Shown in pieces: positions 1 to 64,000 of a DNA stretch of 64,000 bases. Position 1 is the first letter of the stretch; every line of letters begins with the position of its first letter. The DNA lies in assembly GCA_019695185.1 (NCBI GenBank), contig JAIBAN010000009.1:1-64000 (forward strand), given 5' to 3'. The notes beneath the pieces are model-generated. The model had not been told where the DNA came from. It did not search any database and worked only from the letters and a program-made list of their open reading frames with translations. Made by a program: the position numbers and the translations under genes. Source of the DNA: Blastocatellia bacterium (lineage in GTDB: Bacteria > Acidobacteriota > Blastocatellia > Chloracidobacteriales > Chloracidobacteriaceae).

Positions 1-100
1 CTAGACCCTGAACCCTAGACCCTGAACCCTGAACCCTGAACCCTGGACCCTAAACCCTGAACCCTAAACCCTGAACCCTGAACCCTGAACCCTGAACCCC
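1..100. repeat. CCCTGAA heptanucleotide tandem array
   Basis: Thirteen head-to-tail 7-bp units occupy 6-96. Most are CCCTGAA, with CCCTAGA, CCCTGGA and CCCTAAA variants. The array ends six bases before the ATG at 106, so it takes the place where a Shine-Dalgarno sequence would normally lie. It looks like the right arm of an inverted repeat pair whose left arm lies outside the window. Confidence 0.95.
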
Positions 101-105
101 ATCCT

Positions 106-3100
106 ATGCAACGCCTCTTGCTCATGGTTTTGGTGTTCGTGTCTGTCGCTCCGGCCCTGGCCGACCAACCGGTGCGCTTCAGTCGGATTACGCTTGAACA
201 AGGGCTTTCGCAAAATTCCGTCAATTGCATCCTTCAGGACCAGCGCGGTTTTTTGTGGGTGGGAACCAACGATGGGCTCAACCGCTACGACGGTTATGGC
301 TTCACAGTCTTTCGCAATAATCCCAATCGGCCTGGTTCTCTGACAGGGAACCTGGTTGAGACGTTACTCGAAGACAAACAGGGAACACTCTGGGTTGGAA
401 CGGATAACGGTCTGAATCGGTTTGACCCGCAAACCGAAACCTTCACCACCTATATTACAGAGCCGAACAATCCCTACAGCCTGCCCAGCAGTGACGTTCA
501 CTCTCTTTGTGAGATGCCGGATGGCACCTTGCTCGTCCTGACCCGTGCCGGCATGTGTCTCTTTTCCCCTCAAACAGGCCGGTTTCTGAGTCATCATGAT
601 GACCCGGAACATCCCGTCAACCGTTTTCAGCGGGTCTTGGCCTCATTTCTGCTGGCGCGGGACGGCACGCTCTGGGTGGGTGCGGAGCAGATGGGTCTGA
701 TTCGCTATGAACCCCATGCACACCGGTCCAAAACCTACTTGCCCGCTGCCATGTACGGAGCATCCGTTCCCAATCAGGCAACCTTTGTACCGTACCAGGA
801 CGAAACCGGCACCATCTGGATTGGGCAACGCAATGGGTTCAGTCGGTATGACCCGACCACCGACAGTTTTGCTTTTTACAAACTGGAAGCCCCCACACCT
901 GAAAATGAAGCGCGCAATGCGGTGGTGGACATCAAACGGGGACCGGATGGCCGTCTCTGGCTGGCACTTGAATCAAACGGCCTCTGTATTTTTGACCCTG
1001 CCAGTCAGACACTCACCTTTCATCGAAATGACCCCACCGTTCCCTCTTCACTCAGCCGGGACAACCTGCATTCACTTTACTGTGACCGGGCTGGCATTAT
1101 GTGGGTTGGTACCGACGGGGGCGGTCTTTGTGCAGCCGACCCAAACGCCCAACGATTTCAAACGTTGACCGGTGACCGCAACAATCCCAACAGTCTGAGC
1201 GGCAACTATATCAGGGCCTTGTGTGAAGATTCAGCCGGGCGCATCTGGATTGGCACCTTTCAGGCGGGAATTACCTGTTTTGACCCAAAGTCGGGCCAAT
1301 ATCAGCGGTTCCGGAATGATCCGCACAACCCCAACAGCCTGCCGCATGACAATATCTGGGCATTATGTGTGGACTGGGACGATACCCTTTGGATTGGGTG
1401 CGACCGTGGGTTATGCCATTTTGATCCGAAAACCAAACGCTTTACCTCCTACTGGGATGTATTGCCGCATCTGGTTGCCACCGCAGTTTTGGTTGATCAA
1501 TCCAAAACATTGTGGGTGGGGCTCTTTCGCGGCGGTTTGTTCAAATATGATCGTAAACAGGACCGCTTTATCGCCTATTGCCACGACCCGGCCAAACCCC
1601 GCTCTCTTTGTCAGGATGAAGTACGCACCATTTTTCAGGACCATGCCGGGGGACTGTGGGTTGGAACTCAAGGTGGTCTGGCCAAATTTGACCCGTCAAC
1701 CGAATCGTTTACCAATTATCAGCATGACCCGCGCGACCCGCGCAGTCTGAGCCATGGCAGCGTCGTTTCCCTGTGTGAAGATCGGAATGGAACGCTCTGG
1801 GTTGGAACCTATGGCGGCGGACTGAATCGTTTTAACCCGGCCACGGGAACCTTTACTGCCTTGCGGGAGGCCAATGGACTGCCCAATGATGTGATTTATG
1901 GAGTGCAGGAAGACAGTTTGGGAAATCTTTGGATGAGCACCAACAAAGGCTTGGCCCGCTATACACCGAGTACGGGCAACATCCATGCCTACGATGTAAC
2001 GGACGGCCTGCAAAGCAATGAATTCAACCAAACCGCCGCCCTCAAAACCCGTGAAGGTGTGATGTATTTTGGTGGGATTGCCGGATTGAACGCTTTCATC
2101 CCGGAGCAAATCAGTTCAAACACCTATATGCCCCCCGTTGTCCTGACCGGATTTCAGGTTTTCAATCAGCCGTTCCCACTCCCCAAATCCATCACGGCGG
2201 CGGAAACCATCACGGTCAACTATCAGGACAACGTGATGACGTTTGAATTTGCGGCTCTCAGTTTTTCCAACCCGCAAAAAAACCAGTATGCCGTCCTGCT
2301 TGAAGGGTTCGACCAAACCTGGCGGCTCATCGGTACCCAGCGCTCCGCCACCTACACCAATCTGGATGGAGGGACTTATCGTTTTCGGGTGAAAGGCTGT
2401 AATAACGACGGGTTGTGGAATCAAACCGGAGCCATGGTGACACTTGTGGTCAAGCCGCCCATTTGGAAAACCCCCTGGGCTTACACCCTCTATGCAGTCA
2501 CTTTTTTGGGGTTGGCCTATGGCGGCATGCAGCTTCGGACCAGAACCTTGCGGTTTCGCACGCACCTGTTGGAAACCCAGGTCCGGGAACGTACGGCGGA
2601 ATTACAGGCAAGCGAAACCGAAACCCGCCGGAAAGCGCTGGAACTGGCGGTGCTGGTGGAACAGCTTAAACATTCCGAAGCCCGTGCCAAAGAAGCCAGC
2701 CATGCCAAAAGCATGTTTCTTTCCAGCATGAGCCACGAGTTACGAACACCCCTCAATGCCATTATCGGATTTGCCCAGGTCATGGAGCGAACTGCGCATC
2801 GTTCGCTGGAGGACCGGGAACATCTGGCCATCATTACCCGCAGCAGCGAACATTTGTTGGGCCTGATTAACGATGTTCTTTCAATCGCCAAGATTGAAGC
2901 CGGGCAAGTCACGCTGAAAACGGAAACCTTTGACCTGCGCCGCCTGCTCAAAGGCGTCGAAGACATGTTTCGTATCCGGACCACGGACAAGGCATTGTCT
3001 TTTGTGGTGGATTTCGCCCCCAACCTCCCCACAGCGGTCATCGGTGATGAAAGCAAACTGCGTCAGGTGTTAATCAATCTGCTTGGCAACGCGGTCAAAT

Positions 3101-4179
3101 TCACCACTTCCGGCGGTATTACCCTGCGAGCCAGTTGGCACATCGGCAGCGGCAGTTTTGCCGTGGAAGATACCGGTCCGGGAATCCCTCCCGGAGAAAC
3201 CGAAACGATTTTTGAAGCCTTCGCCCAAACCGCAACCGGACAAAAAGCCAAAGAAGGGACCGGCCTGGGGCTTACCATCAGCCGCAATTTTGTGCGGTTG
3301 ATGGGCGGTGAAATCGGAGTGGAAAGCACAGTCGGGGAAGGCACCACCTTCCGCTTTACCATTCGTCTGCCACTGGCCGCCCAACCGCTGGCCGTGCCGG
3401 ACAAGCGGGTTGTCACCGGGTTGATTTCCCCGGCGACGCCGGTCCGCATTCTGATTGCCGATGACATTTATGAAAACCGGCTCCTGCTGGTCAAACTCTT
3501 GCAGGGAGTTGGTTTTGAAATTGCGGAAGCGGAAAACGGACGGGAAACGCTGGAAATCTGCCGCACCTGGAAACCCGACCTGATTTTCCTTGACCTGCGC
3601 ATGCCGGAACTGGATGGATTTGCCACAACCCAGGCAATAAGGCTTCAGGGTTCGGGTTTCAGGGTTCAGGGTTCAGGCAATCTTCCGGCAATGCAGCTAG
3701 AAGCGGAAACTCAAAACCCAAAACGAACAACTCAAACCGCCGAAAATCCCTTAAACCCTGAACCCCGAACCCTGAACCCTGTGATTGTGGCCCTCACAGC
3801 TTCAGCCTTTGATCATGACCGGGAGCGGGTGATGTCACTTGGTTGTGACGATTTTCTGACAAAACCCTTTCAAGAAAGCCAGATTTTTGAAACAATACGC
3901 AAACACTTAGGAGTTGAGTACCGGTATGCCACCTCTGCCCCGCTGGTACGGGACCTTGACACCAGGGTTATCCTGACTCCGATCCGATTGGCATCAATCA
4001 AAGCGGACACCTTGGCGGAATTGTATAGCGCCCTCAGCAGTGGCGATGACCAGGAAGCATTGCGGGCAATTGCCCAGGTAGCGGAATACGACCCGGCGCT
4101 GGGCCAAAAATTGCAGCGCATGGTCAAGAATTTTCAACTTGATGATTTGATGGATTTAATTGAACGAATACCCAAATGA
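106..4179 (+). CDS. Hybrid two-component sensor histidine kinase with periplasmic beta-propeller
   Basis: This 1357-residue protein is a one-piece sensor, kinase and receiver. A signal peptide (about residues 1-20) leads into a long run of propeller repeats with recurring LWVGT-type motifs (about 30-680). A Y_Y_Y domain (about 700-790), a membrane segment (about 805-825) and a coiled coil follow. The HisKA domain has the phospho-acceptor His877 in SMSHELRTPL. The ATPase domain has DTGPGIP and GTGLGL boxes. The C-terminal receiver has Asp1163 in FLDLRMPELDG and TKPF. Related hybrid sensors detect extracellular ligands, often polysaccharide fragments; the ligand here is unknown. The receiver carries an in-frame insertion of about 46 residues (about 1180-1225) made of the CCCTGAA-family repeat. 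The stop overlaps the next gene as ATGA, which indicates coupled expression. Confidence 0.93.
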   Translation: MQRLLLMVLVFVSVAPALADQPVRFSRITLEQGLSQNSVNCILQDQRGFLWVGTNDGLNRYDGYGFTVFRNNPNRPGSLTGNLVETLLEDKQGTLWVGTDNGLNRFDPQTETFTTYITEPNNPYSLPSSDVHSLCEMPDGTLLVLTRAGMCLFSPQTGRFLSHHDDPEHPVNRFQRVLASFLLARDGTLWVGAEQMGLIRYEPHAHRSKTYLPAAMYGASVPNQATFVPYQDETGTIWIGQRNGFSRYDPTTDSFAFYKLEAPTPENEARNAVVDIKRGPDGRLWLALESNGLCIFDPASQTLTFHRNDPTVPSSLSRDNLHSLYCDRAGIMWVGTDGGGLCAADPNAQRFQTLTGDRNNPNSLSGNYIRALCEDSAGRIWIGTFQAGITCFDPKSGQYQRFRNDPHNPNSLPHDNIWALCVDWDDTLWIGCDRGLCHFDPKTKRFTSYWDVLPHLVATAVLVDQSKTLWVGLFRGGLFKYDRKQDRFIAYCHDPAKPRSLCQDEVRTIFQDHAGGLWVGTQGGLAKFDPSTESFTNYQHDPRDPRSLSHGSVVSLCEDRNGTLWVGTYGGGLNRFNPATGTFTALREANGLPNDVIYGVQEDSLGNLWMSTNKGLARYTPSTGNIHAYDVTDGLQSNEFNQTAALKTREGVMYFGGIAGLNAFIPEQISSNTYMPPVVLTGFQVFNQPFPLPKSITAAETITVNYQDNVMTFEFAALSFSNPQKNQYAVLLEGFDQTWRLIGTQRSATYTNLDGGTYRFRVKGCNNDGLWNQTGAMVTLVVKPPIWKTPWAYTLYAVTFLGLAYGGMQLRTRTLRFRTHLLETQVRERTAELQASETETRRKALELAVLVEQLKHSEARAKEASHAKSMFLSSMSHELRTPLNAIIGFAQVMERTAHRSLEDREHLAIITRSSEHLLGLINDVLSIAKIEAGQVTLKTETFDLRRLLKGVEDMFRIRTTDKALSFVVDFAPNLPTAVIGDESKLRQVLINLLGNAVKFTTSGGITLRASWHIGSGSFAVEDTGPGIPPGETETIFEAFAQTATGQKAKEGTGLGLTISRNFVRLMGGEIGVESTVGEGTTFRFTIRLPLAAQPLAVPDKRVVTGLISPATPVRILIADDIYENRLLLVKLLQGVGFEIAEAENGRETLEICRTWKPDLIFLDLRMPELDGFATTQAIRLQGSGFRVQGSGNLPAMQLEAETQNPKRTTQTAENPLNPEPRTLNPVIVALTASAFDHDRERVMSLGCDDFLTKPFQESQIFETIRKHLGVEYRYATSAPLVRDLDTRVILTPIRLASIKADTLAELYSALSSGDDQEALRAIAQVAEYDPALGQKLQRMVKNFQLDDLMDLIERIPK
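3641..3780. repeat. Inverted CCCTGAA-type repeat pair inserted in frame within a coding sequence
   Basis: The left arm (about 3644-3676) is built of GGTTCAG units and the right arm (about 3752-3780) of CCCTGAA units, separated by about 75 bp. The element lies between the part of the receiver domain ending in ATTQAIR and the beta strand starting VIVALTA. It therefore adds about 46 low-complexity residues without breaking the frame. Confidence 0.9.
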
Positions 4180-5723
4180 CTGCCGGCAGCATCTTCATCA
4201 TTGACGACAATCCTAACAACCTCAATTTGTTAGCTGAAATTTTGCGACATCAGGGGTTTGAAGTTCGGGCAGCCAACTCAGGCCGGCGGGGATTGGCGGC
4301 CATTCGTAACTTGATGCCCGAACTGATTATGCTCGACATCACCATGCCGGGCATGGATGGATATGAAGTCTGCGCCGAGTTGAAAAATGAACTCGTCACC
4401 CGTGATATTCCCGTGATTTTTATCAGCGCGCTGGACGATGCCGGAGATAAAGTCCGAGCCTTTGAAGCGGGCGGGGTGGATTATGTGACCAAGCCGTTTT
4501 CTTCGGCTGAAGTGATTGCCAGAGTCCAGACCCAACTCAAACTGGCACGGCTGCGCCAGGAACTGGAAGCCAACAAAAAAGAACTGGAACGGCAAAACGC
4601 CGAACTCCGCCGCAAAAACGAAGAGTTGATTCAAGCTCAAAAACAAACCAATCTGGTTTTTTCGGCGTTGGCCGAAGCCCTGCCCGGAACCGTGCTGGAT
4701 GGCAAATACCGGCTTGACCGGCAGATTGGTTCCGGCGGGTTCAGCGCCGTGTTTCGCGGAACCCATCTGGCGCTGGACACCCCGGTGGCGGTCAAGGTTT
4801 TTCGCCCGATTCCCGGTAATGACCAACCGGAAGCGCTGGAACGCTTCCGCCGTGAAGGGGTTTCAGCGTGCCGGATTCAGCACCAGAATGCCGTTCAGGT
4901 TTTGGACTCAGGAATTTCCGCCAATGGAATCGCCTATCTGGTGATGGAACTGCTCAACGGGCGGACCCTCAACTCCGAACTCCGGGAACAAAGGATTTTG
5001 TCTCCGGCCCGCTGCGCTCAGATTGCCGTCCCGGTCTGCGATGTGTTGGCCAAAGCCCATTCCAACGGTATCGTCCACCGGGACATCAAGCCGGACAATA
5101 TCTTCCTCCATCGGCACGAACGGGGTGAAACCGTCAAAGTGCTTGATTTCGGAATTGCCAAATTGTTTATGGATACGGGCGAAGACGGGCAGCACCTGAC
5201 CATCACCGGCGGGCTGATTGGAACCCCCTATTACATGGCTCCGGAACGGTTTCAGGGTGAACCCTATGATGGGCAATCAGATGTCTACAGTCTGGGAATC
5301 CTGCTCTATCAGATGCTCTGTGGAAAACTGCCATTCATTTCCAAAACCAACAACATGTGGGAAGCCGGGATGGTCCATATCGGCCAGCAACCCAAACCGC
5401 TGACTGAAATCAACAACAGTATTCCGGTTGAAGTTGAAACCATCGTACTCAAAGCGTTGGAAAAAAATCCGGCCCAACGTCCGACCGCCTCTGAGTTTGG
5501 CCGCATGTGGGCTCAGGTGGCCGCAGTCCATGCAGTGGAATTCATTGGCCGCATGAGTGGCAACTTTGAGCTGCCTCTACCTGTGATTGAACCGACCTTG
5601 GTCCAGGGTTCAGCAAGTCCGGATGCGGGCACCATTTTTGAAGCGGCAGGTGCCACCAAAGTGGAACCCGGCCCAACGCAGATGCCGACGGTTCGTCCTC
5701 CGACTCAAATTGAAGAACCCTGA
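4176..5723 (+). CDS. Receiver domain fused to Ser/Thr protein kinase
   Basis: This 515-residue protein starts with a CheY-like receiver (about 5-120, acceptor Asp54 in MLDITMPGMDG). A charged coiled coil (about 128-160) leads to a Hanks-type kinase domain (about 176-435). The kinase motifs look intact: glycine loop GSGGFSAVFRG, Lys207 in VAVKVF, Asp303 in HRDIKPDN, DFG Asp324 and an APE-type segment. The C-terminal tail of about 80 residues is proline-rich and lacks obvious domains. The start codon overlaps the stop of the hybrid sensor kinase, so the two are probably co-translated. Phosphotransfer from that kinase to Asp54 could control Ser/Thr kinase activity; this is inferred from gene order. 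No transmembrane segment is seen, so it is probably cytoplasmic. Confidence 0.93.
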   Translation: MTAGSIFIIDDNPNNLNLLAEILRHQGFEVRAANSGRRGLAAIRNLMPELIMLDITMPGMDGYEVCAELKNELVTRDIPVIFISALDDAGDKVRAFEAGGVDYVTKPFSSAEVIARVQTQLKLARLRQELEANKKELERQNAELRRKNEELIQAQKQTNLVFSALAEALPGTVLDGKYRLDRQIGSGGFSAVFRGTHLALDTPVAVKVFRPIPGNDQPEALERFRREGVSACRIQHQNAVQVLDSGISANGIAYLVMELLNGRTLNSELREQRILSPARCAQIAVPVCDVLAKAHSNGIVHRDIKPDNIFLHRHERGETVKVLDFGIAKLFMDTGEDGQHLTITGGLIGTPYYMAPERFQGEPYDGQSDVYSLGILLYQMLCGKLPFISKTNNMWEAGMVHIGQQPKPLTEINNSIPVEVETIVLKALEKNPAQRPTASEFGRMWAQVAAVHAVEFIGRMSGNFELPLPVIEPTLVQGSASPDAGTIFEAAGATKVEPGPTQMPTVRPPTQIEEP

Positions 5724-5806
5724 CACCATGTGCAATTTGCAAGCAGCCAACTGGAAACCAACCGTCAAGGGTGATGGTCTCCAGCCAAGACAAATTGCAA
5801 AGAAAC

Positions 5807-6487
5807 CTATTGGGGCTGGCTCAACCAAAACTCAGCCAACGCCAAATCACGAGGGTGCGTTATTTTCAGATTATGAATGGGTCCGGGAACAATTCGGACC
5901 GGAAGCCCCAGTTTTTCCACCAGCATGGCATCGTCAGTGACCCGCCAGCCTTCTGCCAGTGCCCGTTCATGCGCAGTCCGCAACAATTGCGCTTCAAAAA
6001 CCTGCGGGGTTTGGACTGCGAACAGAGTTTCTCTAGGTGGGGTGGCGACAACCAATCCGTCCTGAACCTGTTTGACGGTATCCGTCACCTGATGCCCGAC
6101 CACCACTGCCCTGAAAGCACGGGCAGCGGTTAATGATTCAGTGACCAATTGAGCCGAAATAAAAGGACGGACGGCATCATGAACAACTACATACTCGGTT
6201 TCGGCAGGAGCAGCCATCAGGGCTTCCCGCACTGAGTCCTGCCGTTCCTTGCCGCCGGTAACCACCAGCCATGGTTTTTCGAACTTCCACTCGGTGAGGA
6301 GTTCCTGGCAGGCCGCCAGGTCCACGGCAGGAACGGCAACAATGATCCGGTCAAGTTCCGGGCAGGTGGCCAAATGACGAAGCGTGCGGATGATGATGGG
6401 GATTCCGGCCAACTCCAAAAACTGTTTGGCTTTGGTGCTGCCAAAACGGGAACCGGTGCCTCCAGCGGGAACAAGCGCAACATTCAT
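5807..6487 (-). CDS. ispD: 2-C-methyl-D-erythritol 4-phosphate cytidylyltransferase
   Basis: IspD couples CTP with MEP to form CDP-ME, the third step of the non-mevalonate isoprenoid pathway. The 226-residue protein has the N-terminal nucleotide loop VPAGGTGSRFG and KQFLEL, the central VHDAVRPF and the late signature TDDAMLVE, and its length is typical. The start is placed at the ATG at 6487. A TTG four codons upstream would read into the flanking CCCTGAA-type repeat. The gene follows the PIN/TRAM gene in the same direction, separated by an inverted repeat pair. dxr, another enzyme of the pathway, is encoded about 11 kb away. Confidence 0.95.
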   Translation of the reverse strand: MNVALVPAGGTGSRFGSTKAKQFLELAGIPIIIRTLRHLATCPELDRIIVAVPAVDLAACQELLTEWKFEKPWLVVTGGKERQDSVREALMAAPAETEYVVVHDAVRPFISAQLVTESLTAARAFRAVVVGHQVTDTVKQVQDGLVVATPPRETLFAVQTPQVFEAQLLRTAHERALAEGWRVTDDAMLVEKLGLPVRIVPGPIHNLKITHPRDLALAEFWLSQPQ

Positions 6488-6625
6488 CTTAGGGTTCAAG
6501 GTTCAGGGTTCAGGGTTCAGGGTCTTTTCATCCGGGAATTGAGCATTGAGCGCGAAAAAAGGTTCAGGATCAAGGTTCGTGAATTTGAAAACCCTGAACC
6601 CTGAACCCTGAACCCTGAATCCTGT
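6488..6625. repeat. Inverted pair of GGTTCAG/CCCTGAA arrays between two leftward genes
   Basis: On the plus strand GGTTCAG units run from about 6491 to 6523 and CCCTGAA units from about 6591 to 6623. Read along the leftward transcript, GGTTCAG units follow the stop of the PIN/TRAM gene and CCCTGAA-type units run into the ispD ATG. This is the same polarity as at the other codirectional junctions. The whole gap between the two genes is filled by the element. Confidence 0.93.
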
Positions 6626-6627
6626 GT

Positions 6628-7764
6628 TTAGGCAGATTTGGTTGGTGTTATCGGACGAGGGGCGTTCAGGCGTTCGGGCCGTTCCGAACGTTCCGGGCGT
6701 TCGGAGCGATCCATCCGGGCATCACGGGAACTTTCCCGCGGTTCATAACGAGGGGTGCCGCTTTGCGGGGTGCCGCCGTTTTCCTCGTTAAACCGACCGA
6801 AAATCATCTTTCCGGCAGTGGTTTGCAGCACGCTTGTCACGTTGACATCAATGGTTTTGCCGATGTTACGGCGGGCATTGTCCACCACCACCATGGTGCC
6901 ATCATCAAGATAGGCTACACCCTGATTGTATTCCTTGCCTTCCTTCAAAATGAAGACCCGCATGATTTCGCCGGGCAACACCACCGGGCGCAGGGCGTTG
7001 GCCAGTTCGTTGATATTGAGCACCGGCACTCCGCGCAACTGTGACACTTTGTTGAGGTTGAAATCGTTGGTCACGATTTTTCCATCAAGCTGTTTGGCCA
7101 TTTCAATCAACTTGAGGTCCACTTCCCGAATCTCCGGAAAGTCAACATCGGTGATGGTAATATCCAGGTTCTGGTTTTTTTGGATTCGTTGCAGAATGTC
7201 CAGACCACGCCGACCACGGTTCCGTTTGGCGGAATCCGCACTGTCGGCAACCTGTTGCAGTTCTCTGAGCACAAACTGGGGAATCACCAAGCGACCGGCC
7301 AGAAAACCGGTTTCGGCAATATCGGCTACCCGTCCATCAATAATGACACTCGTATCAAGCACCAGATGTTGGGGGCGATTGGGAGTCTGAATCACACCTC
7401 CCAAAGCCAGAAATTCGCGGATATCTCCCTTGGAAGCTCCAATCAAAAGCCCAATATAGCCAAAACTGAGAACCAAAGCCGTCGTCAAAAAGGCTTTGGT
7501 TTCAGGTGAAAGTCCCTGAACTGAGATCAGAAAACCGAGGACCGCCGCCGCAAAAACACCAATGATTGCACCAACTGTACCGCCAACAAGTGATTTAAGG
7601 GATGCCTGCCGAATTCGAGTCTCGAAAAATATGATTGCCAGTCCGGCCCCAAGTGCCAGGATAAGTGAAACTGTCCCACTGCCCGCAACCGGGCGAAAAT
7701 ACCAGGCAGTAATCGCCAAAAGCAGGACGAACACAGCCCGGATCAGAAATACATCAAGATTCAT
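6628..7764 (-). CDS. Membrane-anchored PIN/TRAM domain protein (YacL-like)
   Basis: The 378-residue protein has about four membrane segments (residues 5-125), then a PIN nuclease-like domain beginning LVLDTSVIIDGRVADI with further acidic residues (TDVDFPE, VTNDFNL). A TRAM domain (about 270-335) follows, ending in a basic, disordered tail with repeated RSERPER blocks. PIN domains are metal-dependent RNases and TRAM binds RNA; the YacL family is conserved but poorly characterised. I place the start at 7764, where GGAAGGA lies 12 bases upstream and the first helix begins at once. An in-frame ATG at 7824 is the alternative. Confidence 0.88.
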   Translation of the reverse strand: MNLDVFLIRAVFVLLLAITAWYFRPVAGSGTVSLILALGAGLAIIFFETRIRQASLKSLVGGTVGAIIGVFAAAVLGFLISVQGLSPETKAFLTTALVLSFGYIGLLIGASKGDIREFLALGGVIQTPNRPQHLVLDTSVIIDGRVADIAETGFLAGRLVIPQFVLRELQQVADSADSAKRNRGRRGLDILQRIQKNQNLDITITDVDFPEIREVDLKLIEMAKQLDGKIVTNDFNLNKVSQLRGVPVLNINELANALRPVVLPGEIMRVFILKEGKEYNQGVAYLDDGTMVVVDNARRNIGKTIDVNVTSVLQTTAGKMIFGRFNEENGGTPQSGTPRYEPRESSRDARMDRSERPERSERPERLNAPRPITPTKSA

Positions 7765-8048
7765 GTTTATCAAAAATCCTTCCGTCGCGCCGAAATAGCG
7801 CTGGTATACGGGATATAAAGGCATGACTGTTTTCTCTACTTTGAACGATTGGCTTGTTCCTTGCAAGTCGCTGGAGCATTTGCACGTTTTTTTCGGTTGT
7901 GCGAGTCTATGCGCTTTCACATACAACCGACCTGAAGTCGATTTTCGACTTCCAACCTGCGGTACTTGTGACGGAGTGCCCGTTTCGGCTTCCAAAGGAT
8001 GCCCCAGCTTCCCGTCAGGTACCTTTGACCATGATGTAAGTGCCTCTT

Positions 8049-9179
8049 ATGAAAAATCTTGTCTGGGCGAATATCCAACATCGCCCTATGCGTTTTTTGC
8101 TGACTGCCTTGGGAGTTGCCCTGGGAACTTTGTTGATTCTGTTGACTGTCGGACTGGCTCACGGCTTTGTCAATGACCGAGCCCGCCGCGAAGCCAGCAT
8201 CGGAGCCGAAATTATGGTTCGTTCCGCCGGAACTTTTGGAAGCGGCATGGGTTCCAATCAGCCGTCCCTGCCTGTTTCGCGGGCGGAAGAATTGCGCCGG
8301 ATTCCCCAGGTGCAAGCCGTCACCCCAGTCATTCAATATATCCAGGCGGCTGACAGCGGGTTTGGCTTCCGAGCGATTGAAGCAGTTGATTTTGAAGCCT
8401 ATTCCGCCATCAGTGGGATTCGGATTGTCAGTGGCGGAGTGGCTCAGACGGACCATGAGATCAATATTGACACGCAGTTGGCCAAAGAACGCAATGTCAC
8501 GGTGGGTTCTGAAATCGAGGTTCTGGGCAGCATGATGAAGATTGCCGGAATATACGCCCCCGAATGTGGTGCCCGTATCAAATTGCGCCTGCCGGCCATG
8601 CAGGAGCGGTTGGCAGCCAAAGGGTTATGCTCACTGCTGCTGGTCAAATGCAGCGACCCTGGCCAACAGGATGCGGTGGCCGAGCAGATTCAACGGGCTT
8701 CAACGTTGCGGGCAAAGGCCAACGCCAATGAAATTGAGGACCAGATCATTTTGACCCGTGACCTGCCGGCTCTTTATTCGAAACTTCCGGCCCTCGACAC
8801 CTTTTTGAATGTTGTGATTGGAGTGGCAGTCGGCATCAGCTCACTAGTGATTTTATTGGCGATGTATACCACCATTACCGAGCGCACCCGCGAAATCGGA
8901 ATCCTTAAATCGCTGGGAGCCACCGAAGGGTTCATCCTGCGCGCCATCGAATCGGAAGCCCTGATTATCAGTTTGACAGGAGCCTTGGCCGGACTGGTTC
9001 TTTCTCTCGGAGCACAATTTCTGTTGGTCCGGGCCACGGCACTCAAACATATTGAATTTGAACCTCGCTGGATTGGGTTTGCTTTTGCTGCCGCCCTGCT
9101 GGGAGGTATGCTGGGGGGACTCTATCCGGCTTTGCGGGCTGCCCGGATGGATCCAATTGATGCACTTGACCATGAATAA
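8049..9179 (+). CDS. ABC transporter permease, MacB/FtsX type
   Basis: The 376-residue protein has the MacB/FtsX layout. One N-terminal membrane helix (FLLTALGVALGTLLILLTVG) is followed by a large extracytoplasmic domain (about 45-235) and three C-terminal helices (about 255-365). The cytoplasmic loop TERTREIGILKSLGA and the end motif YPALRAARMDPIDAL are typical coupling sequences. No ATPase partner is encoded in the window, so its nucleotide-binding subunit must lie elsewhere. The ATG at 8049 is chosen over a GTG three codons upstream. The following junction carries a 9-bp-unit inverted repeat pair. Confidence 0.88.
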   Translation: MKNLVWANIQHRPMRFLLTALGVALGTLLILLTVGLAHGFVNDRARREASIGAEIMVRSAGTFGSGMGSNQPSLPVSRAEELRRIPQVQAVTPVIQYIQAADSGFGFRAIEAVDFEAYSAISGIRIVSGGVAQTDHEINIDTQLAKERNVTVGSEIEVLGSMMKIAGIYAPECGARIKLRLPAMQERLAAKGLCSLLLVKCSDPGQQDAVAEQIQRASTLRAKANANEIEDQIILTRDLPALYSKLPALDTFLNVVIGVAVGISSLVILLAMYTTITERTREIGILKSLGATEGFILRAIESEALIISLTGALAGLVLSLGAQFLLVRATALKHIEFEPRWIGFAFAAALLGGMLGGLYPALRAARMDPIDALDHE

Positions 9180-9186
9180 AGTCTTG

Positions 9187-9331
9187 AACGTCTGGGGAGT
9201 CTGGGGAATCTGAGGAGTCCTGGAAGTTTCTCTCTGACAGGATCACAAGTTGACAGCCTGACAAAAGCTGCCAAGCTCCCCAGACTCCCAAGACTCCCAA
9301 GACTCCCAAGACTCCCAGGACTCCCAAGACT
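9187..9331. repeat. Inverted pair of 9-bp tandem arrays (GTCTGGGGA / CCCAAGACT)
   Basis: Left-arm units related to GTCTGGGGA occupy about 9189-9223, eight bases after the stop of the permease gene. Right-arm units CCCAAGACT and variants occupy about 9277-9330 and end just before the ATG at 9336. The arms are reverse complements, so the transcript could fold into a long hairpin. The layout matches the CCCTGAA sites but the unit differs. Confidence 0.93.
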
Positions 9332-9335
9332 TTTT

Positions 9336-10463
9336 ATGAAGCCCCGCCAAATTTTTCAAATCTTCGGCATTCCGGTTCGAGTGGATGGCAGTTGGGTGTT
9401 AATTTTTTTCACCTATATCTGGATTATTTCCACTGTTTATCTGCCTGGCTTTACACCGGGATTGTCCCGCTGGTTGTATTTTGTATTTGGCACACTGACC
9501 ACCATTCTCTTTTTTACTTCAATTCTGCTGCATGAACTGGCCCATTCACTGGTTGCCCGCCGGGAAGGGATTCGGATTCACCACATTACGCTGTATTTGT
9601 TCGGCGGAATTGCCCGGCTCAACCGGGAACCTTCCACTCCCAAAGGTGAATTTCTGATTGCTGTGGCCGGCCCGGCAGCCAGTCTCGGCCTGGGAGGTTG
9701 CTTTTTGCTGGTGGAATTGGGTACCGCTTCCAGCCATACCGTTCCCCTCCTGCAACCGATTTTTCACCATCTGGGCTGGATCAATATCATTCTGGGAGGG
9801 TTTAATCTGTTTCCGGCGTTTCCCCTGGACGGAGGCCGCATTTTGCGGGCTTTTCTGTGGTTTCGAACCGGCCACCATACCAATGCCACCAATGTCACCC
9901 TGACCTTGAGCAAATGGGTCGGCTGGGGCAGCCTTGGATGCGGGGTGGCAACCTGGACCAGCGCCCCTCAATTTGCCCTCTCTTCCTTGTTTTTCGGAGT
10001 GCTGCTGCTTTCGTTTCTGGCGACCGTAAAACCAACTGAAAGCACTGCCCTGCCACTCACTCCAGCCCCACCTGAGTCCCACTTGGCTGCACCGCCGGCC
10101 AAGTGGTTTGCAACCACATTTGTTTCGCTCGAACCGGAAACTCCTGTGAGTGAAGTGGAAGTTCTCAGAAAGCAATTCCCCACCTGCCAATCCTGTCCTG
10201 TCATTCACAATCAGCGGCTGTATGGCTTGCTCAATTTGAAAGCCCTGCCCCTGAACGGCTCGACCACCGGCACCACACCGGTCCGGGAGTTCATGGAACC
10301 TGTCCAAGAGTCGTTTTTTGTGGATTCCCGCAGCCCTCTGCATCAGTGGGAAGCCGCCGCCCTCCGAAATGGCTTTGGAGCGATTGCAGTTCTTGATGCG
10401 GACGGCTTAGTAGTGGGTTTTGTGAATCTGGAGCAGATTCGGCTGTATTTGACAGAAAAATAA
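9336..10463 (+). CDS. Site-2 protease family (M50) intramembrane metalloprotease with CBS domains
   Basis: The 375-residue membrane protein has the M50 zinc motif HELAHS (HExxH) in a hydrophobic segment and the second metal-ligand motif FPAFPLDGGRILRA. About six membrane segments span residues 15-230. The cytoplasmic C-terminus (about 255-370) resembles a CBS-domain pair, seen in bacterial S2P homologues such as SpoIVFB-like and Rip3-like proteases, where it may sense nucleotides. Family members cleave membrane-bound anti-sigma factors or regulators; no substrate is evident from the neighbours. The ATG follows the repeat arm by five bases and no Shine-Dalgarno is apparent. Confidence 0.92.
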   Translation: MKPRQIFQIFGIPVRVDGSWVLIFFTYIWIISTVYLPGFTPGLSRWLYFVFGTLTTILFFTSILLHELAHSLVARREGIRIHHITLYLFGGIARLNREPSTPKGEFLIAVAGPAASLGLGGCFLLVELGTASSHTVPLLQPIFHHLGWINIILGGFNLFPAFPLDGGRILRAFLWFRTGHHTNATNVTLTLSKWVGWGSLGCGVATWTSAPQFALSSLFFGVLLLSFLATVKPTESTALPLTPAPPESHLAAPPAKWFATTFVSLEPETPVSEVEVLRKQFPTCQSCPVIHNQRLYGLLNLKALPLNGSTTGTTPVREFMEPVQESFFVDSRSPLHQWEAAALRNGFGAIAVLDADGLVVGFVNLEQIRLYLTEK

Positions 10464-10478
10464 CGAGAAGTCCTCTTC

Positions 10479-10715
10479 TTGACCACCACCAATGAAATTT
10501 TCTTCGATTTTGGCCGGTCAGTTCAGAAAAATGTCTTTGATCAAAGCCGCCTCAGTGCCGGAGTAGACTATCAGGTTCATCCGGTTGCCAAGGTTCAGAT
10601 TGGTTATGTGGACCAATACATCCAAAAAGCCGATGGGGTACGGTTTGAAAAAAACCACACCCTCACACTTTCGGTCTTCTACACAGTCGCGCTCTCTCGA
10701 CTGTTCGGATTTTGA
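10479..10715 (+). pseudogene. C-terminal remnant of a DUF2490-like beta-barrel protein
   Basis: The frame encodes alternating beta-strand sequence: FDQSRLSAGVDYQV, VQIGYVDQYIQ and HTLTLSVFYTV. This resembles the last strands of DUF2490 outer-membrane-like proteins, which usually exceed 200 residues. Only about 78 codons are present and the sole start is a TTG 16 bases after the protease stop, so the front of the gene is missing. I read it as a decayed fragment. It could instead be a very short expressed protein. Confidence 0.5.
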
Positions 10716-10784
10716 AAAGCTCCTGGAACCAGTGGATTCAGACCAACCCTGTTGGCCGATAGATTGGGTTTTTTTGATGGTTTG

Positions 10785-10815
10785 AAAAAAAATGCCCTGC
10801 GAAGCTGGCAGGGCA
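10785..10815 (-). terminator. Rho-independent terminator for the FtsB-like gene
   Basis: TGCCCTGC (10793-10800) pairs with GCAGGGCA (10808-10815) across a 7-base loop. On the minus strand the stem is followed by a run of eight T. It lies about 45 bp after the stop of the leftward FtsB-like gene. Confidence 0.85.
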
Positions 10816-10860
10816 CATGGGAACACATTTGGGAGATTCCGACAGAAAGCAACGATCAGA

Positions 10861-11184
10861 CTATTTTGGAATAATCACAACCACTTCGTTTTGCTTGACC
10901 ATGCCCATCTCACGGGCAGCTTGTTCAATCACCCGTGAATCCGAAGCCAGCCGGCCAATTTCACGGTTCAGGCGTTCGTTCGCCGCCCGGCGCTCATTCA
11001 GCTTTTGCTGCATGACTTCCTTTTCCTGGCGGGCGTGCAGCATCTCATTATGGGTGCGCACCCCGACGGAAATACACAACGCTCCCAGCGCTAAAAAAAT
11101 CATGGAGAGCCATGCCGAAAACGGAATGGAAAATTGTTGGACTTCAACCCGTGGCAACGTAAACGTGCCAACTGACGGTTGCAT
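10861..11184 (-). CDS. FtsB/DivIC-like septum formation protein
   Basis: The 107-residue protein has a short cytoplasmic N-terminus and one membrane helix (about 22-42). A heptad-rich coiled coil follows (about 48-80), and it ends in AAREMGMVKQNEVVVIIPK. This matches the FtsB/DivIC/FtsL pattern; such proteins form a small complex in the divisome. I start it at the ATG at 11184, just after the stop of the phosphohexomutase gene. A longer frame upstream would overlap that gene and adds no recognisable domain. A terminator follows. Confidence 0.8.
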   Translation of the reverse strand: MQPSVGTFTLPRVEVQQFSIPFSAWLSMIFLALGALCISVGVRTHNEMLHARQEKEVMQQKLNERRAANERLNREIGRLASDSRVIEQAAREMGMVKQNEVVVIIPK

Positions 11185-11188
11185 CGTA

Positions 11189-12589
11189 TCAACTGAGTAT
11201 GAAATTCCGGCCCGATTCAAGGAGCACCTCCAATTCTGATTCAGTTTGGGCTTCCGCATAGCAGCGCGCCAGTGGTTCCGTACCGGATAACCGGACCAGC
11301 ATCCAGGCATGGTCCTCCAGTAAATACTTCACTCCGTCGGTCCGGTTGATTTCAACGACCTTTTTGCCGCCTAATTCCGCAGGTGGTTCGGAAGCCAGTT
11401 TTTTCTGAAAGCGTTCTTTAATTTCAGGCGTCAAGCGAACGCCAATCCGTTTGTTCTGAATGGAGCCGACAGTTTGGTGTAATTCCGCCAGCATCGTGCC
11501 CATGGTCTTGCCTCGTGCAGCCACCATTTCGGCCACCAGCAGACAGGCCAGAATGCCGTCTTTTTCCGGAATATGTCCTTTGATGGAAAGGCCGGCACTT
11601 TCTTCACCGCCCAGAATGATTTTGTCGGCCAAAATCAATTCACCCAAAAACTTAAATCCGACAGGCGTTTCAAAGACGGCCCGGTTGTGGTGTGCTGCCA
11701 CCCGGTCCAGCAAATGGGTGGTGGCCACACTGCGGCCAATCCCGCCTGTCCAGCCCCGTGACTCAATCAGGTAATCGGCCAACAAAGCCAACACATCGTT
11801 GGCGGCAATGCAGGTTCCGTCGGCATCCACAATGCCAAACCGGTCGGCATCGCCATCGGTGGAAAGCCCCAGGGTAAAGCTGCCACCCGTCACTTTTGCG
11901 CACAACTCGCGGAGGTTTTGCGGTGAGGGTTCAGGGCTGGCACCGCCGAAATAAGGGTCGCGCCAGTCATGCAGGACTGCCACCTCGCACCCGCAATCGC
12001 GCAGGAACGCGTCAAGATACCCGCGCCCGGTGCCCCACAAGGCATCGTAGGCAATTTTGGGCCGAACCCGCTTCAGGACGTCCGTATCCACTTTGGTCAG
12101 CAGTTCGGTCAGATAGGCTTCCCGCAAATCTTCCTGGGAAATGGCTGCTTGTTCCGTTCCGGCGACTGATTCCGTTTCACTCACGGAACGAACCCGGATC
12201 CGTTCTTCCACCCGTTTGGTGATTTCGGGCAGTGCCGGTGCTCCGTCGGCAGTGGAAAATTTCATCCCGCAATATTCCGGCGGATTATGACTGGCGGTAA
12301 AGTTGATGGCTCCAGCCAACCCCCTGGCCCGAATTGTCACGGCAATGGTTGGGGTTGGGGTATCGCGGACGGTCAAGACCACCGGGAACCCACGGGATGC
12401 CAAAACATCGCTGCTCAACGCTGCGAATTTTTCAGCCATAAAACGCGGGTCATAACTGACAATCACCCCGTTTCCGGTCGCCAAATCTGTCAGGACATCC
12501 GCAATTGCGTGTGTCACCAGACGAACATTCGCAAAGGTAAAGTCTTCCGCAATAATGGCTCTCCAGCCGGATGTGCCAAAGGTAATCAT
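11189..12589 (-). CDS. Alpha-D-phosphohexomutase (phosphoglucomutase/phosphomannomutase)
   Basis: The 466-residue enzyme moves a phosphate between C1 and C6 of a hexose. It has the four-domain layout: N-terminal FGTSGWRAII, the phosphoserine loop TASHNPPEYCG, the metal loop DGDADRFGI, the sugar-binding GGEESAG and the C-terminal phosphate loop RLSGTEPLARC. The length is usual for the family. Whether it prefers glucose, mannose or glucosamine phosphates cannot be told from these motifs. The gene is followed at once by the FtsB-like gene, so the two are probably co-transcribed. Confidence 0.92.
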   Translation of the reverse strand: MITFGTSGWRAIIAEDFTFANVRLVTHAIADVLTDLATGNGVIVSYDPRFMAEKFAALSSDVLASRGFPVVLTVRDTPTPTIAVTIRARGLAGAINFTASHNPPEYCGMKFSTADGAPALPEITKRVEERIRVRSVSETESVAGTEQAAISQEDLREAYLTELLTKVDTDVLKRVRPKIAYDALWGTGRGYLDAFLRDCGCEVAVLHDWRDPYFGGASPEPSPQNLRELCAKVTGGSFTLGLSTDGDADRFGIVDADGTCIAANDVLALLADYLIESRGWTGGIGRSVATTHLLDRVAAHHNRAVFETPVGFKFLGELILADKIILGGEESAGLSIKGHIPEKDGILACLLVAEMVAARGKTMGTMLAELHQTVGSIQNKRIGVRLTPEIKERFQKKLASEPPAELGGKKVVEINRTDGVKYLLEDHAWMLVRLSGTEPLARCYAEAQTESELEVLLESGRNFILS

Positions 12590-12934
12590 AGGGATTTTGC
12601 GTGGACGAAATAAGAACAGCGAAGCGGCAGGGCTGTGCGCCCATGGAGGTGCTCCACAATTCAGATCCTACTTTAATGTTTTGCTTGTAACCGTTGGAAG
12701 GAAAAAGGTTGACCTTGGTGAATTCGGAAGTTACCACAGCCATTTTGGAAAACGCAACGTTTTTTTCTGTGTTTTTCAGGGCCACCTGCCGGAAAAAAGC
12801 TCACTCTTTCGTTGTGAATCACGAAGCTTTCCCAGATGGTTTTCTTGACTGTCCAAACGGTTCTAGGTACAAACTGAAATCGGCTTGACCGATTATTACT
12901 TTGGGATTTTTCTGGCTACCAAAATTCTTCATTT
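12590..12934. other. Divergent intergenic region
   Basis: This 345-bp gap separates the leftward phosphohexomutase from the rightward speD-like gene. No credible coding frame was found. A candidate rightward promoter lies at 12845-12873. No strong dyad or tandem repeat was noticed. Confidence 0.6.
12845..12873 (+). promoter_or_regulatory. Candidate sigma-70-type promoter of the speD-like gene
   Basis: TTGACT (12845-12850) and TACAAA (12868-12873) are separated by 17 bases. They lie about 60 bases upstream of the speD-like start. The match is moderate and unverified. Confidence 0.35.
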
Positions 12935-13309
12935 ATGACCGAAACCACTTCCCAATCGCCGCTTTCCCCTGCCGCCACCCAGCATCTGGTGGTTGATTTA
13001 TTCGGCGTTGCCACCAACCATTTCCAATCAAACGAACATGTCCTCGAAGCCGCCCGCCGGGCCTTGAATGTCACACCTTCAGCCAGTCATGAAATCCAAT
13101 GCAGCGGAAAACATGACCGCTTCTCGGTCGTCATCATCCTTCCCACCGCGCACATTGCCATTCATACCTGTCCCGAACAACGGTATATCGGCTGTGATAT
13201 GTTTGTTTCCCGCCATTTCGACGTGGCCCATGCCTGTCAAAAACTGGTGGAAACGTTTCACCCAACCTTGATTCGAAAAACCATTCTGCAACGTGGGATT
13301 GTGGAATAA
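12935..13309 (+). CDS. S-adenosylmethionine decarboxylase (SpeD) homologue lacking the pyruvoyl serine
   Basis: The 124-residue protein has the class 1b SpeD scaffold: HLVVDLFGV near the start, the core AHIAIHTCPEQRYIGCDMF and the terminal LQRGIVE. In active SpeD a Glu-Ser bond self-cleaves and the Ser becomes the pyruvoyl cofactor, within a motif of the form ESHxxIHTxPE. Here those positions are Thr71 and Ala72. The downstream His (His77) is kept, and the position of the catalytic Cys, 20 residues after the Ser, is Ser92. The protein therefore should not form pyruvoyl or decarboxylate by the known chemistry. It may be a regulatory paralogue or have a new role. No other polyamine gene is nearby. 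Confidence 0.82.
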   Translation: MTETTSQSPLSPAATQHLVVDLFGVATNHFQSNEHVLEAARRALNVTPSASHEIQCSGKHDRFSVVIILPTAHIAIHTCPEQRYIGCDMFVSRHFDVAHACQKLVETFHPTLIRKTILQRGIVE

Positions 13310-13678
13310 TCCATTTGCCATTTGAAAGCAGCGGTGTCATTTCTCCCTTCAGCCAAACCGAATGAGCCAAATCCAAACCCCAATTGGCCGTTCTGACCGG
13401 CTCCGGCTCCAAATGGCAAATCGCACATGGCAAATCGCACATGAGCAAAATGCCCGCTTCACTTTTTTCTTTTCACCTTTTAGGCACGACTGGTAATATC
13501 AGGTTGCTCCAATCCGAATCCCAATAAATCGAACTGCGACGATTTCGTCAACCCCACGCATATTGTTTGTTTTCGTTGAATTTTGTCGGTACTGCACTGT
13601 GTCCCGGCGACCAGTGCAGGAATCATGCGGCGAATCTGTTGTGGACAACAGGTGCAGCCGTCAGGCGATGAAGCGACT
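13310..13678. other. Intergenic region with degenerate inverted repeats
   Basis: This 369-bp gap lies between the speD-like gene and the PilZ gene. Apart from the inverted repeats at 13311-13443 it holds an A/T-rich stretch around 13540-13580. An upstream extension of the PilZ frame to 13583 has no recognisable features. Confidence 0.6.
13311..13443. repeat. Inverted repeat pair with (A)TGGCAAATCGCAC units
   Basis: CCATTTGCCATTTG starts two bases after the speD-like stop. Two 15-bp units related to CAAATGGCAAATCGCACATG lie at about 13410-13443. The arms are partly complementary and about 85 bp apart. A similar unit recurs at 23069-23238, so this is another dispersed member of the junction repeats. 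Confidence 0.75.
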
Positions 13679-14155
13679 ATGACAGGCTATTGTGACAGTT
13701 GCGATGAACACTCCGACCGTCTTTTTGATATCAGCCGTTTGCCTGAATTCAAACCGGTCGTTCAGAAATTCAATTACCGCCACGTTTGCCAGACCTGCTA
13801 CGACGATTTACTGGAAGAAAGCAAAAACCCCTGGGACATGGAAGAAGAACGACGAGGGGAAGAACGACGGCCAGCCCAGCTTGAAGTCCACCTTTCTGGC
13901 ACCAACCGAGAAGGAAAAACTTTTTCAGAAATCACCACCACTGAGGATGTCAGCCGCAATGGTCTTTGTGTCATGACGAAACAGGACTTGGATGTCGGCA
14001 GCGTACTGAAGCTTGAGGTGAGTGGAAGCGACTTTGAGGGAACTGCCATTGTCGAAATCATGTGGAAAGAAACCACTGCCCGGAAAGCCGGCCTCAAAAT
14101 CGTGGACCAAAGCGCCATTTGGGAACGGCTTCTGGCTGGAAAAGGCATTCTTTAG
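13679..14155 (+). CDS. Zinc-ribbon plus PilZ domain protein
   Basis: The 158-residue protein begins with a short zinc-binding module: CDSC at residues 5-8, then CQTC about 30 residues on. A PilZ domain (about 60-155) follows. EERRPAQ supplies the arginine-rich loop and DVSRNGLCV matches the D/NxSxxG c-di-GMP-binding motif. PilZ proteins are c-di-GMP receptors, and an HD-GYP protein that would degrade c-di-GMP is encoded at 23.2-25.9 kb. No membrane segment is seen. The start at 13679 is chosen because the zinc module begins directly. The stop codon is the first element of a GGACTGA array. Confidence 0.82.
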   Translation: MTGYCDSCDEHSDRLFDISRLPEFKPVVQKFNYRHVCQTCYDDLLEESKNPWDMEEERRGEERRPAQLEVHLSGTNREGKTFSEITTTEDVSRNGLCVMTKQDLDVGSVLKLEVSGSDFEGTAIVEIMWKETTARKAGLKIVDQSAIWERLLAGKGIL

Positions 14156-14286
14156 GACTGAGGACTGAGGACTGAGGTCCGAGTAATTCCTCACCCCCCC
14201 AGAAACCGCCTTCTTTCAGGTTTGTCTGTTCCTCTTGTCATTTCGTTATTTCACAGGCAAGTTCGTTGCTCAGCCCTCAGTCCTGA
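14153..14286. repeat. Inverted repeat pair with GGACTGA units
   Basis: The left arm (14153-14180) consists of GGACTGA units and includes the TAG stop of the PilZ gene. The right arm (about 14268-14284) reads CTCAGCCCTCAGTCCT and lies some 27 bases before the next ATG. Here a purine-rich leader (AAGAGAAAGG) separates the arm from the start codon, unlike most other sites. Confidence 0.85.
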
Positions 14287-14312
14287 AAACAAGAGAAAGG
14301 TCACACAAAATT

Positions 14313-15470
14313 ATGATTCAAACCGCTGACGTGGTCATCATCGGTGGCGGCATCATCGGCTGTAGCGTTGCTTATCACCTCACCAAAATGGGTTGTAAGG
14401 ATGTGGTGATTCTGGAACGCGAGACGTTTCAGGGCAAACACTCGACCGGACGCAGTGCCGGCGGTGTCCGCCAGCAGTTTGCGACCCCGGTCAACATCCG
14501 GATGTCCAAATATTCGATTCAGGTTCTGCACGAGTTTCACGAAACGATGGGACAGGACCCGGAATATCATCCCTACGGCTACCTCTTCATTGCGACCACG
14601 GACGAGCATATCAGGTATTTGCAGGAAAACATGAAAGCCCAGTTGGCCGAAGGCATTCCGGTCCGCTTCCTCAGCCGGGGTGATGTCGAAGATATGGTCC
14701 CGCAGCTTTACACAGAGGATGTTCTGGGCGGCAGCTTTTGCCCTACGGACGGTTTTGTTGACCCCTACAGTGTCATGCAGGGCTACAACTCGCGGGCGCG
14801 GGCGCAAGGTGCCAAAGTTTTACTGGAAACCGAAGTCACGAATATTCTCACTCAATCAGGCCGTATTTCCGGCGTGGTCACCAGTCACGGGACCATTTCC
14901 ACCCGAACCGTCGTCAATGCCTCCGGAGCCTGGGCCCGAATCGTAGGAAGCTGGGTCGGGGTGGATGTGCCCATCCGCCCAACCCGCCGCCAACTGGTCA
15001 ACACCGAAAAATTTGATGAACTGCCCACCAATCTCCCCATGTTGATTGATATGGCCACTGGCTGTTATATGCGGAAAGAATCGGGCGGTGTCATGATTGG
15101 CTGGGCCGACCCGGATGAACCCGAAAGCTTCAGCACCGTGTTCAACCCCGATTTTATTGATGTCATTATCGAAAAAGCCCTGCCCCGAATGCCCTGCCTG
15201 GAAAATGCCGGCATCAACCTGCGCCGGTGCTGGGGCGGACTGTATGACATTTCACCCGACCATCACGCTATCATCGGACCAGTTCCCAACCTTGAAGGGT
15301 TCATTCTCTGTAATGGATTCAGCGGGCATGGCATCATGCACTCTCCGGCCATGGGAGTGTCCGTGGCGGAAATGATTCTGTATGGTGAATCCCGCACGCT
15401 GGACGTACATGAACTGACGGTTGAACGGTTTGCCAAAGGCGAATTGCTTCATGAAACAGCCGTGATTTAA
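14313..15470 (+). CDS. FAD-dependent oxidoreductase of the DAO family (sarcosine oxidase beta-like)
   Basis: The 385-residue protein starts with the FAD-binding fold VVIIGGGIIGCSVAYHL. It continues with the DAO pattern, including GRSAGGVRQQF and the C-terminal FAD loop LCNGFSGHGIMHSPAMG. Family members oxidise N-methyl or D-amino acids, for example sarcosine, glycine or D-proline. The length fits a sarcosine oxidase beta-type subunit, but no alpha, gamma or delta genes accompany it, so the substrate is unknown. The ATG at 14313 follows AAGAGAAAGG and places the dinucleotide fold at the N-terminus. A possible TTG start 78 bases upstream adds residues that no family member would need. Confidence 0.9.
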   Translation: MIQTADVVIIGGGIIGCSVAYHLTKMGCKDVVILERETFQGKHSTGRSAGGVRQQFATPVNIRMSKYSIQVLHEFHETMGQDPEYHPYGYLFIATTDEHIRYLQENMKAQLAEGIPVRFLSRGDVEDMVPQLYTEDVLGGSFCPTDGFVDPYSVMQGYNSRARAQGAKVLLETEVTNILTQSGRISGVVTSHGTISTRTVVNASGAWARIVGSWVGVDVPIRPTRRQLVNTEKFDELPTNLPMLIDMATGCYMRKESGGVMIGWADPDEPESFSTVFNPDFIDVIIEKALPRMPCLENAGINLRRCWGGLYDISPDHHAIIGPVPNLEGFILCNGFSGHGIMHSPAMGVSVAEMILYGESRTLDVHELTVERFAKGELLHETAVI

Positions 15471-15534
15471 TCGGTTTTGTTGTGAGTTGTCGGTTCCTGA
15501 CAGCAACTTCAAAGATTTAGGGTGTGTATGCTCT

Positions 15535-15570
15535 CAGCCTCGGTTTTGCACCGGGGCTGTTTCTTTTGTT
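15535..15570 (+). terminator. Rho-independent terminator after the DAO-family gene
   Basis: CAGCCTCGGT (15535-15544) pairs with ACCGGGGCTG (15550-15559), with one G-T pair and a five-base loop. A T-rich tract follows. Confidence 0.82.
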
Positions 15571-15684
15571 AGAAAGAAAAGTTGCGTGATTGACCGCTTC
15601 CGGGTAAGGTTACCGACTTCGGTTTAGCGCCTTTTGTTCGCTCAGAATGGTAAGGGGAGTGTCGAATAAAAGTAAGGGTGAATT

Positions 15685-16320
15685 GTGGCAACAATACGGG
15701 AAAAACTCAAAGCACTTGCAGTACGATATGCCTCTGAGTTGAAAGCTCAAGTTGATGCACGGGTGACCGAAATGAAAACAGATGATACGTCGCACTACCT
15801 GATTTACCGTGTTCTTGGAATCACGGACCAGGAGGGTGAGATGATTGACGTTTACCAGAACAAAGGGCGGTTTCTGTATAAATATGCAGGTTCTTTTCTT
15901 GAAGAGGCAGCTAAACTCTGTTTTAAAGAGAAGTATCCAGATTCTTGCTCGCGACGAATTCCGAATACGGAAGGTCAAAAACCGAAGATGTTCGAAATTG
16001 ATTGTGTGGTAGGTCAAGAGGCGCTTGAGATTAAGTGGCGTGATGCAACAACCGATGGAGATCATATCACGAAAGAACATACACGCCTCAAAGCTGTAAA
16101 AAATGCGGGATTTCATCCCATTCGAATCATGTTCTACTACCCCAATCGGCAACAAGCTATACGCATACAACAAACACTTCAGACACTTTATGAAGGGATG
16201 GGGGGAGAGTATCACTTTGGAGATGCCGCTTGGTCCTATATCAAGGTTAAAACGAATGTAGATCTTTTCGCCATTTTGAAGGAACTGGCAGATGAACCTG
16301 CAACCCAAAACGAAAACTGA
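15685..16320 (+). CDS. ApaLI-like type II restriction endonuclease
   Basis: The 211-residue protein has a PD-(D/E)XK-type core: Asp106 in FEIDC, then Glu115 and Lys117 in ALEIKWRDATTDGDHITKE. The KWRDATTDGDHI block is what I associate with the ApaLI family, whose founder cuts GTGCAC; the specificity here is inferred. Translation probably starts at the GTG at 15685, preceded by AAGGGTG. The end overlaps the methyltransferase gene by 29 bases. This gene and its partner are visibly richer in A and T than the genes around them, which suggests recent acquisition. Confidence 0.82.
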   Translation: MATIREKLKALAVRYASELKAQVDARVTEMKTDDTSHYLIYRVLGITDQEGEMIDVYQNKGRFLYKYAGSFLEEAAKLCFKEKYPDSCSRRIPNTEGQKPKMFEIDCVVGQEALEIKWRDATTDGDHITKEHTRLKAVKNAGFHPIRIMFYYPNRQQAIRIQQTLQTLYEGMGGEYHFGDAAWSYIKVKTNVDLFAILKELADEPATQNEN

Positions 16321-17557
16321 AGTATATCAAGGTGATTGCCTTGAGATTCTGCGAAGCTGGCCGGCTGAACAGGTAGATTTGATTTATCTTGATCCACCTT
16401 TCTTTACTCAGCGTGAGCAAAAACTGTCCACACGAGACAGACGCACACAATTCTCATTTGATGATCGTTGGCAATCAATTTCCTGCTATGCCTCATTTTT
16501 GCATGAACGATTGACAGAGCTTCATCGTGTTCTCAAATCTACAGGTTCACTTTTTTTCCATTGTGACAGAACCGCTTCCCATGTTGCCAAACTTATCCTT
16601 GATGAGGTTTTTGAGAAACGAAACTTCCAGTCTGAAATCATCTGGCATTACAAACGTTGGTCCAACGCTTCACACAAGCTCCTGCCAGCCCATCAGACCA
16701 TTCTTTTCTACACAAAAAGCAGTGCTTTCAAGTTCAATACAATTCTTTCCGACTATTCTCCCACCACCAATGTTGATCAAATTCTTCAGCGTCGTAGCCG
16801 GGATGGGTCAAATAAATCAGTCTATGCCCGCGATAAAAATGGTGAAGTCATTTATGCAGGTGCCAAACAAGGTGTGCCACTGAGTGACGTCTGGGAAATT
16901 CCTTTTCTCAATCCGAAAGCCAAAGAAAGAACGGGGTACCCAACACAAAAACCCATCTTGCTCTTAGAACGAATTATTTCACTTGTCACTGACGAGGAAG
17001 ACTTGATACTTGATCCATTCTGCGGGAGCGGGACTACTTTGGTCGCAGCTAGCTTGCTCGGACGGACCGCAATTGGAATTGACATCGCTCATAAAGCAGT
17101 GGAACTCACTCGCCAAAGGTTGGCCAACCCAATAAAGACAGACTCAAATTTACTGAAGAATGGTATAGAGGCTTACAAGAACGCAGACACCGACGCACTC
17201 TCTTTTCTAACAGGCATTCCACATGTGACAGTTCAGAGGAACAAAGGCATTGATGCCTTCCTGAAAACTACTGTTCGAGGGGTTCCAATACCAGTCAGGG
17301 TACAACGCTCCGGAGAGACCATCAGAGAAGCAGCTTCCGCATTGTACAAAGCTGCCCGCTCAAAGCGAATCACTCATATGATCTTAGTTGCTACTGAACC
17401 TCAACCTTCACTCTTCGAAATTGAAATCCCTGAAGGCGTTGTGCTGATTCCTTCAGTTGCATTTTCAATCACGCGGACCATTGAAAAATTGAAGACCGAA
17501 GAAGCACCCAATAGCCACTGCCAGCAGGTAAGAACTGATTGTACTGCGAATGTTTAA
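16292..17557 (+). CDS. Beta-class DNA methyltransferase of the restriction-modification pair
   Basis: The 421-residue enzyme has the amino-methyltransferase catalytic motif DPPF (34-37) before the AdoMet-binding motif DPFCGSGTT (241-249). This order is typical of beta-class N6-adenine or N4-cytosine methyltransferases. The region between them would hold target recognition. About 130 further residues after the AdoMet domain form an extra C-terminal module of unknown role. The ATG at 16292 follows AAGGA by about eight bases and lies inside the endonuclease gene, so the two are coupled. The enzyme should protect the host sites from the paired endonuclease. No controller gene or transposase is visible. 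Confidence 0.9.
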   Translation: MNLQPKTKTEVYQGDCLEILRSWPAEQVDLIYLDPPFFTQREQKLSTRDRRTQFSFDDRWQSISCYASFLHERLTELHRVLKSTGSLFFHCDRTASHVAKLILDEVFEKRNFQSEIIWHYKRWSNASHKLLPAHQTILFYTKSSAFKFNTILSDYSPTTNVDQILQRRSRDGSNKSVYARDKNGEVIYAGAKQGVPLSDVWEIPFLNPKAKERTGYPTQKPILLLERIISLVTDEEDLILDPFCGSGTTLVAASLLGRTAIGIDIAHKAVELTRQRLANPIKTDSNLLKNGIEAYKNADTDALSFLTGIPHVTVQRNKGIDAFLKTTVRGVPIPVRVQRSGETIREAASALYKAARSKRITHMILVATEPQPSLFEIEIPEGVVLIPSVAFSITRTIEKLKTEEAPNSHCQQVRTDCTANV

Positions 17558-17579
17558 CCTTTTCTATTTTCCTCCAAAA

Positions 17580-17606
17580 AAGCTGAAAGCTGAAAGCTGA
17601 AAACTG
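17580..17606. repeat. AGCTGAA tandem array before dxr
   Basis: Three and a half head-to-tail AGCTGAA units end five bases before the dxr ATG. This is a single arm without a visible partner on the left. The left arm may have been lost where the restriction-modification genes entered, or it never existed. Confidence 0.8.
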
Positions 17607-17610
17607 TTTT

Positions 17611-18804
17611 ATGAAAGTTTCCCTCCTCGGAGCCACGGGCTCGATTGGTTGCAATACTCTTGATGTGATTCGCTGGCTGGCTCCGCGTTTTGAAGTGGAC
17701 GCCATGAGCGCAGGTACCAACGTTGAACGATTCGCTGAACAAATCCGCGAATTTCACCCCTCCTACGTGGCGGTTGCGGATGAACCGGCGGCTGAAAAGC
17801 TGAAAACTCTGCTCGGTCACGACTACACAGGCGAAATTGGAATCGGAACCGAAGGCATGGTCCGGGTGGCCACTGCTCCCGAAACCGGGATTGTGGTTTC
17901 CGCCACGGTTGGCGCACGCGGACTGGTCCCAACCCTCCGGGCCATCGAATGTGGCAAGCGGGTTGGGATTGCCAATAAAGAACCCTTGGTCATGGCAGGA
18001 GAGCTGATGACCCGCCGCGCCCGTGAGGCAAAAGCCGAAATTCTGCCGATTGACAGTGAACACAACGCCCTCCACCAATGCCTGCGTGGTGAACGGACTT
18101 CCGACATCAAGCGGTTGATTTTGACCGCCAGCGGAGGGCCTTTCCGCCGCACTCCACTCGCAGACTTCCAACAGATTACCGTGGCACAGGCCCTCAAACA
18201 TCCAACCTGGCAAATGGGCCGCAAAATCACAATTGATTCTGCCACCTTGATGAACAAAGGGCTGGAAGTCGTCGAAGCCCGCTGGTTGTTCAATCTTCCG
18301 CCTGACCAGATTGATGTCATCATTCACCCTCAATCCACCGTCCATTCGATGGTCGAACTGGTGGACGGCTCGACCATGGCCCAGCTTGGCATTGCTGATA
18401 TGCGCCATCCGATTCAGTATGCGCTGACCTATCCGGACCGCCTGCCCGCCCATATTCCCGCCCTGGATTTGTTGTCCATCGGCAAACTTGAATTCGAAGC
18501 CCCGGACCTCAACAAGTTCCCCTGCCTGCGCCTGGCCTATGATTCGCTCCGGGCCGGTGGGACCATGCCAGCGGTTTTGAATGCAGCCAACGAAGAAGCC
18601 GTAGCAGCCTTTCTGGATGAACGGATTCGCTTTGTGGAAATCCCGCTGCTGATTGAGCATGTCATGCACAACCACAGTGTCACTGAAACTGACAGCCTGG
18701 AAACCATCCTGGCGGCTGACACGTGGGCCAGACAGGCGTCACAAGAGTGGATTTTCCGGAATAACAAACAACTTTCGGCAACCGGTTCGGAGTCCCGCCT
18801 TTAG
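17611..18804 (+). CDS. dxr: 1-deoxy-D-xylulose 5-phosphate reductoisomerase
   Basis: Dxr (IspC) converts DXP to MEP with NADPH, the second step of the non-mevalonate isoprenoid pathway. The 397-residue protein shows the NADPH loop LLGATGSIG, the loop NKEPLVMAGE, the metal and substrate residues in IDSEHNALHQCL, LTASGGPFR and the later HPTWQMGRKITIDSATLMNKG. The length is typical. The ATG follows the AGCTGAA array directly. The C-terminus and TAG stop are provided by the first palindromic unit of the next repeat. Nearby thiE and thiD act in thiamine synthesis, which also draws on DXP. Confidence 0.97.
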   Translation: MKVSLLGATGSIGCNTLDVIRWLAPRFEVDAMSAGTNVERFAEQIREFHPSYVAVADEPAAEKLKTLLGHDYTGEIGIGTEGMVRVATAPETGIVVSATVGARGLVPTLRAIECGKRVGIANKEPLVMAGELMTRRAREAKAEILPIDSEHNALHQCLRGERTSDIKRLILTASGGPFRRTPLADFQQITVAQALKHPTWQMGRKITIDSATLMNKGLEVVEARWLFNLPPDQIDVIIHPQSTVHSMVELVDGSTMAQLGIADMRHPIQYALTYPDRLPAHIPALDLLSIGKLEFEAPDLNKFPCLRLAYDSLRAGGTMPAVLNAANEEAVAAFLDERIRFVEIPLLIEHVMHNHSVTETDSLETILAADTWARQASQEWIFRNNKQLSATGSESRL

Positions 18805-18960
18805 GCGGCAGTTTCGGAGTTCCGCCTTCAGGCGGCAGTTTGGAAACCGGTCTTGAGACTGGTTCTTTGCTTTAAAATCAAAACAGCCGCGTAAACGCGG
18901 AACTCTACACAGCCGCGTAAACGCGGAACTCTCCACAGCCGCGTAAACGCGGAACTCTAA
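18786..18960. repeat. Inverted pair of palindrome-containing tandem repeats
   Basis: The left arm has two units of about 27 bp carrying CCGCCTTTAGGCGG or CCGCCTTCAGGCGG; the right arm has three identical 24-bp units carrying CCGCGTAAACGCGG. The units of the two arms are inverted relative to each other (GGAGTTCCG against CGGAACTCT). The stem bases differ between the arms in a paired way (CC/GG against CG/CG). The dxr stop lies in the first loop, and the right arm ends six bases before the Nudix ATG. Confidence 0.93.
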
Positions 18961-18966
18961 ACTTTT

Positions 18967-19461
18967 ATGGCTAAACGAAACGATTATTGTTCCTTCTGTG
19001 GTGTGAAATTTGAAGAAAATCAACCATTTCCACGGACATGCGGGGCTTGCGGCAACATTACCTACGTCAACCCGTTGCCGGTTTCAGTGGTGGTGCTCCC
19101 GATTGACGAGACGGGTGTCCTGGTGATTCGCCGAGGGATTGAACCCCGCAAAGGGAAACTTGCCCTGCCCGGCGGTTTCATTGGGGTGGGAGAATCCTGG
19201 CAAGCGGCGGGTGCCCGCGAACTCTATGAAGAAACCGGGATTACCATTGACCCGCAAAGCATTTCGGATTTTCGTGTCCTGAGCGCACCGGATGGAACCG
19301 TCCTGATTTTCGGACTGGCCCAGACAATTTCATCAGATGAGTTGCCAACCTTCATTCCGACTGATGAAACGTCGGAAATGTTGATTTTGACTCAGGTTGA
19401 GGAACTCGCCTTTCCGCTCCACACCCAAGTGCTGCGCCAATTCTTTGAACGCAAGCGATAA
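18967..19461 (+). CDS. Nudix hydrolase with N-terminal zinc ribbon
   Basis: The 164-residue protein starts with a four-cysteine ribbon (CSFC at 8-11 and CGAC about 21 residues on). A Nudix domain follows whose box runs from GGFIGVGE to RELYEETGI and contains the expected Glu residues. Proteins with this layout hydrolyse nucleoside diphosphate-linked compounds, for example NADH or ADP-ribose; the substrate is not evident. It lies between dxr and thiE in the same direction, and its stop is only six bases before the thiE start, so it is probably co-transcribed with the thiamine genes. Confidence 0.88.
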   Translation: MAKRNDYCSFCGVKFEENQPFPRTCGACGNITYVNPLPVSVVVLPIDETGVLVIRRGIEPRKGKLALPGGFIGVGESWQAAGARELYEETGITIDPQSISDFRVLSAPDGTVLIFGLAQTISSDELPTFIPTDETSEMLILTQVEELAFPLHTQVLRQFFERKR

Positions 19462-19467
19462 CCCCTT

Positions 19468-20103
19468 GTGTTGTACCTGATTTCAGACCGCAGAGCCCTG
19501 TTCCTGCCGGGAGAGTCGTTTTCCGAAACGACCGCCCGACTCCGCCTGTTGAAATTGGCGAACGCGGCAGCAATGGCCCGGATTCCCTATTTTCAACTGC
19601 GGGAGAAAGACCTGGAAGCCAGAGAGGTTTTTGAACTGGCAGATGAAATCGTCCGGATTTTTGCCGGAACTGAAAGTCGCCTGCTGCTCAATGACCGGTT
19701 TGACATTGCCCTGGCTGCCGGAGCCCATGGCGTTCACCTGACCACCCGTTCCCTTCCCGCTTATGTTGTCCGCCAACACGTTCCATCCGATTTCCTGATT
19801 GGCGTCTCAACCCATAATCAGCCGGAAATCCGTGCCGCTGAACAAGGAGCGGATTTTCTGGTCTGCGGCCCCGTCTTTGACATGCCCACCAAGTCAAAAA
19901 TCGGACTGGAACAATTTTCCGTTCTCGCAGCCTCAACCCGCCTCCCCGTATTTGCATTGGGTGGGATTACCGTGGACAATCTTCCCCAACTGGCTCGTTC
20001 CGGTGCGGCAGGAATTGCCAGCATTCGGCTCTTCTGCCGGGGTGCGTTTGAAGAACCGGCGGCTTTTACCACCTTCGTTTCCCAATTGAGAATTGAGAAT
20101 TGA
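19468..20103 (+). CDS. thiE: Thiamine phosphate synthase (ThiE/TenI family)
   Basis: ThiE joins the pyrimidine diphosphate (HMP-PP) to thiazole phosphate to give thiamine phosphate. The 211-residue TIM barrel shows YFQLREKDLEARE, LLLNDRFDIALAAGAHGVHL, LIGVSTH, FLVCGPVFDMPTK and the phosphate loop FALGGIT. The TenI subfamily is a possible alternative. A GTG start at 19468 lies six bases after the Nudix stop, which suggests coupling. thiD follows in the same direction after an inverted repeat pair. The last residues, RIEN, and the TGA stop are encoded by the first GAGAATT units, so the repeat has fixed this C-terminus. Confidence 0.88.
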   Translation: MLYLISDRRALFLPGESFSETTARLRLLKLANAAAMARIPYFQLREKDLEAREVFELADEIVRIFAGTESRLLLNDRFDIALAAGAHGVHLTTRSLPAYVVRQHVPSDFLIGVSTHNQPEIRAAEQGADFLVCGPVFDMPTKSKIGLEQFSVLAASTRLPVFALGGITVDNLPQLARSGAAGIASIRLFCRGAFEEPAAFTTFVSQLRIEN

Positions 20104-20218
20104 GAATTGAGAATTGAGAATTGAAAACTCAATCTGGTTCAAAGATTCCAAAACTCAAAAACCCTAAGCCCAGAAACCGAAGATTGTTCTTCAATTCTCA
20201 ATTCTCAATTCTCAATTT
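20084..20218. repeat. Inverted pair of GAGAATT/AATTCTC arrays between thiE and thiD
   Basis: GAGAATT units run from about 20084 to 20124, beginning inside the last codons of thiE. AATTCTC units run from about 20191 to 20218 and end three bases before the thiD ATG. The arms are exact reverse complements over at least 25 bases, so a strong hairpin is possible in the transcript. Confidence 0.95.
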
Positions 20219-20221
20219 CTT

Positions 20222-21040
20222 ATGAAAAGCATCCTCACAATTGCAGGACTCGACCCGGCTGGTGGAGCCGGAATTCTGGCTGACTTGAAAACCATTGCCG
20301 CGCATGGCAACCACGGAGTGGCCGTTCTGACAGCAACCACAGCCCAAAACACGGTCGGCGTGAAAAGTTTTTTCCCCTTGACGCCCGAAGCTGTGTGCCA
20401 GCAATTGGATGCCCTCCACGAAGACATCCCTTTGGCCGCAGCCAAAACCGGCATGGTGGGAACCGGTGAAATTGCTGAAGCCGTTTGTGACTGGCTACAC
20501 CGGCACTGGCTGACACCACTCGTCGTGGATCCGGTGCTGGTGGCGAGCAGCGGACATTTGCTCTTTGAACCGGAGGCGATTGACACCATGCGGAAAAAGC
20601 TCCTGCCTTTGGCCACCATCATCACGCCCAACCTGCCCGAAGCCGCCACGCTGACCGGTCGCACGGTTGAAACACAGTCCCAAATGGAGGAAGCTGCGCT
20701 TCGGCTGTACGACCTGGGACCGAAATACATTTTGGTCAAAGGCGGCCACCTGAGCGAAAGCGCGACGGACCTGCTTTATGACGGCAAAACCTTCCAATGG
20801 TTTGAGGGTACCCGACTGGAGGTCAACACCCACGGGACTGGCTGCACGATGTCAGCGGCGATTGCCACTTTGATGGGTTCCGGTTATGAAGCACCCGAAG
20901 CCGTGGCCCGCGCCAAAGCCTTTGTCCGGACTGCCATGGGCCGCATGCTCAAGGTCGGAAAAGGAAAAATGCTCTTGGGGCATCTGCCGCTGGATGACCT
21001 CCGCCAGAAGGTGATGGAACTCAAGGGCGACGATACATAA
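20222..21040 (+). CDS. thiD: Hydroxymethylpyrimidine/phosphomethylpyrimidine kinase
   Basis: ThiD phosphorylates HMP and HMP-P to HMP-PP, the partner used by ThiE. The 272-residue ribokinase-fold protein begins ILTIAGLDPAGGAGILADLK. It continues with GVAVLTATTAQNT, VVDPVLVASSG, ITPNLPEAATLTG, ILVKGGH and the anion hole and catalytic Asp region HGTGCTMSAAIAT. Its length matches E. coli ThiD. It lies next to thiE. The start codon follows the AATTCTC array by three bases, with no room for a normal Shine-Dalgarno. Confidence 0.96.
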   Translation: MKSILTIAGLDPAGGAGILADLKTIAAHGNHGVAVLTATTAQNTVGVKSFFPLTPEAVCQQLDALHEDIPLAAAKTGMVGTGEIAEAVCDWLHRHWLTPLVVDPVLVASSGHLLFEPEAIDTMRKKLLPLATIITPNLPEAATLTGRTVETQSQMEEAALRLYDLGPKYILVKGGHLSESATDLLYDGKTFQWFEGTRLEVNTHGTGCTMSAAIATLMGSGYEAPEAVARAKAFVRTAMGRMLKVGKGKMLLGHLPLDDLRQKVMELKGDDT

Positions 21041-21187
21041 TTCCGGCGGGAATCAGACGCCATCTGGAATTTGACCCAGGCAGACGACCTACCGACTTCA
21101 TGACCATTGCTTCGATTGGCTGCACGGTTGGTCTGGAAGCCATGTACCGCCAGGTCAAATCTGAAGAAACCGAACCAGCTTCTGAAC

Positions 21188-21919
21188 ATGACGAAACTCG
21201 TTGAAATCCGTACCCGCCTGGAGCAACTGACCAAGCCCGAACGGGCTGAATTTGCCAAACGCTATTTCAAGACCGGCCCCGGCCAATATGGCGAAGGGGA
21301 CGTATTTTTGGGCCTCAGTGCGCCTGAACTGCGGGCGCTTGCCCATGAATTTGCTCCATTGTGCAGCACCGCTGACCAGCTTGAACTGCTCCGCTCTCCC
21401 ATTCATGACGAGCGCGCTTTGACCCTGCTCATGTGGGTGCGGCTTTTTCCCAAAGCGACGGCAGACCGACAGGCGGAAATCTATCGGCTCTATCTGGAAA
21501 ACACCCGCCATATCAACAACTGGGATTTGGTTGATGTCTCGGCACCGCACATTGTCGGGATGTACCTCTTGCACCGGGACCGCTCGGTTTTGCGCCAACT
21601 GGCAGTTTCGGGAAGCCTGTGGGAACGACGGATTGCCATCATTGCCACCCAGCAGTTTATTCGCCAGAACCAGTTTGACGACACCATCGCCATTGCCGAA
21701 ACCCTGCTTTCCGACAAACACGACCTGATTCATAAAGCTGTGGGCTGGATGTTGCGCGAAGTCGGCCAGCGTGCCCCCGAACGGGAACGCGAATTTTTAC
21801 GCCATTTCCATCACACCATGCCCCGCACCATGCTGCGCTATGCAATTGAGAAGTTTCCCGAAGCGGAACGGCAGGAGTTCCTCAAAAAGCCAGGGCGGAA
21901 AACCAACCAGGATTTGTAG
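21188..21919 (+). CDS. DNA alkylation repair protein, AlkD family
   Basis: The 243-residue protein is all-helical with HEAT-like repeats. It has family signatures such as GLSAPELRALA and NNWDLVDVSAPHIVG, and KAVGWMLREVGQR near the end. AlkD-type glycosylases excise bulky or cationic alkylated bases without base flipping. The ATG at 21188 is preferred because an upstream extension is not alike to family N-termini. A Shine-Dalgarno is not evident. Two tandem small-protein genes follow at close spacing. Confidence 0.9.
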   Translation: MTKLVEIRTRLEQLTKPERAEFAKRYFKTGPGQYGEGDVFLGLSAPELRALAHEFAPLCSTADQLELLRSPIHDERALTLLMWVRLFPKATADRQAEIYRLYLENTRHINNWDLVDVSAPHIVGMYLLHRDRSVLRQLAVSGSLWERRIAIIATQQFIRQNQFDDTIAIAETLLSDKHDLIHKAVGWMLREVGQRAPEREREFLRHFHHTMPRTMLRYAIEKFPEAERQEFLKKPGRKTNQDL

Positions 21920-21922
21920 GTC

Positions 21923-22135
21923 ATGAATGCACTTGAAGCTGTGGATTTGGCCCTGCAAACAGCCGGACTGATATCTGAAGTGGTGGTCTCAATTAATATC
22001 CATCGGGCACATGGGGAGGAAAACGTTGAATGGTGGGTTTCATTTGAAACTGTCAACACAGTTGGGTTTGAGCCCGGAATTATCAGGGTTGACATTTACG
22101 ACACTGGGGCGGCAGAACTCATTCCCCTGCTGTAA
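21923..22135 (+). CDS. Small protein of unknown function, first of a tandem paralogous pair
   Basis: The 70-residue protein starts three bases after the AlkD-family stop. It reads as one helix (EAVDLALQTAG) followed by three beta strands (VVVSINI, EWWVSFETV, IIRVDIYDTGAAELIPLL). The next gene repeats this pattern: A..A[IV]D.A at the front, a W.V.F strand and TG.AE[LI][IV]P.L at the end. The alpha-beta-beta-beta shape resembles PepSY or cystatin-like mini-domains, but I cannot assign a family. No signal peptide or membrane segment is seen. Confidence 0.72.
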   Translation: MNALEAVDLALQTAGLISEVVVSINIHRAHGEENVEWWVSFETVNTVGFEPGIIRVDIYDTGAAELIPLL

Positions 22136-22149
22136 GGTGATTGAAATAT

Positions 22150-22380
22150 ATGGTTTATGCACGACAAGCCATTGATGTCGCCTTTGACCACGCACAAATC
22201 AATCCGGAATGGGTGGTTGAATTGGTAGTGTCCAATACTTCCCAGGAATCTTCCCAGTGGATTGTCGCATTCCGCATCCAGAAACCGCCGGATTTCAAAA
22301 TAGAGACAATTCAAGTGTATGTCCGAAACACCGGGGAAGCCGAAATTGTTCCCTGGCTGGACGAAGAACCCAACACCTGA
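22150..22380 (+). CDS. Small protein of unknown function, second of a tandem paralogous pair
   Basis: The 76-residue protein follows its paralogue by 14 bases and has AAGGTG about eight bases before the ATG at 22150. The helix ARQAIDVAFDHA, the strands WVVELVVS and QWIVAFRI, and the end IQVYVRNTGEAEIVPWL align with the preceding small protein. That points to a local duplication with strong divergence. A TTG three codons upstream is an alternative start. The function is unknown. Confidence 0.72.
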   Translation: MVYARQAIDVAFDHAQINPEWVVELVVSNTSQESSQWIVAFRIQKPPDFKIETIQVYVRNTGEAEIVPWLDEEPNT

Positions 22381-22456
22381 ACCTGCTGGACCCCACGTAC
22401 TGTTTCCGCCAAACGGAACCCTAAATCAAACCACAGATGATTTGAACAAAACCCTT

Positions 22457-22540
22457 CACCGCAGAGGCGCAGAGCTTTCGCAGAGTTTTCGCAGAGTTTT
22501 TCTGGTTTCTTCTCTGCGCATCCTCTGCGCCTCTGCGGTG
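22457..22540. repeat. Perfect 18-bp inverted repeat between convergent genes
   Basis: CACCGCAGAGGCGCAGAG (22457-22474) pairs perfectly with CTCTGCGCCTCTGCGGTG (22523-22540). CGCAGAG units also repeat inside the loop. The position between convergent genes would let it end transcription from both sides, although no T tract follows. The 22381-22580 gap holds nothing else I can identify. Confidence 0.9.
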
Positions 22541-22580
22541 AGAAAAATATCTGATGTGTTCCAATGTTGTGTGGTCCGAT

Positions 22581-23096
22581 TTAGCTTTTCTGGACCTTGG
22601 TCAATTGCATGTGAAGCACTATCAACCCAACAGTCAACAGCAGATTCGCCCCCATCAGCCAGACTGAGTATTGGTGCAGGTCATTGAATTCAATCCGCCT
22701 GGGGTCGGTCGCCGGAATATTGTCAATCACGACCATGGCCGCCCGCAAAGCGGACAGTTTGCTTGAAATGACCCATTTGGAAACGGCTGAATCAATTGCC
22801 ATCACAATGGGGAACGAGACCGCCAGCTTGCCCAAAATTGTACGGAAATTTCCGGTTTGAATGACCGTCAGGACCATCAGGACGATGAGCAGCAACCCAA
22901 CCCCGATTCCCATCCATTCCAGTTTGCCCAAAACCGAATTGACAATTGAACCGGCCATGTGACGCGACGGCAGGACAGCAAACGCACTGGGAGCCACCAG
23001 CGCGCTGAAACACAGCATACTTCCCAACCACGTGCCGAGCGTCAACCGGCAGGCGGCATCCAGAACATTTGCGATTTGCGATTTACCATTTGCCAT
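22581..23096 (-). CDS. DUF4149-like four-helix membrane protein
   Basis: The 171-residue protein has four hydrophobic segments (about 18-38, 58-80, 88-105 and 145-163). The pattern GTWLGSMLCFSALVAPSAFA at the first helix resembles DUF4149 proteins, whose function is not known. The start is placed at the ATG at 23096. The first codons are themselves repeat units (ATGGCAAATGGTAAATCGC), so the N-terminus MANGKSQIAN derives from a junction repeat. Upstream in the same direction is the HD-GYP protein. Confidence 0.75.
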   Translation of the reverse strand: MANGKSQIANVLDAACRLTLGTWLGSMLCFSALVAPSAFAVLPSRHMAGSIVNSVLGKLEWMGIGVGLLLIVLMVLTVIQTGNFRTILGKLAVSFPIVMAIDSAVSKWVISSKLSALRAAMVVIDNIPATDPRRIEFNDLHQYSVWLMGANLLLTVGLIVLHMQLTKVQKS

Positions 23097-23238
23097 TTTG
23101 TTATTTTGTGAATTGTTCGTCGTTGATTGTACTTTGTTTGTGGAACACCTGAATTTAACCTCAAACCAAGCATAATTCACAACCGACAACCCACAAATTC
23201 GCAACCCGCACTCAGGGAAATCGCAAATCACAAATGCC
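23069..23238. repeat. Inverted repeat pair with AAATCGC units overlapping a start codon
   Basis: On the plus strand GCGATTTGCGATTTACCATT starts at 23069. The opposing arm GGGAAATCGCAAATCACAAA starts at about 23215, next to the stop of the HD-GYP gene. The left (plus-strand) arm covers the first nine codons of the DUF4149-like gene, so here the repeat has become coding. Confidence 0.82.
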
Positions 23239-23239
23239 T

Positions 23240-25870
23240 TCAGGCGTCTTCCAGACTCAGTTCATAGCCACGGGCGGCCAGCATCTGATCAAAAACCTCG
23301 ACGAGATAGGGGTCATATTGGGTTCCCGCCCATCGTTTGATTTCGTCAATCGCAGCTTTCGGCGAGGCTCCGGGACGGTAGGGCCGGTTACTCACAATGG
23401 CGTGATAGGTATCCACCAGTGAAACAAACCGGGAACCAAGTGGAATCTCGTCTCCTTTCAGCCGGTCAGGATACCCTTTGCCGTCCCAACGTTCATGATG
23501 ATGGCGCACCACGCGGGCGACCTCGGACATGGCTGGAATGGGTTTGAGAATCTGTTCACCAATCACCGGATGCTGTTTCATGATTTCCCATTCCTCTTCG
23601 GTCAGTTTGGCGGGGGAACGGAGAATGCGCTCCGGAATGCCGATTTTCCCAATATCGTGCAGCAATGTGCCCATCCGGACCAGTTCGATGTCGTTTTCGG
23701 TAAGCCCGGCGTGCCGGGCCAGCAACTGGCCAATCCGGCTGGCTTCCGCAGAGTGATTGCCCGTGTAGTGGTCCTTGGCATCCAGTGCCTGAGCCAGAGA
23801 GGTGACGATTTCAATAATGGAGGAAGATTTGGCCGTAGCTGGGTGAATCGCATGCATCTGGCCGCTCAACCGCCGCAAAAGACTGGGACCGGTTTCAAAC
23901 TGGGAATTCTTGAGGGTGGTGACAAAAGCCTTGAGGACCAGATTTTTCACCCGTTCGCTGCCAATCATGGCAACCTGGTCATGCCCTTGCAGTTCCGCCA
24001 GCGCGGCAGCCTGTTCGCCGCTGAAAAGAATTTCCTCAGCGTCCAGGGCATGAAATGGAAAGGTTGAAATGCCGATACTGGCCGTCAGAACTTCCCAATT
24101 TCGAACTCTGACCTCGCTCAGTCTGGACCGAAAACCTTCGGCGTGCTGCATCGCTTCATCCAAATCAACCCGTGGCAGCAAAACGGCCAACCCATTGTTG
24201 GTGATGCGCCCCAGACTGTGGTGGGGGTATTGTTCCTTGAGCAGTTTGGCAAAAGCCACCAGCACAGCGTCCCCTCCCTGCCGTCCAATTTTTTTATTGA
24301 TGCGTTCCAGGTGGTCGGTATGAATGACCATGAGCGAAAACGGGCGGTCTTCATCACGACTCCTCACAACCTGCTGATTCAGGTCGGAAATAAAGTCCTC
24401 CCGGTGCAGCAGGCCGGTCAGCCGGTCGGTACGTGCCTCTGAAACCAATGAATTGAGGTAACAAACCTGGTCCCAGGCAAGCTTCAACTGCGCCATGAAA
24501 TCTTCCATCAGACTCAGGTCAGGAAGCTGGTCGTTTTCCGCGCGGGCACTGAGCATCAGGACAGCCTGGGTTTCGCCATGCAGTTCCACCGGCAGGCAAA
24601 CATTCGGCAAATCCCAGCGGAGCGGTGTTTTCGGATGTTGCGCCAAAATGGTTCCGTTCAAAGCCGACAATGCCACAGTGACATCCAGGGCGGCATGCAG
24701 CCGATTACAGACAAACTGTTGCAGTGATTTCAAATCGGTCAGTTTGAAAAGGTCACGGGCCAGTTGGGCCAAGGTCCGCCGCAATTCTTCAGTCGCCAGC
24801 CGGCGGGCTTCTTCAATCAAGAGCAGGAAAGGTTCGGACAACCCGGCCAGAAGTGCTTCAACCTGAACTACTTCCGATTCCGCGAAGGCGTCCTGGGAAC
24901 CGTTCCGAAACAAGGTCAGCCCTCCCAAAAATCGTCCGGCATCCCGAATTGGAGCGCTCAACACATGCCGCCCTTCACGGCAAAAGGAATACTGCTGTTG
25001 CCCATCTGTTGCCGAAAACCGGACCGGGCGCGGGGCTTTTTCCAGTTTTTGATGAAACAAGCCAATATCTTTAATTTGAAATGAAGTTAAAGAAACCGGG
25101 GGAGTGTTTGGATTTTGGCGGACAAAAACCCGTTGGGGTTTAGTAGCTTTTGTCTGGTCAAGAACAAACGAAAAGACTGCCACGTCAGCCTTGAACCAGA
25201 AATACAGATGTTGTCCCAACATCCGGGTTGCCAGGCTGAGGTCATGTTTGAAGCGCAGCACTGTGGCAGTTGCTTCCAGCAGACGTTTCTGTTCTTGAAA
25301 CTGCGTCCGCTCGGCAGCCAGTTGTTCCAGGTTCAGCACCAAATTGGAAAAGGTGTCAATGACCGCCAGGGTCTGCTCCCGAAAGTGTCCTTCAAAGGTT
25401 TGAATTGACGAACTGCCCAACAGCCAGACTCCGGCAGGAAGCCCTTTTTCAGTTCCGCTGGCAACCGTAAACGGTTTTGCCAGCCAACATTTGATATTGG
25501 CCGGAGCCAGCACTCGCCAAAACGGCCCCACTTGCTCCGCCGGGTTGGAAATCCACCGGTCCTGCCGTTTGACATCCCCCAAAGCGCTCAAGGGCTGTTT
25601 GGCCAGTTGTTTGACTCCCTGAACCAACCGTGGTTTGAGACCATGGACGGCCCGGCAAATAAATCCGCCCTCTTCGGTTCGCAAAAACAGCAGGCCAGCG
25701 TCAAAACCGCTCCAAAAGGTAATGGACTCAAGGATATGCTGCCAGATTTTTTCAGAGGGCTGGGAATGTCCCAAATACCGCAGAATTCCCAAGACATCAA
25801 TTAATGGTGCCGCCACATCGGAGGAGGTCGGCAATTGCCCCATGTCACCCGGTCCGGAGGAGTGTGTCAT
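23240..25870 (-). CDS. GAF / degenerate GGDEF / HD-GYP cyclic di-GMP signalling protein
   Basis: The 876-residue protein has two GAF-like sensor regions (about 20-190 and 210-480), a GGDEF domain (about 520-650) and a C-terminal HD-GYP domain (about 680-876). In the GGDEF domain the active-site loop reads LGRITNNGLAVLLP where active cyclases have RxGGDEF, so it is probably inactive. The HD-GYP domain is intact: HDIGKIGIP at about 738 and HHERWDGKGYPD with the GYP near 799. The protein should therefore hydrolyse c-di-GMP, perhaps with the dead GGDEF domain as a GTP sensor. No membrane segment is seen. The start at 25870 excludes 34 codons that would be read from the repeat arm. Confidence 0.92.
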   Translation of the reverse strand: MTHSSGPGDMGQLPTSSDVAAPLIDVLGILRYLGHSQPSEKIWQHILESITFWSGFDAGLLFLRTEEGGFICRAVHGLKPRLVQGVKQLAKQPLSALGDVKRQDRWISNPAEQVGPFWRVLAPANIKCWLAKPFTVASGTEKGLPAGVWLLGSSSIQTFEGHFREQTLAVIDTFSNLVLNLEQLAAERTQFQEQKRLLEATATVLRFKHDLSLATRMLGQHLYFWFKADVAVFSFVLDQTKATKPQRVFVRQNPNTPPVSLTSFQIKDIGLFHQKLEKAPRPVRFSATDGQQQYSFCREGRHVLSAPIRDAGRFLGGLTLFRNGSQDAFAESEVVQVEALLAGLSEPFLLLIEEARRLATEELRRTLAQLARDLFKLTDLKSLQQFVCNRLHAALDVTVALSALNGTILAQHPKTPLRWDLPNVCLPVELHGETQAVLMLSARAENDQLPDLSLMEDFMAQLKLAWDQVCYLNSLVSEARTDRLTGLLHREDFISDLNQQVVRSRDEDRPFSLMVIHTDHLERINKKIGRQGGDAVLVAFAKLLKEQYPHHSLGRITNNGLAVLLPRVDLDEAMQHAEGFRSRLSEVRVRNWEVLTASIGISTFPFHALDAEEILFSGEQAAALAELQGHDQVAMIGSERVKNLVLKAFVTTLKNSQFETGPSLLRRLSGQMHAIHPATAKSSSIIEIVTSLAQALDAKDHYTGNHSAEASRIGQLLARHAGLTENDIELVRMGTLLHDIGKIGIPERILRSPAKLTEEEWEIMKQHPVIGEQILKPIPAMSEVARVVRHHHERWDGKGYPDRLKGDEIPLGSRFVSLVDTYHAIVSNRPYRPGASPKAAIDEIKRWAGTQYDPYLVEVFDQMLAARGYELSLEDA

Positions 25871-25888
25871 AGGCAGAACTCCGTGCTC

Positions 25889-26062
25889 GAATTGAGAATT
25901 GAGAATTGAGAAGTTCGAATTCTGGAATTGAAACCGGAATTGAAAAGCTATACCTGTTCTAAACGAAATCAATTGGGTTTATTCAATTTACCCAAAGACC
26001 CGTGAATTGGATTTGGCGCTTTTAATTCTCAATTCTCAATTCTCAATTCTCGATTCCCAATT
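25889..26062. repeat. Inverted pair of GAGAATT/AATTCTC arrays between two leftward genes
   Basis: GAGAATT units occupy about 25889-25913 and AATTCTC units about 26022-26062 on the plus strand. In transcript orientation the first array met begins inside the last codons of the AI-2E-family gene. The other ends about 19 bases before the ATG of the GAF/HD-GYP gene. The unit is the same as between thiE and thiD, so one repeat type recurs at two distant junctions. Confidence 0.93.
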
Positions 26063-27305
26063 CCTCCGCCATTTGAGGTGATGTCGGTTGACTTGCCGTC
26101 ATGGGGGCCGGGGGGGAAGGGATTGACGGCAAAAACCGATAGAAATCCGATTGTTCGTACTTTTCCGCAACAAATTCCAAAATAACTTTGCAGGAAGCCA
26201 GGACTGGTACTGCCAGCATAATCCCTAAAATGCCAAACAAATGGTGTGCCAGCAGCAACCCAACAATGACAATGAAGGGATGAAGCTCCAGCCGCTCACC
26301 AAGGATAAGCGGAGTCAGTACGAAACCTTCGGTGGACTGCACGACTGGATATGTGGCAATGACCAGCAGAACCTGCCATAAGGTTGGCTGGTCAAACAAA
26401 GTCAGAATCAGGGTCAAAACCGCCGCACTGAGCGTTCCAACATACGGTACCAAATGTCCGAAACCAGACAAAATTCCCAGCGGCAGTGCCAAAGGGACTC
26501 CCAGCAGCCAGAAAGCAATTGTGTAAAGCACCGCCATACATGAACAGACAATCAACTGTCCCCGCACATAATTGCTGAGGACTGAATCCACCTGCCCCAG
26601 CAAATGGCGGGCACTTTCCTGGTGGCGAGGCGGAATCAACCCGATGAATTTGTCACTGGCCGGTTTTGCGTCCTTCAAAATGTAATAGACAAAAAACGGA
26701 ATCAAAATCAGGTTCAGAACGCTGCCCAAAACACTCACCAGACTGGCCGAGATGGAACCAAATTCCTCCAGCACCGGTTCAATCAATCCCGAAGGATTTT
26801 GCAGTCGCTCCATCACCTTTTCCGCCACCTTTTCATAGGCTGCCGGATACTTTTGATGGAGGGTTTCCAAATTGGGGCGCAACCAGGCGGAAAATTTTTG
26901 CGCCGTCCCAGGAACCTGGGCCGTTACTTGGGAGAGCTGGGCTCCGATGGGAATAAAAATCAAAAGCAGTACCAGAAACCCGATGGTGGCCAGAGTCATA
27001 GCCACCAGGACCGACCATTGCCGGGAAAGGCGGTGTTTTTCGCACCACACCACCAATGGTTTGATGAGATAGGCCAGCGCCAGGGAGAGAATGAAAGGTA
27101 CAAAAACCGGTTTAAAAACCTCTGACACCCCTGGCAAAACGCTGACCAACACTTTGCCAAAGAGCAAAACCATTGTCGTTGCCACCAAGAGCGGCAGCCA
27201 ACGGGGCCACAACAAACGAACCCACCAAGCAGAGGGAGGATGGAGAGGGGCAACGGGCTGTTGCGCCGCCTGTGCTTCGTGGTGTGGGCGATTGGATGAG
27301 TGCAT
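26043..27305 (-). CDS. AI-2E family (PerM-type) membrane permease
   Basis: The 420-residue protein has about eight membrane segments in the AI-2E/PerM pattern: a pair near 35-75, another near 95-125, and a C-terminal set with SGFGHLVPYVGTLSAAVLTL and LVIATYPVVQSTEGFVLTPLILG. Members export autoinducer-2, sodium ions or unknown solutes, so the cargo is not predictable. The N-terminal 30 residues are Gln- and Pro-rich and cytoplasmic. The last residues, GIEN, and the stop come from the repeat array. The gene follows a phosphatidyltransferase gene by six bases and is probably co-transcribed with it. Confidence 0.88.
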   Translation of the reverse strand: MHSSNRPHHEAQAAQQPVAPLHPPSAWWVRLLWPRWLPLLVATTMVLLFGKVLVSVLPGVSEVFKPVFVPFILSLALAYLIKPLVVWCEKHRLSRQWSVLVAMTLATIGFLVLLLIFIPIGAQLSQVTAQVPGTAQKFSAWLRPNLETLHQKYPAAYEKVAEKVMERLQNPSGLIEPVLEEFGSISASLVSVLGSVLNLILIPFFVYYILKDAKPASDKFIGLIPPRHQESARHLLGQVDSVLSNYVRGQLIVCSCMAVLYTIAFWLLGVPLALPLGILSGFGHLVPYVGTLSAAVLTLILTLFDQPTLWQVLLVIATYPVVQSTEGFVLTPLILGERLELHPFIVIVGLLLAHHLFGILGIMLAVPVLASCKVILEFVAEKYEQSDFYRFLPSIPSPPAPMTASQPTSPQMAEELGIEN

Positions 27306-27311
27306 GTGTCT

Positions 27312-28025
27312 TTAATGTGAGGTTAAAGTTGGAACTGTTGCTTTTTTTTCAGAGGGTTCCGTTGGAATCAAATTTGGGGCATCAAGAGCAACAACTCGCT
27401 GCTCATAACATATCGCCGGAGTTTGTTCCCGAAAAGCCCGCAGTTGAACCCGAATGTAAAATCCATAATAAATGGCTGAAAATGCCGTTGTTGCCCCGGT
27501 CAATCCACTGGCCGCAGGTAATAGCCACAAGGCAGCCGGCCAAACATTGGCCAACAGAACAAAGACCACAAAGCAAACCTGAACCACTGTGCTCAATTTT
27601 CCCGGAAAAGCAGGTTTGAAATCCCGAAAACCTGTCCGCCGATAGATGAGTGCGGCTGCCAGCACAATTCCGACATCCCGCCCAATCACACAGACCGCCA
27701 GCCATAGCGGGATGGGTGTGTACAAACCACCTGGAACGGCCAATACAATAAAACTGCACAACATGAGCAGCTTGTCGCCAATGGGGTCCAAAATTTGCCC
27801 CAACTGTGATCGTTGATTCAGCCGGCGGGCCAGAAAACCGTCCAAACCATCCGAGATTCCAGCCACTGCAAAAATTCCCAGAGCCCAATCAAAATCCCCT
27901 TTCAATATAAAATGAACAAACACTGGGATGAGGCCAATCCGAAAAAAACTGATGAGATTCGGAATGGTCCAAACCCGTTTGGAAACCAATTCAGTTGGTT
28001 CTGGCAGGGATTCCTGGTGGTTCAT
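27312..28025 (-). CDS. CDP-alcohol phosphatidyltransferase (PgsA-like)
   Basis: The 237-residue membrane protein carries the full CDP-alcohol transferase signature DGLDGFLARR followed by GQILDPIGDK (DGx2ARx8Gx3Dx3D). It begins with TIPNLISFFRIGLIPVF, which is typical of phosphatidylglycerophosphate synthase. About five to six membrane segments are present. It would make phosphatidylglycerophosphate or a related phospholipid at the inner membrane; cardiolipin synthase of the same fold is an alternative. The AI-2E-family gene lies six bases downstream. Confidence 0.9.
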   Translation of the reverse strand: MNHQESLPEPTELVSKRVWTIPNLISFFRIGLIPVFVHFILKGDFDWALGIFAVAGISDGLDGFLARRLNQRSQLGQILDPIGDKLLMLCSFIVLAVPGGLYTPIPLWLAVCVIGRDVGIVLAAALIYRRTGFRDFKPAFPGKLSTVVQVCFVVFVLLANVWPAALWLLPAASGLTGATTAFSAIYYGFYIRVQLRAFREQTPAICYEQRVVALDAPNLIPTEPSEKKATVPTLTSH

Positions 28026-28117
28026 AAATCTGTATGAATCGAGGTCTGGTCAACCTTTTTGGCAACCGTTGCTCATTCTGATGTTCTGCTCTGGAGGTGA
28101 CATAGCTGCCCGCTGTT

Positions 28118-28987
28118 TCACGGTTCCACCTCTTCCGGGGCCCGCACCAACCGCAGCAAGGTAATTTCCGGCGGGCATCGGAACCGCACGGGGACCACCA
28201 CTGTCCCTAAGCCGCGATTGACATAAATTTGGGTTTGTTTCATTTCGGCCAACCCTTGAACAAACCGCTTTCCATATCGGGAAAAGGCCATCGGGGCCCC
28301 AATGAAGGGTAAATGAAACTGGCCACCATGAGTATGCCCTGCCAAAACCAGATCAATTTTGGCATAGGATGCCGCCTCAATAATATCCGGGTTATGCGAA
28401 AGTAAAACTCTTGTGTCGTGCAAAGTAGTTCCTCTGAGCGCTGCCGGAAGGTTATGGTGGTGCATCATCATATCCCCAATCCCACAAATCCGGATATGCT
28501 CGGCCTTGCGAACAATCTCCGTATTGACATTGGTGAGCACTTCAATATGTCGTTTTTCAAATGAACGGGTTACTGTGCGGGCATTCACCCACACATCATG
28601 ATTGCCCAATACTGCAAAAACCCCGTTTTTGGCCTCCAGCCTGGCCAATTCATCAACACAAGGGTCAATATAATGAGCGGTATGGGTAATATAGTCCCCT
28701 GTCAAAGCGACAATGTCAGGCTCCAGGCTGTTACAGATTTTGACGGCTTCGGCAATATGTTCTGTGCGCAAATAAGGGCTGTGGTGGATGTCCGACATTT
28801 GTACAATACGGAAATCCTCAAATTCCTCAGGCAGTTCATTGACCTTGATAATCTGCTCTGTAACCTCAAATTTATAGGTTTCTTCAACCTCAAATTGAGC
28901 CTTTTGCAAAAAATTGGCGGTTTTCGTCAGCAGTTCATCCCGCCGTGCCAGTCGGTGGTGAGCCACCATTTTGCTTTTTTTGCCCAT
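28118..28987 (-). CDS. Calcineurin-like metallophosphoesterase
   Basis: The 289-residue protein has all metal-binding motifs of the superfamily: DIHHS, GDYITH, GNHDVW, LLSHNPD and GHTHGGQ. Residues 1-55 carry no obvious membrane helix, unlike YkuE-type relatives with a signal. YkuE-type proteins are phosphodiesterases or lipid-linked phosphatases, but the substrate here is unknown. The gene is transcribed leftward, divergent from the DUF3303 gene. Confidence 0.88.
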   Translation of the reverse strand: MGKKSKMVAHHRLARRDELLTKTANFLQKAQFEVEETYKFEVTEQIIKVNELPEEFEDFRIVQMSDIHHSPYLRTEHIAEAVKICNSLEPDIVALTGDYITHTAHYIDPCVDELARLEAKNGVFAVLGNHDVWVNARTVTRSFEKRHIEVLTNVNTEIVRKAEHIRICGIGDMMMHHHNLPAALRGTTLHDTRVLLSHNPDIIEAASYAKIDLVLAGHTHGGQFHLPFIGAPMAFSRYGKRFVQGLAEMKQTQIYVNRGLGTVVVPVRFRCPPEITLLRLVRAPEEVEP

Positions 28988-29185
28988 GAAATCGCCCCCT
29001 CGGTCACAAGTCTGAAATTCGACTGAAGCGCAGGATGTCTTTGGGTGACTTCTCCAATGGTATCATATTTATGGCAGCATCGTTCTGGAATTGACTTGGA
29101 AAAGTGGGCGAAATGGATTTGGCACGCTATGATGGGGCGATTGTTGGCGTTTGAACCCTGAACGATCATCTGGGAGGTTGTGCTG

Positions 29186-29458
29186 ATGTTGTATATGATT
29201 GTTGAGCATTTTAAGAATCAGAATCCATTTCCGGTTTATCAACGCTTCCGGGAACGTGGCCGACTTGCCCCAGATGGCTTGGAATATGTGGCAAGTTGGG
29301 TGGATGAGTCTTTTGGCTGCTGTTTTCAACTCATGGAAACAACTGATCGGGAATTATTGGACGAATGGATGGCAAATTGGAACGACTTGGTGGATTTTGA
29401 GGTTTTCCCGGTTCTGGTCTCCCAAGAAGCGGCTGAAAAAATATGGGCACAAGCCTGA
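29186..29458 (+). CDS. DUF3303 family small protein
   Basis: The 90-residue protein shows the conserved DUF3303 sequence: MIVEHFKNQNPFPVYQRF, RGRLAPDGLEYVASWVD, CCFQLMETTD and WNDLVDFEVFPV. The family is small, soluble and uncharacterised, probably a ferredoxin-like alpha-beta fold. The ATG at 29186 has GGGAGG eight bases upstream, which settles the start against a GTG two codons earlier. Its stop lies in the loop of a hairpin. Confidence 0.88.
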   Translation: MLYMIVEHFKNQNPFPVYQRFRERGRLAPDGLEYVASWVDESFGCCFQLMETTDRELLDEWMANWNDLVDFEVFPVLVSQEAAEKIWAQA

Positions 29459-29485
29459 GGCTTGATTGACAACCTGTCACAGGTT
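29450..29485. other. Two tandem hairpins at the 3' end of the DUF3303 gene
   Basis: CAAGCC-TGA-GGCTTG (29450-29464) and AACCTG-TCA-CAGGTT (29471-29485) form two short perfect palindromes. The DUF3303 stop is in the first loop. No T tract follows, so a simple terminator is unlikely. The palindromic style resembles the units between dxr and the Nudix gene. Confidence 0.7.
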
Positions 29486-29561
29486 CTGAATCCAAGCCCA
29501 AGGATCTGTTTTGAAAGTTGTATTCCTCTCTTTCACAGAGCGGAGTCAGGTCAGGGTTTTT

Positions 29562-31796
29562 ATGGAAAAGTTTTTTAAATCAGTTTCCTATACGTTGATC
29601 GGAACCGGCTTTGCCACTCTGGCTGTAACCGGCCACCTGGATGCCTTTTCCATTTTGGTCTATACAATTGCCCTGATTTTAAGTTGGCGTTCTGACGTCC
29701 CCGGCTCCAATCTGCAAATCAGTGCAACGACTGCCAATTGGCTGGCCATCCTCTATTTACCCTTCGCCTATTTGGATTTTCGCTACCTCAGCCCTTCCGG
29801 CATCCTCGTTCTCATTCATTTCACGCTGTTTGTCTCAATTTTCAAACTGTTTCAAAACAAAGAAGATCGTGATTGGGTCTTTTTGTACCTGCTGGCGGTG
29901 TTTGAAGTTTTATTGGCCGCAGGTCTCACCGTAGACGCTGTTTTTGTGGTCATGCTGATTGTGTTTGTCCTGACTGGACTCATCGCGCTTGAGGTCTTTG
30001 AAATCCGGAAAACCCGCCGCGAAGCCCGGCCCAATCAAGCTGAACGGGCTTTTTCTCATGATGGCGCAAAACTCCGAAAACCTGTTAGGCCAGTCCTCTA
30101 TTTACTTGTGATCACTGGGGTTATGGCAGTTTTTATCCTGGCTATCGCATTTCCTTTTTTCTTTGCTCTGCCGCGATTCAATACCGGCTTTTTCGGACGC
30201 TCATTTGGTGATTCAACCGTAGCCATGACGGGATTTTCAGACGTTGTGCAATTGGGTGATGTTGTCAACATCAAGAAAAGCCAACAGATTGTGATGTATG
30301 TTCGCGTCAAGGGCGGGGCGGTGCCGGGGCAACGATTTCGCTGGCATGGAGTTGCACTGACCTCGTTTAACGGAAGTTCTTGGGGGAAACCGGTAGATTT
30401 GCGCCGAATGCGGGTTCCCACCGATGCGCAAGGCACCTTCCTGCTTGATAAGCGTTCAGTTGCAGGAGGGCAGCCAACCCTCCAAACGTTTTTCCTGGAG
30501 CCGATGAGTTCGACCGTTCTTTTCTATGCAGGCAGGCCCTTGCTGGTCAGCAATCAACTTTCTTTTCTTTCCCGCGACCAAACCGGAACATTGTATACGG
30601 CTGACCATTCGGCTCAACGCATAACCTATACTGTTACGGCTGATACCACTATTCCATCCGATGACACCTGCCGGCGTGATCCGATGCGTTATTCCCAAGA
30701 AGAGCAGGATCGCTACCTACAACTTCCGTCTCATTTCAACCCTCGTATCAAAGAGTTGACCCAAGGGATTGCCACCGCTCCAACTGCCTTTGATAAAGCC
30801 CGTGAAATTGAGTTTTATCTCAAAAATAATTTTGGCTATTCCCTCAATCTCAAGCGGACTGATGAACCAGATCCAATCGTTGATTTCTTATTCAATACCA
30901 AAGTCGGCCATTGTGAATACTTTGCAACTTCAATGGTTTTGATGCTTCGTTCGCAAGGCATAGCTGCCCGGATTGTCAATGGGTTTCAAAGTGGTGAATA
31001 CAACCCCGTCAGCGAAAGCTATGTCATTCATCAATCTGAGGCTCATTCATGGGTTGAAGTTTACTTTCCAGCCACTCAAAGTTGGGTTGAATTTGACCCC
31101 ACTCCCCCCGCCGGCACTGTTCAGTTTTCCAAATCTGGTTGGATGGCTTATGTGGGCCAAATAGTTGAAGCCATGCGAATGTTCTGGATTGATTATGTAG
31201 TTTCTTACGATGCCTCGAAACAGCGTTCACTCGCCCAGGATACCCAGGAAAAAGTGTCTGACTATAAATCCGATTATGCCCACCGGTTTACTGAGTTTAA
31301 AGACCGCCTGGTTCAATCTATCCTCCATTTTGACAAGCGGGTTTTGCCCTTACTTCGACATCAGTTGATGGGAGCAATGGTCTGGTTACTGGCTTTTGCC
31401 CTGTTTACCGCCGCCCTTGTGATTTATCTGTATCGCACACTCCGCAGGTTGCGGTTCGCCCCAGAGTCCGTTTTTTCAATGAATGTGACCAAGTGGTTTT
31501 TGTTACCTCTTCTCTATTGGGTTCATCGCCACCATCCTCAACAATTCGCTTTGCTCGGGTATCAGGAAATGCTTTTTTTTCTGGCCCGAAAAGGATGGAA
31601 ACGTGCTCCTGGGCAAACCCCCTTTGAGTTTGCCCAAGCCATAAAGCTACCTGAAGTCATGGCTTTAACTGATTACTATTATCGAATTCGCTTTAGTGGC
31701 GGCAACCCTCATGAATTTGATCTGAAACGGATGAAGGGGTTGGTGGACCGAGTGAAAGATAGCATTCGGCGATTGGGCCCCCCAAGAAACACGTAA
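29562..31796 (+). CDS. TgpA-like transmembrane transglutaminase
   Basis: The 744-residue protein has five to six N-terminal membrane segments (about 8-200, DUF3488/TgpA_N type). An extracytoplasmic part contains a transglutaminase core, and a further membrane helix (about 610-632) leads to a cytoplasmic DUF4129-like tail. The catalytic Cys lies in KVGHCEYFATSMVLMLRSQG, the His in QSEAHSWVEVYF and the Asp in FDPTPP. The homologue TgpA of Pseudomonas is a periplasm-facing transglutaminase of uncertain role. The ATG at 29562 is preferred to a TTG 17 codons upstream. In this family a MoxR ATPase is often next door; here one lies 20 kb away. Confidence 0.9.
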   Translation: MEKFFKSVSYTLIGTGFATLAVTGHLDAFSILVYTIALILSWRSDVPGSNLQISATTANWLAILYLPFAYLDFRYLSPSGILVLIHFTLFVSIFKLFQNKEDRDWVFLYLLAVFEVLLAAGLTVDAVFVVMLIVFVLTGLIALEVFEIRKTRREARPNQAERAFSHDGAKLRKPVRPVLYLLVITGVMAVFILAIAFPFFFALPRFNTGFFGRSFGDSTVAMTGFSDVVQLGDVVNIKKSQQIVMYVRVKGGAVPGQRFRWHGVALTSFNGSSWGKPVDLRRMRVPTDAQGTFLLDKRSVAGGQPTLQTFFLEPMSSTVLFYAGRPLLVSNQLSFLSRDQTGTLYTADHSAQRITYTVTADTTIPSDDTCRRDPMRYSQEEQDRYLQLPSHFNPRIKELTQGIATAPTAFDKAREIEFYLKNNFGYSLNLKRTDEPDPIVDFLFNTKVGHCEYFATSMVLMLRSQGIAARIVNGFQSGEYNPVSESYVIHQSEAHSWVEVYFPATQSWVEFDPTPPAGTVQFSKSGWMAYVGQIVEAMRMFWIDYVVSYDASKQRSLAQDTQEKVSDYKSDYAHRFTEFKDRLVQSILHFDKRVLPLLRHQLMGAMVWLLAFALFTAALVIYLYRTLRRLRFAPESVFSMNVTKWFLLPLLYWVHRHHPQQFALLGYQEMLFFLARKGWKRAPGQTPFEFAQAIKLPEVMALTDYYYRIRFSGGNPHEFDLKRMKGLVDRVKDSIRRLGPPRNT

Positions 31797-31853
31797 TTTG
31801 GCTTTTTCCGGTTTCGATTTTTTTGTACCAAGTAATCTTCTTCCTTCAGAAAA

Positions 31854-31887
31854 CAAAAGCCCTTGCCATAAACGGCAAGGGCTTTTG
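31854..31887. terminator. Bidirectional terminator between convergent genes
   Basis: CAAAAGCCCTTGCC (31854-31867) pairs perfectly with GGCAAGGGCTTTTG (31874-31887), giving a 14-bp stem. A-rich and T-rich flanks on either side suit both strands. It lies between the transglutaminase and roadblock genes. Confidence 0.92.
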
Positions 31888-31910
31888 GCTATTTGATTGG
31901 AGTAGGTCGT

Positions 31911-32279
31911 TTACATGACAAACTCTTCTTCCAGTTGGAGCTGTGCCTTCCTTAGTTCAAACCGTGCCCGGCCTAAATTGCCATCAGGGCGCAGGGCAAT
32001 CAAAAGGAAATACTCCTTGTTAATGAGTTTCATGACCAGTGTCAAATCACTTGACATGATGGTCAGTTCACTCAAAGCCCCAACCCCAACATCAGAAGTC
32101 ATTCGCATCGAATTCCTTAACAGAGTTGTATGCGCCGCCGCCACCATATTGAGTTTTTCTCCTATGGCTGGCTGTTGATCCTGGACCTGTTCGACAGCAA
32201 TGCCATCCATTCCCATGATCAGCGCTCCAACACTGCCTTCAACCCGACTAACGATTGATCTGAGGAGTTCGGCAAACAT
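31911..32279 (-). CDS. Roadblock/LC7 domain protein
   Basis: The 122-residue protein is a single roadblock domain: VEGSVGALIMGMDGIAVEQV, central helices with AAHTTLLRNSMRM and late strands DLTLVMKLINKEYFLLIAL. In Myxococcus the related MglB is the GTPase-activating protein for MglA, which controls pilus and gliding polarity. No MglA-like GTPase is encoded in the window. The ATG overlaps the pilQ stop by one base (TAATG), so it is translationally coupled to the pilus operon. A role in positioning or regulating the pili is inferred. Confidence 0.88.
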   Translation of the reverse strand: MFAELLRSIVSRVEGSVGALIMGMDGIAVEQVQDQQPAIGEKLNMVAAAHTTLLRNSMRMTSDVGVGALSELTIMSSDLTLVMKLINKEYFLLIALRPDGNLGRARFELRKAQLQLEEEFVM

Positions 32280-34798
32280 TACGGCTGGCCTCCAGGATTG
32301 GGCTGGGCAATTGGTGCCGGTGAATGTGCTGGTTCACCGCCTGTTGTCAAGAAAGTTTCACCACGAAAGACTCGAGGAGTGATGAAAAAGAGTAATTCTG
32401 AAGTCTGACGCTGGGTGAATCGTTGTTTGAAAAGGTTTCCAATCAAAGGAATGCTCGAAACACCTGGCGTCCGAGTCTGTGTATTGGATTCCGAATCAAT
32501 GTTCACCCCTCCAATGATGGTCGTTCCCCCGTCTGGTACCAACACGATGGTATTGGTGCTCTGGCGATTGATGGGGGGTTGCCCGTTTACCAACAAGCTG
32601 TTGTTGATGGAGTCATTGCTTGATTCCAGCCGCAACAGGACATTCCCTTCACTCGTAATCTGCGGTGTGATTGTCAGACTCAGAGTTGCTTCCTGGAATG
32701 TTGTGGTTGCAATCGCTGAAGCTCCCACTGCGTTTTGAGCTGCTGTATAGGGAATTGACAAACCCGACCGAATCACTCCCTGGGAATTATTCTGAACTGT
32801 CACCCGAGGTGAGGAAATTGTTTTAGCAATCCCTTTATTTTCTGCCGCAGTAATAGCGGTTGAGATAAAACCAGTTCCAATCAAGCCGGTGGTCAGACTC
32901 AACACTGTATCGGTTCCTCTACCTCCCAATGCCCCTGATGCCAGAGGTCCCACAAACAAACCATCAGAGATAAAATCCCGAGGGGTAAAACGACCTCGGA
33001 TAATACCGGTCTGTTGGGTTGTTCCACCTGTTTGGGCGGAGGGCACAAAGTTGAAAGCCGTAGAAGCTCCAGCTGCAGTTGATAAACCAATGCCACCGCC
33101 CCGTGATGAAACCACGCCCGTGAACAATTGGATCCCCAGGTCCCGTAAAAATGACCGGTTGGCCTGCACAATGCGGGCTTCGATTTCGACTTGTGATTGC
33201 GGGACATCAAGTCGGGCAATAATTTCCTTAGCCCGTTCAATGCGGTCTGGAATGTCGGTGATAATCATCATGTTGGTGCGCGGGTTCACCGAAATATTTC
33301 CTCGGCTTGAAAGGTTTTGGCTCAGAATTGAGCGTAACCCAATGCCAGCACCACCAGCAGCGACCCCAACTTGTTCATACCTTAACTGGAAGTATTCGGT
33401 AATCAACGGCAGATTTTCAATCTGGGCCAGTTTCCGTTCCTGGTTTTGCTTTTCCTCTTCCTTGAAAGCCTCAATCGTGGCCACCCGAACGATTAATTCT
33501 TCTCGTTTGTAGGACAACCGATTAGCCTTGAAAATCGAGTTCAGCACCTGCCCCCAGGGAACATTATTGACTTTAATGGTGACTTCAACCCGTTGCACTG
33601 ATTTGTCCAGGACGAAGTTGACATCGTAATTGTCTGAGACAAACCGCAGAATGTCACTTAAATCCACACCTGTGATATCAAGACTGATGGGCTCACCCTG
33701 GAATGCTGGATCCCCAAACTGAATCCCACCGGCCTGTGGTTTGTTGCGGCGACCCGTGGAGGGCGCAGGAGCGGTTGGAGGAGGAGCAAGGGTTCTGGTA
33801 AAGGTTGCCGGTTTGAGCTCCGGACCCACATTTGCAGCCACTTCTTTCTCTTCCGCCTTAACCTTTGGCTCAACTGCGGATTCCTTGGGGGTGGCCGGAG
33901 AACGACGGGCCCGTGATGCATCCAAAGCATTTTTCGCTTCGACACTGGGAAGTGTGGAGGGAGTTGAATTCACTTTCTCCGGCACCGCCTTGTCGGCTTT
34001 GGCAATTGCTTCTCCATCTCCGATTCTTATTGTCAAACCCTGTCCATCATCAGAAACCAAATACTGTTTGTCTTCTTTAAGATCAAACACTACACGGGTT
34101 GCCGAAGAAGATGGATTGCCAATGCGGATCCGCTCAACGCCGTTTTTGTTGACATCAATAACCCGCTGGGCCACTGAGCTTTTGACGTTTTGAATGTCAA
34201 TTACCAAGCGTTCCGGTTGATGAACCCGAAAATGTTTGTATTGAACTTTTCCGTCCGTCAGAATGCGGGCTCCCAACACGCCTTCTCCCATGTCCGTGGT
34301 AATGTCACGAATCACACTACCGACATTCGAATTCGAGCGAGCCTCGGTTGCAGTTGCGGTCGTCTCGGTTTTGTTTCCCATGGGTACCAATTCAAGAGCC
34401 AAGGCATTGGATTCAAAACGAGATTTGATGTCACATGGTTGGATTAAATTGATCTCAACCCGTGCAGCTGCTTTTCCGGGCAATCCGACCGATTTGACCT
34501 GAATGGAGTCAACCAAGCGGCCACCCACGTTTGAGATGGATTGCAATTTGGATGCGTCAACGCCGTACAGGTCAACTGTTACCAGTCGTTGTTCCGGACG
34601 TAAAACCTGGTAGGTAAATTGGGCTGACCCCTCAATGAGAACCTTTGTCATTTGGGCATCGGCTGGTTGAACCTTCAGGGCGGTGACTATCACCAGATTG
34701 CCTTCCGCCTGTCCGGTGCCAACGGCTGCCGCAATATTAAACCAACCTGCCGCAAGAGCTAACGCCACAGCCAAGCACACGCGATAACAGCTAGGCAT
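32279..34798 (-). CDS. pilQ: Type IV pilus secretin
   Basis: PilQ forms the outer-membrane channel through which the pilus fibre passes. The 839-residue protein has a signal peptide and two AMIN domains (about 35-125 and 170-260). A long Pro/Ala/Lys linker follows (about 270-375), then the STN domain (about 380-450), an N1-type domain with MMIITDIPDRIERAKEII, and the secretin core (about 530-815) with VQNNSQG, TIIGGVN and PLIGNLFKQR. No lipobox is seen. It is the penultimate gene of the leftward operon pilM-N-O-P-Q-roadblock. Confidence 0.95.
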   Translation of the reverse strand: MPSCYRVCLAVALALAAGWFNIAAAVGTGQAEGNLVIVTALKVQPADAQMTKVLIEGSAQFTYQVLRPEQRLVTVDLYGVDASKLQSISNVGGRLVDSIQVKSVGLPGKAAARVEINLIQPCDIKSRFESNALALELVPMGNKTETTATATEARSNSNVGSVIRDITTDMGEGVLGARILTDGKVQYKHFRVHQPERLVIDIQNVKSSVAQRVIDVNKNGVERIRIGNPSSSATRVVFDLKEDKQYLVSDDGQGLTIRIGDGEAIAKADKAVPEKVNSTPSTLPSVEAKNALDASRARRSPATPKESAVEPKVKAEEKEVAANVGPELKPATFTRTLAPPPTAPAPSTGRRNKPQAGGIQFGDPAFQGEPISLDITGVDLSDILRFVSDNYDVNFVLDKSVQRVEVTIKVNNVPWGQVLNSIFKANRLSYKREELIVRVATIEAFKEEEKQNQERKLAQIENLPLITEYFQLRYEQVGVAAGGAGIGLRSILSQNLSSRGNISVNPRTNMMIITDIPDRIERAKEIIARLDVPQSQVEIEARIVQANRSFLRDLGIQLFTGVVSSRGGGIGLSTAAGASTAFNFVPSAQTGGTTQQTGIIRGRFTPRDFISDGLFVGPLASGALGGRGTDTVLSLTTGLIGTGFISTAITAAENKGIAKTISSPRVTVQNNSQGVIRSGLSIPYTAAQNAVGASAIATTTFQEATLSLTITPQITSEGNVLLRLESSNDSINNSLLVNGQPPINRQSTNTIVLVPDGGTTIIGGVNIDSESNTQTRTPGVSSIPLIGNLFKQRFTQRQTSELLFFITPRVFRGETFLTTGGEPAHSPAPIAQPNPGGQP

Positions 34799-34936
34799 AA
34801 GGATACCTCCTCAAACAATTCAAATGTTTTCGTCGCTGAAACTTCTTGAAACCCGTCGTTTGTTTCGCTTCGTTCAGGTGGAAGGGTTTCCCCTCAACGA
34901 TTCAATTTCCCTGGCAAAAATCAAAATCACAACTTT

Positions 34937-35599
34937 TTATGGCCTGGGCACATATGTCAGTGGCCGTTGACCGGTTTTGACTGTTTTGTCACTGTACAAG
35001 GTTACTTCCGAGCAAATAACTGTCCCGGCTACTGTCCCCTTGGCCAAGTCCCGGTACGGACTTTTGTCGATCTTCGTCACTGACCCGTTCCAAAACTTCG
35101 CCCCTTCACGGACAAAAAGTGTTGCGGTTCCTCCTTTGACTTTAAGGAGAGCTCCCAACCCTTTATCCGTTGCAAAAACGCCTTTGACGTCGAATTCATC
35201 CACTAAATACTGCTCAGTGGGGTCTGGAGGCGGAAGGTTATGGTCCAGATTGTAATTACGCCGCTCCCGCCATTTGGCCTGTCTTTCAGCCAAGGGAGGA
35301 TAGGCAACCGGTTCAGCCGGAGCACCTTTTTTGCGGACCAGATTTGGATCAGAAAATGGATCCTTATCAGGTGGACGATAGGTCGGTGAAACCGTATCAA
35401 CCGTAGGCCCTTTCTTATCCTGAGCCCCAGGAGGTGAAGCTGGTGCTGCTGGTGTTCCAGCAGCAGGCTGATTCCCTTGAGCCGGTGTTGCCGGTGTTTG
35501 TGCTGTTGTATTCTCAACAGTTAACAAAGCAAGAGACGCCACCAAAAAAGCAACTCGAAGGAATCGAGCTCGTTTGTACCATCTCTGAACAGTTCGCAT
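34937..35599 (-). CDS. pilP: Type IV pilus lipoprotein-like PilP
   Basis: The 220-residue protein has a signal peptide-like N-terminus (about 15-35) and a Pro/Ala-rich linker. A PilP-type beta domain follows, with KDPFSDPNLV and LVDEFDVKGVFATDKGLGALLKV; this links the PilN-PilO complex to the PilQ secretin. The usual lipobox Cys is not seen, so it may not be lipidated. The start is the ATG at 35599. AGGAGG lies six bases upstream, inside what would otherwise be an extra TTG-started extension. Its place between pilO and pilQ matches the usual operon order. Confidence 0.85.
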   Translation of the reverse strand: MRTVQRWYKRARFLRVAFLVASLALLTVENTTAQTPATPAQGNQPAAGTPAAPASPPGAQDKKGPTVDTVSPTYRPPDKDPFSDPNLVRKKGAPAEPVAYPPLAERQAKWRERRNYNLDHNLPPPDPTEQYLVDEFDVKGVFATDKGLGALLKVKGGTATLFVREGAKFWNGSVTKIDKSPYRDLAKGTVAGTVICSEVTLYSDKTVKTGQRPLTYVPRP

Positions 35600-35638
35600 T
35601 GGTATCCTCCTCAAACGGATGAAGGCACAACCCCGGAA

Positions 35639-36247
35639 TTATTTCTTCGCTGGCGCATCTGCCGGCATATTCAGGACATCGGCTTCTGAAGCAAAGTAGG
35701 TGGTCAGCGTGAACGAGGACTCAATGGTCAGATTGGTTGTTTGCGGACTGGCTTTCTTAATATCAACATCCGTCACCTGTACAATCCGTTTGAAATTGGC
35801 AATGTCCTCAAAAAATTTCCCCAGATTGGCATAGGTTGCACCAACCTGAACTTCAACCGGTTTTTCTTTGTAAAACTCTTTCGATGTGGCAGCTTTGGGC
35901 TTAAAGGCTCGAATGATCAAAGTGTCACTTTGGGCTTTTTGTTGTAATTCAGCCAGTGTCTCTGAAATTTTCACTTCCTCTGGCAACCGCTCCCGGTACA
36001 CTTTGAGTTCATCCAAAGCCTGTTGATATTGCCGCTGATAATCTGCCAATTGGGCTCGCACCTGTTCCGCCTGACGGTTTTCCTCATGTAAAGTGTCGGC
36101 TTCTTTGTTAATCCCATCCGTTTTCAGCCGGACATCGGAAAAAGCCAGCAAATCAACGAGATACCACAACCCAAAAACCAACGCCACTAGAATTAAGAGT
36201 TGACCCCACCAGGGAATATTGCCAAGGAATCCACGCCCTTCAGCCAT
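35639..36247 (-). CDS. pilO: Type IV pilus inner-membrane protein PilO
   Basis: The 202-residue protein has a short cytoplasmic tail and one membrane helix (about 13-33). A coiled coil (about 45-95) leads to a ferredoxin-like periplasmic domain ending near residue 185. PilO forms heterodimers with PilN in the alignment complex. AGGAG precedes the ATG. It follows pilN and precedes pilP in the leftward operon. Confidence 0.92.
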   Translation of the reverse strand: MAEGRGFLGNIPWWGQLLILVALVFGLWYLVDLLAFSDVRLKTDGINKEADTLHEENRQAEQVRAQLADYQRQYQQALDELKVYRERLPEEVKISETLAELQQKAQSDTLIIRAFKPKAATSKEFYKEKPVEVQVGATYANLGKFFEDIANFKRIVQVTDVDIKKASPQTTNLTIESSFTLTTYFASEADVLNMPADAPAKK

Positions 36248-36344
36248 ATAGTTCTCCTCACACGAATCGCCACATTGACGACGGTTTTTGCCTTAATGTA
36301 TCAGGTCTCCCACCGGTCACTTGTTCAGTGCCGATACCACAGGT

Positions 36345-36992
36345 TTACTTCCCAGGCGGGACAGATGCAGTTTTACCTGCTTCTCCCGGACCTGGAGCTG
36401 GTTGTGGCGGGTTGTAATTACAGACAATGGTAAATCTCAAAACCTGAGCTTCCTTATCGTCCGGGTTAGCGACCCCTCCTACCCCGGTTGAATCAAAGGT
36501 GGGATCCACATTGGTAAACAACCCGTTGGAAAACCGCTCCAACTGCTGGGCAAATTGGGTCACCAACTCCTTGCGCTCAGTTTTACCATCAATGGTGATC
36601 TGATTGCCGCGCTGTTTGATATTTTCCAGTTGAACGCCAGTTGGAATCCGGTCGTTGATATTGGATAGAACAGCCACTGGGCCACGTTGTGAAGCAGCCA
36701 ATTGTTTAATGATTTTCAGCCGGTTTTGCACAATTTCGTTCTTTTTCTTGAATTCCTCGGCCTGCTTTTTGATTGCTTCGAGTTTGACTTTCGCTTCTTT
36801 CTCTGTTTTTAACCGGGCTTCCGCATCAGCCAACCGTGAATAGGTCACCTGATAGTCAGCCCCAATGGCTATTATCAAAGTTAAAAAAGCAACTGCCACC
36901 GTTAAAATCTGACCTGTGGCCTGAGCAGGTTTGGGTGCTGGAGTGGCTGCAGTTTCCTGGACTGCGCTTGCCAATAGATTGACTCTCACCAT
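36345..36992 (-). CDS. pilN: Type IV pilus inner-membrane protein PilN
   Basis: The 215-residue protein starts MVRVNLLAS, which resembles the N-terminal PilN peptide (INLLP in the family) that binds PilM. A membrane helix follows (about 27-48), then a coiled coil (about 50-95) and a ferredoxin-like domain with GVQLENIKQRGNQITIDG. It should pair with PilO and recruit cytoplasmic PilM. A Pro/Ala/Gly-rich tail of 15-20 residues is present. Confidence 0.93.
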   Translation of the reverse strand: MVRVNLLASAVQETAATPAPKPAQATGQILTVAVAFLTLIIAIGADYQVTYSRLADAEARLKTEKEAKVKLEAIKKQAEEFKKKNEIVQNRLKIIKQLAASQRGPVAVLSNINDRIPTGVQLENIKQRGNQITIDGKTERKELVTQFAQQLERFSNGLFTNVDPTFDSTGVGGVANPDDKEAQVLRFTIVCNYNPPQPAPGPGEAGKTASVPPGK

Positions 36993-37149
36993 AAAGCTTG
37001 CGGTTGTTTGGAACTGTCGATGACAGTCTGCCGAACCGCCTCTCCTTTCTGATCCGCCTCCTGGGGAGGTACCAATGTTAAAACCAGTGTTCTAGGCGGG
37101 AAGATGGTGCCGGAATGGCACCCGGCCCGCCTGCCGGCCTTTCTGTCAC

Positions 37150-38211
37150 CTATTGATCTGCACACCTGCTGGCCAACCCCACGGCAATGGCCATGTTCGG
37201 AGCAAGTTCCCGAATATATTCCTCATCAAACTTCTTCGCATTGAATTTAATGGTGCGAAACGCATCAAATCGTTCTACGGGGATGCCAAACCGCTCTGAA
37301 AAGTACGAGGTCAGTCCGCGCACCTTGGAACTACCACCGGAAACTAAAATCCGGTCAATTTGGACCGAGTCCCCCATCTGGCTGGTCGCCTTCCAGAAAT
37401 CAAGGGTTTTTTGCACTTCCATCGCCAGAATATCCGTTACTGACTCAATCAATGGCTGGGCGTCTTCAGGCTGCACGCCATTGTCGGTGGGAACACCTCG
37501 TTTCAAGGCTTCCGCCTGTTCAAAGGTCAGATTCAATTCCTTTTGCAGCAAGTCGGTGTATTGATTTCCACCAGCCGAAACGTCACGGGTAAAGAGCGAG
37601 GAGGTTCCCCGCACAACATTGATGCTGGTCACACTGGCTCCAATATCGAGCAGTGCGACGGTTGTTGTGGGCATGGGTTGATAGTTCAACTCATAGGAAT
37701 TTTGGAGGGCAAATGAATCCACATCCATGAAAACCGGTTGTTTGCTGGCTTGGGCGATGACCTGGGTGTATTGGGCAATCTTGTCTCGCTTACATGCCAC
37801 CAGCAATACTTCCATGCTGCCACTGGCCGGGTCCCTTCCCAACACTTCATAGCTGAGGTTTACATCCGCAATGTCAAAAGGGATGTGCTGTTCAGCCTCC
37901 CAATTGATGCGCTCCGCCAGTTCCTCATCACTCATATAGGGAACTGAGATTTTCTTAACAATCACTGAATGGCCCGAAACGGAGGTGCCAACCTGATTGG
38001 TTTTGATTCCCTGCTCGGTAAAAATCCGGCTGATGACATCACTGACATGGTTTAAGTCGATGATGTGGCCATCCACAATGGTATCGGAAAGCAACGGGAC
38101 GTGGCCGATTGCCACCAACTCAAATGTCCCTTTTTGATGCTTGAGTTCGACAGCCTTGACTGCACTGGAACCAATGTCAACACCGACCAGACTACGCTTT
38201 GCGCCAAACAT
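37150..38211 (-). CDS. pilM: Type IV pilus actin-like ATPase PilM
   Basis: The 353-residue cytoplasmic protein is FtsA/actin-like. It has VGVDIGSSAVKAVEL near the N-terminus, the phosphate 2 loop ALLDIGASVTSINV and the adenosine loop ILVSGGSSKVRG. PilM binds nucleotides and the N-terminus of PilN, tying the pilus motor to the membrane complex. It is the first gene of the leftward operon. The 157-bp gap to pilN carries a GGTGCC/GGCACC hairpin at about 37105-37121 whose role is unknown. Confidence 0.95.
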   Translation of the reverse strand: MFGAKRSLVGVDIGSSAVKAVELKHQKGTFELVAIGHVPLLSDTIVDGHIIDLNHVSDVISRIFTEQGIKTNQVGTSVSGHSVIVKKISVPYMSDEELAERINWEAEQHIPFDIADVNLSYEVLGRDPASGSMEVLLVACKRDKIAQYTQVIAQASKQPVFMDVDSFALQNSYELNYQPMPTTTVALLDIGASVTSINVVRGTSSLFTRDVSAGGNQYTDLLQKELNLTFEQAEALKRGVPTDNGVQPEDAQPLIESVTDILAMEVQKTLDFWKATSQMGDSVQIDRILVSGGSSKVRGLTSYFSERFGIPVERFDAFRTIKFNAKKFDEEYIRELAPNMAIAVGLASRCADQ

Positions 38212-38839
38212 AGTGTTTCCTTTGTCTTCAGTTGATTTCGAACGGGCAAACGACCTTGGACTGTAAACTGGCGAAATGAAAGTGAAAAGGATGGGTCACA
38301 TGATGATTTTTGGGGTGGCACAAATGGCAACCAGCGCACGTACAAACGCGTAAAGACAACACAGGCCGCCAAAAAACCTCTGATGCCCACTCAATCTCAG
38401 CTTTTGGGACAACCTGGGAAGTGAGAAGAGACGTAGTAAGCGCGAAACCTGCTTCCTCGTGCAACCTCTTTTTCAAGAGGTCAAAGTTCGCACCGAAAAT
38501 GAGAGACGCCAAGCTTCACCAAAACGAAACTTCGGCAACCCATAACTTGACACTGGTTTTAGACGATTACCCTGGATGACAGTAACGAACGTTTAGTAAA
38601 ACGTGAGTGAATCGCAGCGTGTGCTGATGTAAAAACTTGCTGCTATTAGGCTGCCCATAATTACCATTCATCAATTGATGGCGTCAACCTTTTTTTGTCC
38701 AGGGGACACGGAGCGAATGGAATTTCGAGACTGATTACTGTACTTTTCAAAATTCTCATGATCGTTTTTTTTTCCTGGCAGAAAGCGCTTCCCTGCTTTG
38801 TCAAAAACGCGTCAATCCGTGTAAATTCGCAGGGTGAAC
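38212..38839. other. Long divergent intergenic region upstream of the pilus operon
   Basis: This 628-bp gap separates pilM from the rightward gene at 38840. It must hold the pilus-operon promoter. No consensus-like promoter pair that I trust was found on the minus strand, and short frames here lack protein-like composition. A TTGACA (38547-38552) occurs on the plus strand but has no good -10 box at standard spacing. No repeat pair of the junction type is present. Confidence 0.55.
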
Positions 38840-40612
38840 ATGAACAAGAAAAAAATTTTGTTGTTGGTATGGGGAGGGCTGCTCATAGTGACCGGCTGGT
38901 TGTGGTGGACGCTCGTCCGCCGGCCAACACCAGTCAATCTGGCAGAATTGGTACCAGAACACAGCCTTCTTTATTTTGAAGCCCAAAGTTTACCGGACCT
39001 TTACCGGGCCGTCACCCAATCACATTTCTGGCAGGAATCCTGCACTGCCCTCAATGTGCCAGACCAGTTCCTTTATGTTGGTCAAACCCTGGACTGGCTT
39101 GAAGGAAATCCATTAGGGCCGGACGAACTGGTGATTGGTGAACGAGCTCAGATTGGTTTGACTGTGTCAGGGTTTGAACTGGAGCGGGTCCCGGCCCTGC
39201 AGCCAGGTGAACCGTTGGAGACAAGCCTGACCCTGCGGGGCACCTTGCTTCTGAAAACCCACACCACGGAAACCCGAACTCAGCGTTTTTGCGAGAACCG
39301 ACTTCCGCTTTTGGCCCGCAAGATATTTGGCTCGAATCCGGTCCGGGAAACCCTTTCTCTGGAAAATCAGGCGGTGCAACGGTTCCGGGCACAAGGAAGT
39401 GAAAAGGCACTCTGGGCCGGATGCGTCGGCGACCTGATTTTAATCAGTAACGATGAAGCCTCGCTCAAAGCCTGCCTGGCCAGTGCCACCCGACAGGCAG
39501 CCGGGCTGGCAGCCACGGGCTTGTGTCGTTCTGCCCAGATTTCACTCAAACACGAAGAGGCAACCTGTTTTGGATTTATTACCCCCACCGGAGTGGGCCG
39601 CTTGGCAGCGTTGGGGCTGGCCTTGGTGGTGCCCAAATTCGGACAGTCAGAGGCCGAACTGGTCACTCAGGCTGTTTCCAATGTAAATCAGGGAATTGCA
39701 TTCAGTACCATGGTGGAAAACGGTCTCTTTGTGGACAAATCCATTATCCTGCTCCAGCCTGACCTGGTGGATGGATTACGCCCGTTGGTGCAGGTTACGG
39801 CCACAGAAAACCGGATCCGCGAAGTCCTCCCGGCAGATGCGGCCAGCACTTCGATTGTAAATCTTTCCCGTCCTGGCAGCATGATTGACGCAGTCCATGC
39901 CTACGTTTCAGCACATAGCAATGTGGCGGTCAGTTTCGCGCTACGGCAGGCCCTCAACGGACTGGGGGAAACATTTGGCATTAATCCCAAAGAAACCATA
40001 GGAGATGCCTTTGGCACAGAATTTGGCCTCGTGAAATTCCGTCAATCCGAGTCCACGGGTTGGGTGCTGCAAACCCGAAATCGGGTCCGGTTGCTCCCCA
40101 CGGTTGATCGTTACCTGCGCTTTGGGAATGCCACGTTGGAAAACCAAACCTATCGAGGACTGGAACTGGCGGTATCGTCCCACCCAGACCAGCGAACGGC
40201 AGTGTTTTTGGGTGATTTTCTTATCCTGGCACCACTTCCGGCAGTCAAACATTGCTGTGACGCATTTCTGGATGGAAAAACCCTGGCCCAACAGGGAATT
40301 CCCAGTGGAGCCCTGCCTACAGGCGGATCCGGAGTTTCCTTTTTGCGTTCGATTGATACCGACCCACACGAAACCGAAATGTTCATCCTGCTGCTGGCCA
40401 AAATCAGCCGGGCTGGGGATGCGACTCCCCGCCGGCTGAACGACCCGAAAATCAAAGACCTGCTGCAACGGGTGCCACCCGCCACCAGCGTAGTTGAGTT
40501 GCATTCGGATGGCATCTACAGCGAAACTCGCTCTGCCGTTGGTCGGTTTGGCCGGTTGGCAGCATTCTTTGGCCCCGAGCCGAGCCTGACACCAACCATC
40601 ACCCCAAACTGA
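38840..40612 (+). CDS. Membrane-anchored protein of unknown function, DUF3352-like
   Basis: The 590-residue protein has a Lys-rich start and one membrane helix (about 6-24), then a long soluble part outside the cytoplasm. It opens with LAELVPEHSLLYFEAQSLPDL, which recalls proteins of the DUF3352 type that begin LPxDtxxyxxv; the match is weak. No catalytic motif was found. The ATG at 40612 minus 590 codons, at 38840, follows AGGGTG, and a GTG two codons upstream is the alternative. cinA follows in the same direction after 42 bp. Confidence 0.7.
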   Translation: MNKKKILLLVWGGLLIVTGWLWWTLVRRPTPVNLAELVPEHSLLYFEAQSLPDLYRAVTQSHFWQESCTALNVPDQFLYVGQTLDWLEGNPLGPDELVIGERAQIGLTVSGFELERVPALQPGEPLETSLTLRGTLLLKTHTTETRTQRFCENRLPLLARKIFGSNPVRETLSLENQAVQRFRAQGSEKALWAGCVGDLILISNDEASLKACLASATRQAAGLAATGLCRSAQISLKHEEATCFGFITPTGVGRLAALGLALVVPKFGQSEAELVTQAVSNVNQGIAFSTMVENGLFVDKSIILLQPDLVDGLRPLVQVTATENRIREVLPADAASTSIVNLSRPGSMIDAVHAYVSAHSNVAVSFALRQALNGLGETFGINPKETIGDAFGTEFGLVKFRQSESTGWVLQTRNRVRLLPTVDRYLRFGNATLENQTYRGLELAVSSHPDQRTAVFLGDFLILAPLPAVKHCCDAFLDGKTLAQQGIPSGALPTGGSGVSFLRSIDTDPHETEMFILLLAKISRAGDATPRRLNDPKIKDLLQRVPPATSVVELHSDGIYSETRSAVGRFGRLAAFFGPEPSLTPTITPN

Positions 40613-40654
40613 ATTCGGCTTCCCAATTCCGTTTTTACAGACTGTGAAGACACT

Positions 40655-41941
40655 ATGGCCCTGACCCTCAACGAAACCCGAAAAACCAAACCTGACTCTG
40701 CTCCGCTCCACGCTGAAATCATCGCCATTGGCTCGGAACTGCTGACGCCCAACCGAACCGATACGAATTCTCTCTGGTTGACCCAACAACTCAACAGTCT
40801 GGGCATTACCCTACGGCAGAAAACCATTGTTGGGGATGATGAACAATGCCTGGAGGACACCCTTCGGGATGCGCTGAAACGAACCCGCGTTATTCTTTCG
40901 ACCGGGGGCCTGGGGCCGACGGAGGATGACATCACCCGCAAGGTTTATGCCCGGGTTTTGCGCCGTCCGCTGGTCTTTCATCCGGAAATCCTGGACCGGA
41001 TTCGCCACTTGTTTGAAAGTCGGGGAATGAAAATGTCACCTAATAATGAACGGCAGGCCCTGGTGCCACAGGATGCGGAAATTCTTCCCAATCCCAATGG
41101 CACGGCACCGGGAATTCTGATTCGGAACCAGGACCAAGTGATTGCCATCCTGCCGGGGCCGCCCCGTGAAATGCAGCCCATGTTTACGAATTATGTCCGC
41201 CCGGTGCTGGAACCACTTTCCGGCGGTTTGCGATTACGTCAGCGGATCCTGCGGGTTTCAGGCATGGGCGAATCAGCCGTGGACAATTTAATTGCCCCGG
41301 TCTATCAGCGCTATACCAACCCAGCCACAACCATCCTTTTTAATAAGACGGATATTGAAGTTCATCTGACAGCCACCGCCCCAACCGAAGCCGAAGCCGA
41401 CCGATTGATTGACGAAGTGGCCGTCCAGGTTGAAGAAAAATTGGGTGAGAACCTGTTTGCGCATCAAGGCGAAACACTGGAGCAGGTGGTGGCACTCAAG
41501 CTCACTGTGAAAGGCTACACAATTGCCACCGCCGAAAGTTGTACCGGCGGACTGATTGCCGCCCGGTTGACGGATATTCCCGGCAGCTCGAAGTATTTTT
41601 TGCAGGGAGCGGTGACCTATTCCAACGAAGCCAAAACCCAGGTTTTGGGCGTTCCGGCAGATTTGATTGCCACCCACGGCGCAGTCAGCCCGGAAGTTGC
41701 CGAAAGCATGGCACGTGGCATCAAGGAACGTTCCGGAGCCACCATCGGGGTCGGTGTGACCGGCATCGCCGGACCTGATGGAGGAACAACGGAAAAACCC
41801 GTGGGCTTGGTTTATATTGGAATTGCCGATGATGTTGGAACCACCCACCGCAAACTGATACTGCCTGGCGACCGGGAGCGCATCCGCTGGCTTACGTCGC
41901 AAGCTGCCCTGGATTTGGTTCGGCGGCGGTACCTTTTATAA
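40655..41941 (+). CDS. cinA: CinA-like protein (nicotinamide-nucleotide amidohydrolase)
   Basis: The 428-residue protein has the two-domain CinA layout. The N-terminal COG1058 domain (about 18-185) shows IIAIGSELL, VGDDEQCLEDTLRDAL and LSTGGLGPTEDDITRK, and would act on ADP-ribose or NMN pyrophosphates. The C-terminal amidase (about 270-425) has the catalytic Ser in ATAESCTGGLIAARLTDIPG and GVTGIAGPDGGTTEKPVG. Such proteins recycle pyridine nucleotides by deamidating NMN. A GGTTCAG/CCCTGAA repeat pair follows the stop. Confidence 0.95.
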   Translation: MALTLNETRKTKPDSAPLHAEIIAIGSELLTPNRTDTNSLWLTQQLNSLGITLRQKTIVGDDEQCLEDTLRDALKRTRVILSTGGLGPTEDDITRKVYARVLRRPLVFHPEILDRIRHLFESRGMKMSPNNERQALVPQDAEILPNPNGTAPGILIRNQDQVIAILPGPPREMQPMFTNYVRPVLEPLSGGLRLRQRILRVSGMGESAVDNLIAPVYQRYTNPATTILFNKTDIEVHLTATAPTEAEADRLIDEVAVQVEEKLGENLFAHQGETLEQVVALKLTVKGYTIATAESCTGGLIAARLTDIPGSSKYFLQGAVTYSNEAKTQVLGVPADLIATHGAVSPEVAESMARGIKERSGATIGVGVTGIAGPDGGTTEKPVGLVYIGIADDVGTTHRKLILPGDRERIRWLTSQAALDLVRRRYLL

Positions 41942-41949
41942 AAAGCAAA

Positions 41950-42049
41950 GGTTCAGGGTTTCAGGGATTTTTGGTTTTTGACTTGGAATCCATTCTGTAT
42001 CTCAAGTTTTCGAGGTTCGAAAACCCTGAACCCTAACCCCTGAACCCTG
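41950..42049. repeat. Inverted GGTTCAG/CCCTGAA repeat pair with a shared core
   Basis: The left arm (about 41950-41966) starts a few bases after the cinA stop. The right arm (about 42022-42049) ends four bases before the next ATG. The core between them, 41966-42030, aligns without gaps over 65 bases to 57075-57139, at roughly three quarters identity by eye. The two sites are therefore copies of one dispersed element. Confidence 0.92.
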
Positions 42050-42053
42050 TTTT

Positions 42054-43319
42054 ATGTCCCAATTTACAATCAAACCCGACCTGACTGAAACGCCGTTTGA
42101 CCGGCAGGAGCGCATCGGCTGGTGGAAGCAGGATATTTTACGGCAAGCTCGCATTCTGGTGGTGGGAGCCGGTGCTTTGGGAAATGAAGCGCTCAAAAAT
42201 CTGCTTCTTTTGGGGGCTACCCGAATTCTGGTGATAGACTTTGACACCATTTCCATGTCCAACCTGAGTCGGACGCTCCTCTTTCGGACAGAAGACATCG
42301 GGCAGCCGAAAGCCCCGCTCGCAGCAACACGGGCCCGTGATCTCGCCCTTGAACCATCAGCTAAAATCATTGGATTGAACGCCGATTTGGTTTGGGATGT
42401 GGGTTGGGGGTTGGTGCGCCGCATGGACTTGATTCTTGGTTGCGTGGATAACGACGAAGCCCGTCTGACGATCAATCGAATGGCACGAGCAGTTGGGGTT
42501 CCCTGGATTAACGCCGGAATATTTGAACTGACCGGCAGTGTCACAGTCTTTGCCGGACAGGCAGCCTGTTTTGAATGTGCAGTCACAGCCGACCAGATTG
42601 CCGATGCCCGTTCCCGTTATGATTCCTGCGAACAGGTCAAAAAACGCTATCTGGAAACAGAACGACTGCCCACAGTACAGGTTACGTCGGCGATTGTTTC
42701 GGGCCTACAAGTTCAGGAAGCCGTTAAACTTCTCCATGGAGAATCAGTCGCTGATGGTGTCAAACTTGTCTATAACGGGTCAACCCAACGGTTTCATACC
42801 ATTCAGTTGCCGGAAATCCCTCACTGTCTCGCTCATGGCCGGTTTGAGGCCATCCGGGAGCTTCCTGCCAGCGCCCGCACCACAACCTTGGAACAATTTC
42901 TCGACCTCGTTGAACAGGACCTTGGCAGACCAGTCACGGTTGATCTCGGACGCCGTTTTCTGATCCGAATTCGGTGCCGGATGTGCAGTTGTTGGGTGGA
43001 ATTGAACCGACCGGTGCATCGGGTTTTCGATGACGAGACCTTTTGCCCGAACTGTCGCACGGGAAACCACACCTCGGTACCGACTGCTACGCCTGCAACA
43101 ACCGAGGCCTATGTCGAGGATGCCACCCGTTTCTCCCGGACCAGATTTGGGAGCTTTGAAATGACATCGGACCGTCGGCACATGACTCTGTGGGAGGTCG
43201 GAGTGCCACCGCTCCATCTGCTTTCTGTGACCAATGACCAAGGCGAGCGATTCACCTATGAACTGACCGGCGATACCACAGAATTTCTGGCTGACTGGGA
43301 TTCGGAAATCCGGTCCTGA
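42054..43319 (+). CDS. E1-like (ThiF/MoeB family) adenylyltransferase with C-terminal zinc domain
   Basis: The 421-residue enzyme has the E1 Rossmann loop VVGAGALGNE (Gly38-Gly43), FDTISMSNLSR (Arg73) and GCVDNDEARLTINR with the adenylation Asp. A zinc site of MoeB spacing is present: Cys172, Cys175, Cys258 and His261. Cys192 is at the position where MoeB/ThiF have their conserved Cys, followed by TSAIVSGLQVQEAVKLLHG. E1-like enzymes adenylate the C-terminal Gly of ubiquitin-like proteins. Residues 300-335 form a second zinc ribbon (Cys308, Cys311, Cys331, Cys334), and about 85 more residues follow. A ubiquitin-like protein ending in Gly-Gly is encoded 570 bp downstream. Confidence 0.9.
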   Translation: MSQFTIKPDLTETPFDRQERIGWWKQDILRQARILVVGAGALGNEALKNLLLLGATRILVIDFDTISMSNLSRTLLFRTEDIGQPKAPLAATRARDLALEPSAKIIGLNADLVWDVGWGLVRRMDLILGCVDNDEARLTINRMARAVGVPWINAGIFELTGSVTVFAGQAACFECAVTADQIADARSRYDSCEQVKKRYLETERLPTVQVTSAIVSGLQVQEAVKLLHGESVADGVKLVYNGSTQRFHTIQLPEIPHCLAHGRFEAIRELPASARTTTLEQFLDLVEQDLGRPVTVDLGRRFLIRIRCRMCSCWVELNRPVHRVFDDETFCPNCRTGNHTSVPTATPATTEAYVEDATRFSRTRFGSFEMTSDRRHMTLWEVGVPPLHLLSVTNDQGERFTYELTGDTTEFLADWDSEIRS

Positions 43320-43482
43320 TTACCAAAAATCAGTCCGGTTTCGCGTGTGGGTTTGAAACAACGGACAGGAATGCTACAGTTTCAGACAGAGACGAAATTT
43401 TTTCCGGTGATCACGCCTCTCGGGCATGTATATTCCGATTTGAGAACCCGAACCTCACGGATTCTGATTCCAAGGGGGGAAA

Positions 43483-43797
43483 ATGGATTTTTTGGCAGTT
43501 GGAGCCTTGTTTTTCCTGGTGGTGGTGGCTATTTCAGTGGGAATTGAACTCCAGGAACGATATCTCGGCGAAGGTGGTGCTGATGGCGGGGAGCGTGGGT
43601 TCCGCCTGCTCCCACGGCGCAATTACCGACAACTGCACGGAGAAAATTACGCCGCTCCATTGCTCCCCGCAGTGCCGCCAGGCAAGTTCCAGGTGAAACG
43701 CCAGGAACAAGCCAACCGTTGTGAAATCTGTCATCAACAGGATAGATTTGACTTGACAACCGGTCACTGTTCCCGCTGCAATCATCAGACCCATTGA
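43483..43797 (+). CDS. Small membrane protein with C-terminal zinc knuckle
   Basis: The 104-residue protein has one N-terminal membrane helix (about 3-21), a linker rich in Gly, Pro and Arg, and a C-terminal knuckle. The knuckle is Cys80, Cys83, Cys96 and Cys99 (C-x2-C-x12-C-x2-C), followed by His101 and His104. A strong AAGGGGGGA precedes the ATG, which settles the start. The knuckle is too short for a full RING finger but resembles half of one or a zinc ribbon. It lies between the E1-like gene and the ubiquitin-like gene in the same direction, so a link to them is inferred. No family was recognised. Confidence 0.75.
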   Translation: MDFLAVGALFFLVVVAISVGIELQERYLGEGGADGGERGFRLLPRRNYRQLHGENYAAPLLPAVPPGKFQVKRQEQANRCEICHQQDRFDLTTGHCSRCNHQTH

Positions 43798-43890
43798 AAC
43801 CGTCAGGGCCTGAAGCGGTGCCATTCATAAAAGTCTTTGTGAATTAAATTTATTGAATTGAGGAGGAAGCCTCCGGGCTTACAGTCACGC

Positions 43891-44199
43891 ATGTCGGATA
43901 TTGACGTTACCTTTCGAAATGAAAACAACGGAAAAGAAGTTGAAGTGACCGTCTCCGATGATATGACCGCCGATGCCATCTTACGCAATCTGGCCGATGC
44001 CGGACTGGTCCCCAGTGTTCCCGGCACAACTCTGGTTTTTCGCAACACACAACTTCGTCCAGGTCAGACATTGGCCCAGGCAGGGATTGTTTCCGGTGAC
44101 ACCATCAGTATTTTCCTCAACACCCGAGGCGGTTGCCACCATTTCCGGACCGCATTGACTAGTAACATTTCTTCCTTCAAATTTGAAAAAGGGGCTTGA
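43891..44199 (+). CDS. Ubiquitin-like beta-grasp protein with Gly-Gly and a C-terminal tail
   Basis: The 102-residue protein is ubiquitin-sized: IDVTFRNENNGKEVEVTV gives the first hairpin, ADAILRNLADAGLV the helix and TTLVFRNTQLRPGQTLAQAG the following strands. The last strand, DTISIFLNTRGG, places a di-glycine at residues 80-81, as in ubiquitin and its relatives. A tail of 21 residues follows, so a protease would have to expose the Gly-Gly, as in pro-forms of SUMO or ubiquitin. EsaB/YukD and sulfur-carrier proteins share this fold, and YukD-type proteins normally lack the Gly-Gly. An E1-like enzyme is encoded just upstream. The start is the ATG at 43891; a hairpin GGAGG-AAG-CCTCC lies in its leader. 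Confidence 0.78.
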   Translation: MSDIDVTFRNENNGKEVEVTVSDDMTADAILRNLADAGLVPSVPGTTLVFRNTQLRPGQTLAQAGIVSGDTISIFLNTRGGCHHFRTALTSNISSFKFEKGA

Positions 44200-44224
44200 C
44201 AGGTTCTGGAGACTGGAGTATTTT
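44196..44224 (+). promoter_or_regulatory. Sigma-70-type promoter for tRNA-Gly
   Basis: TTGACA (44196-44201) and TATTTT (44219-44224) are spaced 17 bases apart and lie about 31 bases upstream of the tRNA. The -35 box contains the stop codon of the ubiquitin-like gene. Confidence 0.75.
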
Positions 44225-44255
44225 CCGCGCTTCACTGAAAGCGAAGCAGTATTTT

Positions 44256-44330
<75 letters not shown>

Positions 44331-44340
44331 TTCAGTCTTG

Positions 44341-44369
44341 AAAAGCAGCCCATCCAAGGCTGCTTTTTT
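44341..44369 (+). terminator. Rho-independent terminator after tRNA-Gly
   Basis: AAAAGCAGCC (44341-44350) pairs with GGCTGCTTTT (44358-44367), followed by further T. It lies 11 bases after the tRNA and separates it from rpsA. Confidence 0.9.
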
Positions 44370-44451
44370 GCTTTTGCAAGAATTTTTCCAGCACAACCCC
44401 ATACATCCGTAAAGACTTTCCGGCAAACCCAACTCCAATCCATGCTTGCGC

Positions 44452-44480
44452 TTGACACCATACGCCCAGGCATTGTAGAT
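44452..44480 (+). promoter_or_regulatory. Candidate sigma-70-type promoter for rpsA
   Basis: TTGACA (44452-44457) and GTAGAT (44475-44480) are separated by 17 bases. They lie 47 bases before the rpsA start. The -35 box is perfect and the -10 box is weaker. Confidence 0.6.
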
Positions 44481-44527
44481 TCCCGGTTTCCAACTAAAAT
44501 CCATTTCTGTAGAGAGATCTTCAACTC

Positions 44528-46321
44528 ATGGCTGATAACTTAACCCAGTCCGGCACGAAAGGTGCTGCGGCCTCTACCATTCACTCCAACGACCCAGATA
44601 CCAACTCACTCAACGATGCTTCCCTGACCCCCGGTGAAGATGCTGATTTCGGGGCAATGCTTGACGATTTCGAGCAGGCAACCGCTTCCAGCATTAGCAT
44701 CGGTGAAATTGTCAACGGAAAAGTCATCAAGGTTTCCGACCGCGGTGTCATCATTGATATCGGGTTCAAATCCGAAGGCATCGTTGCGAAAGAAGAATTC
44801 ACCAACCACGAAGGCGTCATTACCGTGCAACCGGGTGATTCGGTTGATGTCATGGTGAAGCAGTTCGAAAACATGGACGGTTATGTCGAACTGTCCCGGG
44901 CTGATGCCGTCCGGCTCCAAATTTGGGACGTGATTGAAAAGGCATACACCGACAGTGAAACCATCAAGGGTCGCGTGGTCGAGCGGATCAAAGGCGGCCT
45001 GCGGGTTGATTTGGGTGGAGTCAGTGGCTTCCTGCCGGGCAGCCAGGTTGACGTTCGCCCAGTACGAAACCTCGACGCCCTCAAGGGCAAGGAAATGGAA
45101 CTGCGGGTTCTTAAAGTCAACAAGAAACGCAGCAACATTGTGCTTTCGCGCAAAGTCGTCCTGGAAGAGGAGGTCACCAAGAAAAAAGGCCAAACCCTCG
45201 AACTGTTGGATGACGACGTGATCGTGACCGGTCAGGTGAAAAACATCACCGACTACGGTGTGTTTGTTGATTTGGGTGGAATTGACGGGTTGCTGCACAT
45301 CACGGACATTTCCTGGGGTCGCCTCCAAAAACCGAGCGATGTGTTCAAAGTTGGTGACAACATTCAGGTTAAGGTCCTTAAATTTGACCGGGACAAAGGC
45401 CGGGTCAGCCTTGGGTTCAAACAGTTGCAACCGGATCCGTGGGATACCGTCAATGAACGGTACCATAAGGGCGATGTGGTTCGAGGTCAGGTGGCTTCGG
45501 TAACCGATTACGGTGCCTTCATTGAACTGGAAGAAGGTGTTGAAGGACTAGTTCACGTTTCGGAAATGAGCTGGTCAAAACGGATTAAACATCCCTCCAA
45601 AATTGTGGCTCCCGGCCAGGATGTCGAGGCCATCATTTTGGAAGTGGATCAGTCCAACCGCCGGATCAGCCTGGGCATGAAACAGGCGATTCCCAACCCG
45701 TGGGATACGGTGATGGAGCGCTACACGGTAGGCACTCGGGTTTCCGGGCGGGTCCGCAATCTGACCGAATTCGGTGCCTTTATTGAAATTGAAGACGGGA
45801 TTGACGGGCTGGTTCACGTTTCTGACATGTCCTGGACCAAACGGATCAAACATCCGTCCGAAGCCCTTAAAAAGGGCCAGCAGGTTGAAGCCGTCATCAC
45901 CAACATTGATACCGAAAACCGCCGTCTGAGCCTCTCAATCAAAGACCTTGAACCGAATGCCTGGGATCGTTTCTTCCAGGTTCACAAACCGGGTGATGTG
46001 GTCACAGGTAAAGTGACCCGCTTTGCCAGCTTCGGTGCATTTGTCGAACTGGAAGGCGGAATTGAAGGCTTGTGCCACGTTTCGGAACTGTCCGATCAGC
46101 GGATTGAAAAACCGGAAAATGCAGTTTCCATCGGTCAGGAACTGCAATTCAAGGTGCTCAAACTGGACGAAGGCCAAAAGAAAATCGGCCTCTCAGCCCG
46201 TGCTGTCGGCAAAGAAAATGACCCGGAAGATGTGAGCAATTACATCAATAATGAAACCATAACCAGTTTGGGCGAGTTGACCAACTTCTTGGCTGATGAC
46301 GGTGAAGCTAAAGAAAGCTAA
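44528..46321 (+). CDS. rpsA: 30S ribosomal protein S1
   Basis: The 597-residue protein has six S1 RNA-binding domains: about 55-125, 140-208, 223-293, 308-380, 395-468 and 482-552. Domains 3 to 6 show the regular GxVxxxxxxGxFVxL...GLxHxSxxS pattern, while domains 1 and 2 are the divergent ribosome-binding ones. S1 binds the 30S subunit and helps load mRNAs with weak or structured leaders. This may matter here because many genes in the window have repeat hairpins instead of a Shine-Dalgarno sequence. The gene has its own promoter and a terminator. Confidence 0.97.
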   Translation: MADNLTQSGTKGAAASTIHSNDPDTNSLNDASLTPGEDADFGAMLDDFEQATASSISIGEIVNGKVIKVSDRGVIIDIGFKSEGIVAKEEFTNHEGVITVQPGDSVDVMVKQFENMDGYVELSRADAVRLQIWDVIEKAYTDSETIKGRVVERIKGGLRVDLGGVSGFLPGSQVDVRPVRNLDALKGKEMELRVLKVNKKRSNIVLSRKVVLEEEVTKKKGQTLELLDDDVIVTGQVKNITDYGVFVDLGGIDGLLHITDISWGRLQKPSDVFKVGDNIQVKVLKFDRDKGRVSLGFKQLQPDPWDTVNERYHKGDVVRGQVASVTDYGAFIELEEGVEGLVHVSEMSWSKRIKHPSKIVAPGQDVEAIILEVDQSNRRISLGMKQAIPNPWDTVMERYTVGTRVSGRVRNLTEFGAFIEIEDGIDGLVHVSDMSWTKRIKHPSEALKKGQQVEAVITNIDTENRRLSLSIKDLEPNAWDRFFQVHKPGDVVTGKVTRFASFGAFVELEGGIEGLCHVSELSDQRIEKPENAVSIGQELQFKVLKLDEGQKKIGLSARAVGKENDPEDVSNYINNETITSLGELTNFLADDGEAKES

Positions 46322-46349
46322 ACACTGGTTTCCATTTGATCGGAAGAAG

Positions 46350-46382
46350 GCGTTGCCGAAGCATTTCGGTAACGCTTTTTTC
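46350..46382 (+). terminator. Rho-independent terminator after rpsA
   Basis: GCGTTGCCGAA (46350-46360) pairs with TTCGGTAACGC (46365-46375), with one G-T pair, followed by six T. Confidence 0.92.
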
Positions 46383-46474
46383 ATTTTCGGGAACCCTGAC
46401 GGGCGGTGAAACGACAGTACCCTGCATACCACGTCACATTCAGAAAAGCACCATAACCGTTGCCAGGAGGCTTT

Positions 46475-47302
46475 ATGAAATTACAACACATATTCCCGGT
46501 CTGTGCAGTGTTGCTTGTCTTGTGGGGCAACTTTTCCGCAACAGGTTCAGCCCAATCTCAAAGCCGTTCCTATCCCGTCGAACGGATCCGCCGTGATCCA
46601 GTGCAGGTCACCATTTTCGTTGAGGGTTCCCCTGCCCCGGTTTACCCTGATGGTCCGTACCGTTGGATTGAAGGCCGGCGCGGCCAGCGTTTTGCCTTTC
46701 ACATCACCAATCCCAATGCTTTTCCGGTTGGTGTCATCCCTTCGGCTGACGGCCATTCCCTGACTGCGGATGGAAGGGCTTCGGCATCGCATCCAGCCTA
46801 TGTGGTGCAGCCTTACGAAACCATTACTGTTTCGCTCTGGCGGGAAGATTTGCAAGGTGGCCGGGAGCTGGTCTTTACCTCGATTGACCAGTCGCTGGCT
46901 GCCCGCAAAGGAGACCGGCGCAATATCGGGGTTTTAGGCGTGTTGGTCTGGCAGTTGGAAGACCGTTACCAACAACGCCCGGTTCCGCTGCAAAAGGACC
47001 GGGAATCGGCTGAAAACCGCAAAACCCAGCCTGGAACAGCAGGGAAATCAGCCGATTCTTCAATTTACCAGGATAACGGAGGCATTGGCGTAGGTGCCGG
47101 TAACCGGGTTGGTGACAGTGCTTATCTGACAGACCAGTATCGGCGGGTCCGGGTACTCGGTACGGTTTCGCTTTATTATGACGACCGGCCTGGGTTGATT
47201 CGGGCCGGGGTTCTCCTGGACCCCTATGAATATCGCCAGCCACGGGACCGGCGGCGGGCCAACCCGTTTCCCGGCGAATACAAAGGTGTGCGAATTCCCT
47301 GA
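46475..47302 (+). CDS. Secreted protein of unknown function
   Basis: The 275-residue protein has a clear signal peptide (about 1-25, ending TGSAQ). The mature part is beta-rich, starts VTIFVEGSPAPVYPDGPYRWIEGRRGQRF and has no cysteine after the signal. It ends with an Arg/Pro-rich stretch. CAGGAGG lies five bases before the ATG at 46475, which fixes the start. I did not recognise a family. It is followed in the same direction by a ferredoxin-like gene. Confidence 0.75.
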   Translation: MKLQHIFPVCAVLLVLWGNFSATGSAQSQSRSYPVERIRRDPVQVTIFVEGSPAPVYPDGPYRWIEGRRGQRFAFHITNPNAFPVGVIPSADGHSLTADGRASASHPAYVVQPYETITVSLWREDLQGGRELVFTSIDQSLAARKGDRRNIGVLGVLVWQLEDRYQQRPVPLQKDRESAENRKTQPGTAGKSADSSIYQDNGGIGVGAGNRVGDSAYLTDQYRRVRVLGTVSLYYDDRPGLIRAGVLLDPYEYRQPRDRRRANPFPGEYKGVRIP

Positions 47303-47399
47303 CTTGGCGTTTGTGAGAGAAAATGGTACAACATCAAGGCTGGCGCTGCCATCAGGCAACGGCCAGCCTATTTTCCATTTTACCCAGAATAAAACATCC

Positions 47400-47711
47400 A
47401 TGCCGGGAACACCTCCAACCGAACTGTTTGAACCCTTTGAGCGCTTGATCGAAATTGATGTCCTTGGGGAAAAAATGCTGGTTCCGGAAAACAACACCAT
47501 TCTGCGTTGTCTCCAATACATCAATATGGAAAGCATTTCCTATGGTGATTTTTGCTGGAACGGCGATTGCACCAATTGCCAGATTTGGTACCAGCGTCCC
47601 GGCGAAGATAAAGAACTCTCATGCCTTTCCTGTCGCAAACGGATTATTGAGGGCATGAAAATCACCCGACTCAGCAAATTCATTGACCTGACTTCGAAGC
47701 CTTCGTGGTAG
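47400..47711 (+). CDS. Small ferredoxin-like [2Fe-2S] protein
   Basis: The 103-residue protein has a cysteine cluster of plant-type ferredoxin style: Cys52, Cys57 and Cys60 (C-x4-C-x2-C), then Cys75 and Cys78. VPENNTILRCLQYI before it matches the beta-grasp approach to the cluster, and EGMKITRLS follows. The distance to the last cysteine is shorter than in classical ferredoxins. The start at the ATG at 47400 is probable; the open frame extends upstream to overlap the preceding gene, without recognisable sequence. The redox partner is unknown. Confidence 0.72.
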   Translation: MPGTPPTELFEPFERLIEIDVLGEKMLVPENNTILRCLQYINMESISYGDFCWNGDCTNCQIWYQRPGEDKELSCLSCRKRIIEGMKITRLSKFIDLTSKPSW

Positions 47712-47870
47712 GTCCGGGAAAACTTTTGGAACTCTTTCCCGGCGGCAACGTGGAACGCCAGTAAAACCCACTTTGGAAACAAAAATCCGTACACGTTACC
47801 GAATTCGCCTGTCCGCAAGTACACCTGCAAATTGACACGGACTGGCCACACAGATCACGAAGCACACGTC

Positions 47871-48509
47871 ATGAGCATTGCGCTGAGTTATGGAATTGAA
47901 CTAAATCTGGAACGGACGATTCCAATTGAATCCGCCAGCGACCATGAGTTGGTGGCTGCGACCAAGGAAGGCGATGAACTGGCCTTCCAGGAAATCGTGC
48001 GCCGATACCGGAACCCGATCACCAATTTTGTCTTTCGAATGCTGAACGACTACGACCGTGCGGTCGAACTTGCCCAGGAAACCTTTTTGCGGATTTATGC
48101 CAATTCAGGGCGCTATGAGGCAACCTTCAGCTTTTCGACGTATATTTATCGGATTGCCACCAATCTTGCCATCAGCGAACTACGGCAACGTAAACGACGG
48201 CAATTGTTTTCGATCTTTACCCCCTGGAAGACCGCTCCGGAAAGTCCGGAAGATGAGCAAATGCTTGACCTGCCCGACACCCGGCCCTTACAGGACGAGG
48301 ATTTGATTGATCGGGAGCGTCGCCTTGCTCTCTCCAAGGCAATTAAAACATTGCCGGAAAAGTATCGGGCAGCTTTGGTCTTGCGAGATGTCGAGGGAAT
48401 CAGTTATGAAAATATTGCACAAATTCTTGACATTTCCGAAGGTACGGTCAAATCACGCATCAATCGGGCACGAAATATGCTTCGTGAGAAACTCCAGGCA
48501 TATTTGTGA
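47871..48509 (+). CDS. ECF-type RNA polymerase sigma factor
   Basis: The 212-residue protein has sigma region 2 (about 30-100; AFQEIVRRYRNPITNFVFRM, YDRAVELAQETFLRIY, STYIYRIATNLA) and region 4 (about 155-205; LPEKYRAALVLRDVEGISYE and the helix-turn-helix ISEGTVKSRINRARNML). It resembles the RpoE group that controls envelope stress. The next gene encodes a zinc-finger anti-sigma factor and the one after it an HtrA-like protein, so the three form an envelope-stress module. An ATG 13 codons upstream is also possible. Confidence 0.9.
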   Translation: MSIALSYGIELNLERTIPIESASDHELVAATKEGDELAFQEIVRRYRNPITNFVFRMLNDYDRAVELAQETFLRIYANSGRYEATFSFSTYIYRIATNLAISELRQRKRRQLFSIFTPWKTAPESPEDEQMLDLPDTRPLQDEDLIDRERRLALSKAIKTLPEKYRAALVLRDVEGISYENIAQILDISEGTVKSRINRARNMLREKLQAYL

Positions 48510-48594
48510 GTCCCAGTTGCTGTTACCAAGTACAAAACGATAAGCCCATTATACTCCCACAACGAAACGTCACGGTTTTGCAAAAGGAACCACG

Positions 48595-49266
48595 ATGAAT
48601 ACGTGCAAACGAATACGGCAGCATTTGGAATTGGCTGATTTTATGGCTGAGGACAGTTTTTCCTTGGCAATTGAACAGCATCTCGCCACGTGTGCTGAAT
48701 GCCGCCGTTTCCAATCTGAAATGCTTCAGTTGAAGCACCTGTTGAAAACAGAACAGCGTGTTTCGGCCCCAGCCGATTTCGAACTGCGTCTCCAGATTCA
48801 AATCCGTCGGGTTCGCGCCGAGCAGCGAACGGTTTGGCTTCCATGGATTCCGACACCAGCTCTTTCCGCCCTGGCCGTAGTGGTGGTCTGCACTGTTGTC
48901 CTGTCGGTTTACACCAGCATTCCAGGACCGACCGGCATTTCCCAAGATCCTACTGCTGCTCATAAACCAACACCAAATTCCGGGCCGGTCCAGCTCGTGC
49001 AACCAAAACCCTTAAAGCCCGAACCGGCAGAAGGGCTGTCCTTGGTGATGGCTGCTACCGGCAGCACCGAGCCGCAGAATCGTCCAAGCCCCCGGTCAAA
49101 CCGGCAGCATGACTTGAACCCCGACAAGGTTCTGGTTTTGGTTCGTGACCAAAACAATACCGAAAACTTCGTTACCGTTCCGACGGTCATTTTCGGAGCC
49201 CAACCGGTAATCAATACAAACGCTCCGCGCACTGAACCAGCGGATGACGCCCAGCATATTTTCTGA
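48595..49266 (+). CDS. Zinc-finger (zf-HC2) anti-sigma factor
   Basis: The 223-residue protein has the anti-sigma zinc motif HLATCAECRRF (HxxxCxxC) near residues 29-34. One membrane helix (about 87-107) follows, then a Pro-rich extracytoplasmic domain with no recognised fold. It should hold the preceding sigma factor at the membrane until cleaved or released. AAAGGA precedes the start. The sigma gene ends 85 bp upstream. Confidence 0.88.
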   Translation: MNTCKRIRQHLELADFMAEDSFSLAIEQHLATCAECRRFQSEMLQLKHLLKTEQRVSAPADFELRLQIQIRRVRAEQRTVWLPWIPTPALSALAVVVVCTVVLSVYTSIPGPTGISQDPTAAHKPTPNSGPVQLVQPKPLKPEPAEGLSLVMAATGSTEPQNRPSPRSNRQHDLNPDKVLVLVRDQNNTENFVTVPTVIFGAQPVINTNAPRTEPADDAQHIF

Positions 49267-49331
49267 AGGTGCAGGCAAACGAACACCTGCTTCCGGCAGC
49301 ACAACCAAACGGAGGCAGTTCAGTCTGAAAC

Positions 49332-50876
49332 ATGTTTGATATGTCTGTATCATTTCCAAAATTTGTTTCAACCTCGTGTCTGGTTCTCAGCCTGACCCAG
49401 GTTGGAGTTGCCCAAACCCAACCGGAACAACCTGTGCCCGCACCGGGCAAAAAGACAGTTGCTCCTGTCAGTCCTCGTCTTTCAACCACCGAGGCTCGTA
49501 TCTTTGCCCCGTGGTTGGTGACGGTGGCCCATTCCTTTACTTTGGGCGAAGTGCAAAAAAACCTGCCTGAGGGAGTCAAAATCAACTCGGTGGATGCGGT
49601 TGAAATGTCTCAGGTGGAGGTCACCAACATCACAACCGGATTGGTGATGGATGGCCGGGGCTATGTTCTGACCAACCTTGTCAATCTCAACCCCGAAAAA
49701 CCGCCGACCAACCTGACAGTGGTGACGGCTGACCGCAGGGAGCTTCCCGCCCGCTTTGTCGGGTTGGACGGGGTGACCGGATTAGCCGTTTTACGGGTGA
49801 ATGGCCTCTTGATTGAACCTCCGGATGTAACCAACGATTTCACCTTGTTGAAACCTGAAGATGAGGTGCGGCTTTGGGTACCGTCCTTTGAGGTCAAGCC
49901 AACCAAAACCTCCCGGGGAAATCTTGTTTCCCGGATTACACCACCCGAAGTTCGGGTTTCACCAGCCAAAATTGAGCGAATCAGCCCCACTCGGATGGAA
50001 GTCACATTTGAACCTCCCAGTGTTGCCGGAGAGGAAGTCAGTGCAGGTGTGGTGCTTTCGAAAAAACAACAGGTCCTTGGATTGGCTCAAACGGCCACCA
50101 ATAACCTGTTGCGGGTGTTGCCGATTACGCTGGCCCGCCAGGCTTTTCAAAGGGTGTTGAAACTGGGCCGTAACGTTCCCCGCGGTTGGTTGGGAATTGG
50201 CGGCAAGGACCTTAAAGCCATACCTGCAGAGGAACGGGAAAAGCGCCATATCACAGTTTTGGAAGGGGTACTGGTCGAGAACGTACTGCCCCACAGCCCG
50301 GCGGCTTTGGCTGGCATTCAGAACTTTGACGTGGTTTCCGCTGTGGAAGGGCACCCGCTGCCTTCCCTCAAAAGTTTTCTTGAAATGATCGACCAAAACC
50401 CAGCAGGAACCGAGTTTCAATTGACGATTTGGCGAGAGGGTAAACAGTTTGAAAAAACGGTCACCTTGGGCGAAAGAGAATTAACTCAAACGTTTCTCCA
50501 ATCGCAGCAGACCTTCAATAACACCGGGGGACAATCCTTTTCAGCTCCCAAGCTGCTGCCTCCTCAGCCACAGAATGAGCAAACTGTATTTGGACTTGAA
50601 ACAACCGACATGACAGCTCAACTGGCGGCATTCTTTGGGGTTCCAGTCAGTGGTGTCCTGGTTAATACCGTTATTCGGGGAAGCTTGGCTGAACTTTCCG
50701 GTTTTCAGGCAGGTGATGTGATTGTGGAAATGAAAGGAAAGAAAACCCCATTTCGGACCCAATATTTTGAGGTTTTACTGGACGGATTGAAGTCTTTTGA
50801 CCAAATCCAGGTCGTACGAAACAAGAAACTGATAACTCTGACTCTTGGAAAAGGGCGAGTTCAGGTAGAGAAATAG
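49332..50876 (+). CDS. HtrA-like PDZ protein with broken catalytic triad
   Basis: The 514-residue protein has a signal peptide, a trypsin-like domain (about 85-260) and two PDZ domains (about 285-370 and 415-505). In HtrA proteases the triad lies in TNNHVV, DLAVLK and GNSGG. Here these read TNLVNL (Val117 at the His position), TGLAVLR (Gly150 at the Asp position) and EVSAG, where Ser237 remains. It should not be an active serine protease. It follows an anti-sigma gene, as the protease DegS partners the anti-sigma RseA, so it may be a PDZ sensor or chaperone. The C-terminal part is otherwise regular. Confidence 0.85.
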   Translation: MFDMSVSFPKFVSTSCLVLSLTQVGVAQTQPEQPVPAPGKKTVAPVSPRLSTTEARIFAPWLVTVAHSFTLGEVQKNLPEGVKINSVDAVEMSQVEVTNITTGLVMDGRGYVLTNLVNLNPEKPPTNLTVVTADRRELPARFVGLDGVTGLAVLRVNGLLIEPPDVTNDFTLLKPEDEVRLWVPSFEVKPTKTSRGNLVSRITPPEVRVSPAKIERISPTRMEVTFEPPSVAGEEVSAGVVLSKKQQVLGLAQTATNNLLRVLPITLARQAFQRVLKLGRNVPRGWLGIGGKDLKAIPAEEREKRHITVLEGVLVENVLPHSPAALAGIQNFDVVSAVEGHPLPSLKSFLEMIDQNPAGTEFQLTIWREGKQFEKTVTLGERELTQTFLQSQQTFNNTGGQSFSAPKLLPPQPQNEQTVFGLETTDMTAQLAAFFGVPVSGVLVNTVIRGSLAELSGFQAGDVIVEMKGKKTPFRTQYFEVLLDGLKSFDQIQVVRNKKLITLTLGKGRVQVEK

Positions 50877-50885
50877 GTCTAACGA

Positions 50886-50989
50886 TTCAGGGTTCAGGGT
50901 TCAGGGTTCAGGGTTCAGGGTTCAGGAGTTTCAAATACGAGAAAGATTGACGTTCCACCGCTTCGATAGTCCTTGAGCCCTGAACCTTA
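50886..50989. repeat. GGTTCAG array with short opposing arm between convergent genes
   Basis: GGTTCAG units fill about 50886-50926, eight bases after the HtrA-like stop. AGCCCTGAACC at about 50976-50986 abuts the lpxC stop. Both genes end here, so each arm follows a stop codon. Confidence 0.9.
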
Positions 50990-51898
50990 CACATAGGCCA
51001 TTCCGATGGCGACTTGCGAAACCGAAGCCATTCCTGAAACAGCGAGTTCCGGTTCGGTGATTTCCCAGGCATCAGCCTCCCGCAGCACTTTGGTCATCAA
51101 AGCCGAGTGCAATCCGTGGCCGGAACGTTCGGCTACAATCCGCCCTTCAATGGCAATCCCCAACAACGCCAAATCACCCACAATATCAAGTACCTTGTGA
51201 CGGGCAAATTCATCGGGAAACCGGAGGGGTTCATCGTTCACCAATCCCTGCCGATCAAGAACCACAGCATTTTCCAGCGAAGCCCCCCGAACAAGCCCGT
51301 TTTTTCGCAGGGCTTCGGCTTCGTGGAGAAATCCAAACGTCCGGGCTGGGGCAATCTCCCGACAATAGGATTCAGGAGTGATTTCGAGGGAACAAACCTG
51401 GCGGCCAATCAAGGGATGGTCAAAATCAATCGTACTGTCAATAAAAAATCCATCCGAGGGATGGATTGAAATTCGTCGTTTTCCTTCAGTAATTTCAACA
51501 CTCTTCAAAATGCGCAACGTTTGCCGTGCAGCAGACAGGGAAACCACCCCTGCCCGGTAAATCATTTCAACAAATGGCTGCGCGCTGCCATCCAAAATCG
51601 GGACTTCAAAACTGTTCACCTCAATGATGGCGTTATCAATACCACAACCGTGCAAAGCTGAAAGAAGGTGCTCCACCGTTGCCACCATCACCCCTTTCCG
51701 CATCAACGTGGTTGCGTAACTGACATGGGCAACATGATGTGGAGAAGCAGCGATTTCAAATCCGTTCAAATCAGCCCGCCGAAAAACATAACCTGTGTCA
51801 GCGGGAGCCGGATACAATTTCAATTCAACAGGCATTCCGGTATGCAATCCAATTCCGGAAGCAGTGACGGCGCAAGCAAGCGTCGTTTGTAATTTCAT
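50987..51898 (-). CDS. lpxC: UDP-3-O-acyl-N-acetylglucosamine deacetylase
   Basis: LpxC catalyses the committed step of lipid A synthesis, a zinc-dependent deacetylation. The 303-residue protein has the two-domain fold: ASGIGLHTGMPVEL at the start, TVEHLLSALHGCGIDNAIIE with the zinc His, and the late HKVLDIVGDLALLG and SGHGLHSALM motifs. It implies a lipopolysaccharide-bearing outer membrane. It is transcribed leftward, with the ATG at 51898. Confidence 0.97.
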   Translation of the reverse strand: MKLQTTLACAVTASGIGLHTGMPVELKLYPAPADTGYVFRRADLNGFEIAASPHHVAHVSYATTLMRKGVMVATVEHLLSALHGCGIDNAIIEVNSFEVPILDGSAQPFVEMIYRAGVVSLSAARQTLRILKSVEITEGKRRISIHPSDGFFIDSTIDFDHPLIGRQVCSLEITPESYCREIAPARTFGFLHEAEALRKNGLVRGASLENAVVLDRQGLVNDEPLRFPDEFARHKVLDIVGDLALLGIAIEGRIVAERSGHGLHSALMTKVLREADAWEITEPELAVSGMASVSQVAIGMAYV

Positions 51899-52187
51899 TC
51901 ATCACCTCAGAGCCTGGAAGAGTCACTTACCCATCACTCTGTCAACAGATTGGATGGAAGTATGGGTTTCCCTGGTCGTCTGTTTGAAGGGGATACCGCC
52001 TGGCTCGGTGCAAGATGTGGAAAACAACCGATTGCTACCTCTGCATTTTTCATTCCATACTTTCCAGTTTCTTTCAGAAAAAAGTAAACCATTGATTTAT
52101 CAATAACTTATGCTGATTTCCAAAAAACTGAAAAGCCCCCTACCGTTGCAACAGTGCAACATCGTGGCGCAAAGTGTCGCAAATTGC

Positions 52188-53168
52188 CTACAGGGGGACT
52201 GAGACCCCCTTGAGGATTTCCTCGAGTGCAGCCTCGGATTCTTCGGTTTGCCGACGGTTGCTGGAGTAACGGGGATTAACAACTACCCGATGCGAAAGCA
52301 CGGGAACGGCAATTCGTTTGATATCATCCGGCAGGCAGAAGTCACGTCCATCCAGCACTGCCATGGCTTGGGCGGCATGCATCAAGGCCAGGCTCCCCCG
52401 CGGACTGACGCCGAGTTCAAGTAATTCGGATTCCCGTGTGGCATTGACAATCCGCAACAAGTAATCAATCAGGGCATCATCCACACGGACAGCGCGGGCA
52501 ATCGTCTGAAGCTGAACCACATCTTCGGCATGGAGCACCGGAGTCAGGGTTTTCAACGGCTCGACCCGCATTTGTGAAAGCAGCACCTGCCGCTCATCTT
52601 TAATATCCGGATATCCGATCCGCAGGCGGATCATAAAGCGGTCCAGTTGCGATTCAGGCAAAGGGTAGGTGCCATGGTGCTCAACCGGGTTCTGGGTAGC
52701 CAATACGATAAACGGTTGTGGCAACTGATAGGTCGTGTTTTCAACCGTCACCCGTCCCTCGGACATGGCTTCCAACAAACAGCTTTGGGTTTTTGGAGTT
52801 GTTCGGTTGATTTCGTCAGCCAGAATCACATTGGCAAAAATCGGCCCCTGGCGAAACTCAAACTGATTGTTTTGCTGGTTATAGACATTCAGGCCAACAA
52901 TGTCTGAAGGGAGGAGGTCGCTGGTAAACTGGATTCGGTGAAAGGTACAATCAAATGAACGGGCCAGTGCCTGAGCCAAGGTGGTTTTTCCAACACCCGG
53001 CACGTCTTCAATCAACAAGTGTCCGCCCGCCACGAGTGTCACAATGGATAAACGCACCACGTCGCGTTTTCCCCGAATGACAGAACAAATTGCATCTTCA
53101 AGTTTTCGTAACTGAACTATGGTTTCGGCTTTTGATAAACGAGGAGCAAGGTCTTGACCGGTTTCCAC
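52188..53168 (-). CDS. MoxR-family AAA+ ATPase
   Basis: The 326-residue protein has Walker A (DVPGVGKTTLAQALA), MoxR-type GPIFANVILADEINRT with Walker B, TQNPVEHHGTYPLPESQLDRF and a C-terminal lid. MoxR ATPases act as chaperones that insert metal or mature complexes, often with VWA-domain and transglutaminase proteins; a TgpA-like protein is encoded at 29.6 kb. A GTG start at 53168 is preferred because AAGGAG lies seven bases upstream. An ATG six codons earlier is possible. A hairpin over the last codons (52190-52208) is not a terminator. Confidence 0.9.
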   Translation of the reverse strand: METGQDLAPRLSKAETIVQLRKLEDAICSVIRGKRDVVRLSIVTLVAGGHLLIEDVPGVGKTTLAQALARSFDCTFHRIQFTSDLLPSDIVGLNVYNQQNNQFEFRQGPIFANVILADEINRTTPKTQSCLLEAMSEGRVTVENTTYQLPQPFIVLATQNPVEHHGTYPLPESQLDRFMIRLRIGYPDIKDERQVLLSQMRVEPLKTLTPVLHAEDVVQLQTIARAVRVDDALIDYLLRIVNATRESELLELGVSPRGSLALMHAAQAMAVLDGRDFCLPDDIKRIAVPVLSHRVVVNPRYSSNRRQTEESEAALEEILKGVSVPL

Positions 53169-53246
53169 AAAGGAACTCCTTAACATGTGCTGAACGAATG
53201 AATAGGGCAAAACTGCGCCATCATACACGGCCCGGAAGCAGGGCAC

Positions 53247-53290
53247 AAAAAAACCTGACGGGCTTCAGGAAAGAACGTCAGGTTTTTTTC
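53247..53290. terminator. Bidirectional Rho-independent terminator
   Basis: AAACCTGACG (53251-53260) pairs with CGTCAGGTTT (53276-53285). A run of A lies on the left and of T on the right. It would end the leftward two-gene unit at 53.4-55.8 kb. Confidence 0.9.
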
Positions 53291-53357
53291 CAAAGCAAGA
53301 TTTTGAAGCTTGTTCAATCAGGTTTTTCCGCTTTCCAGAAAAAACGCTTATCCCTGA

Positions 53358-54656
53358 TTATTCTTGCACATATGAGGGCGGTCGAACCGTATTTTTCAAG
53401 CTCAGAACAATCGTCTTCGGCTTGCTTCCGCCGGTGTTGGCCGCCGCCTTCGGTTTCCGCGGGGGTGCTGTCTTTTTCACCACCGGTTTCTTTGGTGGTG
53501 CCCCTGGTTTGACGATTTCCACTGAAATGGTGTTTTCCCCGTAATCGATCACCGGTGTTTTGAACTTTCCACCAGCCGTGGTTTCAAAAGCCGCATCATT
53601 GAAGTAGTTGTACAAATCCAACTCATCCATGGTTGTTTCAATGGTCATCCGGTCAGCAGCTCCACCCACTCCCATGTCAACAGTGCAGCCAAGGCTTTGC
53701 AGACCTTTGATAATAGCCTGGGTTTGCAATGGGGTATCCTTGAAATAAACCGTCAGGTCAATCCGGTTCTTGAGTTGTTTGGTGTCGTAAATGACATCGC
53801 TGTCGGAAAAAATCGAACGGTAGAGCTGTCCCACCGACTGCGTGACCAGAGTGGGGGCCACGGCATCAAGCGTTCGGTCAAAGGCAAGCATGGAGGAACT
53901 GCCACTGCCCCGTTCGCTAATTACCGATTCTCCCAGGATGGTGTTATCGTTAGGCCGCATGATGGTGTAGATAAAGTTACCATCACAAATATATCCCCCC
54001 ACACTGGCCGGTTTGTTTTCGGCTTCAACGTCAATGTAAACCAGATAATCAGCCTTATACTGCAAGGCCGTCTTGGCCAGTATGCGAATGCTGTCCGGGG
54101 TGACTTTGCCCTGTACCGAAGTCACTTCCGTAACACCTTCAAATGCCACCGGTTGCAATCCAGCCTGTTTCATTTTGTCGAAAAGCATGGCCCGGAGGGT
54201 TTTGGCGGCTTTGGGATTGTCCCACCGATGGGAAGGCATAAACATAATCCGGGGCGGTTTCTCACCAAAACTGAGGACTTTGTTGTTGACCAGAGCCGAA
54301 ACCATGGCCGGAAGATTCATATCGCCCTCAACCGTGATTGAAATTTGGGTTTCCTCCGGATTGACCTTGGTGGACTTGACCTCAAAGTTGACCAAATATT
54401 CTTCCGGTGGATCCAGGGCGACATCGATGTCTTCGCGGAGATTATCCACAATGTCCTTGGAAAATTTCTGTACTAGAAAATCAGCCAGAAAATCCTTCCG
54501 GGCTTGAGACTGAGCTCTGGCTTCGGAGGCACGGCGGGCAGAGCCTCCTTTGTAATCGTACGTATACCGTTTTTTCAACGTCTCGGCCTGAACTGTCAAA
54601 CTGAGGACAACCAGTGCCCCCACCATCACAAAAACCTGTGCCAAATAGCGCTTCAT
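53358..54656 (-). CDS. Secreted protein of unknown function, partner of a CsgG-like gene
   Basis: The 432-residue protein has a signal peptide (about 1-24, ending VQAE). The N-terminal half is mixed alpha-beta; the central part repeats beta-alpha units of the CsgG/TolB-like type, with IMFMPSHRWDNPKAAKTL, KADYLVYIDVEAE and TIMRPNDNT. The C-terminal 60 residues are Lys/Pro/Ala-rich. AAAGGAG precedes the ATG at 54656. It lies downstream of a CsgG-like gene in the same direction and probably shares its promoter. It may bind or assemble with that protein; no family was recognised. Confidence 0.75.
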   Translation of the reverse strand: MKRYLAQVFVMVGALVVLSLTVQAETLKKRYTYDYKGGSARRASEARAQSQARKDFLADFLVQKFSKDIVDNLREDIDVALDPPEEYLVNFEVKSTKVNPEETQISITVEGDMNLPAMVSALVNNKVLSFGEKPPRIMFMPSHRWDNPKAAKTLRAMLFDKMKQAGLQPVAFEGVTEVTSVQGKVTPDSIRILAKTALQYKADYLVYIDVEAENKPASVGGYICDGNFIYTIMRPNDNTILGESVISERGSGSSSMLAFDRTLDAVAPTLVTQSVGQLYRSIFSDSDVIYDTKQLKNRIDLTVYFKDTPLQTQAIIKGLQSLGCTVDMGVGGAADRMTIETTMDELDLYNYFNDAAFETTAGGKFKTPVIDYGENTISVEIVKPGAPPKKPVVKKTAPPRKPKAAANTGGSKPKTIVLSLKNTVRPPSYVQE

Positions 54657-54788
54657 AGCTGCTCCTTTCAAAAAAAGCAAAAACTGCCGTGGATGAGAAG
54701 CGGAGCCTCTCCCGGTGAAGCCCACAAGCGTTGGGGTTCCGAGTGGAGTTCCGGCTCCCTCATCCTTTCTTTCGTGGCTCTCAACCCA

Positions 54789-55790
54789 CTATTTTTTCTT
54801 GGGCGGGGTTGCAGCAGCAGCCTTGGCAACTTGGCGCACTAAAAAGTCTTTCTGAATGCGGCCAACGTTTGGAGCCGCATCAGGAGTGCCCTTGGCATCA
54901 AAAGTCTGAATCACATCACAATAGGCAATTTTGGGTTTAACTTCAGTTACCCGGACACGAGCCACCTTGGTGGTATCGTAATCAAGCACGGCACCATCCG
55001 GGCCCCGAACCGGCTCACCTTCTTCGACCACTTCCATTTCGAGTCCTTCGGTAACCGCCTGCTCGGCACCGGCATTGATGGCAATCCGGTTGTCTTTGAT
55101 TAACACCACCAGGGCTTCAATCGGAACGGCCAGACTGAGCCTTTCCACAAAATTTTTCGAGAACTTGACCACCATTTCACGGTAGGAATCCTCACCTGGA
55201 GCATCCGACTTTCCACCCCCAAAATTGGTCTGGGTGGATTTGGTTTCAGCCTTGTCATTGTAGGATTGCGATTCGATGGTCTGAGTCGTTTCCGTATCGA
55301 TTAACTGCATTTGCACATTGACCTTCATGGTCTGGGTCTTTTGGCCAATGCTGATTCCCCCAAAGGAACCACCACCGCCGCCGCTCTTGTTTTCAATGCT
55401 GACACATTTGGCAATGACAACATATTGTGCCGCAAGCGCTTTCCCGATTTTGACGGCAGCGTTGGGGTCCACCAGATCAGAATTTGAAAAAGATTGTTCT
55501 TTCAAGACGGAATCAAGTTCCGAACGTGACAACACAGCAAACCGCCCGCTGGCAACCAGAGCATCTTCCAGGGCAGCCAGGGTAATATCCTTGGCCCACG
55601 GGTTGGAAGCAGCCTGCGGAATGACCGCCACGGTGATTTTTCCACCTTTTTTGGCTTTGGCCTCTTTCAGGCTTCCTGCCGGTTTGTCTTGTCCGCCCTG
55701 CCGTTGGGCAAAAATTGGGGCAAAAGTTGATGAAAACAAAAGTCCTGCCGCAATGAGCAGGCATACCATGGAAATTTTGGAAATACGCAT
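54789..55790 (-). CDS. CsgG-family-like secreted protein
   Basis: The 333-residue protein has a signal peptide (about 1-28, ending PIFAQ). A CsgG-like domain (about 50-150) follows: ITVAVIPQAASNPWAKDITLAALEDALVASGRFAVLSRS in outline, then LDSVLKEQ and AAVKIGKALAAQYVVIAK. A Gly-rich patch (GGGGGS) and a beta domain ending in VRVTEVKPKIAYCDV resemble FlgT-type C-terminal regions. CsgG is an outer-membrane lipoprotein export channel. No lipobox Cys is seen here, so this may be periplasmic rather than a channel. AGGAG precedes the ATG at 55790. Confidence 0.8.
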   Translation of the reverse strand: MRISKISMVCLLIAAGLLFSSTFAPIFAQRQGGQDKPAGSLKEAKAKKGGKITVAVIPQAASNPWAKDITLAALEDALVASGRFAVLSRSELDSVLKEQSFSNSDLVDPNAAVKIGKALAAQYVVIAKCVSIENKSGGGGGSFGGISIGQKTQTMKVNVQMQLIDTETTQTIESQSYNDKAETKSTQTNFGGGKSDAPGEDSYREMVVKFSKNFVERLSLAVPIEALVVLIKDNRIAINAGAEQAVTEGLEMEVVEEGEPVRGPDGAVLDYDTTKVARVRVTEVKPKIAYCDVIQTFDAKGTPDAAPNVGRIQKDFLVRQVAKAAAATPPKKK

Positions 55791-56085
55791 ACTTTGGTCT
55801 CCTGAATTACCTCCACAATAAAGATCGGCTCCGCCTTGCGGGCTTGGGCCACCGAAACTTGTGTGGTCTGAATGAATCAAACATGCTATTTTGGATTCGT
55901 TTTACGAGCTACGTTCATGGGATGAGAACGCCGCCGAGTATATGAGTCGCGCCTAGGCACTGTCAACGTTGGCCCTTGGGGGCGCAACCCTGCCTGGAAT
56001 CACTTCCAACTCATTCATTTTGCTTATCTTTTTTCCAACTGTCGGGTGGTTCAAATGAATCGCTCTAAAGAAGCAGAACTCGCTT

Positions 56086-56376
56086 ATGACGTTGCAATAT
56101 TGGCGTGATCAAATTGATCAAGTGGATGAAGAGTTGGTCCGACTGCTCAATCGGCGGGCCCAATATGTCCAGGAAATTGCAAAACTCAAACATCGGCAAG
56201 GGTTGCCAGTACACTTTCCTGATCGGGAAGCACAGGTCTTTGCCCGGATTTGCGCCGCCAATCCAGGACCGCTTGATGGGGAGGCGCTGATTCGCCTCTT
56301 TCACTCCATTATTGCCGAATCCCGTCGTTTGGAACATGACCTCATCAATCGGCATACCTCATCCGAAGTTTTTTAA
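56086..56376 (+). CDS. Chorismate mutase (AroQ type)
   Basis: The 96-residue protein is an all-helical AroQ chorismate mutase with the usual pattern: RDQIDQVDEELVRLLNRRAQYVQEIAKLK, then FPDREAQVFARI and IRLFHSIIAESRRLEH. The Arg, Lys, Asp and Gln residues that line the active site appear in place. It converts chorismate to prephenate for phenylalanine and tyrosine. It is monofunctional, with no fused domain. Confidence 0.9.
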   Translation: MTLQYWRDQIDQVDEELVRLLNRRAQYVQEIAKLKHRQGLPVHFPDREAQVFARICAANPGPLDGEALIRLFHSIIAESRRLEHDLINRHTSSEVF

Positions 56377-56505
56377 AAGGTCGGTTTCCAGCCACTTCAA
56401 TACCAACAGGTCCAGGGAAAAGGTGATTGATTTTCTGCTCGATCCGGTTATAAAGGTTTTTCACAAACAGCAAAACCCCATTGTTTCCGGATTCCCCTCG
56501 ATATT

Positions 56506-57066
56506 ATGTTGAGTCTTCAAAAAGATCTGGCAGAGCCGTTGGTGACTGTTTTTGGCGGTTCCCGCTGTACGGCGGAATCAATTGAATACCAGGAAGCCAT
56601 GACGCTGGGGCGCTTGTTGGCTGAAGCCGGCTATGCCGTTTGTACCGGCGGCTATGCCGGTATTATGGAGGCCATCAGTCGTGGTGCGCATGAGGTCAAC
56701 GGGCACGTGGTGGGTGTAACCATGAGCCAATTGAAATCGGTTCCAAATCGTTTTTTGAAGGAAACCTGGCCAACCGACAATTTCTATAACCGGCTGCAAC
56801 ATCTGATTCAATCATCCGAAGCCTTTTTTGCCCTGCGGGGTGGAATGGGCACCATTACTGAGATTTCCCTGGTGTGGAACAAATTGTATACCGGGGTGCT
56901 GGCTCCCCGCCCGTTGATTCTGGTGGGTGACTGTTGGCCTCCGATTATCGAAGCTTATTGCCAGAACCTGGCAGTGGGTGAAACTGATCTCAAACTCATC
57001 ACTTGTGTTCCGGATGCCCAATCAGCCCTGGAGGCATTCCAACGCTGGAATTGGGAAACCAAATAG
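56506..57066 (+). CDS. LOG family protein
   Basis: The 186-residue protein has the Rossmann-like fold of LOG/TIGR00725-type proteins: VTVFGGSRC near the start, VCTGGYAGIMEAISRGA, then ALRGGMGTITEISLVWN, a variant of PGGxGTxxE. LOG proteins release free cytokinin bases from nucleotides in plants; bacterial members hydrolyse nucleoside monophosphates. The first residue of the signature is Arg rather than Pro. The start at 56506 is the ATG nearest the fold. Confidence 0.88.
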   Translation: MLSLQKDLAEPLVTVFGGSRCTAESIEYQEAMTLGRLLAEAGYAVCTGGYAGIMEAISRGAHEVNGHVVGVTMSQLKSVPNRFLKETWPTDNFYNRLQHLIQSSEAFFALRGGMGTITEISLVWNKLYTGVLAPRPLILVGDCWPPIIEAYCQNLAVGETDLKLITCVPDAQSALEAFQRWNWETK

Positions 57067-57074
57067 CAGCCAGT

Positions 57075-57157
57075 GATTTTTGATTTTTGATTTGAAATCC
57101 AGTTTATCTTTCAAGTTTCCAGTATTCGAAAACCCTGAATCCTGAACCCTGAATCCT
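57075..57157. repeat. Dispersed repeat copy with CCCTGAA/CCCTGAATC units
   Basis: This copy shares a 65-base core (57075-57139) with 41966-42030. It has the right-arm units CCCTGAATCCTGAACCCTGA, ending seven bases before the ATG at 57165. A left arm of GGTTCAG units is absent; it begins instead with three GATTTTT-type repeats after the LOG stop. Confidence 0.9.
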
Positions 57158-57164
57158 TTGAGCT

Positions 57165-58427
57165 ATGGCTTTCTCACTTTTTCGCACACCTTCCTCAGCT
57201 CCAAGCGACCCACATACAGTTGAGCTGGAAGCCATACTGAAAGACCCGGCGGTCAGCCGGGCTTTTCGCTACCTGGAAAACTCGACCCGTGAAACCACCC
57301 GTGAACTGATTACCATCAATGAAATTCCAGCTCCCCCTTTCAAAGAACAGGAACGGGCCCAGTTTGTCTGCCAGCGGTTTCAGGAAATGGGATTGCAGCA
57401 GGTTCACCAGGACCTGGAAGGAAATATTCTGGGCATTTTGCCCGGACGCTCCGATCCGGCTGGAACCGGCCCCTTGATCGCCCTTGCCGCTCACATTGAC
57501 AGTGTTTTTCCGGAAGGCACCGATGTTTCCGTCCGGCTTGAACATGGTCGGTTTTTCGGGCCAGGGTTAGGTGATAATGGAAGCGGTCTGGCTGGGTTGC
57601 TGGCCTTGGTGCGGTGTTTTACCCAAGTCCCCCTCTCAACTGAGCATTCACTGATTTTTGTTGGGACGGTTGGAGAAGAAGGTCCGGGCAATCTGCGGGG
57701 CGTTCGGCATCTTTTCCTGCAAAACCCCTGTGGTAGAAATATTACGGAATTCATCGCGCTGGATGGCCCTGGGATTGAACGCATCACTCATCAAGCTCTG
57801 GGTTCACGCCGTTTCGAAGTGAAATTTGAAGGCCCAGGGGGGCATTCCTGGGGTGATTTTGGAATTGTCAACCCGGTTCATGCCTTGGGGCGATTCATCT
57901 ATCAAATGACATCCTGCCAACTGCCTCCACTTCCCCGAACCACTTGCACCATTGGGGTTATCGAAGGTGGTACTTCCGTCAACACAATTCCAGGCTGGGC
58001 CCGGTGTGAGGTTGACCTTCGTTCCACCTCTGAGACTGAATTGGACCGACTTGAAGGACACTTGCGGACTGCGGCCCAGCTTGCCGCCCAGGAAGAGGAG
58101 CGGGCTTCCCTGCACGCTCATATCCGTTTGAAGTCCCTGATAACCTCTATGGGGAACCGTCCTTCAGGCATCACTCCTGTGGATTCAAGACTGGTCCGCT
58201 TGGCACTGGAAGCCACCCGTCTCCGGGGTGCCAAACCATTGCTTGATTGCGCCTCAACGGATTCAAATCTGCCAATTTCACTGGGAATTCCAGCCATTAC
58301 CATTGGAGCCGGAGGCCGGTGTGGCGGTTGTCATACTCTGGACGAATGGTACGACCCGACGGGGCGGGAAACCAGTCTCCAACGGACGCTGCTCCTTGTA
58401 TTGGGACTGGCAGGGCTGGCTGCCTGA
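57165..58427 (+). CDS. M20-family metallopeptidase
   Basis: The 420-residue protein has the M20 di-zinc peptidase layout: a catalytic domain, an inserted dimerisation domain (about 200-310) and the rest of the catalytic domain. Metal motifs include AAHIDSVFPEG, GLGDNGSGL, VGTVGEEGPGN with the catalytic Glu-Glu, and the late GGRCGGCHTLDEWYD. The insert has GGHSWGDFGIVNPVHALG and GGTSVNTIPG, typical for the family. It probably acts on dipeptides, tripeptides or acyl-amino acids. No signal peptide is present. Confidence 0.9.
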   Translation: MAFSLFRTPSSAPSDPHTVELEAILKDPAVSRAFRYLENSTRETTRELITINEIPAPPFKEQERAQFVCQRFQEMGLQQVHQDLEGNILGILPGRSDPAGTGPLIALAAHIDSVFPEGTDVSVRLEHGRFFGPGLGDNGSGLAGLLALVRCFTQVPLSTEHSLIFVGTVGEEGPGNLRGVRHLFLQNPCGRNITEFIALDGPGIERITHQALGSRRFEVKFEGPGGHSWGDFGIVNPVHALGRFIYQMTSCQLPPLPRTTCTIGVIEGGTSVNTIPGWARCEVDLRSTSETELDRLEGHLRTAAQLAAQEEERASLHAHIRLKSLITSMGNRPSGITPVDSRLVRLALEATRLRGAKPLLDCASTDSNLPISLGIPAITIGAGGRCGGCHTLDEWYDPTGRETSLQRTLLLVLGLAGLAA

Positions 58428-58668
58428 ATTGAAGTGCTGGTTTGTTATTCCCCCCTTTACCCAACCCGTACTTCCCTGCCAATTCCCCTTGTTGAACCCA
58501 AACAGTTTGGAAATAGAGCCTCGCAAAAAGGCAAAAAGCTAGACTTATCAGTCGTTTTCCAGTATTGTTCGGCGTCCTTGGCCTTCGTCAAATGCATGGT
58601 GCTTGCTTTCCTGCCGAAATCTTAAACCAAGGCTCACCTCACAACCTCAAACGGATTATATATACTTT

Positions 58669-59529
58669 ATGGCAACTGCTGCTGCTGAACTGGACCAGTC
58701 GGTTCGCTGGAATTGGGTCAATGTTATTTTTATGACCCTGATTCATTTGGCTGCTATCCCAGCTTTCTTTTTCGTTCCCTCAATCACGGACCTGGCACTT
58801 TTTGTGGCGTTTTACCTCTTGTCCGGTTTTGGTATCACCATTGGATTTCACCGCCTGCTGGCCCATCGGGGCTTTGACTGTTCCCGTTTCCAGTATCGCT
58901 TGTGGGCTATTTTGGGAACTGCTGCTTTGCAGGGCGGGCCAGTGTGGTGGGTGGGGTTACACCGCAAACACCATCAGGCCAGTGACCGGGAACAGGATCC
59001 GCATTCGCCCCGCGAAAGCTTCTTTCACGGCCATATCGGCTGGATGTTGAAAAAATCCAGGCTTTCCCGGCACATGCGGCTGGCTTCTGATTTATCCAAA
59101 GACCCAGTGGTATATTGGCTCGACAAGGGCATCAATCCGGTCCTGCCGTGGCTGGCGACACTGGTCATCTGCTTGGCCATCGGGGGCTGGACCGGTGTTC
59201 TGTGGGGCGGGATTTTACGGACCATCTGGGTTTGGCACGCAACGTGGTGTGTCAACAGTGTTTGTCATCGCTGGGGGCAGCGCCCGTTTGATACCCGTGA
59301 AAACAGTGGCAACGTCTGGTGGGTCGGCCTCTGGGCCTTGGGCGAAGGCTGGCATAACAACCACCATGCCCAACCCAAAGCAGCCATCCATACCCATCAT
59401 TGGTGGGAAATCGACCCTTCAGCTTATCTGCTGTGGACGATGGAAAAACTCCACTTGATCAAAAATGTGGTCCGCTCGCGCGCCCACATCGCAACTGCGG
59501 TTGGGGAAACAGTTGAAGCTGGCGAGTAG
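58669..59529 (+). CDS. Fatty acid (acyl-CoA type) desaturase
   Basis: The 286-residue membrane protein has the three His boxes of di-iron desaturases: HRLLAHRGF, HRKHHQASD and EGWHNNHHAQP. Hydrophobic segments lie at about 15-62 and 160-190. Such enzymes introduce a double bond at position 9 of saturated fatty acids to adjust membrane fluidity. The start is the ATG at 58669; an upstream extension has no conserved sequence. The coding part is followed by a probable terminator hairpin. Confidence 0.92.
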   Translation: MATAAAELDQSVRWNWVNVIFMTLIHLAAIPAFFFVPSITDLALFVAFYLLSGFGITIGFHRLLAHRGFDCSRFQYRLWAILGTAALQGGPVWWVGLHRKHHQASDREQDPHSPRESFFHGHIGWMLKKSRLSRHMRLASDLSKDPVVYWLDKGINPVLPWLATLVICLAIGGWTGVLWGGILRTIWVWHATWCVNSVCHRWGQRPFDTRENSGNVWWVGLWALGEGWHNNHHAQPKAAIHTHHWWEIDPSAYLLWTMEKLHLIKNVVRSRAHIATAVGETVEAGE

Positions 59530-59557
59530 GGTCAGGTGAGGAGTTTGATTGTGCCTG

Positions 59558-59592
59558 AAGGCGGGGTAGCTCCCGCCTTTGGTATTTTATTT
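59558..59592 (+). terminator. Probable terminator after the desaturase gene
   Basis: AAGGCGGG (59558-59565) pairs with CCCGCCTT (59572-59579) across a six-base loop. An imperfect T-rich tract follows. The stem lies about 28 bases after the desaturase stop. Confidence 0.65.
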
Positions 59593-59601
59593 CGAAAAAA
59601 A

Positions 59602-59671
59602 TTCGGGAAAACTGCCCTCCTCGGGCGAGGAATGGGAGAGGATGAGAGTCCGTTGGGCAAGTTTTCCCGAA
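59602..59671. other. Structured dyad element of unknown role
   Basis: TTCGGGAAAACT-GCCC (59602-59617) pairs with GGGC-AAGTTTTCCCGAA (59655-59671), apart from one bulged base. A short internal hairpin CCTC-GGGC-GAGG follows the first arm directly (59618-59629). The arrangement looks like a folded RNA leader or a terminator-like element. It lies about 180 bases upstream of hslO. Confidence 0.55.
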
Positions 59672-59852
59672 ATAAATCCTTTGAAGCAAAGGAACCAAGA
59701 AGTTGGGCTTCAAAGGTGTTTGCCTTTCACCAAACCGGTGAGCGACAAACGATGCACACAAGTCAGCCGAGTGATAAAATGGCTGCCACCCCCTAAGGCG
59801 TGTTTTTTGGCTAAATCAGTCAAAAAATTTTGAAATTTCCCCTGGATTCTTC

Positions 59853-60785
59853 ATGCAAAAGAAAAAGACAGACGAACCATCAGCTCAACCCGACCGCCTG
59901 CTCTATGCCACTGCAGCCGACAACACCGTCCGCTGTGTGACAGCCGTAACAACCAATCTGGCTCAGGAAGCCTGCCAACGACACATGACCTGGAAAACCG
60001 CCTCGGTGGCTTTAGGGCGGGCTTTGACTGGGGCGGCTTTGCTGGCCAGCCAAATGAAAGAGCTTGAGCGCCTCACCCTCCATTTTCAGGGACGTGGTCC
60101 GCTTGGGTCCATCACGGTTGACGCCGATGCACACGGCAGGGTGCGGGGTTTCGTACAAAATCCACAAACTGAATTACCACTTCGTGAAGACGGGAAAATC
60201 AATGTTGGGGAAGCTGTCGGAAAGGGTGTTCTGCATGTCATTCGGGATGCAGGAGTTGAAATCGGGTTCTCCAAAGACCCCTATCAGGGCTCGGTTCCAC
60301 TGGTAACCGGTGAAATCGCAGAAGATCTGACGTTTTATCTGACCAATTCAGAGCAAATTCCTTCGGCCATGAGCCTTGGGGTCTATATGGATCGGGGTAG
60401 CGGCCATGTCAGTGCGGCTGGAGGGTTTCTGGTCCAGGTCATGCCGGACACGCCCGACCATATCATTACCCATCTGGAAAATGCCGTCTTGAACGCTCCC
60501 CCCAGTACGGAAATGATTCGTGGTGGAGCCACCCCCGAAATTATCCTGGAAATTGCCCTGGGTGGATTGGAAGCCACGATCCTATCCTCAAAACCGTTGC
60601 ATTTCGCCTGCACCTGTTCCCAGGAACGGGCTGTTTCCATCATCTCCGCTTTGGGGAAAACAGAAGTCCGCGACATGCTTGAAAAAGACGGACAGGCCGA
60701 ACTGACTTGCCACTATTGCAACAGCACTTACCTGCTCAACCGCGATGACCTGGAAAATATTCTGAACGACACTGAAACCTCTTAA
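59853..60785 (+). CDS. hslO: Hsp33 redox-regulated chaperone
   Basis: Hsp33 prevents protein aggregation under oxidative stress. The 310-residue protein has the N-terminal chaperone fold (LYATAADNTVRCVTAVTTNLA, GRALTGAALLASQMK, FQGRGPLGSITVDADAHGRVRG). The C-terminal zinc switch has four cysteines: CTC and the downstream CHYC. When oxidised these form disulfides, release zinc and switch the chaperone on. The length is normal. The start is the ATG at 59853. Confidence 0.97.
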   Translation: MQKKKTDEPSAQPDRLLYATAADNTVRCVTAVTTNLAQEACQRHMTWKTASVALGRALTGAALLASQMKELERLTLHFQGRGPLGSITVDADAHGRVRGFVQNPQTELPLREDGKINVGEAVGKGVLHVIRDAGVEIGFSKDPYQGSVPLVTGEIAEDLTFYLTNSEQIPSAMSLGVYMDRGSGHVSAAGGFLVQVMPDTPDHIITHLENAVLNAPPSTEMIRGGATPEIILEIALGGLEATILSSKPLHFACTCSQERAVSIISALGKTEVRDMLEKDGQAELTCHYCNSTYLLNRDDLENILNDTETS

Positions 60786-60811
60786 TCATTGCGTTTGGCC
60801 CTTACTTATTT

Positions 60812-60922
60812 GCCACAGCCTATTTGCGATTTGCAATTTCCCACCTTGTTGAGTAGCCCACCACTGGCAAGACTCAACACCCAGATTACAAATTAAAAGT
60901 GGCACTCACAAATCGCCCATGA
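60812..60922. repeat. Degenerate AAATCGC-type repeat arms
   Basis: Arms TTTGCGATTTGCAATTT (about 60822-60838) and CTCACAAATCGCCCAT (about 60905-60920) lie after hslO and just before the next ATG. They are shorter and more diverged than other members but have the same order. Confidence 0.55.
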
Positions 60923-60925
60923 TCT

Positions 60926-62911
60926 ATGTCTCCTCACAAAAAAGCGATTCTCACGTTTTCAGTCCTGGTTGTGACGGTGGCTGGCGGCTTGGTTTGGTGG
61001 ACTCAAAGGCATGCCCGGCAGGCAATTCAGGAAGTTCGGCTTGAGGCGGAAGTCTCCGGCCGGGTCTTGGTTGATACCAAACCGCTTTCGCCCCCAGCGC
61101 TGACAGGTGTTACCAATTGGCTTTCGGCTGCCGATGTGCGGGCGGTTGCCATGTTTCGGAACCAGCTTTTTGCCGCTACGAGTGGGGGCCTCCTGAGCTT
61201 TGACGAAAGCGGAAAACTCCAAAAGCGCTTTACGGTTGCCGAAGGACTACCGGAACATGATTTGACGACCTTGGCTGTCTTCCAAGACCGGCTCTATCTT
61301 GGGACCCGGACCAGCGGCCTTATCTCTTTTGACGGCAACACCTTTATTCAATACCTGTTCCGCACACCTGCCGCTCGACAGGTCAGCGTCCTTGAAGCCG
61401 GGCCTGCCTATCTTCTGATTGGAACCTTGGACGGAGGACTGTTTGACTATGACGGAAGTCAATTTGCCCGCCGGTTCCAACCTGCCAAAGGTCCCAAAAT
61501 CACAGCGGTGACGGCGCTTCAGGCAGTTGAATCACGGATTTACATCGGTACCCAGGCTGCCGGTCTGCTCGTCTGGCGCGAAGGAGAACTGCATTCCTAC
61601 GGCTTGGCGGACGGATTGCCTTCACCACATGTCACCGGTTTTGCGGTGCTTGGTTCCTCCGTCTATGCTGCCACCGATGCCGGAACGGTTCGCTTGACCG
61701 GTGAAACGATTGAGGTTATTTCCAAAATTCCCAATGTGACGTCGCTGGCAGCGGTCAACGGGAAATTGTTTGCAGGGATTGTGACAGGAGGAATTACTGA
61801 GATTTCTCCGACTTCCGCTGCTTCAAACAAAGCTTCAGCTCAATATTTTGGGCATTCCAATCTGCCTGAGGAAACCAAAAAGCTGCGAACGATTTTGCAC
61901 GTCGAGGGGCAGAAACTGTGGGCACTGACCACCAACGGGCTTTATCAGTTGAATCAGGAAACACCGGCCACCGCATTCGAGTGGAAACGCTGGGCGGCTC
62001 CACCTGACTCGCAGATGTTGACTGACGCCCATACGAATTGTCTGGCACTCGACCAGCAGGGACGGCTCTGGGTTGGAACGTTTGACCACGGAATTGACCT
62101 GCTTTCCCCGGTCAGTGGTGAACGACTGCACCACTTTCAGGATGAAACCATCCGTGAAATCAATTATTTGTTGCCAAGTCCCGAAAACGGAAACATGGTG
62201 GTTGCCACCTCGGCGGGACTGGTCGCATTCGATGCGGCCTTAAAAGCCAAAAAATACGATGAGAAATCAGCCGGACTGGTCGGCAACAACGTGGCGCATG
62301 TCCTGCCTTTGCCGGGTTATCCTCTGCCTGGAGCACCGGTTTCTCCGCAGGATGCCCCACTCGCTGTTTCAACCGCCAGAGGGCTGACCTTTTTGCAGTC
62401 CGGCATTAGTCGCAGTCTGACTGCCTTTCATGGTCTGACGAGCAACTATTTATATTCGAGTGAACTGATGGCAGGAAAACTCTATGTGGGTAGTCTGGGT
62501 GGATTGATGGAACTGGAGGGACTGAAGGTGGTGCGAACCTGGAAGATTGACAATTCCCGCCTCTCGGCCAACTGGATTAACGCCCTGCGGGCAGTGAATG
62601 GGGTTTTGTACATCGGCACCTATGGCGGGGGGGTCAACGCCTTGCTGCCCAACGAGGAAATTATCAGGTTTGAAGAAACTGCCGGGATGGAAATCAACCC
62701 CAACGCCATGGCTTCCGACGGCCAGTTTCTTTATGTGGGAACCCTTGACCGTGGCCTGTTGATTTATGACCTGAACCGGAAAGTCTGGAAAAATCGCACC
62801 GGCGGGTTAGCGGCTGCGAACGTAACCGGAATCGTGGTGACGGACTCCCAGGTTTTTGTGGGCACAACCGGCGGTATTACGCGGATTGAAAAAAACCGGC
62901 TGGTTGAATGA
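60926..62911 (+). CDS. Membrane-anchored beta-propeller protein
   Basis: The 661-residue protein has one N-terminal membrane helix (about 7-24). The rest is two or more beta-propellers made of repeats such as NQLFAATSGGLLSFD, DRLYLGTRTSGLISFD, GRLWVGTFDHGIDLL and GVLYIGTYGGGVNAL, in the manner of Reg_prop/ligand-binding propellers. Unlike the hybrid kinase at the left end, it has no Y_Y_Y, kinase or DNA-binding domain. It may bind ligands or act as a scaffold in the periplasm. It follows hslO in the same direction and is probably separately expressed. Confidence 0.82.
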   Translation: MSPHKKAILTFSVLVVTVAGGLVWWTQRHARQAIQEVRLEAEVSGRVLVDTKPLSPPALTGVTNWLSAADVRAVAMFRNQLFAATSGGLLSFDESGKLQKRFTVAEGLPEHDLTTLAVFQDRLYLGTRTSGLISFDGNTFIQYLFRTPAARQVSVLEAGPAYLLIGTLDGGLFDYDGSQFARRFQPAKGPKITAVTALQAVESRIYIGTQAAGLLVWREGELHSYGLADGLPSPHVTGFAVLGSSVYAATDAGTVRLTGETIEVISKIPNVTSLAAVNGKLFAGIVTGGITEISPTSAASNKASAQYFGHSNLPEETKKLRTILHVEGQKLWALTTNGLYQLNQETPATAFEWKRWAAPPDSQMLTDAHTNCLALDQQGRLWVGTFDHGIDLLSPVSGERLHHFQDETIREINYLLPSPENGNMVVATSAGLVAFDAALKAKKYDEKSAGLVGNNVAHVLPLPGYPLPGAPVSPQDAPLAVSTARGLTFLQSGISRSLTAFHGLTSNYLYSSELMAGKLYVGSLGGLMELEGLKVVRTWKIDNSRLSANWINALRAVNGVLYIGTYGGGVNALLPNEEIIRFEETAGMEINPNAMASDGQFLYVGTLDRGLLIYDLNRKVWKNRTGGLAAANVTGIVVTDSQVFVGTTGGITRIEKNRLVE

Positions 62912-62945
62912 AGCCAAGCGGCTTGGCAAACTGAGAATTGCTGAT

Positions 62946-64000
62946 TTAGAGCAACTTTTTTGCAGCTTTGGGTGTTGAAACCACTCCAACCACTCCTGTG
63001 GCCCATTCTCTGACCGCCTGCCCGACCCTTTTGACCCAATCGGACATTTTGGCCCGCACACCTTTGGCCTTCCTGCCTGATTTTGGGCGGAGTGAAGTTC
63101 CTTCAAGTTCAGCCAACTGCTCAAAAAGCTTCCGTTGTTCTTTGGTCAATTTGGTGGGGGTCTGAATCTGGGCTTCAACCAGGATATCGCCCCGCCCGGC
63201 ACGCCCAATCTCCGGCATTCCGCGCCCTTTCAGGCGGATGACATCGCCGGCCTGCGTCCCTTCCGGAAAGTTGACCTTAACCTCGCCTTCCGGAGTTGCC
63301 AATGCCAGCGTTTCCCCCAAGGCAGCCTGGGCAAAACTGAGCGGCAGCCGGCACACCAGGTCTTTCCCTTTCCGGGTAAATACTGAATGCCGTTCAACTT
63401 CGATGACCACATGAAGGTCTCCGGAACGGCCTCCGGGAATCGTTCCCCCGGCTCCGGTCATGCGGAGCACGTTGCCTGTTTCGACACCGGCAGGCACAGC
63501 AACCGTGATTTCCTTGTGGGAATGAACCATCCCTTCCCCGTGACAGGTGCCACAAGGATGTGTAATCACCTGCCCCTCGCCGCCACAACGCACACAGGTT
63601 GTGCTCATGGCAAAAAACCCTTGCTGAATACGGATTTCCCCCAACCCTTTGCAGGTTGGGCAAACCGCCGGATGGGTTCCAGGACGAGCCCCGTCTCCCT
63701 GGCAGGTCGTACATACTTCCGGGCGCTGATAGGCAACCTTCACCTGTTTACCCGCAAAAGCATCCTCCAACGTCATGCGGACTTTGGTTTGCACATCCTC
63801 ACCACGTTGTGGTCGGGATTGCCCTCTGGCCGTATTTCCAAAAAAATCCTCGAAAATATCCCCAAACGGAAATCCTTCAAAACCAGACCTGAAACCGCTT
63901 CCACCAGCCGCTGCATTTGCCGAAACCCCGCCATGTCCATAGCGGTCATAGGCAGCCCGGCGTTCGTTGTCGGAAAGAACTCCATACGCCTCGGCGGCCT
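62946..64000 (-). CDS. dnaJ: Chaperone protein DnaJ, partial (N-terminus beyond the window)
   Basis: The frame runs unbroken off the right edge, so the first part of the J domain is missing. The visible part starts with the end of the J domain (AEAYGVLSDNERRAAYDRYG), then a Gly/Phe-rich region (SGFRSGFEGFPFGDIFEDFF). The zinc domain has four CxxCxGxG repeats (CTTCQGDG, CPTCKGLG, CVRCGGEG, CGTCHGEG), and two beta-rich substrate domains follow. It would act with DnaK. The tail after about residue 330 is longer and more basic than in E. coli DnaJ. Confidence 0.93.
   Translation of the reverse strand, partial: AAEAYGVLSDNERRAAYDRYGHGGVSANAAAGGSGFRSGFEGFPFGDIFEDFFGNTARGQSRPQRGEDVQTKVRMTLEDAFAGKQVKVAYQRPEVCTTCQGDGARPGTHPAVCPTCKGLGEIRIQQGFFAMSTTCVRCGGEGQVITHPCGTCHGEGMVHSHKEITVAVPAGVETGNVLRMTGAGGTIPGGRSGDLHVVIEVERHSVFTRKGKDLVCRLPLSFAQAALGETLALATPEGEVKVNFPEGTQAGDVIRLKGRGMPEIGRAGRGDILVEAQIQTPTKLTKEQRKLFEQLAELEGTSLRPKSGRKAKGVRAKMSDWVKRVGQAVREWATGVVGVVSTPKAAKKLL

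Follow-up and report, generated by a model that had tools for sequence, protein, structure and literature searches.

A likely ubiquitin-like conjugation cascade with a membrane zinc-knuckle partner in one order of Blastocatellia

Bacterial gene neighbourhoods that combine an E1-like enzyme, an E2, a JAB protease and a ubiquitin-like protein (Ubl) are already known (Iyer 2006, PMC1779556), and Burroughs 2011 is reported to describe such neighbourhoods as well. As in the system analysed here, the Ubl, E1, E2 and JAB are encoded by individual genes that lie near one another, and the Ubl is of the YukD/ubiquitin type. These neighbourhoods are described, however, as families of operons with a scattered occurrence in distantly related bacteria, partly on mobile elements. 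Earlier descriptions present complete bacterial Ubl cascades as sporadic, and frequently as linked to conflict or defence. One archaeal pro-ubiquitin carries a 9-residue extension, which an Rpn11/JAMM homologue removes before E1 and E2 use the protein (PMC5654768). In contrast to the scattered bacterial families, the system described below occurs in every examined genome of one order, gives concordant trees and includes a membrane zinc-knuckle partner, with no RING found.

The window is the 64,000-nucleotide stretch that was analysed, part of an 8.3 Mb Blastocatellia genome (G000). A preliminary description, made without database searches, had placed three genes in it: an E1-like gene with a second C-terminal zinc ribbon, a gene for a membrane protein with a C-x2-C-x12-C-x2-C knuckle (TM/Zn) and a gene for a Ubl ending in Arg-Gly-Gly near residue 81, followed by a 21-residue tail. 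All of these claims held, with open reading frames and domains confirmed (table 1). The same description had left the choice between ubiquitin-like conjugation and a sulfur-carrier system, and had seen no E2 or JAB gene in the window. Both genes were found on a different contig, C82, of this genome; conjugation is now strongly supported, while the sulfur-carrier reading is unsupported.

Table 1. Coordinates of the features in the window and on contig C82 of the same genome (G000).
Feature	Position	Strand	Remarks
E1-like activating enzyme	42054-43319	+	421 aa; ThiF/MoeB adenylation fold; reading frame as in the preliminary description
FTIK short peptide, E1 N-terminus	42063-42074	+	in G000, G003, G011 and G013; absent in the Chloracidobacterium-like genus
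Cys192 codon (SRYDSCE), predicted thioester cysteine	42627-42629	+	invariant, 13/13 orthologues of the order
Second zinc ribbon of E1 (C308-x2-C311...C331-x2-C334)	42975-43055	+	cysteines conserved in aligned orthologues
Membrane zinc-knuckle protein (TM/Zn)	43483-43797	+	104 aa; syntenic across the order
FQVK short peptide just before the TM/Zn knuckle	43687-43698	+	also in the E2 tail and at the N-termini of JAB and E1
Zinc knuckle C80-x2-C83-x12-C96-x2-C99 (RCEICHQ...CSRC)	43720-43779	+	four Cys invariant in 14 orthologues
Ubl, 102-aa precursor	43891-44199	+	81-aa beta-grasp core and 21-aa tail
Arg-Gly-Gly (residues 79-81), predicted mature C-terminus	44125-44133	+	LNTRGG invariant, 14/14
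21-residue C-terminal tail, predicted to be removed (putative JAB substrate)	44134-44196	+	orthologue tails of 0-21 residues, unrelated
E2 gene	C82:4944-5495	-	found with the profile from the sister-family E2
JAB gene	C82:3970-4770	-	neighbour of E2

Components of the putative cascade

The E1-like enzyme matched the Pfam ThiF family (PF00899, E-value 2.9e-47) over a single ThiF domain, and its closest PDB structures were the SUMO E1 subunit SAE2 (9.6e-24) and MoeB (1.2e-21). Alignment of 13 orthologues revealed invariant GAGALGNE, NLSR (R73), K86, CVDND (D132) and Cys192, the last in a crossover loop before LPTxQ, which is the position of ThiF C184 and UBA5 C250. The enzyme thus has the adenylation residues and the catalytic cysteine expected of a conjugating E1, although its activity is inferred. 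A C/C/C/H zinc site (C172/C175/C258/H261) is separate from the C-terminal ribbon, and the part beyond that ribbon could be UFD-like, by inference only.

The Ubl scored above the Pfam cut-off for the Rad60-SLD/SUMO-like family (28.1 vs 23.8 bits) and below the cut-offs for YukD (23.5 vs 27) and ubiquitin. When modelled from 12 orthologues (mean pLDDT 71), the Ubl returned ubiquitin in nearly all of its top 50 PDB matches, with TM-scores mostly around 0.7-0.77 (by target length) and a modest best E-value of 7e-4; structure prediction, one of the checks proposed beforehand, therefore gave a ubiquitin fold. The E-values against polyubiquitin were set aside as evidence because they are inflated by the repeats, single-domain scores being about 17 bits.

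Each of the 14 genomes of the order encodes exactly one Ubl, 76-87% identical over residues 1 to about 83 and divergent immediately beyond. The invariant LNTRGG is followed directly by a stop codon in G005, G007 and G009, by a single residue in G011 (A), G013 (S) and G012 (H), and by 7-21 unrelated residues in the other eight genomes, the window's tail being the longest. Since LNTRGG is invariant and the sequence beyond it is unrelated and often absent, the Gly-Gly end is more than chance. A variable or missing tail beside an invariant Gly-Gly is probably that of a removable pro-peptide, a reading inferred from sequence alone, and maturation by a JAMM enzyme is proposed by analogy with archaeal pro-ubiquitin (PMC5654768). 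The core contains one lysine, K15, in all 14 genomes. Purifying selection on the Ubl is strong (pN/pS about 0.08 for G000 vs G003, 0.058/0.707), with the caveat that synonymous sites are near or past saturation in wider pairs. Identity between families is 74-84% for the Ubl core, 60-69% for E2, 46-55% for E1 and 43-49% for JAB; in these comparisons the modifier is the slowest-evolving part, as with ubiquitin.

The Ubl might instead be a non-covalent YukD/EsaB-like protein, with the E1 an incidental neighbour. The YukD match lies just below its cut-off, and Bacillus YukD is not conjugated (PMC1779556). Against this stand the RGG, which never varies and forms the free end in three genomes, and the presence of E1, E2 and JAB alongside the Ubl throughout the order, and we regard this alternative as very unlikely.

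E2 and JAB were located with profiles built from the genes downstream of the Ubl in the sister family f2, which detected exactly one of each in all 14 genomes of the order. Cys95 of the E2 never varies, and the protein also carries an HPH motif. Its Pfam score is under the cut-off (21.4 vs 27 bits). A profile search against the PDB returned mostly E2s, UBE2W being the best, with the HPH motif and the catalytic cysteine aligned; the structural model, good to residue 120 and poor beyond 121, also gave E2s in a fold search. UBE2W modifies protein N-termini, and it is possible, as speculation, that such a mode carries over to this E2. The JAB protein carries the JAMM signature HTHP...S-x2-D and scored above the Pfam JAB cut-off (33.6 vs 22.5 bits). 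On C82, the pair (3970-5495) is flanked by endonuclease III-like and methyltransferase-like genes on one side and a UbiE-like gene on the other.

These results bear on the sulfur-carrier alternative, in which the E1 would make a Ubl thiocarboxylate and JAB would merely mature or release the Ubl. In its favour, the E1 has an adenylation domain of MoeB/ThiF type, and JAB proteins are generally known in some sulfur-carrier operons, as also described by Iyer 2006 (PMC1779556). It is opposed by the presence of an E2 with a catalytic cysteine in all 14 genomes, by the match of the Ubl to SUMO/ubiquitin rather than ThiS/MoaD models, and by a separate MoaD-MoeB-rhodanese fusion and a second HesA/MoeB-type enzyme in the genome. 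We consider this alternative very unlikely. The preliminary description had stated that its own reading of the cluster would be refuted by an E1 that was a plain MoeB/ThiF with its carrier elsewhere; the evidence is against this, because the genome has its own separate fusion. That fusion is a 492-aa frame (contig C121, locus L001) joining MoaD-like, MoeB and rhodanese parts, and it adjoins a cysteine-synthase-like gene.

We favour conjugation, and it is likely that the window's E1, TM/Zn protein and pro-Ubl form a complete ubiquitin-like cascade together with the E2 and JAB of C82. In this cascade JAB would cut the tail after Gly81; the E1 would adenylate the C-terminal glycine and then bind the Ubl through a thioester at Cys192; from there it would be handed to Cys95 of the E2; the E2 would transfer it to amino groups of target proteins, some of them at the membrane with TM/Zn as adaptor; and JAB would later take it off its targets again. 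The presence and conservation of all parts, the Ubl and E2 folds, the catalytic residues and the co-inheritance are shown computationally. Every reaction step, including maturation and the adaptor role, is inferred without biochemistry. Points against the cascade are the sub-cut-off Pfam score of the E2, the lack of any E3 in a search limited to RING types, the split loci and the long tail of the window's Ubl.

Gene order, distribution and inheritance

Looking for co-occurrence of the three genes in related genomes had been proposed as a check, and the trio proved to be adjacent in 13 of the 14 genomes of the order. In the exception, the draft genome G001, the contig breaks off within the TM/Zn gene; this gene sits between those for E1 and Ubl wherever the contig extends far enough. 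Two further outcomes named beforehand as refuting, homologues in close relatives without the Gly-Gly or without an E1 gene beside the beta-grasp gene, were not met: Gly-Gly is kept in all 14, and E1 adjoins the Ubl in 13, wherever the contig allows. A single operon had been called unproven owing to intergenic gaps of 163 and 93 bp. These gaps are real; in G010, from the sister family, the genes are tight or overlapping (E1/TM 4 bp, Ubl/E2 about 19 bp).

The row E1-TM/Zn-Ubl-E2-JAB is found in G011 and G013 and, with one inserted gene, in G012, while G010 has E1-TM-TM-Ubl-E2 with its JAB elsewhere. Members of the window's family have their five genes divided among two or three loci; E2 and JAB are neighbours in G000, G003 and G001 and lie in separate places in the Chloracidobacterium-like genus g3.

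Trees of E1, E2 and JAB each recover both families, f1 and f2, as well as the genus g3 (support 0.66-1.0); that of the short Ubl is unresolved. The E2 is present in 14/14 genomes of the order vs 2/133 other genomes of the class, and in at least 4 of 389 sampled phylum genomes outside the order, a lower bound since few candidates were scored per genome. We conclude that the system has very likely been inherited vertically and order-wide. Vertical inheritance and order-wide presence suggest that it is probably housekeeping; its occurrence in 14/14 genomes likewise suggests such a role and not that of a defence system kept only now and then. A prophage or island origin was rejected on the basis of typical GC, synteny and agreeing trees.

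Anti-phage defence of the Bil or CBASS-conjugation type would use an identical enzyme set, and PADLOC E1-E2 models match weakly and partially. This alternative is nevertheless very unlikely given that the system occurs once per genome across the order with concordant trees, has conserved household neighbours (a tRNA-Gly in the window and, in most members of the window's family, an S1-domain gene) and an ordinary GC content similar to that of the window, and consists of a single Ubl, a single-domain E1 and a separate E2.

Other Ubl loci were noticed outside the order. G128, from another order of the class, has the row Zn protein-E1-Ubl-E2-JAB (locus L152, 5519-8862) with a Ubl ending in AGEQ and no GG, so that GG is not universal outside the order. 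In G308 (L157, 5264-11578), E1-Ubl(EGGLR)-E2-JAB lies near genes resembling type VI secretion TssJ/TssK/TssL. Two genomes carry different Ubl systems: G015 (L091, 8976-14703) combines a RING-like double zinc protein with a Ubl-E2 fusion and a TIR-like protein containing Ubl-like repeats, and G017 (L092, 6347-13197) has a tandem Ubl, an E2, a JAB and a vWA-like protein.

The membrane zinc-knuckle protein and shared terminal peptides

The TM/Zn protein has one N-terminal hydrophobic/TM segment and a C-terminal knuckle, which is likely to be cytoplasmic as inferred from the positive-inside rule. The earlier suggestion of a ligase-like or docking partner remains unresolved. The idea that it is a RING E3 was dropped, as there are only four cysteine ligands forming one mononuclear knuckle, and the protein belongs to an order-restricted family. 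No Prok-RING_1 match above cut-off was detected in the genome, and no homologue of the G015 RING-like protein was found in the order, in a search without a positive control. No RING or other E3 was found, only RING types having been searched. That TM/Zn acts as a membrane adaptor is an inference that we lean slightly against, and it is the weakest step of the mechanism.

A profile of the knuckle family (RCE[IV]CHQxDxF...CxRC) matched proteins in 14/14 genomes of the order and in 0/133 other genomes of the class at threshold. At least 33 members each were counted in G000, G003 and G011, 2 in the small g3 genomes and 4-17 in the rest. Shared ancestry confounds the co-occurrence of this family with the system. 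Among the other members that were inspected, the knuckle is near the N-terminus, ahead of the hydrophobic segments. The window's genome also has tandem arrays (L131, 3428-5509; L132-L135) whose putative membrane products bear an F-x-I-R-like strand at the N-terminus and an RCEICHQ knuckle.

A short peptide, F-x-[IV]-[KR], recurs among the components. It is found twice in most E2 tails (C-terminal copy in 13/14), at the JAB N-terminus in 14/14 and before the TM/Zn knuckle in f1, with a looser version in f2; the E1 N-terminus has the looser form F-x-[IVL]-K/R in the four genomes listed in table 1. Among 181 other proteins of the same stretches, the last 14 residues never contained the looser motif, and the first 18 contained it in 4 proteins. 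This comparison is post hoc, the motif having been spotted before testing. Matched E2/JAB peptides were also seen outside the order: PKLNWR/PKLQWR in Crinalium, RRIKLG/GRIKLG in G017 and KKFEF/KRFEI in G128.

The peptide may be a docking peptide, a suggestion made without binding data, and might, as one guess, touch the Ubl in a SIM-like manner. A bolder joint reading, no more than possible, is an order-wide housekeeping Ubl pathway that works at the membrane and is steered by F-x-[IV]-[KR], with the 2 to more than 30 membrane knuckle proteins per genome, which bear a peptide and knuckle of similar kind, as adaptors or targets. Within this reading, the single Ubl lysine would allow at most one lysine chain linkage, and the loci outside the order with their own matched E2/JAB peptides could point to a general docking code.

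Comparison with described systems

If the system is fixed in the whole order, probably including cultivated Chloracidobacterium, its role in ordinary bacterial life is directly testable. Trypsin would leave the ubiquitin-type Gly-Gly mark on lysines from an Arg-Gly-Gly end, making existing antibodies and proteomic data usable. The open-access literature that we searched held no description of an order-wide bacterial cascade with free Arg-Gly-Gly Ubl ends, a membrane zinc family and shared terminal peptides, and no relevant paper on Chloracidobacterium and ubiquitin-like proteins.

The operon of Caldiarchaeum subterraneum (PMC5654768) is likewise chromosomal and is similar in its pro-ubiquitin with a short tail after Gly-Gly, its E1 and E2, and the Rpn11/JAMM gene that adjoins it. 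It is, however, archaeal and has a small RING E3, whereas here no RING was found and the zinc protein is a membrane protein with a mononuclear site. Ubiquitylation that depends on RING (archaeal srfp / Prok-RING type) needs a binuclear RING E3, which this system does not meet. BilABCD, the bacterial ISG15-like system (PMC11354881), also combines a Ubl, E1, E2 and JAB, and its JAB cleaves the precursor. There, the Ubl domain is doubled in BilA and the adenylation domain in BilD, and BilB has a CEHH motif; the present system has one Ubl, one adenylation domain and an HPH...C E2, is not patchy in the order and does not fulfil the Bil criteria. Nor does it fit the CBASS Cap2 type, in which E1 and E2 are fused in one protein, as its E1 and E2 genes are separate.

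A locus on a Crinalium epipsammum plasmid (NC_019754.1) has the row E1-Ubl-Ubl-E2-JAB, with an E1 34.5% identical over 79%, but the plasmid is mobilizable, there are two Ubls (one ending in EGGY, one without GG) and the terminal peptides are those given above. The FtsH-ternary Ubl conflict systems (Kaur 2020, PMC7159879), which the G015 locus from the same class resembles, likewise hold a complete prokaryotic Ubl conjugation set; their vWA-MoxR, RING, Ubl-E2 fusions and EAD effectors were not seen beside the genes described here. Taken together, the system is of the known bacterial E1/E2/JAB kind, but is likely a distinct, order-wide variant of it.
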